Shown piece by piece: positions 1-64,000 of a stretch of 64,000 nt of DNA; position 1 is the first letter of the stretch; each line of letters opens with the position of its first letter. The stretch spans positions 33,577,706 to 33,641,705 of the forward strand of contig NC_045139.1 of NCBI RefSeq assembly GCF_008831285.2. Reading direction: 5' to 3'. The position numbers and the translations under genes were made by a program. The notes beneath the pieces were generated by a model that saw only the letters and a list, made by a program, of their open reading frames with translations, was not told the origin of the DNA and did not search any database. Origin of the DNA: Nymphaea colorata (Eukaryota; Streptophyta; Magnoliopsida; Nymphaeales; Nymphaeaceae).

Positions 1-992
1 TTGCAAATTTACCTATTTTTTTATGTCTGCGTTACTAGTTTCTCATTTATTTTATTTTTACCTCATTTTTAGTTTTTTTTTAGTTTTTTAAAAATTTACT
101 GTATTTTTCCCTTTCTTCAAGCTCGATACCTGAGAAAAACCTCGCCATTTAAAATGTAAGAAAGTTTTTTGTGACTATGATATAAATATTTTCTTTGAAA
201 AGCTATGAGAAAAAATAAAATACAATATACAATAGTTCACTTTTGCATTTTTTTTGCCAGTTATCTTGATTTTCCTCATTTTTTAAACCTTTTTTGGCCC
301 ATTTTTTCATATTTTCTTGAACAAACCAGTGACATCTTTGACAGTGATATATTTGTAAAGCAAAATTAGTTGACTGACCAATGATTAGGCTGTGTAGTTT
401 ACTAGTTTGGCCAATTAGTTACTAGCTTGAAACACAGGTTGGTCCATCACCGATTTAAGTCACTCAGCTGACCAGTTGCGCAGGTCTGTTGACTAGTCAG
501 GTTTTTTGGTAAATGCATTTATTGAACTTTTAGCACATGCTCATTTCTCAAATCGAAATTATTTATTGTGACACACTGAAATAACATGCAATTGATATAA
601 ATGTTAAAGTCAAAAATTTACTTGGTGTGTGATTGCCCATAATTTAAAGACTCTCCTGTGATGCCTCATGGATGCGCAAGCCAACCTGTGTGACATAGCT
701 TTTGGTAGTGCACAATAACTTTGCTGGATATCAACTTGCCATATGTTGCTATTTATGGTACAGGATATCGTATGCAGCTGTAGTGAAACTCTTGAAGTAT
801 TAGCTGCAATTGCACTTATAGGTATAAGCGCACACAGTGGTTCTTGAGCGTGATATACACAATTTTATGGGCATTAAGAAGTTGACGTGTAAATTTTGTT
901 ATTCAGTGTAAATGTTTGATGTTTTTGCTGCTTTTCTCTTACTATCTTTGTATGAACTTGTCTAGGTTTAGCTGACTGATAGTTTACTGCAG
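1..992. other. Probable intron of the reticulon-fused HSD gene
   Basis: AT-rich sequence ending in a polypyrimidine tract and AG at 991-992, just before the first visible coding exon. I see no convincing coding exon here. The dehydrogenase exons are presumably farther left. Confidence 0.5.
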
Positions 993-1877
993 GCCCACTA
1001 TACATCTTCCTGTTAAACCTGTTTTGCTGATGACCATGTTGGCTGAACATTTGGATAGAATGTCAACTACATACCGGAGGGGGTCTTCCTATCTTTCTCT
1101 TTCAGCTGCTTGTCAACTGTCCTGCACAAAAACTTATGACTGTTCTGAAGCAAAAAGGCTTTTGGGGTACTCACCAATAGTCACTGTGGAGGTACAACTA
1201 TTTTAATCATTACTAGTATTTTAAATTTTTATGATGAACTTCTAAGAAAGAGAAAAGCATATGACAATAAAGTTTCACAAATTTCTAAAAAATGCTTAGT
1301 TGGACAATAATAAAAGGATATACTGATGACTTTCGACACTTAGTCAAATGTTTCACCAAATAGAATGGCTCTCAGTTCTTTCCTTCATTCTATGATATCA
1401 TTATTTTCTTCTTTTTTCAGGAAGGGATCACATTGACCATTGATTCATGCTCCCATTTGGTATCAGTTTTTCCTCAGTTAAAACGTCGAGATTTCTCTGT
1501 TCCATCAAAATCATTCAAACTACTTGGTGGTGGTGAAGGTTGGGTGCTGTCCATGTCTTCTTTGGTTGTAATTTTCTCCCTTTTTTTATTGGCTTATTAG
1601 TCTCTTTTTCTTTTTCCTCATGTTGCAGTTGCAGACATTATATTATGGCGGGATGAGCAGAAAACCTTTGTGCACATTCTTGCATTGTTTTTCACCTTTT
1701 ACTGGTTTTTTCTTTCTGAGAGAACTCTTATATCATCTACGGCTAAGCTCTTCCAATTGGCTTTCATTGGCCTTTTTATCCATGGCTATCTTCCTTCATC
1801 GATGTAGGTACTCTTATAGCCATCCACTGCCCATGCTTTAGTTTTCTCCATGTTTTTGTGTCTCTCTCTCTGTGTGT

Positions 1878-1950
<73 letters not shown>

Positions 1951-4276
1951 GTATTTCAAACAGGTAAAAGATAAGTTGAATCAGAGTCCCATATCTGCTG
2001 GGAGTGGACCCCAACAGGCTTGACACAGTTCTTGGCTGCCAAAGCCAGACTGAGCTCTTGTCAGGTTTGGTCTATGAGCTGCATTCTACCTGTTAGATAG
2101 ATAGAATTTGACGCTTTAAACCTGAGGAGTAATCTAGTCAACCTTGATAGACTATTGTTTGTCACTACTCAGGCTGGTTTAACTCTTGAGTTTTTTCTAT
2201 TGGGCAGCTATATCAGCCCACACCACCAGCCTATCTCAGCCTAGTTACCTGATCACCCCTTGGTGTGTTTATCCATGATGATGCCAAGAAATTGGCATCT
2301 TCATCTTTAAATTTCATCTTGCAATAATGCATTTGTTAGACATGACCGTAAGCATGCCTTCAAGAATACATTTGCTGGACATGATTGTACACATGTCAAT
2401 GAACCAGTGTTTCTAATGATGAATTTACTGCAACAGATTTGGCATCAAAGTTCAGAAGATATCACCTTCTTGCTTTGAGGTATCACTCACATCAATCCGT
2501 CCATTATTTGTTCTGCTAGCAAGCAAGTGGAACAGAGGAATCGACTTATTGCGGTACCTGGCCCAGGGAGATGACTGGGTTACTTGTATGAAGGTGATCA
2601 TCAACTAAAGCCTTTGATAAACTTTACAGCTCTCAAATGGCATGGAAGTGGTTTATCTTTCTTTTTGGCCTTTATTCTGGTGACTGAAACCCAAATTCCC
2701 GTAATTACATTGTTCATGTGCAATTCTACAAATCCTACTTTGTTATGAAAAATGTGGAGGCTTTGTCTTCTCAAATGTGTAAATTAGCAGACGGAAAGGC
2801 TGGGTTTGTCTTTCCTGTTTCTGGGATGCTAGGAGCACGACTTGTTTCTGGCATCATCCAGATGGGAAATCATGTCCTCTAAGTTAACGGTTATATGCAG
2901 GGATGGAAGTCAAGGGGAGTCTGACAGGGGCGATGGCCACCTAGAGTTTGGAAAAAACAGTTATAATTTTATACATACATACATTCTACAACTGGGTGTG
3001 GACATAGAAATCCTCCAGCCTCTTACAACTCACTGTCCAATGCAATGCATCTGGCGGCCGTGATTGAATGGAGGTCCGGATGGTGCCATATGAACATTCA
3101 ATCAAGTTGATCAGACAGGCCATAAATCAGCTTACATAATCTTCATATTTACTTACTCCACATATTCCAGAAACCTATTTTTATGTTTGTGCATATCTTT
3201 CTGTATAATGTCATTGATAGTAACATGTGCACATGTACATAATATTAATAATATATAATAACATAAAATATACAACATGTATTTTTTTTCTGTAAATACC
3301 TCTTTGGATTGGTGGAAGTTCAGCATTGGTTGAATGGCCAAATTATCCATTTGGACTATTCCCAGCAGTTAGATTTCTAGCCGCAGGGATCAGCCCATAG
3401 GGGTTGAAGCCTTTTTTCTTGTATGTTTATTTAAACTTGAAGCATGTCTTGCAGAAGATTATTCATTTCTTGGTGGTTCTCTAGCACGTGTTTATTTATT
3501 TCTTGGTGTGTTCTCTATTATATGTATATTTTTGAGCCATTTTGTACGTCTTCTTTTGATAAACTTAGTGCTTTGCACCTCGTTTGCTTTTTTACACCAA
3601 CAGCCTAGATGATCCAACTTAGACAAAGTAAAGCTGATTATGGTATTTCTAATCAAAAGACCCAGCCAATTTGTCTACAATCTAATGATGATATGATATG
3701 TGTGTGTGTGTGTGTGTGTGTTATGTAGGTATGGGTATGGGTGCCAGTATGGGTACCAGTGCGGGTACGGGTACCTTCTTGGAGGAAACTTTGAATATGC
3801 TCCTGGTGAAATTTAAAATGTTTTTTTGGTGTTTAGATGTTTGCTGGCAATACATCCCAAGGGATTTAGACTTCCAGAGACAGAAAACTTTTGTCTCAAT
3901 TGGATGGTCATTAGCTTGAACACTTCCATTTTAATAACATTCTTTTTCTAATTGATAACAGGTCATGGGCGCTCTTTTCTTAATGAAAGTGCTTCTCTCG
4001 TTGTCATCTTTGACTTTGATTGGAGCAGGTATGCATTGACATGTACTATTGCATACACGACATAAAATTGTAAGTGTTGTCCAAGATACTGACTTGCAAA
4101 AAAATGGCTCAGGTCTGGTCTTCGTCTTTACTGCTTTCTACATATATGAACAAATGGAAGAAGAAATCGATGGCTTAGTGCTAGCCCTTGCTACATTTCT
4201 CACTACAGACTTGCCTGTCCACGTAAGAGAATATATCAACAGGATAATTCAGTGGAAAAACAAGAGAGCTCTTTGA
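993..4276 (+). CDS. 3-beta-hydroxysteroid dehydrogenase/decarboxylase with C-terminal reticulon domain (3' part)
   Basis: Six coding exons fit with continuous phase: 993-1191, 1421-1538, 1629-1803, 2437-2593, 3962-4028 and 4113-4276 (TGA stop), about 292 residues. All visible introns are GT-AG. The first exon carries the end of the dehydrogenase part (TYDCSEAKRLLGYSPIVTVE, the typical C-terminal motif of plant 3-beta-HSD/C4-decarboxylases). The exon from 1629 begins the reticulon homology domain (ADIILWRDEQKTF) and is followed by two long hydrophobic hairpins: residues coded around 1660-1790, then 3962-4150. The family acts in the ER on 4-carboxysterols during removal of the C4 methyl groups; the reticulon part anchors and shapes ER membrane. 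The catalytic Rossmann fold and YxxxK motif lie beyond the left edge, so activity cannot be judged. The domain order (dehydrogenase then reticulon) is known from Arabidopsis homologues. The exon edges are inferred. Confidence 0.85.
1861..1947. repeat. Compound (TC)n(TG)n(AG)n microsatellite
   Basis: Uninterrupted dinucleotide tracts lie in the intron after the 1629-1803 exon: TC, then TG with one interruption, then more than 20 AG units. The tract is likely length-polymorphic. Confidence 0.95.
3698..3840. repeat. (TG)n plus GGGTAYGGGT minisatellite; dispersed repeat copy 1
   Basis: A TG run at about 3698-3722 is followed by short GGGTAYGGGT-type units to about 3772. A stretch follows (about 3780-3825) that recurs nearly unchanged at 19738-19790. 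It sits in the long intron (2594-3961) of the reticulon-fused gene. Confidence 0.75.
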
Positions 4277-5036
4277 AAGTTCAGTGACTACCCATGCCGC
4301 TCCATGGATGAGTTTACTTTTAATTTTTTGATTGGCATGGTCCTTCCAACGACTTAACAAGCTATAGAGATGCAATACTAAGGTACGATCATTGTCCTTG
4401 CTTGTCAGCTATTATGCTGAATGCTTCTTGAACTGATATGTCAAATTTTTTCCATCCCTAAGCCGTTCGAAGCTGTTTGATCTAGCTTCCTTGTAGTTGA
4501 TGATGGAAATAGTGTCAAAGCGAAGATAAGCTGTCAGAACATGTTTGTGAACATCTTCTATTGTTTATATGTTCATCTCACATACGAGGTTTTGTATTTC
4601 CCTAAAAAACCGAACATGAACTGGTGTGCTTTATTTGTCTACATCTATAAGGGTGTGTTGGGGTGCATCGAACTTTTCCAACCAAGGTGCAGAAAATCCT
4701 TCTCTTGAGTGTTTCCCTGCCAAGTTCCATTCAATCACGATGCTTTTTTCACTGGGATGAGATGTCGCGTTATCCAGAATACAGGTTTTGACAGAAGTCG
4801 AGGGTTCCTGCTTCTCATCCTTAAAATCGGGACCTTCCCTGATTATATACAGGTATCCAGTTTGACTTTGGATCCATGTCTATTTTGGATCTGATGACAT
4901 AAAGGCTTTAATAGCACCACCTTGTACATTTTGACATTTGTTTTGTCAGCTGCAACTGATTTAATTTCAAGCACTCATCCAAACCACAATCAAAGTACAT
5001 TTTGGCTTGTCCTGCTATTTTGGTGGGGAAGCAGTT
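4277..5036. other. 3' flank and intergenic, nothing recognised
   Basis: Non-coding sequence after the reticulon gene. The first few hundred bases are presumably its 3' UTR. No clear AATAAA signal close to the stop was seen. Confidence 0.4.
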
Positions 5037-5173
5037 TATATGTTATGGCCTGCAGGGACAAGCGTGAAAGTCAGCCCCTACTGACAGCGGACCCATTGTC
5101 AGAGCCCATTGTGTTTGTTTGCCAACAAAGAGGGGGCCGGCTTTCACTTCGGTCTCTCTTGCGGCCATAACAT
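5037..5173. repeat. Imperfect foldback (inverted-repeat) element
   Basis: The left arm begins ATGTTATGGCC and runs through GTGAAAGTCAGCCCC. Read on the opposite strand, the right arm has the same order (ATGTTATGGCC, then GTGAAAGCCGGCCCC). The arms are about 60 bases with several mismatches and almost no spacer. It resembles a miniature inverted-repeat element. No target duplication was identified. Confidence 0.5.
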
Positions 5174-6040
5174 GGAATTTGACCTCAACGGGCAGTAGCG
5201 CTGAGAACAATAAATTCATTTTTGGATATGATATCATAGTAAAATGGGTGGCCTATTCCTTCTCCTCATCTATTTAGTGCATGAATAATGCCCAAGGCAA
5301 ATGATATGTAACATTTCTTTGTTCTCCGTAGAAAGTTGGTGCATTTCCTTATACAAGGCAACCCTTTCTTCTTCATGGACTGTGAGAAACAAAAGAGCGG
5401 CTGCTTCTTTCTGGAGACAATAAGTTAACTTTTTGCTATTGAGGAAAACTATGAGCGTGACTTGGGTGTTGTGTCCTTTCCCGTGCAATGTTGAAAGGGC
5501 TTAACCACCTGATGACATGCAGTATAGTTTGCCATGTGTCATCAAGTGGTGTGGGCTCTTAAGCATTATAGGTAAAAGGTCATAACAAACAACCTGCTTT
5601 CCAGTATTAAAATTTTGAAAATGTGAGGATTGTCTTACTGATTATTCAGTAATAACTTGGGTCTGAAAAAGATTTTGCCTTCTAGAGCCTGTCAAGAGGG
5701 TGAGTACCACAAGAAATGAGTTTTGATTTATTTGATGGAAAAAGAGGATGGTTTTCCCAAGGGGACATTTGATGGCAAGGAAGAAGTTTCGCTGGGACTT
5801 TAATCCAAGAAGATTTTACCTGGAATAAACTGAGAATGAGAAAGCATTTCAATAGAATTTTTTTTTCCATGTTTGGAAAGGACATGAAATTATTCTAGAA
5901 GCATGTTATCGTGGACAATGAACATGAAAAAGAAGGTGATCGAATGCATTAAAACTAGATTGTGGAATATAAGTGCACTAGGGAGAGGAAGGAATTGAGC
6001 AATTCAACGAAAGACTAGAAAAAATGTTGGAATCTTCTTA
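5174..6040. other. Intergenic, nothing recognised
   Basis: AT-rich sequence with only short spurious reading frames and no repeat structure I can define. Confidence 0.4.
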
Positions 6041-6815
6041 TTCAAAAAACTTACCAACATAAACTTGATTCTCATAGGTACACCATATAATACCCAAATT
6101 GGATTTGGAGTTTGTCATTGACATGCTTTTTTATAAAAAAAATTAAAACTAGTTGCAGTTGAACATGTATATTCAATTCAATCATAGCAAGTTATTGGGT
6201 GTTTTGTAGTTTTTCTTGTTCTTTTTTGTGGCATTGCATTCATGGGATGAGTCTTAAGGTTTGAGAATGAGGTTGGTAAGTTCCAAAGGCAATCGATTTG
6301 TTATTTTAGCATAATCTCCTTATTCAAAAAAATTTACCAGCATGGACCTGATTCTCAAAAGTATACCATATAATTCCCAAACTGAATATGCACAAAATCT
6401 TGAAATATCCTACTTGAAGGTCTGGAGTTTGTCAATGAGATGCTCTTTTCAAACAATTTGAACCTAGCTACAATTGAACATGTATATTCAATTCAATCAC
6501 AAAAAGTTATTGGGTGTTTTGTAGTTTTTCTTCTTCTCTTTTGTGACAATGCATTTATGGGATGAGTCTTAAGGGTTTGAGAATGAAGTTGGTGGGTTCC
6601 AAAAGCAATTGATTTGTTATTTTAGGATATTCGAAAAACTTACCAACATAGACCTCACAGGTACACCATATAATTCCCAAATTGGATATGCACAAAATAT
6701 TGAAATACGCTGCATGAAGGTTTGGAGTTTGTCAACGAGATGCTCTTTTCAAAAAATTTGAAACTAGCTGCAGTTGAATATGTATATTCAATTCAATCAC
6801 AACAATTGTTTCATT
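6041..6815. repeat. Three tandem diverged repeats of about 280-305 bp
   Basis: Units start near 6041, 6323 and 6630 with TTCAAAAAACTTACCAACAT-like sequence. Each runs through ACACCATATAATNCCCAAA, TTTGGAGTTTGTCA and TATTCAATTCAATCA. The third unit is cut short where the Copia remnant begins. The units differ by substitutions and small indels, so the array is not recent. Confidence 0.75.
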
Positions 6816-6818
6816 ATT

Positions 6819-8450
6819 TCAGCTAGCTGTTGATTTGGAAACATCAAGCCAAAAACATAATGACAAACTTGCATGAATAAGCATGCTTAACTCCAGCTCC
6901 ACCAAATGGTGACATTTTTTCTCTACATTCCTGTTTTGTTGGGAATGTATGAGGATAAAAGAGCCAACATCGAACTTCATTAGCATTAAGAAAATCTGAG
7001 AATTGTTTGCTCGTGAACTTGCCTCCACTACCATTATAAAAGAATTTAACTTTGCGTTGCATCTATCATTAAAAAATATTATAAAACATTTGAAAACAAG
7101 CAAACATGTTTTATTTCTTTATCAGCAAAACAAAATCTAGGTAAACAATGAGTATTGATCCACAATGAGCAAATAATAAACTTGACTATCATATGACAAG
7201 CACTAGTTAGTTTAGTTCTAGTGTTCAAACTTACAAAGCATATAAAAGTGAGAATGACCAAAACAATAATGTCATAAATTAGCCGAAGGACTATACATTT
7301 TGAAGACATTATAATGTTGTTTATTTGATATTGGTGTGTTTCTGTTAACATTTATTGATGGCTAGTAAGAAACACACCCACCACACACAACTCCATTCTC
7401 CATTACTCGACTTGAAGTGGAAGACCAGACATATAGTCCATCTTTATTTGATCTAAAGAGTAAGAGCTTCCCCATCTACAAGTTCTAAATAGATAAATCA
7501 CTGGGTGAATTTGAGCTTGCCAACATTGTATCGAGTGAACTTGGAAACTTATAATAGTTTTCTTTTTGGCATTAAGGCATGCTTTGGAAAAAGCAGGGAT
7601 GAATACCTCACCAATACGATGAAGAAGTTTAGTCTAATCATCATTAACAAATCAAGGAGTAGTAGAAGTGGAACTGTCAACATACATCATGAGCTTGTTG
7701 ATCATTACACATTCGGTTTGTGATTGCCACAACATGCCTCATATTCAATAAGACTATTTTATTGGTGTGACGACAAGTAATGTGGCGTTCAATTTCATGC
7801 AACTCAGAAAAGTAGAACACTTCAATAATCACCCCCTAATCACCTTGGAAGCCTTTGATTTGTCCTCCTAATTACTGCTTGATCAACTTATGAAAGACTT
7901 CAGAAATAGGCAATACATCAAAATTAATATGCATATTAATAAATGCCCATGAAAAAAAAGAAATTTCATCAACAAAATTAATATAATAAAAATGCCAACC
8001 CATCATAGGAATTGGATCGGCCTGGTCCACATACATTTGCAAAAATCACATTGAATGATCCATGGATTTCTTGAGATGAAGAAGCAAATATTAATAATGA
8101 CTTTTTCCTGCCTGGCTAGCTTCACAAAAAATAATCAGCAGCATTTTCAAAGTACCCAGTTAACCCATCTTTATTTATGACATGTTAAAAACTTTTGAAT
8201 AAAAGACAACCCATCCAATCATGCCATTGTTGAATCACAATATGTTTTCTAATGAATGCATTGGCTTTACTCTGTTCTTCTACTTCCAAGCTTGACCTTG
8301 TAGAGCTCATGTTCATGCCCGCTAGTAAGAAGCACCTTCCTTGTCTTGAGGTCCTTTACATGACAAAGGTTTGGGTAAGATTACGAAGAAACTCCATTTT
8401 CCATATTAAATTTATTCAAGACCATTCATCTTTTACTTCATAGAAGACAA
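6819..8450 (-). mobile_element. Degraded Ty1/Copia retrotransposon pol fragment
   Basis: On the minus strand, pieces appear in normal Copia order. A GAG-pre-integrase region lies near 8450-8100 (IQQWHDWMG, then YFENAADYF). The integrase core start lies near 8040-7830 (SYDG...VDEISFFSWAF). The integrase end lies at 7060-6820 (GGKFTSKQFSDFLNA, then HHLVELELSMLIHASL in another frame). Stops and frameshifts occur throughout, and about 0.8 kb of unrelated-looking sequence separates the integrase parts. No LTRs, reverse transcriptase or RNase H were seen. It is an inactive relic. Confidence 0.8.
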
Positions 8451-8933
8451 AAATATCAAAAACTACCAAATCTAGTTCATAATTATCATCAATTAAAGAA
8501 TGAGAAACACATACGTTCAATTTTCAACAAAAAAAAACACTTAGTTAATAACACTTTTTTGAGTAGACAGAAGGACGTAGCTACTTAAGTGCATTCAAAT
8601 GAGAGATAAGTATAGGTCTATGGTATCTACACCATATGAGTAGTTAGGTATCATGTCTGAAAACAAAGTTCATTAGAAGAAAGAGGATTAGCCACTCAGT
8701 GCCTCCTTTCCTACCTTCATCCTTCACATCAGCTATCATTGACCGGAACAAAACCTGTAGGGAAAATAAGCCGCAACCACTGCATGCCCCATTCTTTCTT
8801 GTGCTCGTCTCTCACAAGAACCGCCCATTCTTGATTCTCCACTGGATCTTAAAATGGCCATATACTTCCTCACAACTTGTGAATTCCAGTCTCCGACATT
8901 CTTGTGAATTGTGAGAATGCCAACTCTTTGATG
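8451..8933. other. Spacer between Copia relic and NB-LRR pseudogene
   Basis: No feature recognised. The part next to 8934 may be the 3' UTR or an eroded C-terminal extension of the minus-strand NB-LRR gene. Confidence 0.35.
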
Positions 8934-11900
8934 TCATGCTTTCAGGTACTTCAAAGCATTCATCAACTTTGTATTCCTCTTCGCCTCCCTGATAGATGCC
9001 AATGAATCAAGAAGTAACTCAATGCTGGTGTGAGCTAGAAGAATCTCAGTGAGGCTTTTCATATTTCCAATGGAATCAGGTAGTTTTCTAAATGATGAAC
9101 AGCCTCTTAGGTCCAGCTTCTCAAGATTGGTCAAGTTGTCAAATCCATCTGGTAATACTACCAACTTGTTGCATCCTTGCAAGGATAACTTCTGTAGGAA
9201 ACCAAGTGATCCCATTGATTTAGGGAGCTCTTTAATATCAACAAAGTTGAAGTAAAGTTCAACTAGATTTTTCATACTACCAACTGAAGGAGGTAACGTT
9301 TTTAAGGACTTACAATAGCTCAGGTCCAACTTCTCAAGTTTCATCAAGTGGCCAAGAGTATCTGGCAAGCTTTTCAGCTTGTTGTACCCAAACATCCATA
9401 ATCCCTTTAGCTCCACAAGAGAGCCTATTGAAGAGGGAAGTTGTACAAGAGCAACATTAGTTAGGTAAAGCTCAGATAGTCTTTTCTTATCTCCAATGGA
9501 GTCAGGCAATGTCTTCAATGATTGACAGTATCTCAAGTTTAGCTTTTCAAGTCTAGGCATTACTCCCAATGAATCAGGCAGCTCTTGCAGATTGCTACAC
9601 CTAAACAAAGATAATTGATGAAGATTTCTGAAAGAACCCATTACACCCCACTGCATTGGCAACATCTGCAGAGATCAGTGCATCTGGAGAGGTCAAGGTT
9701 CTTAAGAGAACTTAAGCTGCATATGACATTAGGCAGCCTCTTTAGTTTAGATCATCAAGACAAGTCTAGCACTGCCAACCTATCAAGCTTCCCAATGGAT
9801 TCATCCACTTGGACCAGCTCATGACAACCCTTAAGACTCAATTTTTCTAATCTGGGTGAGCTTGAAAAGTCAGGTGTCTTCTTGAGATGTAAGCAGCCAC
9901 TAAGAATAAGAACTTTCAACTCATTGAAGACGAGCAAAAAAAGCAGAGGAAGACAATCACAAAGAAGCATGTTTCAAAACGATTCAGCAAATGGACCAAA
10001 TTGTATTGAATTGAATTGCTTTTAAATCAGAAAGTCAGAAGTTTGAATACCTTCAATGCAACCAATATAAAAACGATAAAAGTTTTCATCAAAACTGAAA
10101 ATAAAATAAAATAAATAATAACATGCAAGCCTCAAGCAACTGAAAAGGACTAATTAAATAATATAAAATAAACAAAATTTATCTTTAAACAAAAAATGAC
10201 CTTAATCATGGACACTTTATTCATAGGTTCAATTTTGGTAGGCCTATATATGCTGATTCAAACTGATTTTAACAACGCTGAATATAGAAAAAGGAAGAAA
10301 GAGAGAGAATGAAAGAGAGAGATTTAAACTTAATAATATGAGGAAGTGGACCAATATAGTCATGCAATTTTTTTATTTCTAACATTGTTTTTAGAATTTG
10401 ATCTCATGGAAGTGATCTGGATAATTGAATGAGAAGGAATCCATTATTAAATCATCTTGTTTCAACACATAATATGGAGTTGAGAAATTATAAACAACCA
10501 ATTTTCATCTTAGAAGGCTACTCTTTTTGTCCCAGAGAAAATGAGTAAAGGGTTTATTCATGACAAATGATTATGTTTTAGCGGTTGGGTATATACATAC
10601 ATATGCACACACATACACACACGCCAAGACACCCTGATATCAAGATAAACAGAATATTCAACATGATGATGAAGTAAAAGGTAGCCTAACTTTCTTTCTG
10701 CAATAGCATCTTGAGCTCCAAAGCTGAACAACCCTGCTAAGTGACAGTTCAAGAACTGCAACCTTTTCAAGACTGAAGTCATTGGGGAGTGATTTTAGTG
10801 GACAGCCATGCCACTCTAACCATCTCAACCCTGTAGACATATGTTTGAAATTGCCTTTGAATTCTGCAAAGATGGCACGAAGCAGCCTCAGGTTCATCAT
10901 TCTGGCAAAGGATTTAGTTCTCACACGTCTCTTGCTAAGTAATCCTCTAAGGTCAACTACAATGCCTTCAACATTTCCTGTTCCCTGTGCTTGAAAAAAA
11001 GTTTATCAACATAAGAAAAGTGAAAGACCAAGTTAACTGTGTTTTTCTGATCCCTTACCTTTTGATTATCCAATACATCAAGCACTTCATCTGTAATCCA
11101 TAGCCTGCTACACAAGCCTGGATTGAAAGAGCTATTTTCTCGAACAATAACTTCCCCCAGTTCTTGAAGTTGGTCATGCATTTCCAACCTGTTCTTATCA
11201 ATTTTGACAAGTGACCTGTGCTGCAATACTGTTATTGCTAGAGATGCGTAGAAACCACAACTCTTCAATATATCACTTACCTGATCCTTAGTCGGGCTAA
11301 TGAAAAAACAAGCAAGATCAAGAAATATTTTTTTCTCTTCAGGATCAAGGCTATCATAACTTAGTTTTAGGCTTAGCCTCCTCTGTACGTCATCAATGGG
11401 ATATGCTGTAATCCCTCCAACAGATCTTCCCACTCTTTTACATCCTTCTTACCAAATAGAAATGAACCAAGGACTTCAAGTGCCAAGGGAAGTCCACCAG
11501 CAGCTTTTATAATTTTATCAGAGTTATATGTAATCATTTGCCGGTTGACTCTTTTCAAAGGTATGCAAGGAAAACAGTTCAAGCAATTCAACGCGATTCA
11601 ATTCGCCTGGCTGGTAAAACTCATCCTTGTTCAATTTCTGTACATTTAGAACATGTTTATATCTGGTTGTAATGATGATTCTACTTCCCCCACAAAACCA
11701 ATCTCGAGAACCAACCAAGGCATCAAGTTCATTGTTATGGTCAACATCGTCCAGAACTTTGAGAAGACGCTTAATGTGGAGCCTACTCTTGATTGTTGCA
11801 ATCCCTTGACTGACATCAGTTATCTCAAATTTCTCAAAGTTTAGTATCTAAGAAATAAGTTTCTCCTGCGACAAGATCAATCCCTTGTATTGCTTTGATG

Positions 11901-12166
11901 TCTCTCTAATATCTGAAAGGAAGCAACTGGCATCAAAGCTTTTAAATATTTGGTTAAACACTACTTTTGCCAGCGTGGTCTTGCCGATCCCTCCCATGCC
12001 ATGGATCCCAATCATTTTAACGTCGTCTGTTTCAAGAGATAATAATTTCTTGATATCTTCCACTCGTGACTGAATTCCAACAAGGTGTTCAACAACATCC
12101 ATGGCGGCATGCTTCACTGCCCTTAAATCCCTCTTAACGATTAACTGGATCAACTTGGCCTTATCC
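8934..12166 (-). pseudogene. TNL-class NB-ARC/LRR disease-resistance pseudogene, TIR exon not found
   Basis: Three exon blocks read right to left: 12166-11060 (NB-ARC), 10984-10691 (junction and first LRR) and 9919-8934 (LRRs). Visible motifs are the P-loop GMGGIGKTTLAKVVF, kinase-2 LLKVLDDVDH, RNBS-B GSRIIITTR, GLPLALEVLGS, and MHDQLQELGE in the MHD position. About nine LRRs of the LxxLxLxxCxxLxxLP type follow. Lesions: an in-frame TAG at 11850-11848, a frameshift near 11530 and a compensating shift near 11400, TGA TGA at 9757-9752, and a further shift near 9670. The kinase-2 motif ending in Asp and the linker-exon pattern point to the TIR class, but no TIR exon is visible upstream. Intact members are cytoplasmic immune receptors. 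The final 243-residue LRR block (9665-8934) remains open. Assembly error at several sites is unlikely but possible. Confidence 0.92.
9920..10690 (-). other. Intron of the NB-LRR pseudogene
   Basis: AT-rich sequence between the exon ending AAA|GTTAGG at 10691 and the acceptor near 9921-9920. Nothing else recognised. Confidence 0.45.
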
Positions 12167-12627
12167 CTGCAAAGGAAATCAAGAATTCAGTGTGGAAGAA
12201 CTGACAAAAAGGTAGTCTTCTCTTTTGTGTGTCTGTGTGCTCCTATCCTTAAATGGTTGATCACGCCAAGAGTAATAAAATGAAGTTCATCTCCCAGTTC
12301 ATAAACTTGGTCGGCGATTCAACTGAACTCCAAGCTTGAAAAACGAAGAAAAAAATATGCAATGCACTGCAGAAGACCATTAGAAATGTTGGTTGATTAT
12401 TGTCCAAACAAGCTCAGTGAATTGCGACTCTGATATTTGAAATGGGATTCAAATTTTCTTCTTGATAAGTTTCTAGCTTTTTTTTTTCAATATTACAATA
12501 AATTATAACAGTAGAATGACGAAGGCCAGACTTAATTCAGTCTGTTTTCAAGAGTGTGTCCAAATTTCCGCAGATCAACATGAAACATACACTTTTAAGT
12601 TTTCAAAATTTCAGCAGAACTGCATTT

Positions 12628-13045
12628 CACTACAAAAAATTACTACTTTATCCACGACCGAAAAACGTCGATAAAGGAGGGAAGAACATAGGTAAAACTT
12701 TTACTGACGTCTACAATGGACTTCAGTGAACAAGGTGAAAACCATCACCGACATTTTCACTACTTGCAGATATCTTTACCTACACGTGGCTAACATAGTC
12801 AAATAAAGTTTTTAACAATGTCGTCAGAACGTCGTTAATAGTTTTAACGAAGCGTATGCCAATGTGGGTGATAATTATGACTGACGTTGGATGGACGTCG
12901 GTAAGGATTTTTATCGACACTCGTCTGGATGTCGATAAAAATTATATAGACGTTTGCTTTTAGCGTCGGTAAATCTTTGACCGATGTTCAGGTTAATGTC
13001 GGCAATAATCTTCATCACACATTTCCACATGTCGGTAAAGATTTG
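12628..13045. mobile_element. Terminal fragment of a CACTA (En/Spm-like) element
   Basis: It begins CACTACAAAAAA, the canonical CACTA terminus. Over the next 400 bases there are at least ten scattered short motifs of the type ACGTCGGTAAA or GACGTC in both orientations. Such repeats are typical of subterminal transposase-binding regions. No transposase and no matching TTTTTTGTAGTG end were found nearby, so this is a truncated end. Confidence 0.6.
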
Positions 13046-14509
13046 TAACATTTTTCTAAGTTCTGAAAATCAGAAATACATCTGCAAATATATACCTACT
13101 TACAATAAAGACATCTAGGGCCCGTTTGATTGTCGGGTGAAATTTAACGTGGTAAATTTACCATGGTAAATTTTTCTGGTAAATTTAACCCTGTTTGATG
13201 CACAAGAAGAAATTAACATGGTAAATTTAACCATGTTTGATGCACAGAAAGAATTTAACGTATTTAACGTGGTAAATGTTGTTTTTTTGTGTCATATCCT
13301 TTTCAAATTTGACGTTGGAATTTAACGTGATAAAACAGTACATTGAAAGGACAAGAGCTAAAGGCTTGAATTAAAAACATGAGGGAACGCAATTTTAACT
13401 GTTCATAAGCATAACATAGACAAAGCATAACATAAGATGAAGGCTACACAAGAAACTTGTAAGAAAGACACACACCAGTAAGAAGTAAATGCATTTGTTT
13501 TGCTGCTGCTCAAGTCCCCTCACATAAGCGATGGCACTTAGAGGAAAAAAGGTCTGGCCTCACATTTTCAGAATTTCTATACAAGACCTTGAGCAAGGTG
13601 ATGAAGACCTTCTGGTATCTTTTAAAAGAGGAAAAGACTAATCTATACCCCACACAGTCTGCAAACCATAACCAAATGGTTAACTGAACATGCAATGGAT
13701 TATCTAAGCTAACGTGCTACACAAACGATTGGGTGAGATAGGCTAGTATTCATGTAACCATGTAATCTTTTTGCTTATTTTCAGTCTCTTTTCTGCTTTT
13801 TTCTATTGAACCATGTATTGAACAAAGTGGTATTCTTTCACATGCTACATCCCCAAAGAAATTCATTTAACTGTATAAGTGACTACAATACAGTGCTGGA
13901 CCATCTAAACAGCGGTTTGTAAAGAAGCAGATTAATCCGTCCAACGCTCCCTTTCTCTCCCTCCTGTAGGGGCATCACCATCCGCTTCCAACAATCCCAA
14001 CAAATCTACAGCAACCATTCATATCAATTCTACTGGTGCCTCCAAAAACCAAGCAAGAGAGACAAATTGTGTGAACTCCACAGACAATCCCACCAAATTC
14101 ATACTAAAGAGCGGCCTTCAACATACAGTAGACGACATCCTAACAATATTTTCAGAAGTCAGATTGTGTGAACTCCACAGACATCCTAACTGAACCTGCA
14201 AATCTACAACGAACATGATAGCTTCCGAAAGAAGCCTGCCTGAATATAATTTTGCTGAGGAGAAGACTTGCTGCCGGGCAGTGGGATTTGATGGCAAAGG
14301 GCGATGATCTGCTCTTGGTGAAAGAGGGGACGAATTGTCCGTCACTTGACACTGAAAAAAAAAATCCCCGCGGTGAATAGGAATACTTAAGCAGGTGATC
14401 TTGGAACTATCCAGTAATTTCAAGTAACTATTGCCGCAGATCATGACAATCAAATTAAAAACGAAGGAATTCAAAGACTATGATGAATGAGAAAAATTTA
14501 AAACAAAGA

Positions 14510-14940
14510 GGAATGCCCTAATCGGTGGTTCAGAAGTTTGCCCTGACGCACGAGAGAGAGGAATTTACCTCACAGATGTCCCTACTGCTCGGCCCTGGCA
14601 ATGAAGGAAGGTTGGAGATATGGCTGGCTTGCTCGATCGTGGCAGAGATAGAAGGCCACAGAACGATGGCGAAGGCATCAGCAAGAGGGAAAGGGAGAAA
14701 GCGAATGCATCGGCAAGAGCAAGAGAGAAAGGGAGAAAGCAAACCGGCGGAGGAGCGGAGCGGCGACGGCAGAGTGGCGATGGTGAGAGAGGCGATGCCT
14801 CTGGTGCGACGGTGAGAAGGCGGGAAGGCGAGGGAGACGAGGCTGCAGAGGGAGAAGGTTGGGACGGTGAGAAGGCAGGAATGTGAGGGAGACGAGGCTG
14901 CAGAGGGAGGAGGTTTGGGGTGAAATGAGCGTCTGAAGAA
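14510..14940. other. GC-rich, purine-biased block inside the 2-kb element
   Basis: The + strand is rich in GAGA, GGCGA and GGAG. All frames give low-complexity Ser/Pro- or Arg/Glu-rich reading frames that look like composition artefacts. Composition differs sharply from the flanks. It may be a captured 5' UTR or promoter-proximal gene segment. Confidence 0.4.
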
Positions 14941-14948
14941 GCATTGTC

Positions 14949-15025
14949 GAGCGGGTGAAATTTCACCCGCTCGAAAGTCCGAGCTGCGAGCTCGGACTTT
15001 TGAGCGGGTGAAATTTCACCCGCTC
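14949..15025. repeat. Perfect nested palindrome, 77 bp
   Basis: Two identical 24-bp blocks (14949-14972 and 15002-15025) each contain GGGTGAAATTTCACCC flanked by GAGC/GCTC. They flank a second inverted repeat, AAAGTCCGAGCT with AGCTCGGACTTT, around a 3-base centre. The whole can form a large cruciform or three adjacent hairpins. Confidence 0.9.
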
Positions 15026-15075
15026 TCTTTTACATTAAACAGGTCAAATTTGACCCTGTTTGATGCTTGTTTAGT

Positions 15076-15101
15076 CGGGCGGGTGAAATTTCACCCGCCC
15101 G
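15076..15101. repeat. Perfect 26-bp palindrome
   Basis: A third GGGTGAAATTTCACCC copy, here flanked by CGGGC and GCCCG, lies next to the right end of the 2-kb element. Confidence 0.9.
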
Positions 15102-15156
15102 TACATTTTTCACCTTCCTTCAATGATTTATCTTGGCCATCAAACAGGACACAAAT

Positions 15157-16455
15157 TTGACCTTATTTTATGTAAAGTAAGTAAATAATTAACATACCTT
15201 ATGCTAAAGACACAAATTTCTTTCATCAATTGGTTTAACATCATCAATTTGTTTAAAATCAAGATCTTTTAAAACACACTTTTTTATGCAACCTTGGATC
15301 TTAGATCCAAAGGCAACAAAAAAGCTACAAGAGTGAGACAAACATAACACAATAAAAAAAAAATCAGTCTCTCACTAAGCCAATTTCCCGATCTTCCTAA
15401 TAAAGTTAGCGCACCCAACAAATATGCACCAGAGGGTGGAAGTATTCTTGAATTTTTTATGAAAAAAGTGGATATTTTAAACGTTTTCATTTTCTTTATG
15501 AAAAAAGTGGATCTGTTTGTTCATATAGACCTTCTTGTTACTTTTTTAGACCAAAGTGCACCATCTTTCTGGTTTCTGGAACTGATTCTGGTTCTGAAAG
15601 TTTAAGTGGCTATTATATTAATTTGCTGCAGCTATTTCCTGTCAGATCTCTAACTATATTTTATTTTTTAGTTCCCTACTGTAACAAATGTCTTTGGGCA
15701 AAGGCGCGTCCCTTCTTATCCCCAGAAACATCTCATATTTTCATGTGCCTCTTTCATTATCCCTTATATTCAAAATCTGTTTTTACTTTTTCCCTGTTCT
15801 AAAGGGATGATGTACTGCTTTAGAGGTGGCATTTTGTTTTTCCTATCCTCTCTTGTTACCTAATTCCTTGTAGTGAATACTGCATCAGGCTATCAGCTGA
15901 ATAGAACTGAAAAAAAGCATTGGTTTGGTGGCTGTGGTTTTTTATCCTGCTGCTCGGGAGTTGTAGTTTCTAGTTCTCTCTCATTTGCTCCTTTTCATTA
16001 TATCTATTCTGTGAAGTCCACTACTGTTGTGTCACAACTACCCTTGTTTGTTTTCCAATCCACTGCAACTGATAGATGCCATAACTTAATATGATTCTGT
16101 CTGAGAAAATTATTAATTTCTCCAATGAGATTCCAATTCCATGATATGTAAGTTGAAGCACCATCTGATTTCATTTACATTCAAGTTTATCTAATTTCAA
16201 GGGAAACATGTTCATTCCACATACTTATCCATCAAATTCTCTTGAGATTTTTAATGTGGTTCTGATAATTCATTTTCTTTTGTTTCAAGGTGATATTCTA
16301 GGCAGAACAATGATAAAAGCCTCTCGATGTGTCTCTCTGCATGAGGACAGAAGTCACAAAAGAACTGCTTGAAGTGTCATTTTAATGTAAGGGAATCCTG
16401 TTACTGTTGTTTCTAACTTGTTACTTCTTTCCTTTTAGTTGTCAATTGTTGTGTC
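15157..16455. other. Intergenic, nothing recognised
   Basis: AT-rich sequence with short unrelated reading frames only. Confidence 0.4.
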
Positions 16456-16635
16456 CAGGTTGATGCTACTGCACTCGAACTTCAACCTCCTGCAGTTAGA
16501 CGCTTGAAAGGTTTAGTTTTCTTTGCTCAAGAATAAATTCAGCTGAAGGTGAAACAACAGGATCTTGAGCGTACTGAGGATATAGTAAGCACGCTAAGAG
16601 TGGGGGTGGAGAGAGAATTGTCACAAAAGTTTCAG
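16456..16635 (+). pseudogene. Possible gene fragment, unrecognised
   Basis: A short stretch reads VDATALELQPPAVRRLK (about 16459-16510), preceded by a plausible pyrimidine-AG acceptor. After a frame break it reads KQQDLERTEDIVSTLRVGVE (about 16553-16611). The second piece has coiled-coil-like polarity. I do not recognise the family, and no intact gene model can be built. It may be an eroded gene or chance. Confidence 0.25.
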
Positions 16636-16955
16636 GTTTAATTTACTATTAGTGACTTCAATTAGTTACTCTCTCAATTGCTCTTATTTATTTCACGTAA
16701 GCCATAAATTCTTCCATAACCGCTTATTCTTATTTATTTTCTTTTATACAACAGTTTCTAAGACATTTGGTAATTAAAAAGATAAAGACACACCATGAAG
16801 AATTGAGATTGAACTGAAGGGATACAGGTTGGACTATTGTGGTGGATGAATGGACCGATACATAGAACATTTATAAGTTTTTTTGTTTGACTATCCTAAA
16901 GGTATTATGTTTCTAAAATCCATTGATTTGCCAGAACTTGTTCAACTCTTGAATT

Positions 16956-17617
16956 TCAAGACTGTCGTTCCACCCAAATGAGGATGGTGGCGATGACAAA
17001 AGAGCATCGATCGATGGCGATAGCGGTAGAGGCAGGCAAGCAGACGCTCGAGTCCACCAGTCCTTGTTCTTCTACCATTGGTTGGCCAAGAACCGAGTCT
17101 AGAAAAGCAGTCTCTTCCTCATCCATGTTTTGCATCTGATCCAGAAAACTCACCCCAGGTTCATCTTCTACCACACAACCTGAGGATGACCCAAAATCGA
17201 AGCTGTTGGGATCAAAGGCTATAGCACCACCACCATGCTCGAGCGATGCTCCAAAGTTGTCATTGCTGCTGCTGGTTGTGGAAGGTCTCTGCTGATTATC
17301 TCCTCTGAAAAGGATTTGGATTCTTCCACGGCCACGGGTGGTAGTTTCCTCCCGGAATGACCGTGGTGCTGCTTCATGATGGAGAGGAGTCGTTGGTGCA
17401 CATTCTCTCCGTCATTACCATTGGCATTCGCTAGAGGAGGGTAGACGAAGGTAAAAGGATTCCCTACCTCGTTGAAGCAGACGATGCCGACGGTGGCACC
17501 AGTGAGACGGCAAAGCTGCTGCGCTTTTTTGAAGAGGCCCTTCCTTCTCTTGGAGAAGGTGATGTGCCTCATCCGCCGATCTGGAATCCATCCCATGTTG
17601 GTCCTCCGCTTTCTCAT
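16956..17617 (-). pseudogene. Type I MADS-box gene (AGL62-like, M-alpha type), frameshifted
   Basis: The best start is the ATG at 17617-17615, opening with MRKRR and then HITFSKRRKGLFKKAQQLC, the core of a MADS domain. It is followed by GNPFTFVYPP, the post-MADS motif of AGL61/62-like proteins. This frame closes at 17219 after 132 residues. A second frame resumes near 17300 and stays open to 16956 (AFDPNSFDFGSSSG, then FLDQMQNMDEEETAFLDSVL), with the acidic composition of a transcription-factor tail. This suggests a single frameshift around 17300. The protein lacks the long helical region usual for the family. Functional relatives act in female gametophyte and endosperm. An unrecognised intron could also explain the break. 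The GC content is higher than in the flanks. Confidence 0.8.
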
Positions 17618-17770
17618 ATCCGTAGCAGCGTCACCGGAGCCACACAAGGGAAGCGACGACACAGGGGAAGCGACGACACCGGAGCCACACAGGGGAAGCG
17701 ACGACACCTCCCCTCTGCAACTCGACACATATCGTGCAGCCTGTGAACGTGCATGTCTCGGCGTGTAGTG

Positions 17771-17800
17771 AGCTTGACTTGTTTTGAAACAAGTCAAGCT
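17771..17800. repeat. 30-bp perfect palindrome upstream of the MADS gene
   Basis: Two 14-base arms, AGCTTGACTTGTTT and its reverse complement, are separated by TG. It lies about 150 bases upstream of the MADS start codon. Confidence 0.9.
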
Positions 17801-18808
17801 TAACTAAAACGAAAACGAGTTTGAATCAAGCTCGAGTTGGCTAGACTCATTTTACATTAACCCGATATTCACCGTTAATAGATTCGATGGTTTTCTTGTA
17901 AAGCTTGGTTTTGGCATTGTTGTATTCATGTTGGAAACCAGGCTACTGCGCAAGTTTGATTGTCTCTTTTGGTAAATAGATTGAGTCGTTCGGTGCAACC
18001 CGCTTTTTTTTTTTTTTTTTTCTTTTCGTTTTTCTATCATCTTAGGTAAGCAAACTATGAAGCTTATTTAGATGAATAAATCATAATTCATAACAACAAA
18101 CTATTGCATATATATAACTAATGCTATTGCAAATATTTTTTAATCTTCAGAATTTTGAGAGGGAAATTTTTCCTCTCACTCCTTATAAACCGAACAAAGT
18201 TCAACAAGATATTCTCTTATACTTAAATTGATGAGTTAGGGCGCTAGGAGTATTACAACAATACCATTTAGATCAATCTTTCTTTTCTTTTAACCAAAAG
18301 TAGTCTCATCATACTATCTTTTTTTCATGGAAGTCTCTTTCTCTCTCTTGGCACCTTCTCTTCATCAGATGTGGCTCGTTTTGTGCAAGGGAATGTCCAG
18401 TTTGCCATTCGGTTAAAGCGCCGCTGTCCGTTTGAGGCTGGGTGACTGTGCCGCTCCGTCTTTCCTCTCTCACATCGCCTCTCTTCTTTTTCTGAACATT
18501 GTATTGTATATTTCTTTTTCTTGCTTCTGTTTTTATGGTTTGTTTGCGGTTTGTTTTTGTATGTAGGAGACCTCTTGTTCCCAAATTTTGTTATGTATTC
18601 CCATTTTATCGGCTCTCTCTCTCTTTTTCGTGTATGTGTGTGTGTATATATATATACTTGCAATTGAAGACGTTGTACAATCTTGCCAACTTCTTGTTAT
18701 TTTTTTTTAAATGATATTATGGGGTAAGCCTTGGTAGTTCTGGCTAGCTTAATTACTTTCAAGAAAAAACAACTTTATGTTGAGACCTCATCGATTTGAC
18801 TAGAGCGA
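17801..18808. other. Intergenic with poly(T) and CT/GT tracts
   Basis: It contains a T run at about 18006-18021 and a CT/GT/AT-rich stretch at about 18610-18660. No gene recognised. Confidence 0.4.
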
Positions 18809-18980
18809 GGGGCGGAGGCAGGTGTGGGCAATTGCCCATATAAAGCTACACAAAATTCTTATTTTTATATCGATATTTTCAAAAAAATTTCTTCATTGAC
18901 ATATTGCCATCCCTTGAAAATTAAAAAAAAAAATATAACTAGTGTCCTTCAGCCATAATTTTCTGGCTCTACCAAGCTAC
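18809..18980. repeat. Dispersed repeat, copy A (GGGCGGAGGCAGG start)
   Basis: It shares GTGTGGGCAAyTGCC, the following AT-rich order, ACTAGTG and a closing TCTGGyTCyACC with a segment at about 56280-56442. The GCGGAG start is typical of dispersed plant repeats. The transposon class is not resolved. Confidence 0.5.
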
Positions 18981-19009
18981 ACCATAGTTTGTCAAATAGA
19001 TAATGAAAC

Positions 19010-19216
19010 CAGGGGTGGGCATTGGGCCGGCTCGGCCGGGCCCGTTTAAAAATAAAAAATATTTTTAATCATAAAATAATGTTTTTAAATATAAAATATA
19101 TTTATTAATAATAATATATATTATTAAAACAAAAAAATTAAAAAAATATATATATATTTTTTAAACTTAAACGGGCTGAACCGGGCCAGACTGGGCCGGC
19201 CCGACGCCCACCCTTA
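19010..19216. mobile_element. hAT-type miniature element, copy 1, with 8-bp target duplication
   Basis: Ends are CAGGGGTGGGC on the left and TAAGGGTGGGC on the other strand at the right, with GGGCCGG-rich subterminal blocks and an AT-rich middle. The 8-bp direct repeat AATGAAAC flanks it at 19002-19009 and 19217-19224, as expected for hAT transposition. It is 207 bp with no coding capacity. Confidence 0.85.
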
Positions 19217-20690
19217 AATGAAACTGCATGCAGAATATGAATTATAATCCTACTTGATGTGTAACGAATAGTTTGTCAGAACTTAATTCTAATTTTGTAA
19301 ATTTCCAACTGGCCCAATATTATCTAGTTTTATCAAGCAGTGCTTTTGCCTTGGACTGAATGGGACTAAACACAATCTCTTGAACCAGTTTTACTTTCTT
19401 TTTTCAATAATTTTCACCTTCATTTCAAACATCTCTGGCAACTTGCTCCATTGATTTTCTCTTTTGCTTGATATTCTTCTATTTTTTCAAACATATATGA
19501 TAAATTCCTAGAAAGAGGTATCCACAAGATGAAAATTTTATGTCTCTCTAAGTATTCTTTTCAAAAGATTTAAGTGTGGATTTGAATGAATGCAATGACT
19601 TAAAATCTCAGGGGAACCTAATTTTTTTTTTAAAAAAAAATAGATTCTCCATGCGGATTCATGCTAGTCCTTGATGCTTCTTGAGTGTGTGTATCTTGAG
19701 TGTGTGTATGTGTGTGTGTTATATAGGTACGGATACCTTTGTGGAGAAAACTTTGAATATGCTCCTGGTGAATTTTAAAATGTTTTTTTTTTTGTTTTTA
19801 AAATGTGACAGAGGAAAATGTAAGCGACCAAGCTTGACTTTACCAAGAAAAAGCGATGAGGCTTGAAACAGAAACAAGTTGGTCGTGGCTTGAAATGTAA
19901 AAGTTGATTTTTTTTTTTTTTGCTTCCATGTATTTTTTAAGTGTGGGTTGAGTTTGGCCCTACTCAAATCCAACCCACAAATCCCAGCCCCCATTTGGTT
20001 CGCCCTTGAAGAAAATCCTGACTCTGCCCCTGTGCTTATATAAATCTTAGTACTCACAACTGCAACCTCTCGTGCCTGCGTTGAGTTTAAGCATAGTTAT
20101 CGGATCCATCGTGCAGTTCATTCTCGAGCAAGATAAGTTCATGATTGAAAGACTCGACGCGCGCTATGCAAACAATCTGTGCCAACTTCAAGCATTCAAA
20201 CAAATTCATCCAATGAAGTGAGCTTGAAGACGTTCTTTCTCAATTTGTTGGGCTACATTAGCTCATACTTTGCATGCTTACGGCTCACTTAGAAAGAAAG
20301 CTGCCATTTTCCTTTTTTTGCAAAAAAAACCTTCATATTCCTCTTAAAATTGATCAAGAATATCACTAGGCCTCTATCAAAATTTGTAAAATTGTTAATG
20401 TCCTCCTCCCATGGTTTTTTTCTTCTTCTTTTGCTCTGTCACTGCAATGAAGTCTGCAGTCTGGACTCTTGATCATATTGCATGTGTTTCTTTTCATGAT
20501 CCTTTTCATGATCCTATCAGTAAATATCATAACCCCACCAAAAAATAGATACAAAATAATATAAGAAATAACTTGAGGGTAGAACCTACTGACATTCACC
20601 CGTCAAAAGAAAGACAGGTTCAATTGGTCCTCGTCATATTATGATATCGAATCCAATCTGATATTTGAATATCTTAATGCTGTAGACTAA
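19217..20690. other. Intergenic; includes dispersed repeat copy 2 at 19700-19800
   Basis: The segment 19700-19800, a TG run then GGTACGGATACC, matches the repeat at 3698-3840. Near 20005-20035 a CTGACTCTGCCCCTG motif resembles repeat ends. No gene recognised. Confidence 0.5.
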
Positions 20691-21110
20691 ATCGCCGACG
20701 GAGCATACGATATGGGTTCATGAATCGGATGGCACGAAGTAGATCCATGTGAACAACAAGAAAGCATTTTGTACAGCCATAAGTGCTCCTACCACTGGAG
20801 CAACGACATGAATGGACATAGTATAGTCGTTTCAAGAGAGGGATAGAAGCAACAAGGAAAAAGACAAAGATTTACGTGGTTCGGAGCAATAATCTCCTAC
20901 GTCCACGGTCGCACAGATCTTTCACTATTCACACTCAGATAAATACAGATACTCTCAGAGAGAATACCAAAGAAGAAAACTGCGGCCCCCTCATAACATA
21001 AGGATTAAGGCAAACCCGCATTTGTACAAAATGACATAACTGCCCTTCACCAACATGTCTAACTGTCGCACTGACGATATTTCTTCAGTTTGATTTTTGT
21101 GGGTGCTACT
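20690..21110. mobile_element. Possible LTR-retrotransposon fragment
   Basis: It contains GATTTACGTGGTTCGG followed by CTCCTACGTCCACGG, a motif pair often seen in plant Copia-type LTR or leader regions, plus a run of ACTCTCAGAGAGAATACCAA. No coding domains and no paired LTR are visible. The assignment rests on memory of the motif only. Confidence 0.3.
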
Positions 21111-21776
21111 TCTTTATATTACAAACAATAACATACACGATAAGTCGAAAGGTGTATTGTATGACTACCGACTGATCTTAGCTCTAGGAATAAAGTAAAG
21201 GAGGGGTGGCTGCGCCTCACATTAAATGGCTAAGAAATAGCGCTCCTAAGAATCAAAAACTTTGATTGCCCAACAGCTCAATTTGGTCCCAATATGCCAT
21301 TCCTTTTTGGTCTACTAAAGTTTAGTATCATTCTTGCAAGCTACTCATTGTCACTTAAAATCTTTTTTGGGGACTTTCTCAAGCACAATACAAGATGTTT
21401 TTATCTTCCCAATTAGTTGTAATTAAATCTATTTGCAAATATGACAAAAAACTAGCTTAGCTTAGTACACATAAAGAGAAAATAAATATGAGTAAGTAAA
21501 TAAATAAAATCAAACTTAGGCAAGTTTTTGTTACATCACCAAAATTTGGGCATGTTCTCATAAAATTTTAAACTCGCATTTTATTTTGACATTGATAGAC
21601 AGAAAGAGGGATATAGATTGAGATATCATTAGGATGAATCAAGTAAAATGGCCTATTGATTAGGACATTGAAATTATCGTATACTTTTTTTTATGAAAGT
21701 TACTAAAGCGTCCCTGTAATGTTTTAAAATCTCTTACCAATGTCGTGTTGGTCCGGGTGACGGAAAGGTTAATAAT

Positions 21777-22018
21777 TAAGGGTGGGTCTCGTTCCGGGCT
21801 AGGCCAGGGCCGGCCCATTTAAATTAAAAAAAGATATTTTTTAATTATAAAATAATATTTTTAATATAAAATGTATTTATTAAGAATAAAAAAAATATTA
21901 TTAAAACAAAAAATTAAAAAAATGTTTTTTTTTTAATTTATCGGGCCAAAACGTGCCGGGCCGGGCCGGGCCGGGCCGACCCGGGCCCGGCGGCGGCCCG
22001 GCCCGATGCCTAGCCCTA
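21777..22018. mobile_element. hAT-type miniature element, copy 2, with 8-bp target duplication
   Basis: It has the same architecture as the copy at 19010 and clear homology in the AT-rich middle. Ends are TAAGGGTGGG and, on the other strand, TAGGGCTAGGC. The flanking direct repeat TTAATAAT lies at 21769-21776 and 22019-22026. It is 242 bp. The right arm has expanded GGGCC tandem units (21956-21980). Confidence 0.85.
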
Positions 22019-22088
22019 TTAATAATCCACCGTCCGGGCCCGGCGGCGGCCCGGCCCGACGCCTAGCCCTATTAATAATCCACCGTCC
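21983..22088. repeat. 53-bp tandem duplication spanning element end, target site and flank
   Basis: 21983-22035 and 22036-22088 differ at one position (GATGCC against GACGCC). Each contains the right end of the miniature element, the TTAATAAT target copy and CCACCGTCC from the host flank. Confidence 0.92.
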
Positions 22089-23573
22089 AGATTCAAAGGA
22101 GTAAGATCTGGCTTTTATCTCTAATCATTTGAATCCTTATCTCGATTCTAGACTTGAATTCAGATTCAAACATTTAATTTGCATACTAAATCCAAGTTTG
22201 ATTATAATTCAAACTTTTTGACATTACCAAATACAAAGGAATTTGGTTTTGAGTTGATAATTACATCTTACGAAATTTCATGTAAAGTTAGTAACAAGTT
22301 GCTGCCGTTGCTGAATTTTTCTGAAAGTGAAACTTTCAATGACGACCATAGTTTTTATGAAGTGAAAATGAGATGCATAGTCATTGGGTCTTACAGAGGA
22401 TGATGAGAAAAGAGTGTCATCAAAATCAGCCTTAATCAGTAGAAAACAGATTCTTTTTTGTAGCCAATTCAATTTTCACTAATTTTAAAGATGTTTTAAA
22501 ACATCTGTTCTTTTATTATTTATTTGCGTACAAATGCCTTCAAATATTTGTTTATTTATACATGCTAGTGTTCCAGGAATGAAAATTCCTCTGCATTTCA
22601 ATAAAAAAAAGGCTTTCCGTTGTTACAAAGAGTCACAAATATCGTTCATACTTACAAATTTGTTAACAGGTTTCAAAAGGTGAGATATTTCTCTGGTATT
22701 TTTCAGCAAAGCTAAAAGTATCTAATTTAAAAAAAAATCATAAGGTTTAGAAAAAATAAAATAAATGAAAAACAAAATAGACGAAAAATAATAAAACATC
22801 AAAAATATATTGCTGAAATGATAAAGATGAAGTTTTAGTAATCATACAAATGAATATAAATATTTTAACTTAAGTTTTAGACTTAAAGTAAGAACAATAT
22901 AAAAATAATGAGAAAAACACGAAAAAAAAAGATAAAATTTCATTTTTGAGTAAACAAGCTTTTCAGATTTCATTGTTTTGAAGTTTTTATCAAGTTTTTT
23001 TTTTTTTCTTGAAAAGCGGATTTTCTTTGGCTATGTTGCCAACATGCCCTGCATAAGTGTTAAAATAAGAAAAAAATGTCAACTGAGTGGCAGCATCAAT
23101 ACCGGGAAGATAAGAAACATGAATCCAATTGAGTGCCTATTAATCTAACAATTTCTTCGTTCATATAAATTAAAAAAAAAGTTAGAGCTAGTGGCGTAGT
23201 CAGAAATTTTTTGGTTGAAAGGTGCTCGAGTCACAAGCCCAAGTCTGATGTGAGCATCCCATATCATTTTTTTAAGTTATCATAATATAATTTTGGATTA
23301 TTTTAATAAAACTTTTGATGTAGCTAATTGAAATGCGCCTGTTTTAGGGGCCGTTTGATGGATTGGAAACCTGAAATGGAAAAGAAGTAAGTTACGAATA
23401 GGAAATATCATCTCCCCGTTTAAATGATTATTTTTTTTCTTTTTTGGTCGGGAAAATCCTTCCAACAAACGCGGTTAAGAAAGATTGCCAGAGTGGAGCG
23501 GATTTACAGAATTTGCATCAGACCGATCCATACCCGGGATAGGTCTTGGGGCTGAGAAAGGGACACCCCATGC
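22089..23573. other. Intergenic upstream of FPA
   Basis: AT-rich sequence with no gene. Near 23190 a GTGGCGTAGTCAG motif and near 23348 a GGGGCCGTTTGATGG motif look like single ends of decayed repeats. Confidence 0.4.
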
Positions 23574-23581
23574 TATAAAAG
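23574..23581 (+). promoter_or_regulatory. TATA box of FPA
   Basis: TATAAAAG in GC-richer context, about 370 bases before the ATG. The implied 5' UTR (about 23605-23946) is CT-rich and contains no upstream ATG, which supports the chosen start. Confidence 0.65.
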
Positions 23582-23946
23582 GGAGAGATGGACGGGCGGG
23601 GGCTCATCCGCCTCTCGCAGACGCGAACCAATCCCTTCTCTCTCTCTCTATATCGGTTGCAGTCCTAAGATCCCAACCCTAGAACACCCTGCCCTCGATT
23701 TCTATCCACGAATCTCCCATTCCTTCTCCGATACCTTCTTCGTCTTCCTCTGTAGGAGCGCTTCAGCCCATTGGACGATTTCGAGACCTAACTCCATTCA
23801 CCCGCTTCTGAAACTTACCTTTGTCCTTCTTTCTCTTTGGGTCCAAAGCCTAACCCAAGAATCTCCAACCTTCTTCTCCCTGCGCTTCTCGGGGTTCCTC
23901 TTCGGCTCAGGTGCACCTTATCTTGTTCCCGTCCTGTCTGAAGAAG

Positions 23947-25866
23947 ATGCCGCCTCCTCCAAATAAGTCGGATTCCAATCCCAACAACAGAAATTTTGGT
24001 AAAAATGCGTCCGATGATGCTGCGGAAAAAGAAGAGATCTCCATGAACAACCTATGGGTCGGGAACTTGTCCCCGGATACCACGGATGCAGATCTCAACG
24101 AGGTTTTTGGCAAATTTGGCACGCTTGACAGCGTGTGCTCATATGCTTCTAGAAATTTCGCGTTCATTTACTTCAAGCGCCCGGAGGATGCCAAGAAAGC
24201 CAAGGATACGCTACAGGGCACCACGATTCGTGGGAATCCGATTAAGATTGAGTTTGCACGACCGGTTGGTTATTTCTGTTGCTTTTCAGTTAGATTTTCT
24301 TCTTGGTCGATGGTTGTGGTGGTATCGTTGTACGTCAGGGTGCCAAAACTGTTGTTTATTTTATTTCATTTGTGTGATTCCTTATTTCCCTTTCTCTTGG
24401 TTCCTTATCGATCATTTCGTGCGCGATGAGATTGGCGGCAGAGCACCTGCCTTGCGGTGAGATCCGATTATATAACGTTTTCTTTCAGCAGCACCCACGA
24501 TAATATTGAACTGAACATAGCGTTCGAAGCTTTATATGCAGATTATTCCACAAGCAATGCCATGAGAACAACTTTTTATCCTACTCTGCAATGCTGCAAG
24601 CTTATGGTAGGATAATGGGGTGCTTTAGCATCAAATATGCAACTACAAGACTGAGAAGGTTTACAGACATGCTAGTTGTTGCCTTCATCACTCTTCTTTT
24701 CTTTAAAACTAAGTTTCTCATAAACCGGGAGTTTGGGTTCAGGCTGAATGTGCCGCCTAAGACAAGTTGGTCAATTTGCTTTTGGCTCGATTATTTTAGT
24801 TGATTCATCAGGATTTTGGCTTCTAACGTGTTAAATTTCCCATCCTCTGATCTTACTTGATGAATGAAAAACACAGCAAAATAATGCCCCAAAAATGGGT
24901 TAGGATCTCTCCAAAGTTAATTTCCCGGTGTGGTTTCTATCTAGGTTTGCTGTATGCAATCATGTATCAACATGTAGCACATGAGTGACGTCCAAATGCA
25001 TATGCACGCCCTTATTAGATTGCATCCGACAAAATAAAAGAGCTGACACCACTTGTGATGATACGTTGCCATCTTTTACGTAGTTTCCTTTGTAAAGGTT
25101 TTGAGAATGCTAAACTCTAATTTCCGTAGGATTAGCAGTTGTCAACCTTGGTTACCAATGTCAATAAGTGATATAGAGTCGCACTTAATCCACATCTGAG
25201 CCCTAAATCCTCACCAGACAACGTTGAATTTAACCACCGTCGCCAGCCTATTTCATATAATTCTTCTAGGGTATGAGTGAGCCAGTGACCCCTTTTCTTC
25301 ACCAATTTCATATGACTATAGTTTGAAAAGTATGGATTGACATGTGATTGATGATAGAACATTACGATCTTTGAGTTAAACAAATTTCTACTTTGTATTT
25401 CTGATGTAATTATATATGAGTCTTTTATGTTTTGACCAAAACATCATGCTTTTGTTATATCGTCAAAAGAAGGAAATGAAAAATTTAATTAAGAGCTCTC
25501 TTCTCATGAAGAAGCAAGATAAGCGTTATCCATTCTCATCTTGAATCTTCATGATTGACCTGTATTATATATGTGGTATGAAGTTTAAATCTAGTCGATT
25601 GATTGAATGTGTGCATGAGTGGGTGGATGAACATTCCATCACGTAACGTGAGACTGTCCTTATCACAACCCTCTTTATTTGACCCACCCGAGGGGAAAAG
25701 GTCCCTGAGACACCCCATTTCATCTCGTGATTGAATGTCTGAAACGTTTGCCATCCCTTCATACCAAATCATTTATTCTTGTAAATAAATTTTAACTTTT
25801 TTTTTGGTTGGTTGGATTTACTTGTCATCTAAAGAAAGCAAAAATTCAAAGTAAAGGACTCTCTCT

Positions 25867-25915
<49 letters not shown>

Positions 25916-28900
25916 ACTCACTCACTCTTACACACACACACACACACACGTGCACACATGGAATAGGGTGAAAAAATTAATCAAATCAAAAAGTTGGTAG
26001 TAAACATTTATGAGACATGCATGTTACCCAAAAGTTTTAACACTGAAATTCAATTTCTTGTATCCAAATGTGAGAGATTCCTTTTGCTGATCAAGCCTTA
26101 TATTTCATCCCCAAACAGTTCGTTAATTTTCGTTTATTAGCTAATATCAATTCCATATCTTGCGCAGCTCACACATAGATGCACACACACTAAGCATACA
26201 CTTATTCTAAGTGGATCCAACCGCATAGGAATTTTGGACTGTGTATAAGCTTCATTTTGGGACAGGATATGCAAGTGGTCGTAGGGAGATGAGGATGAGA
26301 TTGGAAGTTTGCAATGAGATGTTTGGCTGGTTGGGAGTGGACACGAGAATGGAGATGAGCTTTGGGTCTTCCATATTCTATTGTTTCATCATGAATATTT
26401 ATCTGATAAATCCACTCTAACATTTCCAGCCTCATATTCAGTCCCATTCCACGTGTGCCTTATCCCTGTCTCCTAGATAAAGGATCATCTGAAAGCTTGC
26501 ATTAAGAATAACAATTGTTTCTCTATGTTGTGGAGAAATTTTACAATTTTTTCTTCTGTTTCTGTATAAGTAGCATATACAAATGCGTAAAATAACTTCT
26601 ATACATAGGTTAGCCATCTTCGTAATAACTAAGAATTACATTACAGGCTTTTGGATGTTAGGGCATCTTGTGTCAATTGGCATTTCAAAATTCAAAGTGC
26701 TAATTTTCCTTTAATGATATGTAAACCTTGCCTTCATTTATATTGCTATAGGTTCCAATTTTTTCTCTACCAATTAGATGCTTCTGCCCAACTGGGAAGA
26801 TTAGGACCGTGTCTTAGTGGTGTCTTAGGTAACCTTCAGTTTACGGGATGCTATAAAAAGACGTGGCAGGATGAAGAAATTTTTTAACTTATTATTTTTC
26901 CTTTAAGGCTGTATTTGAGAATTTTGAAGGCACACAAAACTTATCTAAGATCAGTACATGCTTATCCTAGGTGAAACTTATCTAGGAGAATTTGTCTTTG
27001 AGCAATTTCTTTCTCGGTGGCAACCTGATGAGCGGCAAGGAGTATGACTAAACTGGCTTAGAGTCCACCCAATGGATTTGGAAGTTGATGACTATAGGAG
27101 TCTTTGATTGAATGCAATATCTGAGTTGACGTTTACATGTCCAAGCCAATGAAGCCTCCCAAGTCACAACTGCTCCTTTTCTATGTAAAAGGAATATCCT
27201 GAATCCAATGAAAAAGAGAAACATAACTAAAATGAACAAATGCAATGTCACAGGACTAAATTCAGTGGTTGAAGAATGGTGATGGTGCCTGCAGGGCGAA
27301 CAATAACTTGAAGATGAGCTTCAAAGCCCAGATGCAATTGAGGTGCAAATGCAACAGCAGGGATGGGTTACTATGGTTGTGAGTCACTTGATTTGCCGGA
27401 GTTGGTTGACAGGGGATTGGAAGGTGAAGTTGCTAAGAGGGATAAGTTATATTGGGAACATAATTAGGGTACAGTTTTACTATTTGAATTTCTAAAGTAA
27501 ATTACAATTCAAATCGACTAAAATGTTCTTAGTATCTTCATCCTTATTACGTTACTGGTCTAAAAGATTGATAGCGCTAACTATTAAAACAAATACCCAT
27601 ACTTCAGATATTTTAATTTCCAAAAATCCATAAACCAATGTGTAGGACTGTAGGTTACGATTTTTTTTTTCATAAAATGGGTTGCTTAAGGATTTAAAAG
27701 AAAACATAATGAACTTTTCATATAATTCATATTTATGTGTAGTTCTTCTTTTCAATTTAAGAAAACTTATTGACAGCTGTACTACTGCTGTTTTTAATCA
27801 TTTATATTATCTAGTATTTCATTAAACAACTAAGATAATATAATTGTTATATGATAGACAAGTACTGAGTGTGAATTTTATGTGTTATATTATTGTCAAA
27901 TGTTCACATAGGTGGTTATATGTTGTTTTTATATTGACATTTGTTTATACTTTACATATATTAGGACTTTGGTGTTTCTATTTCTTTTTACTATTTTTAT
28001 GAAATTATTTGGTTGGGAAGCTGATGCTTCAATGCCTCACTTCATGCCAGTTAAAACACTCATCTTGTGTCTGCTCATCACATCTAGCAATTTTGAAACC
28101 CAGTTTAAAAGGCGTGCACGTCTATGGATGCAATTTCTTCCCTCAATCAGACATGGCTTGAGGTGAAAAACACCAATAGTTGTTGGAAGCAGTACGTTTG
28201 GGGACATAAATTAGTATATAAGAATGGTCAACATCACATCCTTTTGTTCCTACTTTTGAATTCTGCAACCTTCTTTTGCAATTTGGAGCTAGAGCTTGGC
28301 TTCTGTGATAAGCAATTGGGGCATTGTCTTTCACTAATTCCTGTTTTTGTTAATTGCTTATTTATCTGTAGACATACGTGGGTGGAGAAAATCTTGCATA
28401 CTGTAGGGTCCATCCTCTGGATTTGAAGTCAGTATAGGGGAACTGGACGGTTAAACGATGCTTATAAAAAAACTATGATTTGTGATAGCTACCAAGGCCA
28501 GTGTGGAACAACTATTTTATGTTCTGTGGATTGATTGGGTCATTTAGCAATTGCATAGTATGCCGTGCCTATCTGTATTATATATAAAAAAAATTCCAAG
28601 TAATTCATTTGATATTTCATGCATGCTATGCTGACTTTGATGTGGCATGTAAACACTGATTGGATTGTCTTACAGTCGTCTGTTTGTTTCACTGGATTGA
28701 TCATCTTATATCTAACCTCTATAATAATGTTGTTATTTCTACTAGTAATTATTGCTATTATTATCAATTTCATGAGGTGGTAGGTTTTTTATTTTCCTAA
28801 TGAGCATCAGGAATGTCTTGCTTATATATGAGCTGGAGGTAGTAGTATCGTCTTTTTTGTGGATATTGACGGAAGAAGTGAATATCTGACAGCAGAAATT

Positions 28901-31900
28901 TAATGGTTCGGGGTTGCTTCTAGCAGCATTGGTTTGATTGTATTCTTATTAGTCTTATTTAAATGTGTAGTTCACTACTATTTTGTGAAATAGCTGTCCC
29001 ATAAAGCATCTGATTCCGGTTTATCTGTTTCATATCTTTAGTTCTGAAGCTTCTGAATGCAATATGCCCTGTAGCTTTCCGAGATGTGAATTCTGTTGCC
29101 ATCTATTCCTGATGCAGATCTATTTAGCTTTCAAGTGCTTTTCGTTACTGACTTTATGACATTGATTAGCTTTTTCCTCCCCTAATTTTCTTTCATTTGT
29201 TTCTTTTCCAGGCTAAGCCAGGGAAGCAACTGTGGATAGGAGGGATAAGCTCTTCTGTTACAAAGGAGCAGCTGGAGAATGAATTTTTGAAGTTTGGAAA
29301 AATTGAAGAATTCAAATTTCTCAGGGATAGAAATTCAGCTCTTGTTGGGTACATTCGGTTGGAAGATGCTGCTGCTGCTTTGAAAAATTTGAATGGAAAA
29401 CGTATTGGTGGTGAAGCCATAAGAGTGGATTTTCTAAGATCTCACCCTTCAAAACGAGTATGCTGTATTTATCCTACTGGGTTCATCTTCTTGCTTACAA
29501 CCAATCATTCAATCCACCAACACCTTTTGTTTTTAATAGCATTTCTGCTGTCCTGACAGGATAGTTGGAGTGATTTTCATGACTCAAGAGATGGCTCCTA
29601 CAGTAACAGGAGAAGTGGGGGCCATCCAGATCCATTATGGATGCCGCCAGAACAGAACTTTCCAGATTCATCTGGCTTCGGGCACAAGAGGTATCAGGTA
29701 AATTTCTTAATGCCCTTATCTCATTAGGGCAATGCCTTAGAAAGTAAGTAAAAAGGAGTGCCGCACCTAGTCGGCCGACAATGTTTGAGCTACTTTAATG
29801 CTTGATGATCCTGCAACAAAATCTTGCTTGTGTGCGGTTTGGACACTTCAATTCTTTAATGAAAACCTGAAAATATAGTTTTTAAGATTCATTGCCATGC
29901 TAATCTTGATCACATCTAACAAGGGTTTTATGTGTGGTATCTGATGTTTGGCTAATATATCTATCAAAAGTCAAACCATGTCTATGCTGGGGCTTTTTTT
30001 GTCTATTGTGTGTTTTTTCATGCTTATGCATGTAGTTTATGAATATGTTTTTCCTGTTAAAATGTTTTAGATCCTTCTGGCACAATTCTGGCTTGTTAGG
30101 GATGGATAGCTAATCGGTTTAGTATTTGTTTCAAATAATTTTGGTGCTGGCTGTCTACCTTTTTTGCATCTACGACTAGGCATATGTGTGAAAGGTTCAA
30201 ATATTAAATGCTATTCTTACATCACTGGATTTGACTCATAAAATGATCAAACTACTCCTTTTCAATTTTTTTTTACATTGACTGCTAGTTAGTTCATTTG
30301 CAGCTTTCCTATATAATTGGACTTTTTAGTATACATTGATCACATTTATTTTTGAGAGTAACTAGCTTTTTGTTATTTTTTTTAGCAATCCCAGGCATTT
30401 GGTGGGGGGCGTAAAGAAGGTCCCCCAAGTAATGTTCTGTGGATAGGATATCCACCATCTGTCCAGATTGATGAACATATGTTGCACAATGCTATGATTC
30501 TGTTCGGTGAAATTGAGCGAATTAAATGCTTTCCAGCCAGACATTACTCCTTTGTTGAATTCAGAAGTGTTGATGAAGCCAGGCGTGCGAAAGAAGGCTT
30601 GCAAGGTCGCCTTTTTAATGATCCCAGGATTCAGATATTGTTCTCTAGCAGTGAAGGGGGTCACGGTGATAGAGATAATCCACCATTTTTTCCAGGCATG
30701 AGGGGTCCTAGGTCAGACATGCTTTACAATGATCCACCATTTGGAGGACCCATGGAAATGTTTGGTCATCCTCGCCCTCCTATTCCAAATAATTTCAGTG
30801 GACCTTTAGGTCCAAATGCTATCCCTGGTGCAAACATGTTGATGCGTCCTTTTCCACCTCAGATTGATCCACTCCTAGCGAACCCTGAGGTTCTTCATTT
30901 AGCAGGCCTTCTCCAGAATCTTCCAGAGGCCAATCTTAACAGTCCAATGGGAACTAACTGGAGAAGGGGATCTCCACCATCAGCTTTAGGAATGCGGCCA
31001 CAGGTTGGTCCTCCTGGTGCTTGGGACAGGGATTCTAGTCCTTTTCAAAGAGAAGCAAAGAGATCTCGCATTGGCAGCCCTTTGCCAATTGACGATGGAT
31101 CATTTCGAGCAAGAGAGGCTAGCGAGCATCACCCTGGGGGTTTTGGGCCACAAAATGAGAGAGGTTTGTTGGGTCCTCCTGTAAATGTTCATAGTCAAGG
31201 TCAGAGTGGTCTTTTACCTGGTCGAGCATCTTCTGTTGATCATCTTGGCCGCAAAGATCACCATTCTTCTGTAGATGATGATTGTTGCTGGCGTGGTGTT
31301 ATTGCTAAAGGTGGGACTCCTGTTTGTAGTGCACGGTGTGTGCCTGTGGGGAAGGGTATAGATGCAACGCTGTAAGTTTTATCTTATTTACTTTTAGTAA
31401 ATGGTCTTTAAAGTTGCTATGATAGATGTTGGCTCAGCATATACACTTTTTTCTCTTACATTTTGCAGTCCTGAAACTGTCAATTAAAGTTTCTATGGTA
31501 GATGTTGGCTCAGCATATACACTTTTTTCTCTTATATTTTGCAGTCCTGAAACTGTCAATTGCTCTGCAAGAACGGGGTTGGATATGCTGACAAAGCACT
31601 ACTCAGAAGCCAGTAGCTTTGATATTGTTTTCTTCTTACCAGATAGTGAAGAAGATTTTGCATCCTACACGGAGTTTCTGAGATATCTGAGTGGAAAAAG
31701 TCGTGCTGGAGTGGCCAAGTTTGATGATGGCACAACATTGTTTCTTGTTCCTCCTTCAGAGTTTTTAACACAGGTTTTGAAGGTGTCTGGTCCTGAACGT
31801 CTTTATGGAGTAGTTTTAAAATTCCCTCAGCAATCTTCCAATTTGCACGTTCAACAGCCACAACACCTTTCTCATATCTCAGGCTCCTCACTACCACCCC

Positions 31901-32973
31901 CACCCCCACCACTGCTTCCACCACAAACCCACTATGTTGATAAGCAGCGAATCCCTTCTGTTCAAGCTGATCATGTCAGGATACCTGGTAAAGAGGATGT
32001 TTCACAAATGAACTACACAAGGGGTTTGAATGAGGAATCTATTGGTGTTCCTGGTGCTGCAAACCCTTCACCTGGTGATCCTCGTACAGCACAGTCAGGT
32101 GCAGTAGATTATGGCAGCAACACAACTGCCTCTCAGGTTTCATTGACACCAGAGCTTATTGCCACATTGACTGCTCTTCTACCTGGGACTGTGCAGTCAT
32201 CAGCTTCAGGTGCTGCGCAGTTGCCCTTGAGCTCAGCATCAAAGCTTCCTTCTTTCTCACCAAGCATGGCATCTGAGAAATCAGTGCCATCTCATGGATG
32301 GCAACATGAACAGTCCATTCTTGGTGGTTCTGTTCCACAATCTAGGGAAGAGCAAGCAAGCCATCCATCTCAGCAGTTAGGACTTCCATATAACAATCAT
32401 TCATCACTTCTCTCACAATATGGAAACCTTGGAAGTGTTGGAAATGGTCCAGAACATTCACAGATAATCAACAGTGCACAAGTTGTGAACCCTAACTTCA
32501 TGCACTCACAAACCAGCATATCAAGTGGGTCTGCTGCTGGCTTTGTAACTCCTTCACAAGGTGGACAGTATGTGGTTCCTCCTGGTCAGCAGTATCAATT
32601 TGAAGCTTCAAATGCTGTCCAGAACTATGGCCTCGTAGGTGCTCAAGATGGCAGTGGAGTCTACCAGTCTTCAGTTCTTCCACAGGCCACCTCTGTCTCA
32701 GCTTCTATTCAGTCACAAATTGGAAGTATGGCTCAATCGCAGGCACAATTAGGAGCTGGTAAACTTAGCACGGAATTATCCGGTCAAATTCAGCAGCTTC
32801 AGTCTATGTCAGCAGGAACAAGTCAGGCTACTTCTGAGAGTGAGGCTGAAAAAAATTTGCGCTACCAGTCAACGCTGCAGTTTGCTGCCAACCTTCTCTT
32901 TCAGATTCAGCAGCAGCAACAGCAGCAGCAACCAAATGCCCCAGTCTTCCAAGGCTCCGGAGAGCAACAATAG
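23947..32973 (+). CDS. FPA: Flowering-time RNA-binding protein FPA (three RRMs plus SPOC)
   Basis: Five coding exons join in phase: 23947-24264, 29212-29457, 29560-29697, 30386-31371 and 31545-32973, giving 1038 residues (Arabidopsis FPA is about 900). RRM1 spans about residues 34-105 ([19 protein letters not shown]). RRM2 spans about 111-183 ([19 protein letters not shown]). RRM3 spans about 250-325 ([19 protein letters not shown]). The SPOC domain (about 534-660) is split by the last intron. A Gln/Ser/Pro-rich tail ends in QQQQQQQQ and GSGEQQ. FPA acts in the nucleus, promoting proximal poly(A)-site choice, including on antisense FLC transcripts, and belongs to the autonomous flowering pathway. 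Arabidopsis FPA limits its own expression by early polyadenylation in intron 1; here intron 1 is very long (24265-29211). The last intron has a duplicated 3' splice site. Confidence 0.96.
24265..29211 (+). other. FPA intron 1 (about 4.9 kb)
   Basis: GT at 24265 and CAG at the 29211 boundary, phase 0. It contains a long microsatellite (25861-25950) and several AATAAA-like motifs, for example around 25784. No convincing coding exon or transposon protein was seen inside. By analogy with Arabidopsis, a proximal poly(A) site could lie here. Confidence 0.8.
25861..25950. repeat. (CT)n(CACT)n(CA)n microsatellite
   Basis: About 45 bases of CT, then CACT units, then CA units, inside FPA intron 1. Confidence 0.95.
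31410..31561 (+). repeat. 76-bp tandem duplication with a second 3' splice site in FPA
   Basis: Copies at 31410-31485 and 31486-31561 differ at three positions. Each contains the polypyrimidine tract, TTTTGCAG and the exon start TCCTGAAACTGTCAATT. Splicing to the first acceptor (exon from 31469) reads LPETVN and then TAA at 31485-31487. Splicing to the second (from 31545) reads on through the SPOC domain. Confidence 0.95.
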
Positions 32974-33272
32974 TGGACATCTTCTATCAGGTGTGTATTT
33001 CTATTTTGCTTTTTATTCTTGTAAATATTCTGGGGTATCTATTTCTTCTTAAGATTGCATGCATTAGATTCATTCTCCCTGCTCTGCATGATATTCGATT
33101 CTTGTTATCTTTGAACTGTTACACTGGCTTAACTCTGTTCGTGCTTTTAGGCAAGCGTTTTCTAAATTATATATCCCTATTTTTGTCATCATGATCTTCT
33201 CCCATTCGGTACTCCGAGAGCTTCAGAGTTCAGATTATGCATGATATCACTGTGTCTTAAAGGAGAGGAGGG

Positions 33273-33278
33273 AATAAA
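33273..33278 (+). terminator. Candidate FPA poly(A) signal
   Basis: AATAAA followed by A-rich sequence, 300 bases after the stop codon. The actual cleavage site is not known. A GT-AG 3' UTR intron starting near 32991 is also possible. Confidence 0.4.
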
Positions 33279-33299
33279 AAAATAAGTAGGAGTTATCTG

Positions 33300-34477
33300 T
33301 GATGCCATGGTTATTATACAATAAGTATGAATTTTGTATTTTGTATTTTGAGTTGAAGGATGTCTAAAGACTCTAAACTCTAAACCTTCATTATTACATG
33401 CTTGTTAGCATTTTTTATTTAGTTTTATATTTTGTTTAGTTTTTGCAGTGATACAAGTTGAAACAACTAAATTTTTTATAATTTTGCAATGCAGTAGATG
33501 CACTGGAAAATTCAGGATTTTCCTTCGTATATTTTGCATCTTGTCCTATATAATGTTATCCATGGTTCAACAATAAACAAAGCCATTGGTTTCTTGCCAC
33601 ACCCGCACCCGAGTCATGTCGACTCGTCAACCTTTGTGAAGGTTTTGTGTTACTTAGCAAACATGCTACCATCTGTACCTCACATATTCTTTTAACAGGG
33701 AGAAGTCAGAAGAAAATATGTGAGTTTTAAATTTTTAATTGATTAAAGTTGGATAATGTTATGCTACTAACCCTAACTCTATTTTTATGATAAATAAATT
33801 AATTATACTAGTAACTTGTTGCCTGTTAAAAGTGGGGTTAATCTATCATTCAAGATCCATTGTCTCTTCACGATTGATTTGCAAAACTCATTGTCATCAA
33901 AAGGTAATTTGAGCAAAATCTCGCGATATTTACAAGATGAACAAGTAAAATAAAAATATGGGGAAAATCTTTCCAGATTTTGACAATCTCTGAAAAAAAT
34001 GAAGATCTCGTGATTTTTTTATGTTTTTTCACTTTTTAGTTTCTAGTCTCATTTATTTTATTTTTTGTAATTTCGAGGGTTTTTGAAAAATTTCCCAGAT
34101 TTTTTGCTATATTTTCGAAAAAAACTTTACCGATATTTTTTTGAGAATGATAGTTATGAGTTTGAAACAAAATATAGACTTTATTCATAACAATGAATTT
34201 TTCCGTGTGCATATATGCTCCAGCATGCAGGTGTAGGTCTGCAAGTGCATGTACCAGGTATATGTGAGCATGCATACCTTTGAATATGTAAGGTCAATAT
34301 TCTACAAGTACGCTGTGTTCCATTGAAATTCTCTTTGAAAGACATGGACAAGTTTATAGTAATGAATGCACTTGCAATCTTTTTGCATGTTACTTGTCTT
34401 AAACAAAAAGTGTTCATGCATAAAGCTTGTCATCCAGCTAGATCAATCAACTCATTTTCTTGACCCAAATTGGTATG
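33300..34477. other. Intergenic, nothing recognised
   Basis: AT-rich sequence. A T-rich stretch at 34010-34140 resembles the first 120 bases of the window in wording and composition, perhaps copies of one old repeat. Confidence 0.35.
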
Positions 34478-34751
34478 AATAAGAACATATGTATGTGTGC
34501 ATGTATGCTATGTTTGTACTATGTCTTTTTCCTTGACTTCAAGTTAAATTGGGTTAGACGAATGGCTTATCTTGTGTATTTGCCTGTTGTTACTTGAGTT
34601 TGGTATTTGGATAAAATAAGAACATATGTATGTGTGCATGTATGCTATGTTTGTACTATGTCTTTTTCCTTGACTTCAAGTTAAATTGGGTTAGACGAAT
34701 GGCTTATCTTGTGTATTTGCCTGTTGTTACTTGAGTTTGGTATTTGGATAA
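34478..34751. repeat. Perfect 137-bp tandem duplication
   Basis: 34478-34614 and 34615-34751 appear identical, starting AATAAGAACATATGTATG and ending TATTTGGATAA. Perfect identity means a recent event or an assembly artefact. Confidence 0.93.
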
Positions 34752-37559
34752 TCATGTGTTCTTGCATGCATTGCCTCATTATTTTATGTTCCTGTTATTT
34801 CTTCTTTCTTTTTGTGTTACCATGTGATATATTCAACAGAAGTTATTCATTTTATGTGGCACAAACATCACCAAGCATGACCAAGGATCTTGGTTTTAAT
34901 GGCTTTGTAACTAAGTTTAGGATAAATTGTAGCTGTAATAGAATGTATCGAATAGAAATTCTGTTAGGCAGGTGACTGTTGTTTACTTGTCAACTTGATC
35001 AGAAGTTATAACTCATTTCAGTGCCCAAACTTTTTCCATGAATGAGATTGTAATTGGGTCTACTTCAACCCATTCGACTTGCAAATTTAGCTTGGAGAAA
35101 AACCACGGGTCTGTTTTAAGATCAAAATTTTGCAAGGAGATGTTCAGTTTGGTTACACTTCAAAATTATCACACAACTCCGTTTGGGCACATCCTAGAAC
35201 AACTCCGTTTCGGCACATCCTATAAATCTAAACATGCTTAGGCACGTGTCAAATCATGCTGGCAGTTGATAAAATGAACATGGTTCATTAGCCTCAAGAA
35301 AGGTCATGATAAGGATCTTTGCTCGGCATATGATATGTGCTGCTACCAAAGCGAGTCTTTGGTTTAAGAGACGAATCTTGAACTGGCTTGAGTAAATAAC
35401 ATGCTGAACTCAATTTTACAGAGCGTAATATAGTGGCGCCACTGCATGAAATGGCCTATAAAATATGTTTACTAACTGTTGGACCGTGGATCACCAGAAT
35501 TAACGGATTATTGCAAGACGGAAGACAATATTCAAGTGTAAAATGATTTAAGGAGTGCGGCCTGATTGGATCTATTGGGGTCTAATATGGACAAACGAGT
35601 AAGAGGTAAGACATTATCCAAATATAAATGACTTTAAGGGATGCAGCCTGGTGATCTGTTGGGGTCGAATATGGACAAACGAGTGGATCTCCCTTAGTAT
35701 ATTTTAGCCACAAAAATTTAAAATTCACCTGGTCAACCTGGGGGTTTAATTGTGTTTAGTTCTATGTTAAACAATTTAGGGAGTGTTAGAATGATAATAA
35801 AAATTCTAGCACCTGGAGGATACCAATTTAGATGCATTCTTTCCAATTCGTACAGCTGCAAGCACAAGTTGTGGATGGATTACTTTGTTGTAGTGCTTCA
35901 GAGTAATCATGAATTCACATTTCCTAGTCAAAACATATTTACTGTATTCGCCCAACAGATATTCACAGCAAAATAAATCTTCATTAAACCTTTTTAGAAG
36001 CTTGTCGTATCTGCTCTGGAATTTTTATTCAAATTCCTTTGCATAAAATACAAAAAAAGTTGATAGAACGTAAATGCATGTTGCTATGGTGGATTTCTTA
36101 AGTGTGGGAAGGACAACTGTATAATATATAAACATAAACCTGAGGAGTACTCTGAGCAGGAAACATGGTGCCATAGATATGTTTTACACTGTGACTAGGG
36201 ACTCGTGATCTATAGGAATTGAATTGAAGTCATCATTCAGAAAGCTCGGACATCCTAATTTCTGTGTATGGGTATCTCTTCCCATGAGACAGAATACCAA
36301 TTCCTAGTTATTAGAATCTCAATGTTCGTGTTTGGGATCCTAACTCCTTTCCAGAACATGATTGTCTTGCATGAAATATCAATTACTAGAACTTAATCAC
36401 AGTCTCCTCATGAGTCTCCATTTCTGCAAGACTCCCCAATTATTATTATTTGTCGGATGTGTAAAAAAAAGTGTACTATTTACTGTAAATGCAACTTGGA
36501 ACTTCTGGTAAAACCAAAAAACGTTACTACGTTCAAATTTTAGAAATGGTGCGTCAAATTTTTGTGTGGTGACAAGGAAATGGGTTTTATTATCTATCCA
36601 ACTTTTCATTGTGAAATAATGGGACTAAGTTTTTCTTCGGTTGTGAAATCGTTTATGATTGTTTCCTTTGTTTAGTTTTAGTGAAAACATATTTCGAGTT
36701 TGTAGGGAGATGCCTTATTGAGAATCTTGCTTTTCTTATACAAACAATCTTGCTCTTATTGTTTCTGAGTTTTTTGGCCCTCCAAGACAGTTCTGTTATG
36801 CATTGCAGTTATTATCTTATAAAAGCAGTCATTGTTCCAATATTTGCCAACATGGACATAGGATCTGCTTGCCCTGTCGTTGTGTTCTATTCCAAGAGTA
36901 TATCTGGTCATTCGTTCGTATCTTTACCCTGTCCAAGCTTTAATCCAATTAGGTTTGCCATTGAACAAAACACTAGTAAAAAAGAAAAAAGATATTTACA
37001 TCTGTTTTGGTTCTTAAGGCGAAGCGAAGTGTACAGATGCGCTTTATTCAGATTTCCCTGCCATCATCATCACATGAGGTATATTGAATCTGCCGCTAAT
37101 ATGCCCCATCTTTGTTATCAAATAATATAGCAAATCCTCCACCCTTATATCATTTTATCAAGTATTGTTCCCGTTTAGTTCTCAAATGAGTATATAAAAA
37201 AAAAAACTGGCAGTGGAATTCACTGCTGATGCATGGGCTAAATTATTGATCGAATTAGTATTCCATAAATGCTCAGCTTCTCGTGACGGCTGAGGATTTT
37301 AGCTGAAAGTAAATGTGGGTCTTGATATCCAAAAAGCATGTGAAGGTTGCAATTATAATACATGACAAGTGATGAGTAAATGTCTACTGCTTGATATGTG
37401 TGTGTCTAAAATGCTTTGCCGATAAAATTGGTTGTTTAAAGTTTATATAGGCATGTCATTGTCTAAGACGATCGATGTGAACGTAGGTTGTTCGGTTTTC
37501 CTTGTCTGCCTTTTGAGAATCATAGCTATGGTCTATGGGAGTTGATATTTAAAGTGTAC
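34752..37559. other. Intergenic, nothing recognised
   Basis: Short spurious frames only. A small direct repeat (AACTCCGTTT followed by GGCACATCCTA) occurs at 35176 and 35201. Confidence 0.35.
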
Positions 37560-40260
37560 TCCTCCCTCAGCTAAGGCACCTGCGGAAACCCGGCTCTGGA
37601 GTTGAGTGGTTTCGAGTGCTAGAAGACTTTTAGACGCCTCTTTATCGTTGAAATTGTTCGATCTGGACAGGATTTCAGGATTTCTAAATACTTGCGATAT
37701 AGGAAGAAGAGTGATATTAGGAAACGGCGAGACTGAGATTCACAATAATTTCTTATCAGTCCGTTCGGATTTTTGCTTATTTATCTTGTTGCAATGATCA
37801 AAAGACAGCAAGCTTCCTGAATTAACAGGGACAACGTGAAAGTTCTTAGACAGTTGATTTTCATCAAAATCTATACTCGTGGTGGTATTTGCTATCGTTC
37901 CAACTCTATTATATGTCTCGGCCATGCAACTACGAAAGTTCTGGTTTGCCAAACCTGATTGGTGTCGGTTGGGTTCTGATTTGAGTTAAATGACCGTGCA
38001 CACGAGATTTGGGATGTTGGTTCCGAGCTGCACCTTACGCAAGTGTCGCTGTTATGACTAACCGGTTCGACGTCGAAGGTGACGATGGCGACCTTTTAAT
38101 GAAATATTGGCAAATTGTGAGGTCAATACTGCTCTTTCGTTTGTCGATGTGAATGACTTGACTTTGTTGTTTGAGATTTCACGTCAGTATTTCCATTTTA
38201 TCTTTTCCCCCTCGAAGGGAAAGTTTCACTTTACGGTAGTCCTACATGCATTGTGCTCAACTCATTTTATTGCCAGGTACGTAACTTCAAAGTTGGAATT
38301 CGCAGACGCCCGGATCGTTTTGTTGTCGAGGTTCAAAATGGAAACCTGCAGTTGCGATCCTCCGTCGTGTGTGCCTCGTTTTTCTCCCATTGGACGTTAG
38401 GCTGCTTAGTTTCCTTGCTCACTTGATTAGTGAAGGATTTGTGGCGATTGTCGTGAAAGGGGAAAGAAGGAAAATAAATTACTAGTGGTTGATATGAGTA
38501 GATTCGCCCTGCTTTTTCAAGAACGTACTTGTGATCAAATTTGTCATTCCATGTAGGCTGGATTTCGGGTTTTATTTTTGTCCAAAGCCGTTGCTCCATG
38601 GTTTTGGTGTTGCTTATTTCCTTGACTCCTACTTGATCTTCCTCAAATCTTGTGGTCCCTGGAAGAGAATCTACAATGTTCTTGTTTCTTTTTGTCGTCG
38701 TTGTTACTTTAATACTAATATTATTGGCCTCTAGTTTCTCATAGCACCTGTACCTTTTTTTTATTCGCCAAATTATGCAATTCTTTTAGCTGCCAATTTA
38801 CCCGCAGAGGGTCAAAATCCGGTCTGTGTGCCAAAATGGTGGATGGGAACCGCATTGACTCCTGTAATATCCGTATAACCATGAACCCATTGCGTACTGA
38901 ACAATAAGCTTCGGTTTTTAATTCTGCATATTTAAGCCGCCTGAATGGGAGCTAAGTTAATATTTTTTTTTGTCTTAATGTGGTACCCATTTGGATCTGA
39001 TAAATAAGCTGTTGATTGTTCTTTATTGTAATTGGCAAATCGTGCCGTAACATCTTCATTTATGGGCGGAACCTAACAAACTTTCGGTTGCACATGCTAC
39101 TTGGTCTGGTTCCTCATCTGTTCCATTAACAGCGTGGACTGTTCTTTCATGGTTGTTCGGTAGTGCCTGTTACCGTCGTTTTAGTGGCTAATCGTTTTAG
39201 TGGCTAATAAAATACACCCCGTGCGATTTTGCAGGTTCGGAAAGTGGCCCGTCGGTTGCAGCTGAGTGCGTTTTGGGTGGCTGATGCGTGGAGTTTCTGT
39301 GTTTGGAGGAGGGACAATGGGTCTTGTATAGTGCCTTTGGTCCCTAAATAGTGATCCACTTTCCCTTGCCTGTCTTTTTTTTTTGTTGTTTTAGCCTAAA
39401 ATGAAATCTTAAATCTGGTGTAGCACTCTAGTAAATTTTAAATTATTCCCCCAACTTAACAGTGCTCAATTTCTTGCTTACTTGGTCAAGCATCTCTACT
39501 GTTTTCGGATCGTGGCTTTGGGTGAGATCTGATCCAGGTACATGCGTGGTTTTTAAGCAGAAGGGCATCCCATATTCCGGTTTTTGTGTGCGATGGTGTC
39601 GCTATCTTGAGCTTTCGAGGTTCCTACCAGCCGAGAAACTGTTTCTTGATTGACCAGTTCAGAACTCATTGTTCATAAATTTTGCTCGTCCGGCAAGTTG
39701 TCACTCTGTTTTTGTAGAAACATTCGTCTAAAGAACCTTTTAGATTAATGGATCCGATTTTCCGACTGTCATTTTGTGTCAACATCTTGTACAAGCCAAA
39801 GCAAAGTGTACTTCAAGAGGCACCGGAGATATATCCAAAGGGTTTTACCACTGCTCGCATAAGGGTTCATGATCATGTTCCTTTCTACTGCTGTCTAAAC
39901 GTTGATTCAACTATGGTTAGTTACAGTAAGTTAAGAGTGAGAAAGATGAGTCACAATCAAAGGGAGGAAAGAGGTCTTGATAATTGTGGTCAATGCCTGA
40001 CCGGTCGGTCAATAATTGAAGTCAAGCTGACTGCTCAAAGAGCACGGTCACCTTTGCTGAAAGAGAAAGAGAAATTGCATCCATATCAGATTGATCAATT
40101 ATAGGCCTTTCTTTCTGGATTTGTTTTGATATCACATGGGCATGCAGCTATTGAGACGTCAAATCAACAATTTTGCGCGCCACGATGATGCTTAATAATT
40201 GTTAAAAATAATTCTTTATAGTGTCTTCATCTTTGAGACTGGATTCCTTTAATGACAATC
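37560..40260. other. Unassigned region of higher complexity
   Basis: Less AT-rich than its flanks, with several medium frames. An exon-like stretch at about 39234-39350 follows TTTTGCAG and reads VRKVARRLQLSAFWVADAWS, then a stop. A 118-residue frame runs at 39748-40104. I recognise no family and cannot build a gene model. It could be an old transposon or a non-coding transcript. Confidence 0.25.
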
Positions 40261-40292
40261 AATCACTTTGTTCTTTGTAAAACAATACTTTA

Positions 40293-41511
40293 AGGGTCGT
40301 TTGACAATAGTAATATGCTATTATTGTCTCAGGAATGTATTCGAAAAAAATGAGTTACTTGTTACAGTATTTTATGAATCTGACCTGTTTAGTCTTCTCC
40401 GATGTCTTTGGTAACTTTGTTGCTGTTTTGAGAATTCTCTCCCTTTTCCACGTCGATTGGGACCTCCAAACTTCACAAATAACACGCCAATAGACAATTT
40501 CATGTTCAGGAATGTCTCTGTATTACACCACAAGATTTATGTAATGAAAGTTTTTACAAGGTAATAACAGCCGAATACATAAATTTTCCCAGTTGCACCA
40601 CTGTCTGTACCAGTTTACTAACAACTCGTTCCATTCAATCATTGCAATGTCAAGCCTTAATTAATCATTGTCTTGCTTTGTCGGCAACCTCTTTAGCCGA
40701 AAAGAAAATTAAAAAAGTTGTGATAGCGAGGATGAGTGGTTGCATTAGCAAAACAGGAACTTGCTCGTCATTTTTGGAACAGACAAAAGCATTGATGGGC
40801 AGGTGAATCTATGGTCTCTTTTGCCGGAAAAGTTGTGAATGCTAGCGTACCAAAATTGAACACATTTATATCATATTACTACTTATTAAAGTTTCATTGG
40901 GAGCACTCCTTTACAAGTCTTTGTTAATGTCTTCAAGTTGGTATAGATTTTCATGACTCGCGACATTTAGTAGATCGTTTGAGTCATGTTGTTTACCAGG
41001 CATGGAATTTATAAGAAATACCTGAAAAGTGAAGGGATATTTTAGCATAGATATTTGAAAATAGCAACAACAGATTGGCCTCTATTAACAATTTTATAAA
41101 AGTTTTTTTTATCAAGAGTAGCTCATTCACATGGATGAGATGATTTTTTTGAGTACAAAATGATTGCATGACCAAATTATATGGTCGGTTAGACCGAATG
41201 GAGTTGGTGTAATGACAGAAGACTTGGTTGTCAGATGGACAGTAAAGAGTTTCATTTCTATAGGCACAAAATTGGGTGCATCTTTTAGGCGCCATTTGGC
41301 AATGAGAACATCATACTACAGCGTTTTTTTTTTTATAGAATAATAACCAACCCTTACTGTTGTCAAACAGTCCTTTATAAGTTGTTTGACAACGAGAACA
41401 GTAGTAAATTATTCCATATCCAAATTCATGGAAAGTATGTAGCAATATTCCATGCATCTGCCATACTTTCGAGGGCAGGTTCATAGATTTTCATTGTCAA
41501 ACGACCCCCCT
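40293..41511. mobile_element. Nested Tourist/Harbinger-like element
   Basis: The left terminus is GGGTCGTTTGACAATAG, preceded by TAA. The right terminus on the other strand is GGGGTCGTTTGACAATGA, followed by TAA. A 3-bp TAA target site suits PIF/Harbinger-type miniature elements. Between 41284 and 41400, further facing ends (CGCCATTTGGCAATGAGAAC, CTGTTGTCAAACAGTC, GTTTGACAACGAGAACAGTA) indicate insertions of related elements into each other. No transposase seen. Confidence 0.6.
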
Positions 41512-42985
41512 AAATGGTTTTCAATTAAAGAGAAAAAAAGTTCTATAATGAGATGGGCCTTAGAATGAGCAGTCAAAGTTTGATTCTCATGGGTGCCACT
41601 CAGTAGTGGGCCAGAGTGGCTCGTGCCGCGGAGGGCGGGGTCAAACTCAATACACCCTCAAGCATCTAATCTGCTCAGATTGAAATGGGGAGCATTTCCT
41701 GTTTAGGATTAAGTTATCCGTAGACCTTTCTAAAAGAAAAAAGGGGGAAAAGGAAGTTCAGTATATGCTTGATAAAGGTTCGAACTGAAAAACCTTCAAA
41801 TTGGAAAAACTCCAGGAATCAAAACCCCACTCAAATTAAACCACTGGTTCATATATTTTGTGATACGAAATACTGGATAAATGAGGTTAACAAATGAGAG
41901 TTTACTCTCTATTGTCCCTTTTTGCTGAAAGATGGCAACTGGCAAATGAACAGTTGCACCATCAAACAGGTCCGTTTCTTCTCACTGTTCCGAAAGATGG
42001 AAACACATAGGCTTCTTTCTTTCCTTCACTTTCTTCCTCTCTTCCGAGTGCTAGTGTATGGCATGATCACTAGCCTGAGATTTGCATATTTACAGTATTA
42101 AGACGTATGGACCATCAATGCATTATTACCCACAAGAGTAAGAATTTCGACTACGCCATGATAAGAACATGACTGTGATTAGCATACTGGTTCTGTTTCA
42201 GGACAGGGAGTTATAGGCAAAGTGTTATCAAAGTATGTTTCAGGATCCAGTGTTATCAAAATATGGGTTAACAGTTGAAGTTGGTAGTGCAATTTCATCT
42301 AGAAAAACAAATATTCCAGAGTATCTGGAACAGGTAGCCACCCGCAGAATGCTGTTGGTGCTGCTCTATTGTTTTTTCAGCAGAAGATGTAAAGGGTCAT
42401 CGAGCTTGCTTTGGCAAGTCCATTCAAAACCACCTGAGACCAAGAAAGAGCTCTCGAAAAGATTGTGCCATTTCTCAAAAATTTCAAAAATTTGAAATTT
42501 ATGCTTTGCTGATATAGACGAAAACCATATGTTCATCTCAATTCAGACCTCCCAAAAGGAAATCCGTTCTCATCCACATTGAGCAGTACAGAATTCTACT
42601 CCATACACTTGGTCCACTTTTTCGTTCAATTCATGGCCGACCTTCCAATATTGAGACCACTAGCTCTTCAACTTTCTTACGTGCTATGATGTTGCCCAGA
42701 ACTTTGGCCAAAATGGCAGGCACCATTTTCTTCCTCAAGCCAAGAAAAGACAGTTGATTCCCCCGTTGAGGAGCCACCGTGCAGGTTCACCCATAAGAAA
42801 CACAGTTTTTAAATGTAGCCAACCTCCCCAAATGCTGAAAACTGATGGAAACAGGGAAAAGTGCTAAAATCTACAGTCCTCAATTATTTGGAAAAGTTCA
42901 CCACTGTTCTTCCTTGACCACCAAAAGCTAATCTATATCTACAGAGTCACGTCCCCACACACTCTACTTCCGGATCCTCAGACTC
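41512..42985. other. Upstream flank of the serine acetyltransferase gene
   Basis: No gene model. A frame at 42235-42495 (FQDPVLSKYGLTVEVGSA) follows a CAG and is not recognised. It may be a gene fragment. Confidence 0.3.
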
Positions 42986-42987
42986 CT

Positions 42988-42996
42988 CTATATTAA
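42988..42996 (+). promoter_or_regulatory. TATA-like box of serine acetyltransferase gene
   Basis: CTATATTAAG-type motif about 50 bases before the ATG, implying a short leader. Confidence 0.35.
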
Positions 42997-43039
42997 GCTT
43001 CCACATACAAGTTCCTTCACAAGACCTTTGCATCCCTCC

Positions 43040-44086
43040 ATGACTTCTCTTACCCTTTCCCCCTCCATCCCAGAGTCATCATCCTTCCGCAGCAAACTCT
43101 CTAATAACAAGAAATTTCACAGACGAATGACAGCATGCATAGAGGGCTCGACTTTGAAAGTTGGCACCAGACGACTATCATTCAACATGGATCGATTTTC
43201 GACTACCAATCAAACAGCGGTTTACCAGCTTGTTGAGCTCTCAAAGCCCTTGCAACACCCAAGAATCTGTGAGAGGGATGAGCTATGGCTGAAGATGAGG
43301 GAGGAGGCGATGAGGGATGTGGAGCAAGAGCCGGTGCTGGAGACGTACTACAGAAATGCTATACTCTCACATGACTCACTAGAAGCAGCCCTGGCCGGCC
43401 ATCTGGGAAACAAGCTCTCCATGACTTGTCTGCCGGGTTCCAGCCTAGCCAGGGTCTTCTTATGGGCGTTCCTTGAAGAGAGCACCATCCGGTCTGCGGT
43501 CCGGGAGGACCTGAAGGCAGTCAAGGAGAGGGACCCAGCCTGTGTAAGTTATGTTCAGTGCCTGCTCAACTTCAAGGGCTTCCTAGCAGTTCAGGCTCAC
43601 CGGGTGGCTCACAGTCTATGGACCAAGGGCCGGGCACCGCTGGCCTTGGTGATACAGAACCGGGTTTCGGAGGCCTTCGCCGTGGACATACATCCTGGTG
43701 CAAGGGTAGGCAAGGGAGTACTGCTGGACCATGCTACCGGGGTCGTGATCGGAGAGACTGCCGTCATTGGCGACAACGTGTCCATCTTGCACAATGTGAC
43801 GTTAGGAGGCACCGGCAAGGCCGGCGGCGACCGGCACCCGAAGATCGGAGATGGGGTGCTGGTGGGTGCTGGTACGCATATCCTTGGTAATGTACAGGTA
43901 GGTGCGGGGGCCAAGGTCGGGGCTGGCTCAGTGGTGCTGAAAGAGGTCCCGGCCAGGACCACTGCAGTGGGGAACCCGGCGAGGTTGGTTGGTGGAAGGG
44001 ACAACCCCGTTAAGTTGACCAACATTCCTAGCTTGACTATGGACCATACCTCCTTCGTATCCGACTGCTCGGATGATGTAATCTGA
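43040..44086 (+). CDS. SAT: Serine O-acetyltransferase (SERAT)
   Basis: Intronless, 348 residues from the first in-frame ATG. It acetylates serine with acetyl-CoA to O-acetylserine, the first committed step of cysteine synthesis. The N-terminal helical domain (about residues 78-200) is followed by left-handed beta-helix hexapeptide repeats (about 215-315). Catalytic residues fit the family: Asp216 in VDIHPG and His231 in DHATGVVIGET, followed by the acetyl-CoA loop GGTGKAGGDRHPKIG. The C-terminus ends DDVI; the terminal Ile is the residue that docks into O-acetylserine(thiol)lyase in the cysteine synthase complex. The first 55 residues are rich in Ser, Lys and Arg with few acids, like a plastid or mitochondrial transit peptide, but Met50 could give a cytosolic form. 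The region coding the conserved core is markedly GC-richer than the flanks. Confidence 0.96.
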   Translation: MTSLTLSPSIPESSSFRSKLSNNKKFHRRMTACIEGSTLKVGTRRLSFNMDRFSTTNQTAVYQLVELSKPLQHPRICERDELWLKMREEAMRDVEQEPVLETYYRNAILSHDSLEAALAGHLGNKLSMTCLPGSSLARVFLWAFLEESTIRSAVREDLKAVKERDPACVSYVQCLLNFKGFLAVQAHRVAHSLWTKGRAPLALVIQNRVSEAFAVDIHPGARVGKGVLLDHATGVVIGETAVIGDNVSILHNVTLGGTGKAGGDRHPKIGDGVLVGAGTHILGNVQVGAGAKVGAGSVVLKEVPARTTAVGNPARLVGGRDNPVKLTNIPSLTMDHTSFVSDCSDDVI

Positions 44087-44158
44087 CGTAATCTGACTAC
44101 TCATGTTCTCAGTGGTTGATCTTCATTATGCACTAATTTCCACAAGAGTTCCTAGTAA

Positions 44159-44164
44159 AATAAA
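44159..44164 (+). terminator. Poly(A) signal of serine acetyltransferase gene
   Basis: AATAAA 73 bases after the stop codon, in A-rich sequence. Confidence 0.55.
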
Positions 44165-44169
44165 TACAA

Positions 44170-46212
44170 GTCACGTTAGTATATCTTATGTTTGATGACT
44201 CAATCTCCATATATATATATATGTTGGCGAGCCATTAAAACATGAATCAGTTAGATTTGGGGGAAGTTGAATGGAATTTGGATTTGGAAAAAACACCCAA
44301 TTGGATCTGGATTCAGATTCATATTTGAATTTGGTTTCAGATAAACATCTCAGCAAATAATGGATATCACCTTGAATGCAATAGGCTTTATCTCATCAAA
44401 TGAATGGATTCACCTTGAATGCAATATGCTTAGTTAACTTTTGCAATTTGTATCCAATTCAATTTGGAAAATGAGATCTTAACTTCATTCTTCATTTGGG
44501 CTCGAACCTGAATATGAAATTATCCAATTAACCACTCTTGGTAGAGGGTAGAGCCGATCTGAATCCTACCAGATTGATATCCCTAGTTTTCCTTGAATGA
44601 TGGTGTTAAGGAATCAATTAGCGCCGGATTGAAGGAACCGCTGAATAACAGATTGAAACGATAAGAAGAGTCAGAAGAGACTACCCAACAAGCGGTATGC
44701 TTATCATATGTTCATTCCGCAGCCAATGGCCTTTATTTTCCCAAATTTCCGTTCAACCGAGTTGTATTAGAACTATCAGAACTGGCCTGAATTGCCCGAT
44801 TCAATTCAACTTGGTGGCAAACTGATTTGATTCGGTGGCCGATTCAAGAGTGCCATGTGCCACTTTTTAAGTATTTAAAGATTTTAGGAGTTTTCTTCTT
44901 GTTTATCAATTTCTATAGATTGTTTTCCGTTGTCCCCAAATTTTTTTTTTGCCGATTCAGCTGAATCTCTGAATCAACCGATTCACTGAATTGGTAGCTT
45001 GGCTGATTCAATTCAAGGAGTGATTTTGAGACTACTGCTACTCAGCAGTGGTCCGTGGAGGAAAAAGAGGACAACGAAACACTTCGATTCTTGGCCTTAC
45101 AGCATTTAGTTAACAATTTACTAAAACGTGGTTATACCCGTATATGTGGCTCATATTGCTTTTAATCTCAGGTTTTCTTAGAGGTGGGTTGGACGTATAC
45201 TGAAGTTCTCGCTTCTATTGGGTGTTTGCTCCAATTTGGGTCAGTGAATTCACCTGCCTTTCCAGCTGAGAAAGGACCTTTCTGCTACTTCAATGGATCA
45301 TGGGTAGGAGTGATTCTCAAAGAAGAAATTTTCGGAATTATTAAGATATAATGGAGTCTTCTAAATAATGATTCATATCAGATCTGGATGCTGTTCGAAT
45401 ACTCTTGAAAACTAACCAGAGAATTGGTATCTAAACCCTATTTAGTTCCTACTGCCAATGCTGCTTCCCCTGCTCTCAAGTAATCAACAGAGTCCATTAT
45501 ATTGCATCTTGTCCAAATTGAAACGGACGATTAAGCTCCCCAGGATCATCTCTGATCTGATGGCTTTTCATGAGGAAGAGGGAGAAAGCCTTTACCTAGA
45601 CGGATGGCAGCTAGCTGCACCCAGGAAACTTGAGAAAGGGAGTTGGACGAGAAAAAGGGTGCCTAATTGTTAACAAGAGTTCAGATATAACTCTTAAAAC
45701 AAATTGTGCAGGTGCCTGTAATATTATCAACGGCTAACAAAAAATATGTTACTTTCTTTTGAACACAAACACAACCTACAAAACCCAGTTGAAAATTAAC
45801 TTAGCTAGCTAAGGATTTGGTGAACAAAAGATGTCAATTGCAAATGTGATCTGCCTGAAATACGTGAGAAAACCTTGCTTGCCTTACAAAGCGACCTACT
45901 GCAACATCAGTCTAAATCTCCCTGCAGTACCTCCACACATTCTGCACACATCTGTTAAAACTAACTGGAAATGAGGACCTGTTTAAGTATCACCAAGCTC
46001 ATAAAATTAATCTGAAACGGACTGCTTAAATAGGTCAGTAATGCAAAAATCATGTCATAAAAGACGTGCTTACACAAACAAAAAAGCAGTCGCCACGTAT
46101 GTCATCTAAGCTACAACAGAGCTTCGCTCAAGTACAAATAGGAAATGAAATCTAACCTCTTCTGGACATAATGAAGATGGTAACTCGTCAAGAATTTGAC
46201 CGTCATACAGTG
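44170..46212. other. Intergenic, nothing recognised
   Basis: It contains repeated short GATTCAATTC-type motifs (44790-45010). No gene found. Confidence 0.4.
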
Positions 46213-46218
46213 TTTATT
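46213..46218 (-). terminator. Poly(A) signal of the OGDC E2 gene
   Basis: AATAAA on the minus strand, about 150 bases after the stop codon. Confidence 0.5.
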
Positions 46219-46369
46219 AGCATGTCCAAACCTATGCAAGGATAAAAAATGAACTTTGGCTCTAGTGTGACACAATCAAGATGGCATGATTATAAACTTG
46301 ATTGTGCTGCCAGATGCAAGGAAATCAGAACTGAAGCTACAAATCTGTTCTCCCACAAGGTGACTGCCT

Positions 46370-49300
46370 TCAAAGGTCCAGAAGAAGTCTGCGAGGGTCT
46401 TCCACCACATCCTTGATACGCCGCAAAAAATAGACTGCCTCTCTTCCATCAATGAGGCGATGATCATATGTTAGAGCAATGTACATCATAGGCCTAGAAA
46501 CAATATTACCAGCCACAACCATTGGACGATTCACAATGCTGTGCATTCCGAGTATAGCAGACTGCACACAAGATTACAATTAGTTAAGAACGTATGTTAG
46601 CAGCCATTGATTGGAGGAAGTAGGACTTAACAGAAAAAAAAAGAGCTAAAAATGCCAATATCCCTACCTGTGGAGGATTAATTATAGGTGTACTTAAAAG
46701 GCTTCCATAAACACCACCATTTGATATAGTGAATGTTCCACCAGCCATCTCATCAATTGAAATTGAGCCATCATTGGCTTTCTTAGCAAGAGAACTAATT
46801 TCCTTTTCTATCTCTGCAAAATTCATCCTATCTGCTTTTCGAATCACAGGAACAACAAGGCCCTACAACATCCAAGCAAGCCATATTTGAAAGTCCTTAA
46901 ATCAGCAATGAGAAGGCCAAACCATGTCATGTCAAAAAAAATGAGAAGGATGAGCCAAATTTGTAATATGTTGTTAAAGAGGATTCATGATACACAAAAA
47001 ACTAATCATATATGTGTCCTACTTGGTTGACATATTGAATTAATACATGCACCTTCACATCTTCAAGCTCAATATAAAATAAAATGCGACAAAAAGTTGT
47101 TGCTGAGGATACACCTTAAAAAATAAACAGAGACAGGTGGAGCCCTTAGATGAGTAAATTTAAACACTTGACATGGATGTGTACGTGGATACAAGAGTTG
47201 ATGTGGATGCACTTGGTAAATACATATCTCTTCATAATTTGGATCCACGAACTTGGCTATATGCTTACAGACATACATATAAATGAATAATATGTGTGTG
47301 TGCACAAGCTGAAGCAACAAATGAATACCATCTCAAGTGCATGTTCATGAATAATTCTAATTTTTAAATCATGATATACAAAACTAGTCAACAACATTTA
47401 AAGGTATATGAAAATTAACTAGGCTTGGTGCAGTGACCATAGTTCCTAAAGAAGACATTCAATTATGTAGTGTTGCACCATAAACCAATAAATTGGCAAA
47501 CATTTAGTGGGAATGTTTGTAAACGTTTGGATTACAAATTAATTGACTTCCACTTTAATGATTACATGTGCAAAGTATGTAATTCCAGGGAGACATTTAG
47601 GTTAGAGGGAAAGCTGAATATGAAACAAGTAGAGATTGGTGTCAATAGGAATGATAGCTCAACATAAGGGAAGGATGGGGTGAGGATTATGAAGCCCTGC
47701 ACTGATGTGACCATAGTTTTTTAAGTAGCGCTCAAAGGAAATGTCGGAGAAGTGGGACAAATGGGGATGATTAAGAGCCTCAATTTCTATTTCAAGGAGA
47801 CAGGCATATCCGATAAACATCTATCACAGCTATTCACAGAGAAAGATAAAACATGGTTAGAAAGTAAAAGATGCTTAATAGATGATCTAATTTAAATTCC
47901 ACAATCATGCACAAACTAGCAGGATAGTCCAGTCAGGCAGTTGGTTTAAACAGGAAGTTACCTAGGAAAATGCATGCCACTATCATTAGCAGCAATCCAT
48001 TTAATTTTTCATATTGAATGGTAAGACGTAAGATGAAGCCAGAGTAATAAGAAAACTGGAAAAGATGATAAAACTAACAATTTCAACAAGCAAACCTCAA
48101 GAAAATCACCGTGGGCAAGGACCTATGATGCATATCATATCAGATTCTATGTCAGGCACAGGTATGAATAAGTAGCTCAACTCAGTCAATTTTAATTAGA
48201 TGTTATATTTACAAACCTTAGGAGTACCAACAGCGATACTTATATCGACATCGTCACGATAAATAATATCTTCACCATCAATAACAGCATTAATTATGGG
48301 TTGATGCTGGAGTCCACTCACAACAGCCTGAATCACAATGGGCACAAACGAGATACAACTGGAAATAAATTCCTTGAGATAGGATGGACAAATACTTAAA
48401 ATGCATAGGCCACTCATACCTTGACAAATCCTGACATAAATCCAAGTTTGAGACCGTGTTTTTCTAAAAATGCATCCTTGTAGTCTGAACGCAATTGCAT
48501 CAAATTTGTCCTAAAAATAAAAAGCCACATTAAAAGAAGAAAAAGTATGAAATTATTGTACAAGAAAGGAAGTGGTTCATCCAAGCAGAAGCCTTTGAAA
48601 TGGGATACAAGCATCTCATGAAATTTTCATTTTACTGACTGCATTTGCTACAGGGAGAATGCCAGGATAGGTAGTCAAAATTGGAAACCAGGGGCAGGTC
48701 GACCAACCCCTAAATGGGTCAGTCAATCTGAATCAGGTCCAAGACAGTCTCCAAAATTATAAAAGAAAATTATACACATTGATTTTATGCCTATGGACTA
48801 GTCTAGTGACTGCCGACTTGATCTACTGGTCTGTTCACTAGTCCACGGGTTGGCAACCAAGACTGGATCTGGCAATCCTAGTCATTGAAGTCCTAATGGA
48901 CCAAACCAATAATTTGAAGAACTAGGTGCATGATCCTTCAAAGTTGTGAATGGTCATAAAATTTTGGAAACACAATATATCAGAGCCATTTGAGACATTT
49001 GCACAGGATCATTACGCAGTCAGAAGAATGGCAAAAGTAGCACGTTGTTCCAGATCCTGAATTCATTTTCAGAAGAAACATCTTGCTTGACTGTGAATTC
49101 ATTTTCTGAAGAATCGTCTTTGCTACATATCCAAGAAAAGTAAAAGGTGGAAAAGTCAACAATTTGAGAAAAGTGGTGATTGATATAGAACTCAGATACC
49201 AACATGTCAACTTCATTAATGGTGGACAGCATGGCATAAGTGTTCTGAGAATCTTTCAGTCGAGTTGCAACTCTCTTCCTCAATCTTGTCATAGGAACCT

Positions 49301-52300
49301 AAAACCATTGAGAGGCGAGAATTTAACTGAACTGTACTCAAAGTCAAATAAGTTTTGCCAGTTACATTAACACAAGTTATACAAACTATCTCATACTTAT
49401 TCAAGAAACATGAGTCTTGAGGAAATTAAATATTACCCGTCTTTCTCTCTCCTTTGGTGGAAGCTGAGGTTCAGTTGGTGAGGCCATGGAAGGTGGAGGG
49501 GAAGGAGAAGAAGGCTTGTCTCTAACAACTGCTTCCACAGGTTTTGACTTTTCTACATTCTGCCCATCTGTAGAGGAGGATGGCAAACGAACCTCTTCAA
49601 TGGACTTCTCTTTACTTGTTGGAGTATCTGAATCAGCAGTACCAGATTTTGAAATAATAGCAACCTTGGTTCCTGGAACCACGGTATCTCCTTCCTTGGC
49701 TACAAACTGTGACAAGTTATGGGCATACATGGAAAAGAAACAATTGGTGACATGGCAGAGAAGTAAGAAATGCATTTTAAATTCTCCAAAAAAGAAAAAA
49801 TTACCCTCTGGATGATCCCAGCTTCAGGACTGGCAACATCAATGGTAACCTGGAAACAGGAACACTCTATATTTTAGAAGCAAAACTCATCCAGACATAG
49901 TTTAACCAAAAATTTATTGGGAAACTAAAAATACCTTGTCTGTTTCAATTTGTGCTATTGTTTCATCGACCTCAACCTTGTCACCAGGTTCTGTGGTCAG
50001 GTGTCAAAGTCTGACAGTCAGCAGACTACCAGGGTAACATGTGAAAGGTAACACATAAAATGCAACAAGTTACAAGACTAGCATACTTTTCAGAAATGTA
50101 GCAAGCGTTCCATCGGTGATAGATTCACCCATAAATGGGACAACCGCATCAACCAAGTCACCTTCATTTTAAACAGTTTGCAGATGTTTATCACATTAAA
50201 TGGTCACTACAATGAAATGCAAGGACAAAGCACAGAAAGTATGTGAACAATCTTGCACCTGTTTCTGAAGCAAATGGTCTCCTCCAAATAGTGCACGTAG
50301 AATTTCTTAAAGGAAAAATATCAAATTTTCTGTACGTATCATGCAAAAGTATAAAAGAAACATACTGAAGATTGACCCAAAAAAAAAAAAAAAATCCAAA
50401 TGACTAAGATGGAAACCACGAAAATTAATGCAATGAAAGAAGAAACTTCGCACTAACCTTGCATTATAACTACCAGCCTGAGTATCTGAAACACATCAGA
50501 ACGGGAAACAAAGAAAAACAGCTTCAATATATGATAGTAAAGACAATCTTGCCATCATGCAAACACAACTTTGTATTAATTACTTTACCTGATAAAACAT
50601 GGCAACTGAAATGCCTGACACAATCACGTCCTCTTACGAGAAGCAACTACCAAAAGTTTTCAAGGTTTCAAGATGGTGAAATGTGAGAATAACAGTATAT
50701 AAATAAAACATTAAAGATATTGGTTGCTTTGAACAAGGCTCTGACCAAAAGAAGCCAGCAGAAGCAAGAAGTGACTGGAAGTGCTTGAGATGTGATTGAG
50801 GTAGTTTTTCAGCAAGATCAACATCCAAGACCAATTTCCCAAATTTTCATCCAGAAAAGAAATGGACCACAAGAAAATGCTATGTTTTTATGAGTAGCAA
50901 CAAGAACTTTTTATTGCTCCAAGCCTCCAACAATATAATTATACAGTAGCCTTGCACGAACATCCCAAACCCAAGAAAAATTGTCAATAACTTGCAAATC
51001 GACCTAAAATTTTCCTGTTTTTACAATCTTGCAGTTAGGGTGAATTTGATGCGAGTTAACTTGAACCCGAGGTTCCTGATATGTGCCTCAGAATAGAAAG
51101 CTGGAGAACTCTGTGAACTGATGGCTTGAGGGGTGGGGTGCTGGTTCTTTGACAAGACATCGATGCGGAAACAGCATGTTACAACACAGGCCCAACACCA
51201 CATTTAAAAAACCAAACTAAAGCATGAAACAACTAGCAAGTTCATCATGTTAGACATGTTATTTTAATGCTTCAGTATATTGAGTTTGGATCTGATCCGA
51301 ACTCAGATCCAATCATGCTTTATAAAGGGCCCCTGGACTTTTGGTGCCTAAGGAGCTCATAAGCCTTACTAAGCCAGAGCACTGTCCGAGGAAAAGAGGC
51401 GTGTCAGAGACTTCGGTTCCCCCACTCTGTTCCAGAATATCCAGGTCAGTTAAGCTCTCTTTCTTACACAACAAACACCAGAAATGAGATTCTGTTACCA
51501 AAATTTGATTGACATCAAGTACTCTTCCTAAAGGACAATTGGGATCCAGGATCTATCCTATGATATGACTGAGTCTTGGCATATTGACATATTATTCTTC
51601 AATGTCCAATATCTTCATCCTTTTGCAGATACATTGCAGATCATGGTAACTATAACAGTTAACTAAATATTGATTGCCATCAATTAACATCATTGTGCTC
51701 TCTCTCTTACACTCACGTGAGTTTCTGCATCTACTGCATCTTACAGGTAATCAGGCGGCACTGCTAGGTGCTCCTACTGCCTTTTGCTAAACATGCTGAT
51801 AAGGATGAAGTGCTTTGATGTCATAAAAATATCTGAAGAACGAGAGAAAAGGAGCTGTACCTCAGCACCAGTACTCTCTTGTAGTGCAGGCCATTCAGCA
51901 ACAGTCCTATGCAAGTATTTCCCATGGACCTGGTAAAACAATCAATGATTAATCATACACATTATAGCTGCCATAATCACAAAACTACTTAAACACTCTT
52001 TAGTTTCTCAAAAATCATAAAGAAAATATAGGAAAAATTTTCATGCTAAAAAATGAGGAGATCATAAGAACATGAAAAAAAAAAAAAACTATTTGAAATA
52101 CTTAAAAAATAATAATATAAAGAATAAAAGGATATCCTTAAAATTCAAAATAATAATAATAATATAGTTATGGCAATAAGATACTTTTAGATAAAACATG
52201 TTTTGTAAAATCTGGAACTTTTTCTTTTCAAATAAGTCCTTCCCTTGAATTGGTGGCATGGAATTATATTTTCTTATATTGCTGATATCTTTCGCGAGAT

Positions 52301-52537
52301 CTTATGATATCAAACACTCGTTAAAAGAATGTGAAACATGGACCAAAAGACAACCTTAAGAAAAATATATTTTTCCTTCATCTAAAGAAAAGTGAAAGGC
52401 TAGGTTGGAAGCTATACCACGACAGAAACCACAGCAAAGGAAAGCGGGAGAGGAGGGGGGTGGGGAGATAATACCAAGGTAGAAATGGTAGAAAAGGATC
52501 CAGAACGGCCAACTTTTCGCACAAGATGCTCCAACAT
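46370..52537 (-). CDS. E2-OGDH: Dihydrolipoyllysine succinyltransferase, E2 of 2-oxoglutarate dehydrogenase
   Basis: Thirteen coding exons join in phase (right to left): 52537-52475, 51929-51861, 50477-50458, 50305-50259, 50161-50087, 49990-49935, 49849-49805, 49706-49437, 49298-49204, 48510-48420, 48327-48217, 46862-46668 and 46561-46370; 442 residues. It transfers succinyl from lipoyl to CoA in the mitochondrial TCA cycle. The N-terminus ([20 protein letters not shown]) looks like a mitochondrial presequence. The lipoyl domain (about residues 68-145) carries the lipoyl Lys110 in ETDK. A Ser/Pro/Glu-rich linker (150-212) shows no obvious E3/E1-binding domain. The catalytic domain runs from about 216 and has the active-site motif [11 protein letters not shown] (His413, Asp417). 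The first three exons are less certain than the rest, but their phases agree. Confidence 0.93.
50458..50477 (-). other. 20-nt micro-exon of the OGDC E2 gene
   Basis: It codes AGSYNA plus two bases of Arg. It is flanked by CTCAG at the acceptor and GTTAGT at the donor. Another CAG eight bases upstream (exon from 50485) would change the phase relative to the preceding exon. It was chosen because only the 20-nt form keeps the frame open. Confidence 0.6.
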
Positions 52538-54420
52538 TTCTTCTTCTTTCTAGTCACTGTTTGACAAAACGAAAAGCAAGGAACCATGGTGGTGATCTTT
52601 ATTTGGACCTCGATGAAAAAGAAAATCAAGCAGGCAACAGAATAGCTGCCTCAACAGAATGCTATCTCTTGACTACCTGTATAGCAAATAAACGGACATG
52701 TCCAAGCTCGTGATTCACCGACATCATACAAGAACTTTTATGAAACGGCATATCTTAGTCACATAAATAATTTTTTTCTAAACTCTAACTCTGTCTTGAA
52801 GTCATATTAGCTTGGTTTCTCATAGTCAATTGGCATTTCATTTCATCTCACTCTCATTGCAAACACCCAAAATGACATATGTCTATTACTAAAAAATGAA
52901 ACATCAAAACCTAGTTAGATTTGGGCTCTGCAAAAAATTACACGACAAAGAAAAGAAGCATACAGCAGAACCAATCAATAAGGAGTAAAAAGATCAATAG
53001 AAGGAGAAGGAGAAGACGATCAAGGTTTTGTGAGTGACTTTATCCATCAGCAGTTTATCACCCCAAACAACTGGAACAAGTCCGAATAAGTAAACACTAA
53101 ATTTCTAGGCAATGAAAAGTAGAATCCATTTTGTATCCTGATAATCAAGATAACCATTATTCATGTGTCACCTTACTTTTAAACTAGCCGTAGGTACTAC
53201 TCCTTTACCTGGTCTTCCTGTGACAATTTTTTTTCTACTTGATCTAAGTTATGAATGTTTTCCACGATTTCACATATCACTTCCGAAACTCACTGCTTCT
53301 TACTTCGATTCCAAACCCCAAATGAACTTAAAGTGAGTGCTTCCCATTTTGGAAGGCTATACTGCTTCCTGTTCTCCAAATTCCGTTCCGGCTACTATGG
53401 TTTATCCACAATTTCAAGCCACCAGGGGTTCATGATTCGATCAGAAAAAAGAATTGAAGTCCGCCGGCTGCCGAGTGTTGCCGGATGGATTTTTTAGAAA
53501 TCCCTTGATAAAAGCAACCTTGACTATGGTTTTGCACCGCTGTTAGCACTTAGCAGCGGTTTCTGGGATTTTTAGCGTCAGGCAACACTCAGCAGCCGGC
53601 AGATTTCAATTTTCCCAATGAGAAAATATAAACACAAATTCAATTTAATAATAAATCGTATCGTCAATGACAGCTATAGCAATGGCAAAAACAATCTCCA
53701 AGAACATGCAATTCAATTCAAACTTCAAAAAAGAAAGCCAGCGATAGACACGTCCTAGGAAAAGAATAGCAGAACCACGGCATTAGATCTTTTGTCTGTG
53801 ATCTCAACTACAATCGGAGCACCAAAAACTCAATGTACTAATTAGTGAAGAAACCCAACTCCTCAAACACTGCTCAGCAGAATCCACCAATTCAGAGACA
53901 AAAAGGCTCAGTCATTAGCCTCTATATCTACAGATTCCTGTTTCTAAGAATTGCCAATGAGAAATGGAAATTAGGAAGCACACGACGCAAAAAAATGGAA
54001 AAAAATAACAATAACGTAATCGAATACGACAAAATATACTCGATAATTAAAACACTGCTATGGTGAACACCAAACTACTGTATATCTACGCTCCAGGCTT
54101 AAGTCACGAGAATCACAAACCCAACCATCAAATGGAACATAGACAAAAAAAACCAAACCAAACAAGAACTGGACGATGAAAAATTAGAAGGAAAAGGAAA
54201 ACATAAAAGCTCTTAGAAACTCCTCTTTTATGGTTTGCCTTTACCTTCACGGGGAGAGAGAGAGAGAGAGCACTGGTTCACCCTCCCCACTCTCCAATTA
54301 AAGTAGTTCTTTTCGTCCTTCCCAACGCTTTTTCCTGGGAAGGGTCTTGCTTTTTTCCTGTTCGTTTTTCCTTTTCCTTCTTAGGAAGGAGGATGGTGGT
54401 GGGCAGGCGGGGTGTTCAAG
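52538..54420 (-). promoter_or_regulatory. Probable 5' UTR exon and leader intron of the OGDC E2 gene
   Basis: A CT-rich minus-strand stretch, about 54420-54249, has no ATG and ends CCCCGTGAAG|GTAAAG, a good donor. The matching acceptor is near 52560 (CAAACAG), shortly before the start codon. The intron of about 1.7 kb holds the foldback at 53452. The first-exon edges are not known. Confidence 0.5.
53452..53613. repeat. Foldback element with three nested inverted repeats
   Basis: The left arm contains GCCGGCTGCCGAGTGTTGCC (53463-53482). On the other strand the right arm (53580-53600) contains GCCGGCTGCTGAGTGTTGCC. Matching AATTGAA tails lie outside. The centre holds ACCGCTG and CAGCGGT around TTAGCACTTAG. 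Confidence 0.75.
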
Positions 54421-54489
54421 TAGAATTTTGATATTTGCAGGTCTACCAGGGAACTGCTCTTGTCAGGGCCCGCAAATTGGTATATTTTA

Positions 54490-54509
54490 GAGAGAGAGAG
54501 AGAGAGAGA
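54490..54509. repeat. (GA)n microsatellite
   Basis: Short AG run; a similar run at about 54253-54270 lies in the presumed leader exon. Confidence 0.8.
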
Positions 54510-55170
54510 TTAGGAGGGCGTTGGCCTTGACAAGCCTGTGGCTTTGACCAACATGGGTAGATTGAAACGGGTACGGCTCCTGCTCCCTTCTTGTTCAACG
54601 CTAGCTCGAGAGAATGGGCCTCAACAAATTTCTCAAAATTAGTTACGAGAAATTTTAGATTTTCAATCGGACCTTTTCAAAGGGGACAAAAAATCTTGAA
54701 CATTCGAACGTTTATATAATTATATATAATAAAGACATTCCTCCTAGAGTTAGAGTAGATTAAATTAGAAGCTCCATTGCATAATTCAGATTTGGAGAGC
54801 GCGCATGCGAGAAGGAAGTTTGAGCTTCATGCAAATGGCTAAAATATTCGAAAACAAATATCTTTCTTATTGGTCCCAGTCTTAGTAGTTTTCTCTGGAA
54901 TTTGAGACTCATCCGAGGGAGAAAAAACTTTTTTCGACCACATCGAGGATAAGAGATCCTTTGTCTACTTTCTTCTCATCCAGCTCCTCGCGAATGGAAC
55001 GATAAATAAACAATTCCTTTGCTGGCTCCGATGAGCAGGTTCTTTTGGAAAACTCTATTTTTTTAGAAAACTCTATCTATTCTGGTGTGGATGGCAGGCA
55101 AACCTAAAAATGAACGAAATAGTAGAAAAATATGAGAAGTTCATGGTTCTTACATCACTGGCAATTTTAT

Positions 55171-55245
55171 ATACGGATACACCCCCATGAGCTTTGGCAA
55201 TGTTGTTGATTAATTCCATGGTGAGTACTGTTTTAAACCCATTCC
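55171..55245 (-). pseudogene. atpB: Plastid atpB fragment
   Basis: A 75-base piece of the ATP synthase CF1 beta gene, starting within the P-loop and ending at GVSV. There are a few substitutions, including one that disrupts the Gly-Lys-Thr context by an extra base. It is non-functional. Confidence 0.75.
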
Positions 55246-55648
55246 GGGGAATCCCATATGACCAAATATGTCCGGCAAGTCGCACTATATGTCAACCCAA
55301 ACTAATGAACTTTTATGGATTGGAAAAATCTCTTCTCTCTCTTCTTTTCGATTATCATATCTCTTATACGGAATCAAAAGAAATGCGACGATTTCTTATT
55401 CCATTATATCATATATAGTGATAGTGTAGTGATATCGTGATAGTGTAGTGAGTGCAACAGGCTCTGGAAGGAATTCCGGGGGAACCTTATGAAAATTTAG
55501 AATTTCGACGCTCGGCAACAAGAACCATGCAGCGGAAATGATGCTTGCTTTATTTATTTAGATTAGATTTTTGTATATGCACATACTACTCCTCCACTCT
55601 TTCGCAATAGTTAAAAAGTATTTCTATAGTATATAAAAATAGATCTTT

Positions 55649-55708
55649 CATAACCCGAGTTCTTAGAAGTAAGAGATAAGAGGGACCTATAGAAAATGTG
55701 GTTACAAA
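55649..55708 (-). pseudogene. ycf1: Plastid ycf1 (Tic214) fragment
   Basis: About 20 codons matching the N-terminal membrane region of Ycf1 (FSIGPSYL then LLRTRVM). The sequence on either side no longer matches. Non-functional insertion. Confidence 0.65.
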
Positions 55709-56050
55709 TAGATTAGAAATGACATCTCTTATGCCAATGATACATCTTCTTATATTGAATGACATAAATTCTGTTAAGCAATTAAAAATGAAATATGATG
55801 GCACGGTTACAGGAGTCTATCCATCGATTGAAGAAGAGGAGAAGAAGAATCTAACCAAGCTTTTTATGACAATTTAGATTCTCTTGTACAATGCAAACCA
55901 ATTCTTTTTACAGACGACTTATCCGAGCAATCGAACTTACCCTACAAACACACCATTCGACTCGAGTTCTTTTCCTTGTTCATACACAACAGAATACAGA
56001 TATCCAACCCATCAAACACCTCTTAGTCTTTACACTGCTTGCTTATTTTA

Positions 56051-59000
56051 AGCTTTAAAAGTAAAACGAGCGTAGCGTAAATTCAAAGGGGCCTTAAGAT
56101 GAAGATCCACCGACCAAATCCTTACGCTGTGATTTTGAAGACCAATAATTTTTCCTGTTTTATTGAATGTCCGGGCTTTTACTGAAACAGCATCCTTTCC
56201 AAGAAAAAAACAGACTCATTTGCTGCGTTATGTGAGGTTCCAATCTTGATTAATCTTATTTCGAATCCCTCTGTAGGTTAGGTGTAGGCACTGTGTGGGC
56301 AACTGCCATACATATTCATAAAACTTCTTATTTTCACATTGATCTTTGAGGAAAATATTTCCTCAGTTACTGATTGGTACTCCTTAAAAATTTTAAATTT
56401 TACAACTAGTGCAGCTTAGCGACAATTATCTGGTTCCACCTTTTGATCAGTAGAAGAAGCTGCAGCTTTATCAGCTACTATTTCGCTACGCTGCAATGAT
56501 CATCAAGGTTTACCAAAAAACTTAGATTTATTGCAAGTAGATCCGTCTTCCCCCAAGGTATCTGAATCCCATGTCATAATTGAATCTTCACCTGACAAGG
56601 CGTCCTGTAGCGAAAGACCATGAAACAGTGGCGGAGCCAAAAATTTGTGATTGAGGAGCACCACTATATATATAGTGGCTCAATTTTAAATACGTTAAAC
56701 AAAATTATATTGAAGGGGCACGAATAATATAATAAACTAAATCTTGTGGAAGCACCAAAAGTATATAAATAAGGTTACAAACTTACCTTATGTGGGTCTG
56801 TGTGCTTTGCCCGATCTGTTTCCACATAAACACTGAATATTTCAGTACCTCATTAGTTTTCTCAAGAAGAAGATTTTTATCAGAATCATAAGGGACCTGA
56901 ATTGACCTGCTAAGCAAATTAGTCTTTCTGAAAAACTGGATTTGAACTGAAACAACCAGATATACTGCGCAGATTCATCTGTCTGCAAATTCACTCAACT
57001 TGGAGGAGGTGTTCTTCAGGTTGGCGGCATGAATCATACTGTTGCGGGGGATTTTAATTGCTTACTTATCAGACACCAACTTGGACCAAATCCATCTGTT
57101 CATTGGAGTTGCAGGAAATTTGCAGATCACCAATGGCAGGAGATCGGTTCTCCTCCAGTAAAAGGACTGGACGTCGATAAGCTCCCCACCATTTCAGTAT
57201 CACTCTCGATCAGAATGGTATCAACCATGTAAGCAGCATTATGAACTCATTTGTACAAGTTCACAAGCCAAGCAAATTAAGGTAATTGGAAATTAAGGAC
57301 TCGTCTTTGTAGATTTGAACAAATAAAAGTGATGCTCAGAAAAATTCAGAGACATCTCTCTAGCCTCTTTGAGGTTTAGATAGCTCGGAGGGGTGTAACG
57401 TCCATGGTCGGATTAGCGGAGCCAGAATTTTTTTCTGGTGGGGAACATTCATTCAATACCTTTAATTTCTTTTGAGTACTTAGATGTATAACAATCAAAT
57501 ATGTCAAAACATTAACATACATATTAAACTAATTTTGTGAGCTACGCTACTGCGACGCGAAGTGTCGGTCATCAGTTTGATTCCGTGAGCGCTACTCTCT
57601 TAGGCTGCAAACAGCGATGCTTAGTTGATGTGGGATTTTGTTCTTATACTTCACTTGATCTAATACAAATTAACTTTTATATGTGATCTTACTCGCAAAA
57701 ACCTAGCCACTTTGTTTCCCTAATCTGATTAGAGGGCAGAAGAGAAAATGTAATTTATAATAAAATTACAATATAAATGGGGCAAATGAGGTGGAATGTA
57801 AACGGTACAAAAGAAATTAGTGTGGGTTAGAACATGGGATGGTTATAAAGATTGCCACGTGATGGGAATGAGAATAAAGTGAAAGAAGTGTGAATAAAGC
57901 TCGATTGAATCAAACAAGTTTATCATTGTTTCTTTGGGTGTGTGATTTGGATTAACGAGAGATTTAGGGGGCGATTGGTAAGAGGAACACCAACACAGTG
58001 TTTCATGATTTTGTTTCTTAAATTGGGACAATTTTATTGAATACTAAAATGTAATGTTTAGTGAATCTGCTTTAATTTTTAGGGTGTTGGACTTGATAAA
58101 CAATTGAAACACCCATTAATATAATAAAACATCTCTTGATTTACTAAAAAATTGTGGTGCTTTTTCACCGCAAAAAAAAAAAGGGCATATAATGGACCCT
58201 CTGGTTGCTATTAGGAAGATTTCCTAAATAATAGCAAAAGAAAAAGGAGTCAGCTCACACAAAACTCTCATAGCTACATGAAAATTGTAAACCAACATGA
58301 AAATTGCCTGAACAGGTTTTTGAGTTAATGATGATTAAATCTATCCACTAATTTATTTTATGTTAATTTAAAAATGTCAAAAGAAATGTGTCATTATACT
58401 TTGTTTTTGCGTTAAATGGAGCGCCAGTTTTTTTTGTAAAGAGTAATTTGCATGTTTCTCTTATATCAGTTGATCATTGCAGAAACTTAGATATGTTAAT
58501 GGCTTGACTTTTTACAATTATTATATAAGTTTTTAATTTACTATTGTCTTTTTCTAATCTTTATATTTCGTTTTGTTGACTTTTAGTTTTTCTTTAATAG
58601 GATACTTGTTTTTTTTTATCAGGTCGCAAGGAAAAGTCATGACAAAGAAAATGTCTTGCGACATTATTTTTATTATATAAAGAAAAAGTGAAAGCACGTT
58701 GCTGACTATTTAAAGTTTAAAAAAATTATGAACCTACATTTTTTTTGCTTTATTTTGAATCTTGTTTTATTTAATTATGTGTTTTGTTTTACCCTCTTTT
58801 TTTTTTGGGCTCAACTCAGGCACCAATATATCGTTAATTTGTCGTGACGAAGAGGGGGAGAGATTAAGCGATTTGTGTGCTTTTATATATATAATAAAAT
58901 AGCAAACCCAAATGTCTATTTAAAAGGTTTTTGTGTGTTTTGAGTCTTTTGACTAATATAGGCATCAGTTAATGGATTTAATAAATAAAAATATGTTAAA

Positions 59001-60837
59001 ATTGTCCATTTCATGCATAAATTCCTTCGTTAAGTGTACATATAAACGATAAAAAAATCAAGTTTCTTGTATAATATTTTCGAGCAAACGCGTGATTTAT
59101 AAGAAGAGATAATAAAGACATGCATGTGTTTAAGTCACAATGCAGGATCACTTATTGAGTATACTTTTTTGTTGGGCAAAACCCAATACAATAAGGGTGT
59201 TTGATTACTCTATAATTTAGACATGAGGTGATCTAAAATCTTAAAGATTTAAATAATAGGGTGTGTTCAGGCAACACTCTTTTTAAGTGTTGTTTTGGAA
59301 GCAAAAGCGTTGTTTTGCCTGACATTTGCCTTTAAAATAATGTTTTAAGACTTTATTAAGTGAAAGTCAAAACTGGATTTATGAAAATCCTAAATGAAGT
59401 GAATAATTTCGCGCCAAAACTACTTGAAAAAACCAAGTTGTCACAAATTCTAGCCTTGATAGAATGTCTCTTTGAGGGGTGTTGTGTTTGATTACCTTTT
59501 ATCTAAAATGTTTGTGATTTGATAATCATGGATTTAAGATTCCCACTTTTTCTCAACGCAGAAAAGCAAAATAAGGATTTCTTAGTGTGATCCTTATTTT
59601 GATGGGCCATAAATTTTATTTACTATAGATTTTTTGTCATATCAGTAAAAACACGCTACACGAGATCTATTTCAAACAGGAACGGAACCAGGATTTTCTT
59701 CAAGAGCGGAGTTAGGATTTTCTTCAAGAGCGGGCCGACAATTCGACTTCTGGATCTGGGTAGGGCCAAACTGAATTCTAATACAAAAAATATATTATAC
59801 AATTAAAAAATATTATTTTTTTTAATGTAAAAAAAAAAATTCATTGGCTGGGGTGGGGCCATGGCCTAGGCGGCCCCCCCTTCCCTTCCATGAATTTCAA
59901 ATATGAAGTATGAGACACTTTCTTTCAACCAAACACAAGTCTCGAATTTTATATTTTTTATTTCAACAAAGATTTAAAATCATTTCATTGAAGACGCAAA
60001 ATTACACCATGAATTTGCAAACCTTATATTTTGAAATTTAAGGCCGTTTTTTGTTCAATTTTCATGAGTGTTTTAGCAAGCTAACTCAGCTCTAAACCCA
60101 ATGGTCAAGAAGGAGGAGCTTTTGACAAACTCATCAATTTGATTATTGAGAAAATCTTAGATTCATGATTCCCAAATCCTCTGTTGATTAGAACTGTGGA
60201 TTTAACTTGAAACAAATTTTTAATCAACCTTATGATTAACTTTTCCCATTTCATATAACATTTAGTTAAGATTTTTGTTTGTTTAATATATCTCTAGTTT
60301 TATTTGTGTTATAATAGAATTATTTTACAATGCATTGAAAATGAATAAATAATTTTTTTTTTAATTTTACTGCCAAAAAAGTCGTGGCGAACCACTTGCA
60401 CGACAATTTTATGAGAAAAATTTTAAGAACAGAACGTTGACAAGCATTTAAGAACACAGAATAAGAAAATCCAGCGAAGTATTTAAAATTTAAACAAAAG
60501 TCATAAGTTTTCTAGGCCGTATTAGATCATTGAAACATACGAAACAAACGTTTGAATTTTCATATTTTGCATAAAATTATTTATTTAATTCTTGATAAGC
60601 TTTACACCCTTTTGGCAAAAGAAGTTGTACGACACCTTCCAATAAAAATTAGCAGCGGATTAATAAGCATTTAAAAACACAAAAAAGTTAAAAATTAAAG
60701 TAAAATATTTAAAATCTGAAAACTAATCAAAAGTTACAACTTATCTGGTTCGTATTAGATTGCAATATATCATATAATAAATACTATTCATTTAGCTTTG
60801 GGCAAACTTACTAAATTCGAATCTTATTTTATTCCAA
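56051..60837. other. Gene-free, repeat-bearing spacer
   Basis: 56280-56442 is copy B of the repeat at 18809. 56627-56765 starts GTGGCGGAGCCA, and 57412 GCGGAGCCAG begins another dispersed repeat. 57964 AGGGGGCGATTGGTAAGAGG looks like a transposon end. 59690-59880 holds a repeat with a short internal duplication (AGGATTTTCTTCAAGAGCGG twice). The rest is very AT-rich. No genes seen. Confidence 0.5.
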
Positions 60838-60985
60838 TCAAAATCTTCCGTTCTGTGGCACCCATGTAAACGCGACATTTTCATGGGCAGTTATCATACG
60901 CTGTTCTGAGGAGAGCCTTTGCAGAGTTGCTGTGACTGTGGCGAGAGAGAGAGAGACAGAGAGAGAGAGGCGGTGGCGAGAGAGA

Positions 60986-62548
60986 ATGGTTTTCTTGCAG
61001 GATTGCGAAGAACTGGTGTTGCACAACGTCCTGTCGAAGGTGGGAGGTAGGCATGCCGCCCAGCTCTCCTGCCTCTCAAAGTCCCTGAGGAATGCCGCCT
61101 TGGATGACAGCATCTGGGCGTCCTTCTGCCTCGCCGATTTCGGCATCTCCGCTCCTCTGGACCATCATGGCAACCCATCCCCTTCTTTCAAGGCATCTCT
61201 CTCTCTCTCTCTCTCTCTCCCCCTCTGTGTGTGTGTGTGTGTGTGTGTGTGCAAGAGATGCCTCACTTTCTTTGCTTTATATGGCGGGTGGTTTGATTTC
61301 CCATCTTCATTTGGTTATAGGCAAGCACGTAATTTTAGTTATCTATTTATCTTTTCCCTCGTGAAATGGTGTCATTGGGAGGTGTTTCTTTTGTTTTGGG
61401 TTGCTTGTTTACTGTGTTTCTTTTCATTAAAACGTTTTCTAATTATTGTAAATTTGCAAACTTAGAATATCATTCCTTCAATTTGCATGTTTTAGCCATG
61501 CTTGTGGATGTTCAATTTTTTTTTTTGTAATGCATATGTAGTCTTGATGTTTTGGTCCAGTCAATTGTATCCCATATCCTTCTTTTGCTTGTTTATATGA
61601 TCAATTTTTCCTCTTTCTATCGAATCTATTAAATTTCTAGGTGTTATTTCCAACAGATCGATGTTCCAGGCTATTCTAACATGAGTTCTAGTATCACTCT
61701 TCTGTGTAATTGACCACATTTATATTCCAAACTTAATTTCTACATATGGTACTGCTTTTTGGCATTGAAAAGTATACGTAATGCTTCAAATTCAAGTTCC
61801 TGTATGAATATATCTCATGTATGTTTGTCCTGGAGACTGTGGTATGCAGGCAGCATATAAAACTTGGCAGGAGTCTTTTCACATGTATCCGCTGCCACTT
61901 GTGAGAAGAGTTAAATCCTGTTGGGATGCTATTAAGAGCTGGGCATCAGAAAATTTTCCAGAACTATTATCTACACTGCAAAGAGGTGCATCTGAATCCG
62001 AAATTAATGAGATGGAACAAAGAATGGAAGTAAAATTTCCTCTTGCAACAAGAATCATCTACCGATTTGTCAATGGCCAAGAAATCAAGGACTTCGATTT
62101 TTTTGAAAATGAGCAATTGGCTTCCTTGGGCCTTATTGGTGGATACTCCTTCTATGATCATTCAGTGAATGTGCATCTGCTGCCTTTAAGTGAAATATTT
62201 AGGAAAACTATGCAATTAGCTTTCTTGTTTCCTTCTAATAAGCAAAAATGTGTTGTTATGGCAGCTTCCTGTCACTTGAACAAGTTCTTTTTCCTGGATT
62301 GTTCTAATAGTCAGTTGTATGTTGGTACTGGAAACCTTGCCAGTGGAGAAATGATGCCTTGTGTACCTAAGGAATTGGTTCAAGCAGTCCCTAATCAACA
62401 AGATGCTTTGCTTCTGTGGCTAGAGGAATATGGTAGGCATTTGCACAAGGGGATGTATAGAGTACGCAAAGAGCAGAATATCAAAAGAATTAGCTTATAT
62501 CCAGAAACTTCACCACTTTGTACAACTGCTATAACTAATGGCGTTCAG
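60986..62548 (+). CDS. SKIP16: F-box protein SKIP16, 5' part (runs off the right edge)
   Basis: Exon 1 is 60986-61192 (69 codons) and exon 2 is 61850-62548 (233 codons), both phase 0. Exon 1 carries a degenerate F-box (ELVLHNVLSKVGGRHAAQLS, SIWASFC). Exon 2 carries the SMI1/KNR4-like region (WDAIKSWASENFPELLSTL, IYRFVNGQE) and ends at VQ|GTAAGC. In the family, the third part is an ApaG (DUF525) domain; it is not visible before 64000 and must lie to the right. SKIP16 binds SKP1/ASK proteins as a substrate adaptor of an SCF ubiquitin ligase; its target is not known to me. The first intron starts with GC (AAG|GCATCT) instead of GT, immediately before a CT/GT microsatellite. The upstream leader is GA-rich. 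Confidence 0.92.
61196..61251. repeat. (CT)n(GT)n microsatellite at the SKIP16 first donor site
   Basis: A CT run at 61196-61219 and a GT run at 61226-61251 start three bases after the exon 1 boundary. Confidence 0.93.
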
Positions 62549-64000
62549 GTAAGCACAGTAACGCTGTCAATTTGCCTTTTTTTATTTATTTCATACAAAT
62601 ATGGGTTCCGAAAATGACTAACTTTCACCATCTATGTCACATGGATGCTCCTGTTTGGGTGTTCTAGCTACTATGACACGTGTTTGTTTCTATTCATGAT
62701 TGTATTTGATGAAATTTGTCCATGCCAAAATTTCTCTGGAAAATGATAACTAAAAATCCTCTAAGCCATTTTATATGCATTTAGACATGATGGTTAGCTT
62801 AGTTGCGAAAAGTTTCGTCATATAGATGTATTTTGCTTCTGATTTTTTGTTGTTTCATTATTAATGTTCGTAGAAAGTTTTCTCTTATGAATAAATAAGT
62901 TTCTCATTCCATCTAATGCACTGGTTTAGTTACTTTTGTTGTTCTGCTGAGGCCAAACTCGCAGTTGCTTTTGTTTATGAGGTTATTCTTTGATAGTTAT
63001 TTCTATATTCTTGCTATATGCATATTATATGGGTAATGAGTTCAATAACCCACTTTTGGACTGGTTTTCCACATTCCCCTTTTTCCTTTTGCTCTCTCTT
63101 GTAGCTTTTTTCCTCTCCCCCATCTTTTTCTTTTCTTTTCTTTCATTTCATTTCCACACATCTCCATCCCTAGGGTTGGTGGATCATTAGTGGGAGAGAA
63201 TATTTGAAAAACCAGTCACTAAGGGAACTAGTTTAATTCATTTCTCCTCTGTGTGTGTGTGCACACGTGTGAAGATAAAAATATAGAGTTTTCAGGATTG
63301 AGTTACGTATATATGTTCCCTGGACCCAAGTTTTCTAATGTCACTTTGGAGTTACATATGTAATGCAACATAAAAATCACAAGTTGAACTTTTTAATTAT
63401 TTAAAAATGGCAAAAAATTAAACAAGAAAGATAAGAAAGTATGGAAAATGCTCTTTATGAAATGCATGAATTGCATATCTTCGACAGGCATTTCTTCATT
63501 AGAAATAATTAAAATTTGGAATTGACCATTGCAATTGCTCTCAATAGTTAAATGGGTATCAGTAAGTTTTATTATGCACGACGTACTCCTGAGTGAAATA
63601 GTTTGATGGTCCGTAAGTTTTAATTAGTAATTTTTTTTTAGAGTATAAAACATGGGCTCTTATTCAAAGAACAATGTAGCCATAATTTTGCTGCATGAGA
63701 AGTCCTAAATTTTTTCTTTGTAAGGTATAAGAATGTCCTTTTATGCAATCTTAGTATGCAGCCTTAACAAAATTTTTAACTTTAAAATAAAGAAACAATA
63801 GTTTTTTGTCATCTCTCATTGGAAGTGCAACTTTCGGTACACTTTTACATGTCATGTTGTATGGTATGGGTGTATTTTGTAATTTATACTCGGCAAGGGT
63901 GTAATGTATTGGTTTTCTTAAAAATTACATTCATACGCTATGTTATGCACAACATTGGTTTTAAGACCTGAAAACTGGTGTTTTCAGCTGTAGTGATACA
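62549..64000 (+). other. SKIP16 intron 2, at least 1.45 kb
   Basis: It starts GTAAGC. AT-rich, with no ApaG-coding exon seen before the window ends. Confidence 0.6.

Follow-up and report, generated by a model that had tools for sequence, protein, structure and literature searches.

Two near-identical 3' splice sites in the FPA gene of Nymphaea colorata, the products of a probably tolerated tandem duplication

In the FPA gene of Nymphaea colorata, the last coding exon is preceded by two 3' splice sites that lie in adjacent copies of a short duplicated segment, which raises the question of whether these acceptors constitute a switch between a truncated and a full-length protein or are the trace of a mutation that the gene tolerates. 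The initial annotation of this locus leaned to the former, describing a built-in choice within the region encoding the SPOC domain and a second layer of control in a gene already known to limit itself. The question is addressed here using the window, i.e., the whole 64-kb stretch of DNA analyzed, the 408-Mb genome assembly to which it belongs, and the published record.

The window lies on contig C2, and the FPA gene is located on its + strand, at about 23.9-33.0 kb of the window (Table 1). The position of exon 1 rests on an in-frame join to 29212, with a candidate ATG and donor inferred from the sequence. The modelled protein consists of 1,038 amino acids and combines three N-terminal RRMs with a C-terminal SPOC domain: the RRM_1 profile scores above the cut-off in the exon 1 open reading frame, exon 2 and exon 4, and the Pfam SPOC profile matches the product of exons 4 and 5 with 93.1 bits. 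A comparison of the SPOC part limited to PDB sequences identifies a single entry at the E-value of 0.001, namely Arabidopsis FPA (5kxf_A, E 2e-60, 122 residues), and the alignment is unbroken across the 31371/31545 junction, where the Arabidopsis stretch is KGIETKLPEVVNCSART. These matches bear out the original assignment of the gene to FPA and of the domain to SPOC. Intron 1 (24265-29211, as modelled) spans about 4.9 kb; in Arabidopsis, intron 1 of FPA contains an autoregulatory poly(A) site (PMC8116057).

Table 1. Features of the FPA locus, with positions in the window
Feature	Position	Strand	Basis
FPA coding exon 1 (first RRM)	23947..24264	+	open frame, RRM_1 match in surrounding ORF
FPA coding exon 2 (second RRM)	29212..29457	+	RRM_1, E 6.7e-14; AG/GT boundaries
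FPA coding exon 3	29560..29697	+	open frame, AG/GT boundaries
FPA coding exon 4 (third RRM, SPOC start)	30386..31371	+	RRM_1 and SPOC matches; donor GTAAGT at 31372
Duplication copy 1: end of the intron with the upstream acceptor (AG 31467-31468) and the first 15 bases of the exon	31408..31483	+	
Duplication copy 2: downstream acceptor AG 31543-31544; TT match extends to 31561	31484..31559	+	
In-frame TAA stop upon use of the upstream acceptor	31485-31487	+	frame reading
FPA last coding exon (rest of SPOC, tail), downstream acceptor to TAG	31545..32973	+	SPOC match, 5kxf junction, 1,038-aa frame
Candidate 3'UTR intron, 17 nt past the normal stop	32991..33448	+	GT donor, TTTTTGCAG acceptor, picked by eye; inferred

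A second FPA gene was not found in the 408-Mb assembly by a search that may miss matches, and the other SPOC matches in the assembly are three weaker loci. The nearest relative of FPA is a SPEN2-like gene on C3, with 50% and 48% identity over 98 and 48 residues of the exon 4 query, respectively; this query yields one further weak match (34%). The SPEN2-like gene possesses an intron in the homologous position (L003, 1207-1502), which is 296 nt long and ends in TTGCAG, and reading of its sequence reveals no duplicated end. This intron does not serve as a strict single-acceptor control because a further acceptor-like string, TTTTATGCAG, occurs in it near 1310-1319.

A repeat search of the FPA locus identifies two direct copies of 76 nt that are identical in 73 of the 76 positions (96%), and TRF reports the same repeat at 31408-31561 (period 76, 2.0 copies, score 287). 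The chance of at least 73 matches in 76 is ~3e-38 (binomial, one placement). The three mismatches (31416 G / 31492 T, 31422 A / 31498 G and 31459 C / 31535 T) are all intronic, at positions -53, -47 and -10 relative to the start of the exon, and the exonic part is identical. Given that both adjacent copies contain the pyrimidine tract, the AG and the start of the exon, the duplication extends across the 3' splice site. The 76-bp tandem duplication with three mismatches that was noticed at the outset is thus present in the assembly, with two adjustments: it starts at 31408, two bases before the 31410 given originally, and the 17 duplicated bases of the last coding exon are reached by counting the TT at 31560-31561, the number being 15 otherwise.

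Several other properties of the segment were considered. The 76-bp unit has two matches in the 408-Mb assembly, both at FPA, and dispersed or mobile copies elsewhere were not found in this search, which may miss matches; accordingly, a mobile or dispersed unit was rejected. Two 12-nt pairs of inverted repeats are short and were taken as chance occurrences. A regulatory RNA fold at 31372-31620 was rejected as well (z -0.55; 54 of 200 shuffles fold equally well or better), and there is no Rfam match at gathering scores within the window.

The two acceptors, TTTTGCAG followed by TCCTG, end at 31468 and 31544 and share the donor at the end of exon 4. Their cores are near-identical, the sole difference being C/T at -10, and a candidate branch point, CTCAG, is located 32 nt upstream of the AG in both copies. 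Splicing from 31371 to 31545 keeps the frame open and yields the full-length FPA, whereas splicing from 31371 to 31469 gives a protein of 568 amino acids that ends in ...DATLPETVN at the TAA stop. In the product of exons 4 and 5, the Pfam SPOC match extends over residues 297-421; the short form stops at residue 334, so that it retains 38 of the 125 SPOC residues, and produces no SPOC match at the E-value of 0.001. Both outcomes agree with the initial annotation, which had the upstream acceptor lead to a stop after LPETVN with the loss of most of the SPOC domain, and the downstream acceptor to full-length FPA, the latter now matched at the junction by Arabidopsis FPA. The accompanying statement that both acceptors have the same local sequence applies to the core sites but not to the sequence that follows them.

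This difference in the following sequence bears on which acceptor is likely to be used. The 76 nt after each AG were scored using 3-mers, and also 4-mers, trained on the exons and introns of FPA itself. With 3-mers, the sequence after the upstream AG scores -0.256, with none of the 109 exon windows at or below this value and 143 of the 222 intron windows as high; the sequence after the downstream AG scores +0.157 (48 of 109 exon windows do not exceed this score, and 8 of 222 intron windows reach it), values that come from one gene with overlapping windows and no hold-out, the downstream window having 21 nt in a training exon. The 4-mer scores concur (-0.468 upstream vs +0.204 downstream). Thus, the sequence resembles an intron past the upstream AG and an exon past the downstream AG. 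Splicing relies on the contrast between AU-rich introns and GC-richer exons (stated with references in PMC4974935). Because the two sites are equal only locally and their contexts differ, an even contest between them is not to be expected by default, in spite of the earlier suggestion that the two isoforms may compete. The downstream acceptor appears favored given the exon-like sequence after its AG, its being the sole considered route to full-length FPA, and the failure to find a second FPA; we infer that it carries productive splicing.

A transcript spliced at the upstream acceptor would probably be prone to decay. In plants, nonsense-mediated decay (NMD) is favored by a 3'UTR longer than 300-350 nt or by a junction more than 50-55 nt past the stop (PMC4417159). 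The stop that follows the upstream acceptor is separated by 1,503 nt from the candidate 3'UTR junction 32990/33449, so that the sequence after the TAA exceeds the 300-350 nt of the long-3'UTR rule for alternative splicing coupled to NMD; the presence of a junction more than 50-55 nt past this stop hinges on the inferred 3'UTR intron at 32991-33448. The normal stop would escape the junction rule because it lies just 17 nt before the candidate junction. With about 1.5 kb of 3' sequence past the stop, the decay-targeted transcript proposed at the outset is a prediction that fits the plant NMD rules. In Arabidopsis FPA, poly(A) sites have been reported within the terminal intron (PMC8116057), which is consistent with, without proving, a UTR intron in the gene analyzed here.

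The truncating stop is no sign of design because a stop is encountered in 568 of the 811 60-nt frames sampled from the FPA introns and because 76 is not divisible by three. The background rate of similar duplications was estimated by counting doublets, i.e., repeats with a period of at least 40, a score of at least 50 and under three copies, in the window and in a sample of 20 stretches (160 kb in total; 8 from C2, 6 from C3, 4 from C4 and 2 from C1) that were chosen at round positions, not at random. After exclusion of 4 of the 15 sample rows, which have at least three copies (two in L008 and two in L013), the sample contains 11 rows that correspond to 10 arrays, two rows of L022 being overlapping, and any counted doublet is present in 7 of the 20 stretches. 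The window contains 7 doublets and is somewhat richer than the sample; matching of at least 95% is rarer, being seen in 3 of the 11 sample rows and in 3 of the 7 doublets in the window, that of FPA included. Extrapolated from this sample to the genome, there would be roughly 25,000 doublets, about 7,600 of which would match as closely as the one in FPA, and with such numbers, doublets that hit splice acceptors are to be expected. Two further doublets lie beyond the gene, namely a perfect 137-bp direct tandem doublet at 34478-34751, about 1 kb past the candidate 3'UTR intron, and an 86-bp doublet with 81% matches at 35515-35684.

The divergence of the copies gives a rough indication of age. Three differences in 76 sites correspond to d of 0.041 (95% interval 0.008-0.115), and three in the 59 intronic sites to d of 0.053. 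At 1.5e-9 to 7e-9 substitutions per site and year, these values translate into ages of about 3-18 My as point estimates, with intervals of 0.6-50 My that reflect the few events involved. The difference of 4% between the copies makes a very recent origin of the duplication improbable, albeit within this wide interval. The persistence of both AGs says little because a few bases often survive anyway.

We consider it likely that this is a neutral, tolerated duplication in which the downstream acceptor is dominant and the upstream acceptor accounts for no more than a minor transcript that is prone to decay. Under this scenario, ordinary slippage or repair would have copied in tandem a segment of 76 bp that reaches from the 3' part of the SPOC intron into the start of the following exon, the 2 bp (TT) common to its ends being compatible with such an origin. 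Splicing would then proceed mainly to the downstream acceptor, with rare or low-level use of the upstream one; transcripts of the latter kind, with their early stop and long 3' sequence, would probably be degraded by NMD, and the duplication would have been tolerated rather than selected. As far as the DNA goes, the mutation is of an unremarkable type, nothing in the sequence shows its use as a switch, and within this one genome no sign of selection for retaining the upstream site was found.

Among the alternatives, it is unlikely that the upstream acceptor takes a sizeable, unregulated share of splicing, steadily lowering FPA output in the manner of a mild hypomorphic allele. Appreciable upstream use is possible because the two sites have equal local strength and the same CTCAG and the upstream site is closer to the donor; moreover, a human reporter library showed no order preference for equal tandem acceptors, a result that may not hold in plants, and its authors ascribe exceptions to the order effects at donors to sequence distant from the site (PMC6783452). 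However, the exon context favors the downstream site, and the copy divergence suggests, with its wide interval, that the duplication has been tolerated for some time.

A working stop-or-go switch, in which the acceptors compete and the unproductive share sets the FPA level on top of the feedback at the intron 1 poly(A) site, appears improbable. The near identity of the acceptors and the predicted NMD features speak for such a switch, FPA autoregulates through poly(A) site choice in intron 1 (PMC8116057, PMC4981400), and U2AF and U2 components co-purify with FPA (PMC8116057). Nevertheless, the upstream AG is trailed by intron-like sequence, the stop is expected by chance, and doublets are frequent, so that the built-in choice and the second layer of control envisaged originally are unsupported; furthermore, the splicing changes in the Arabidopsis fpa-8 mutant were deemed indirect (PMC8116057).

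There is little reason to suspect an assembly artefact, in which two haplotypes were joined in tandem. Heterozygosity can reach a 4% difference such as that between the copies, and the two copies are observed in assembled sequence. Against this explanation, the unit sits within a single 36-Mb contig; the region was matched once in the 408-Mb assembly, neither a single-copy haplotype nor a second copy being found by a search that may miss matches; and similar doublets are frequent across the assembly, although these, too, are observed in assembled sequence.

Highly speculative is the idea that the duplication has been retained as a dosage valve, whereby acceptor choice in the SPOC intron, sensitive to the level of U2AF or of FPA itself, would send a regulated share of transcripts to decay or to an RRM-only competitor of full-length FPA. 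In Arabidopsis FPA, mutation of two residues on the SPOC surface did not impair the functions that were tested, and according to the authors, SPOC may be dispensable for 3'-end control (PMC4981400). Because these mutants kept the tested functions, an RRM-only FPA, if made, might not be inert.

The closest precedent that we identified is the potato RdRp gene PGSC0003DMG402000361 (PMC4974935), another plant gene in which a short segment over an intron-exon boundary is duplicated in tandem; as in FPA, the branch region, pyrimidine tract, AG and first exon bases are doubled and the copies differ by point changes. In the potato gene, a new intron is spliced, as documented by 106 RNA-Seq reads (PMC4974935). 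An analogous intron gain in FPA, with splicing to the upstream acceptor followed by removal of a small new intron that runs from a donor in or past the copied exon region to the downstream acceptor, was rejected as hardly credible: the duplication is of the same type, and A-to-G at 31498 creates a donor-like ATG/GTAGAT in copy 2, but the resulting 47-nt intron (to 31544) leads to a stop, and all 4 GT or GC donors compatible with a minimum intron length of 40 nt (introns of 41-66 nt) lead to an early stop at 567-568 amino acids, none yielding the full-length frame.

The FPA locus also resembles tandem alternative 3' splice sites in general, with one donor, two AGs and one unproductive product with NMD features (PMC9264592, PMC6783452); in Arabidopsis, alternative 3' sites outnumber alternative 5' sites by about two to one (PMC9264592). 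Unlike other tandem sites, the extra acceptor of FPA stems from a recognizable duplication, and its use is putative. The likeness to the autoregulation of Arabidopsis FPA is that the output of the same gene would be limited via a truncated, non-functional transcript; there, the choice is between poly(A) sites in intron 1 and has been shown experimentally (PMC8116057, PMC4981400), whereas here it would be a putative choice of acceptors in the SPOC intron. The FPA case adds an example to the known class of short tandem duplications that cross a 3' splice site. Among the literature matches listed (titles and openings of abstracts), none deals with a duplicated acceptor in FPA, and such work may exist.

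With respect to the neighborhood of FPA in the window, the product of an open frame on the - strand at 17219-17803 resembles a type I MADS-box protein, and that of a long single open frame on the + strand at 42932-44086 resembles a plant serine acetyltransferase. On the - strand at 8934-11448, about 12 kb from FPA, there are leucine-rich-repeat and NB-ARC-like open frames which may represent a TIR-type resistance gene. In Arabidopsis, FPA controls the termination of such resistance genes (PMC8116057); the nearness of the two genes may be due to chance.

If both acceptors are used, the locus would provide a clean natural test of the choice that a plant spliceosome makes when near-identical sites differ mainly in the downstream sequence, and this test would sit in a gene that, in Arabidopsis, restrains its own output. 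If the downstream acceptor alone is used, this would suggest that the choice depends on the exon context and not on the AG as such, and would serve as a caution to annotators against a false, truncated FPA model.
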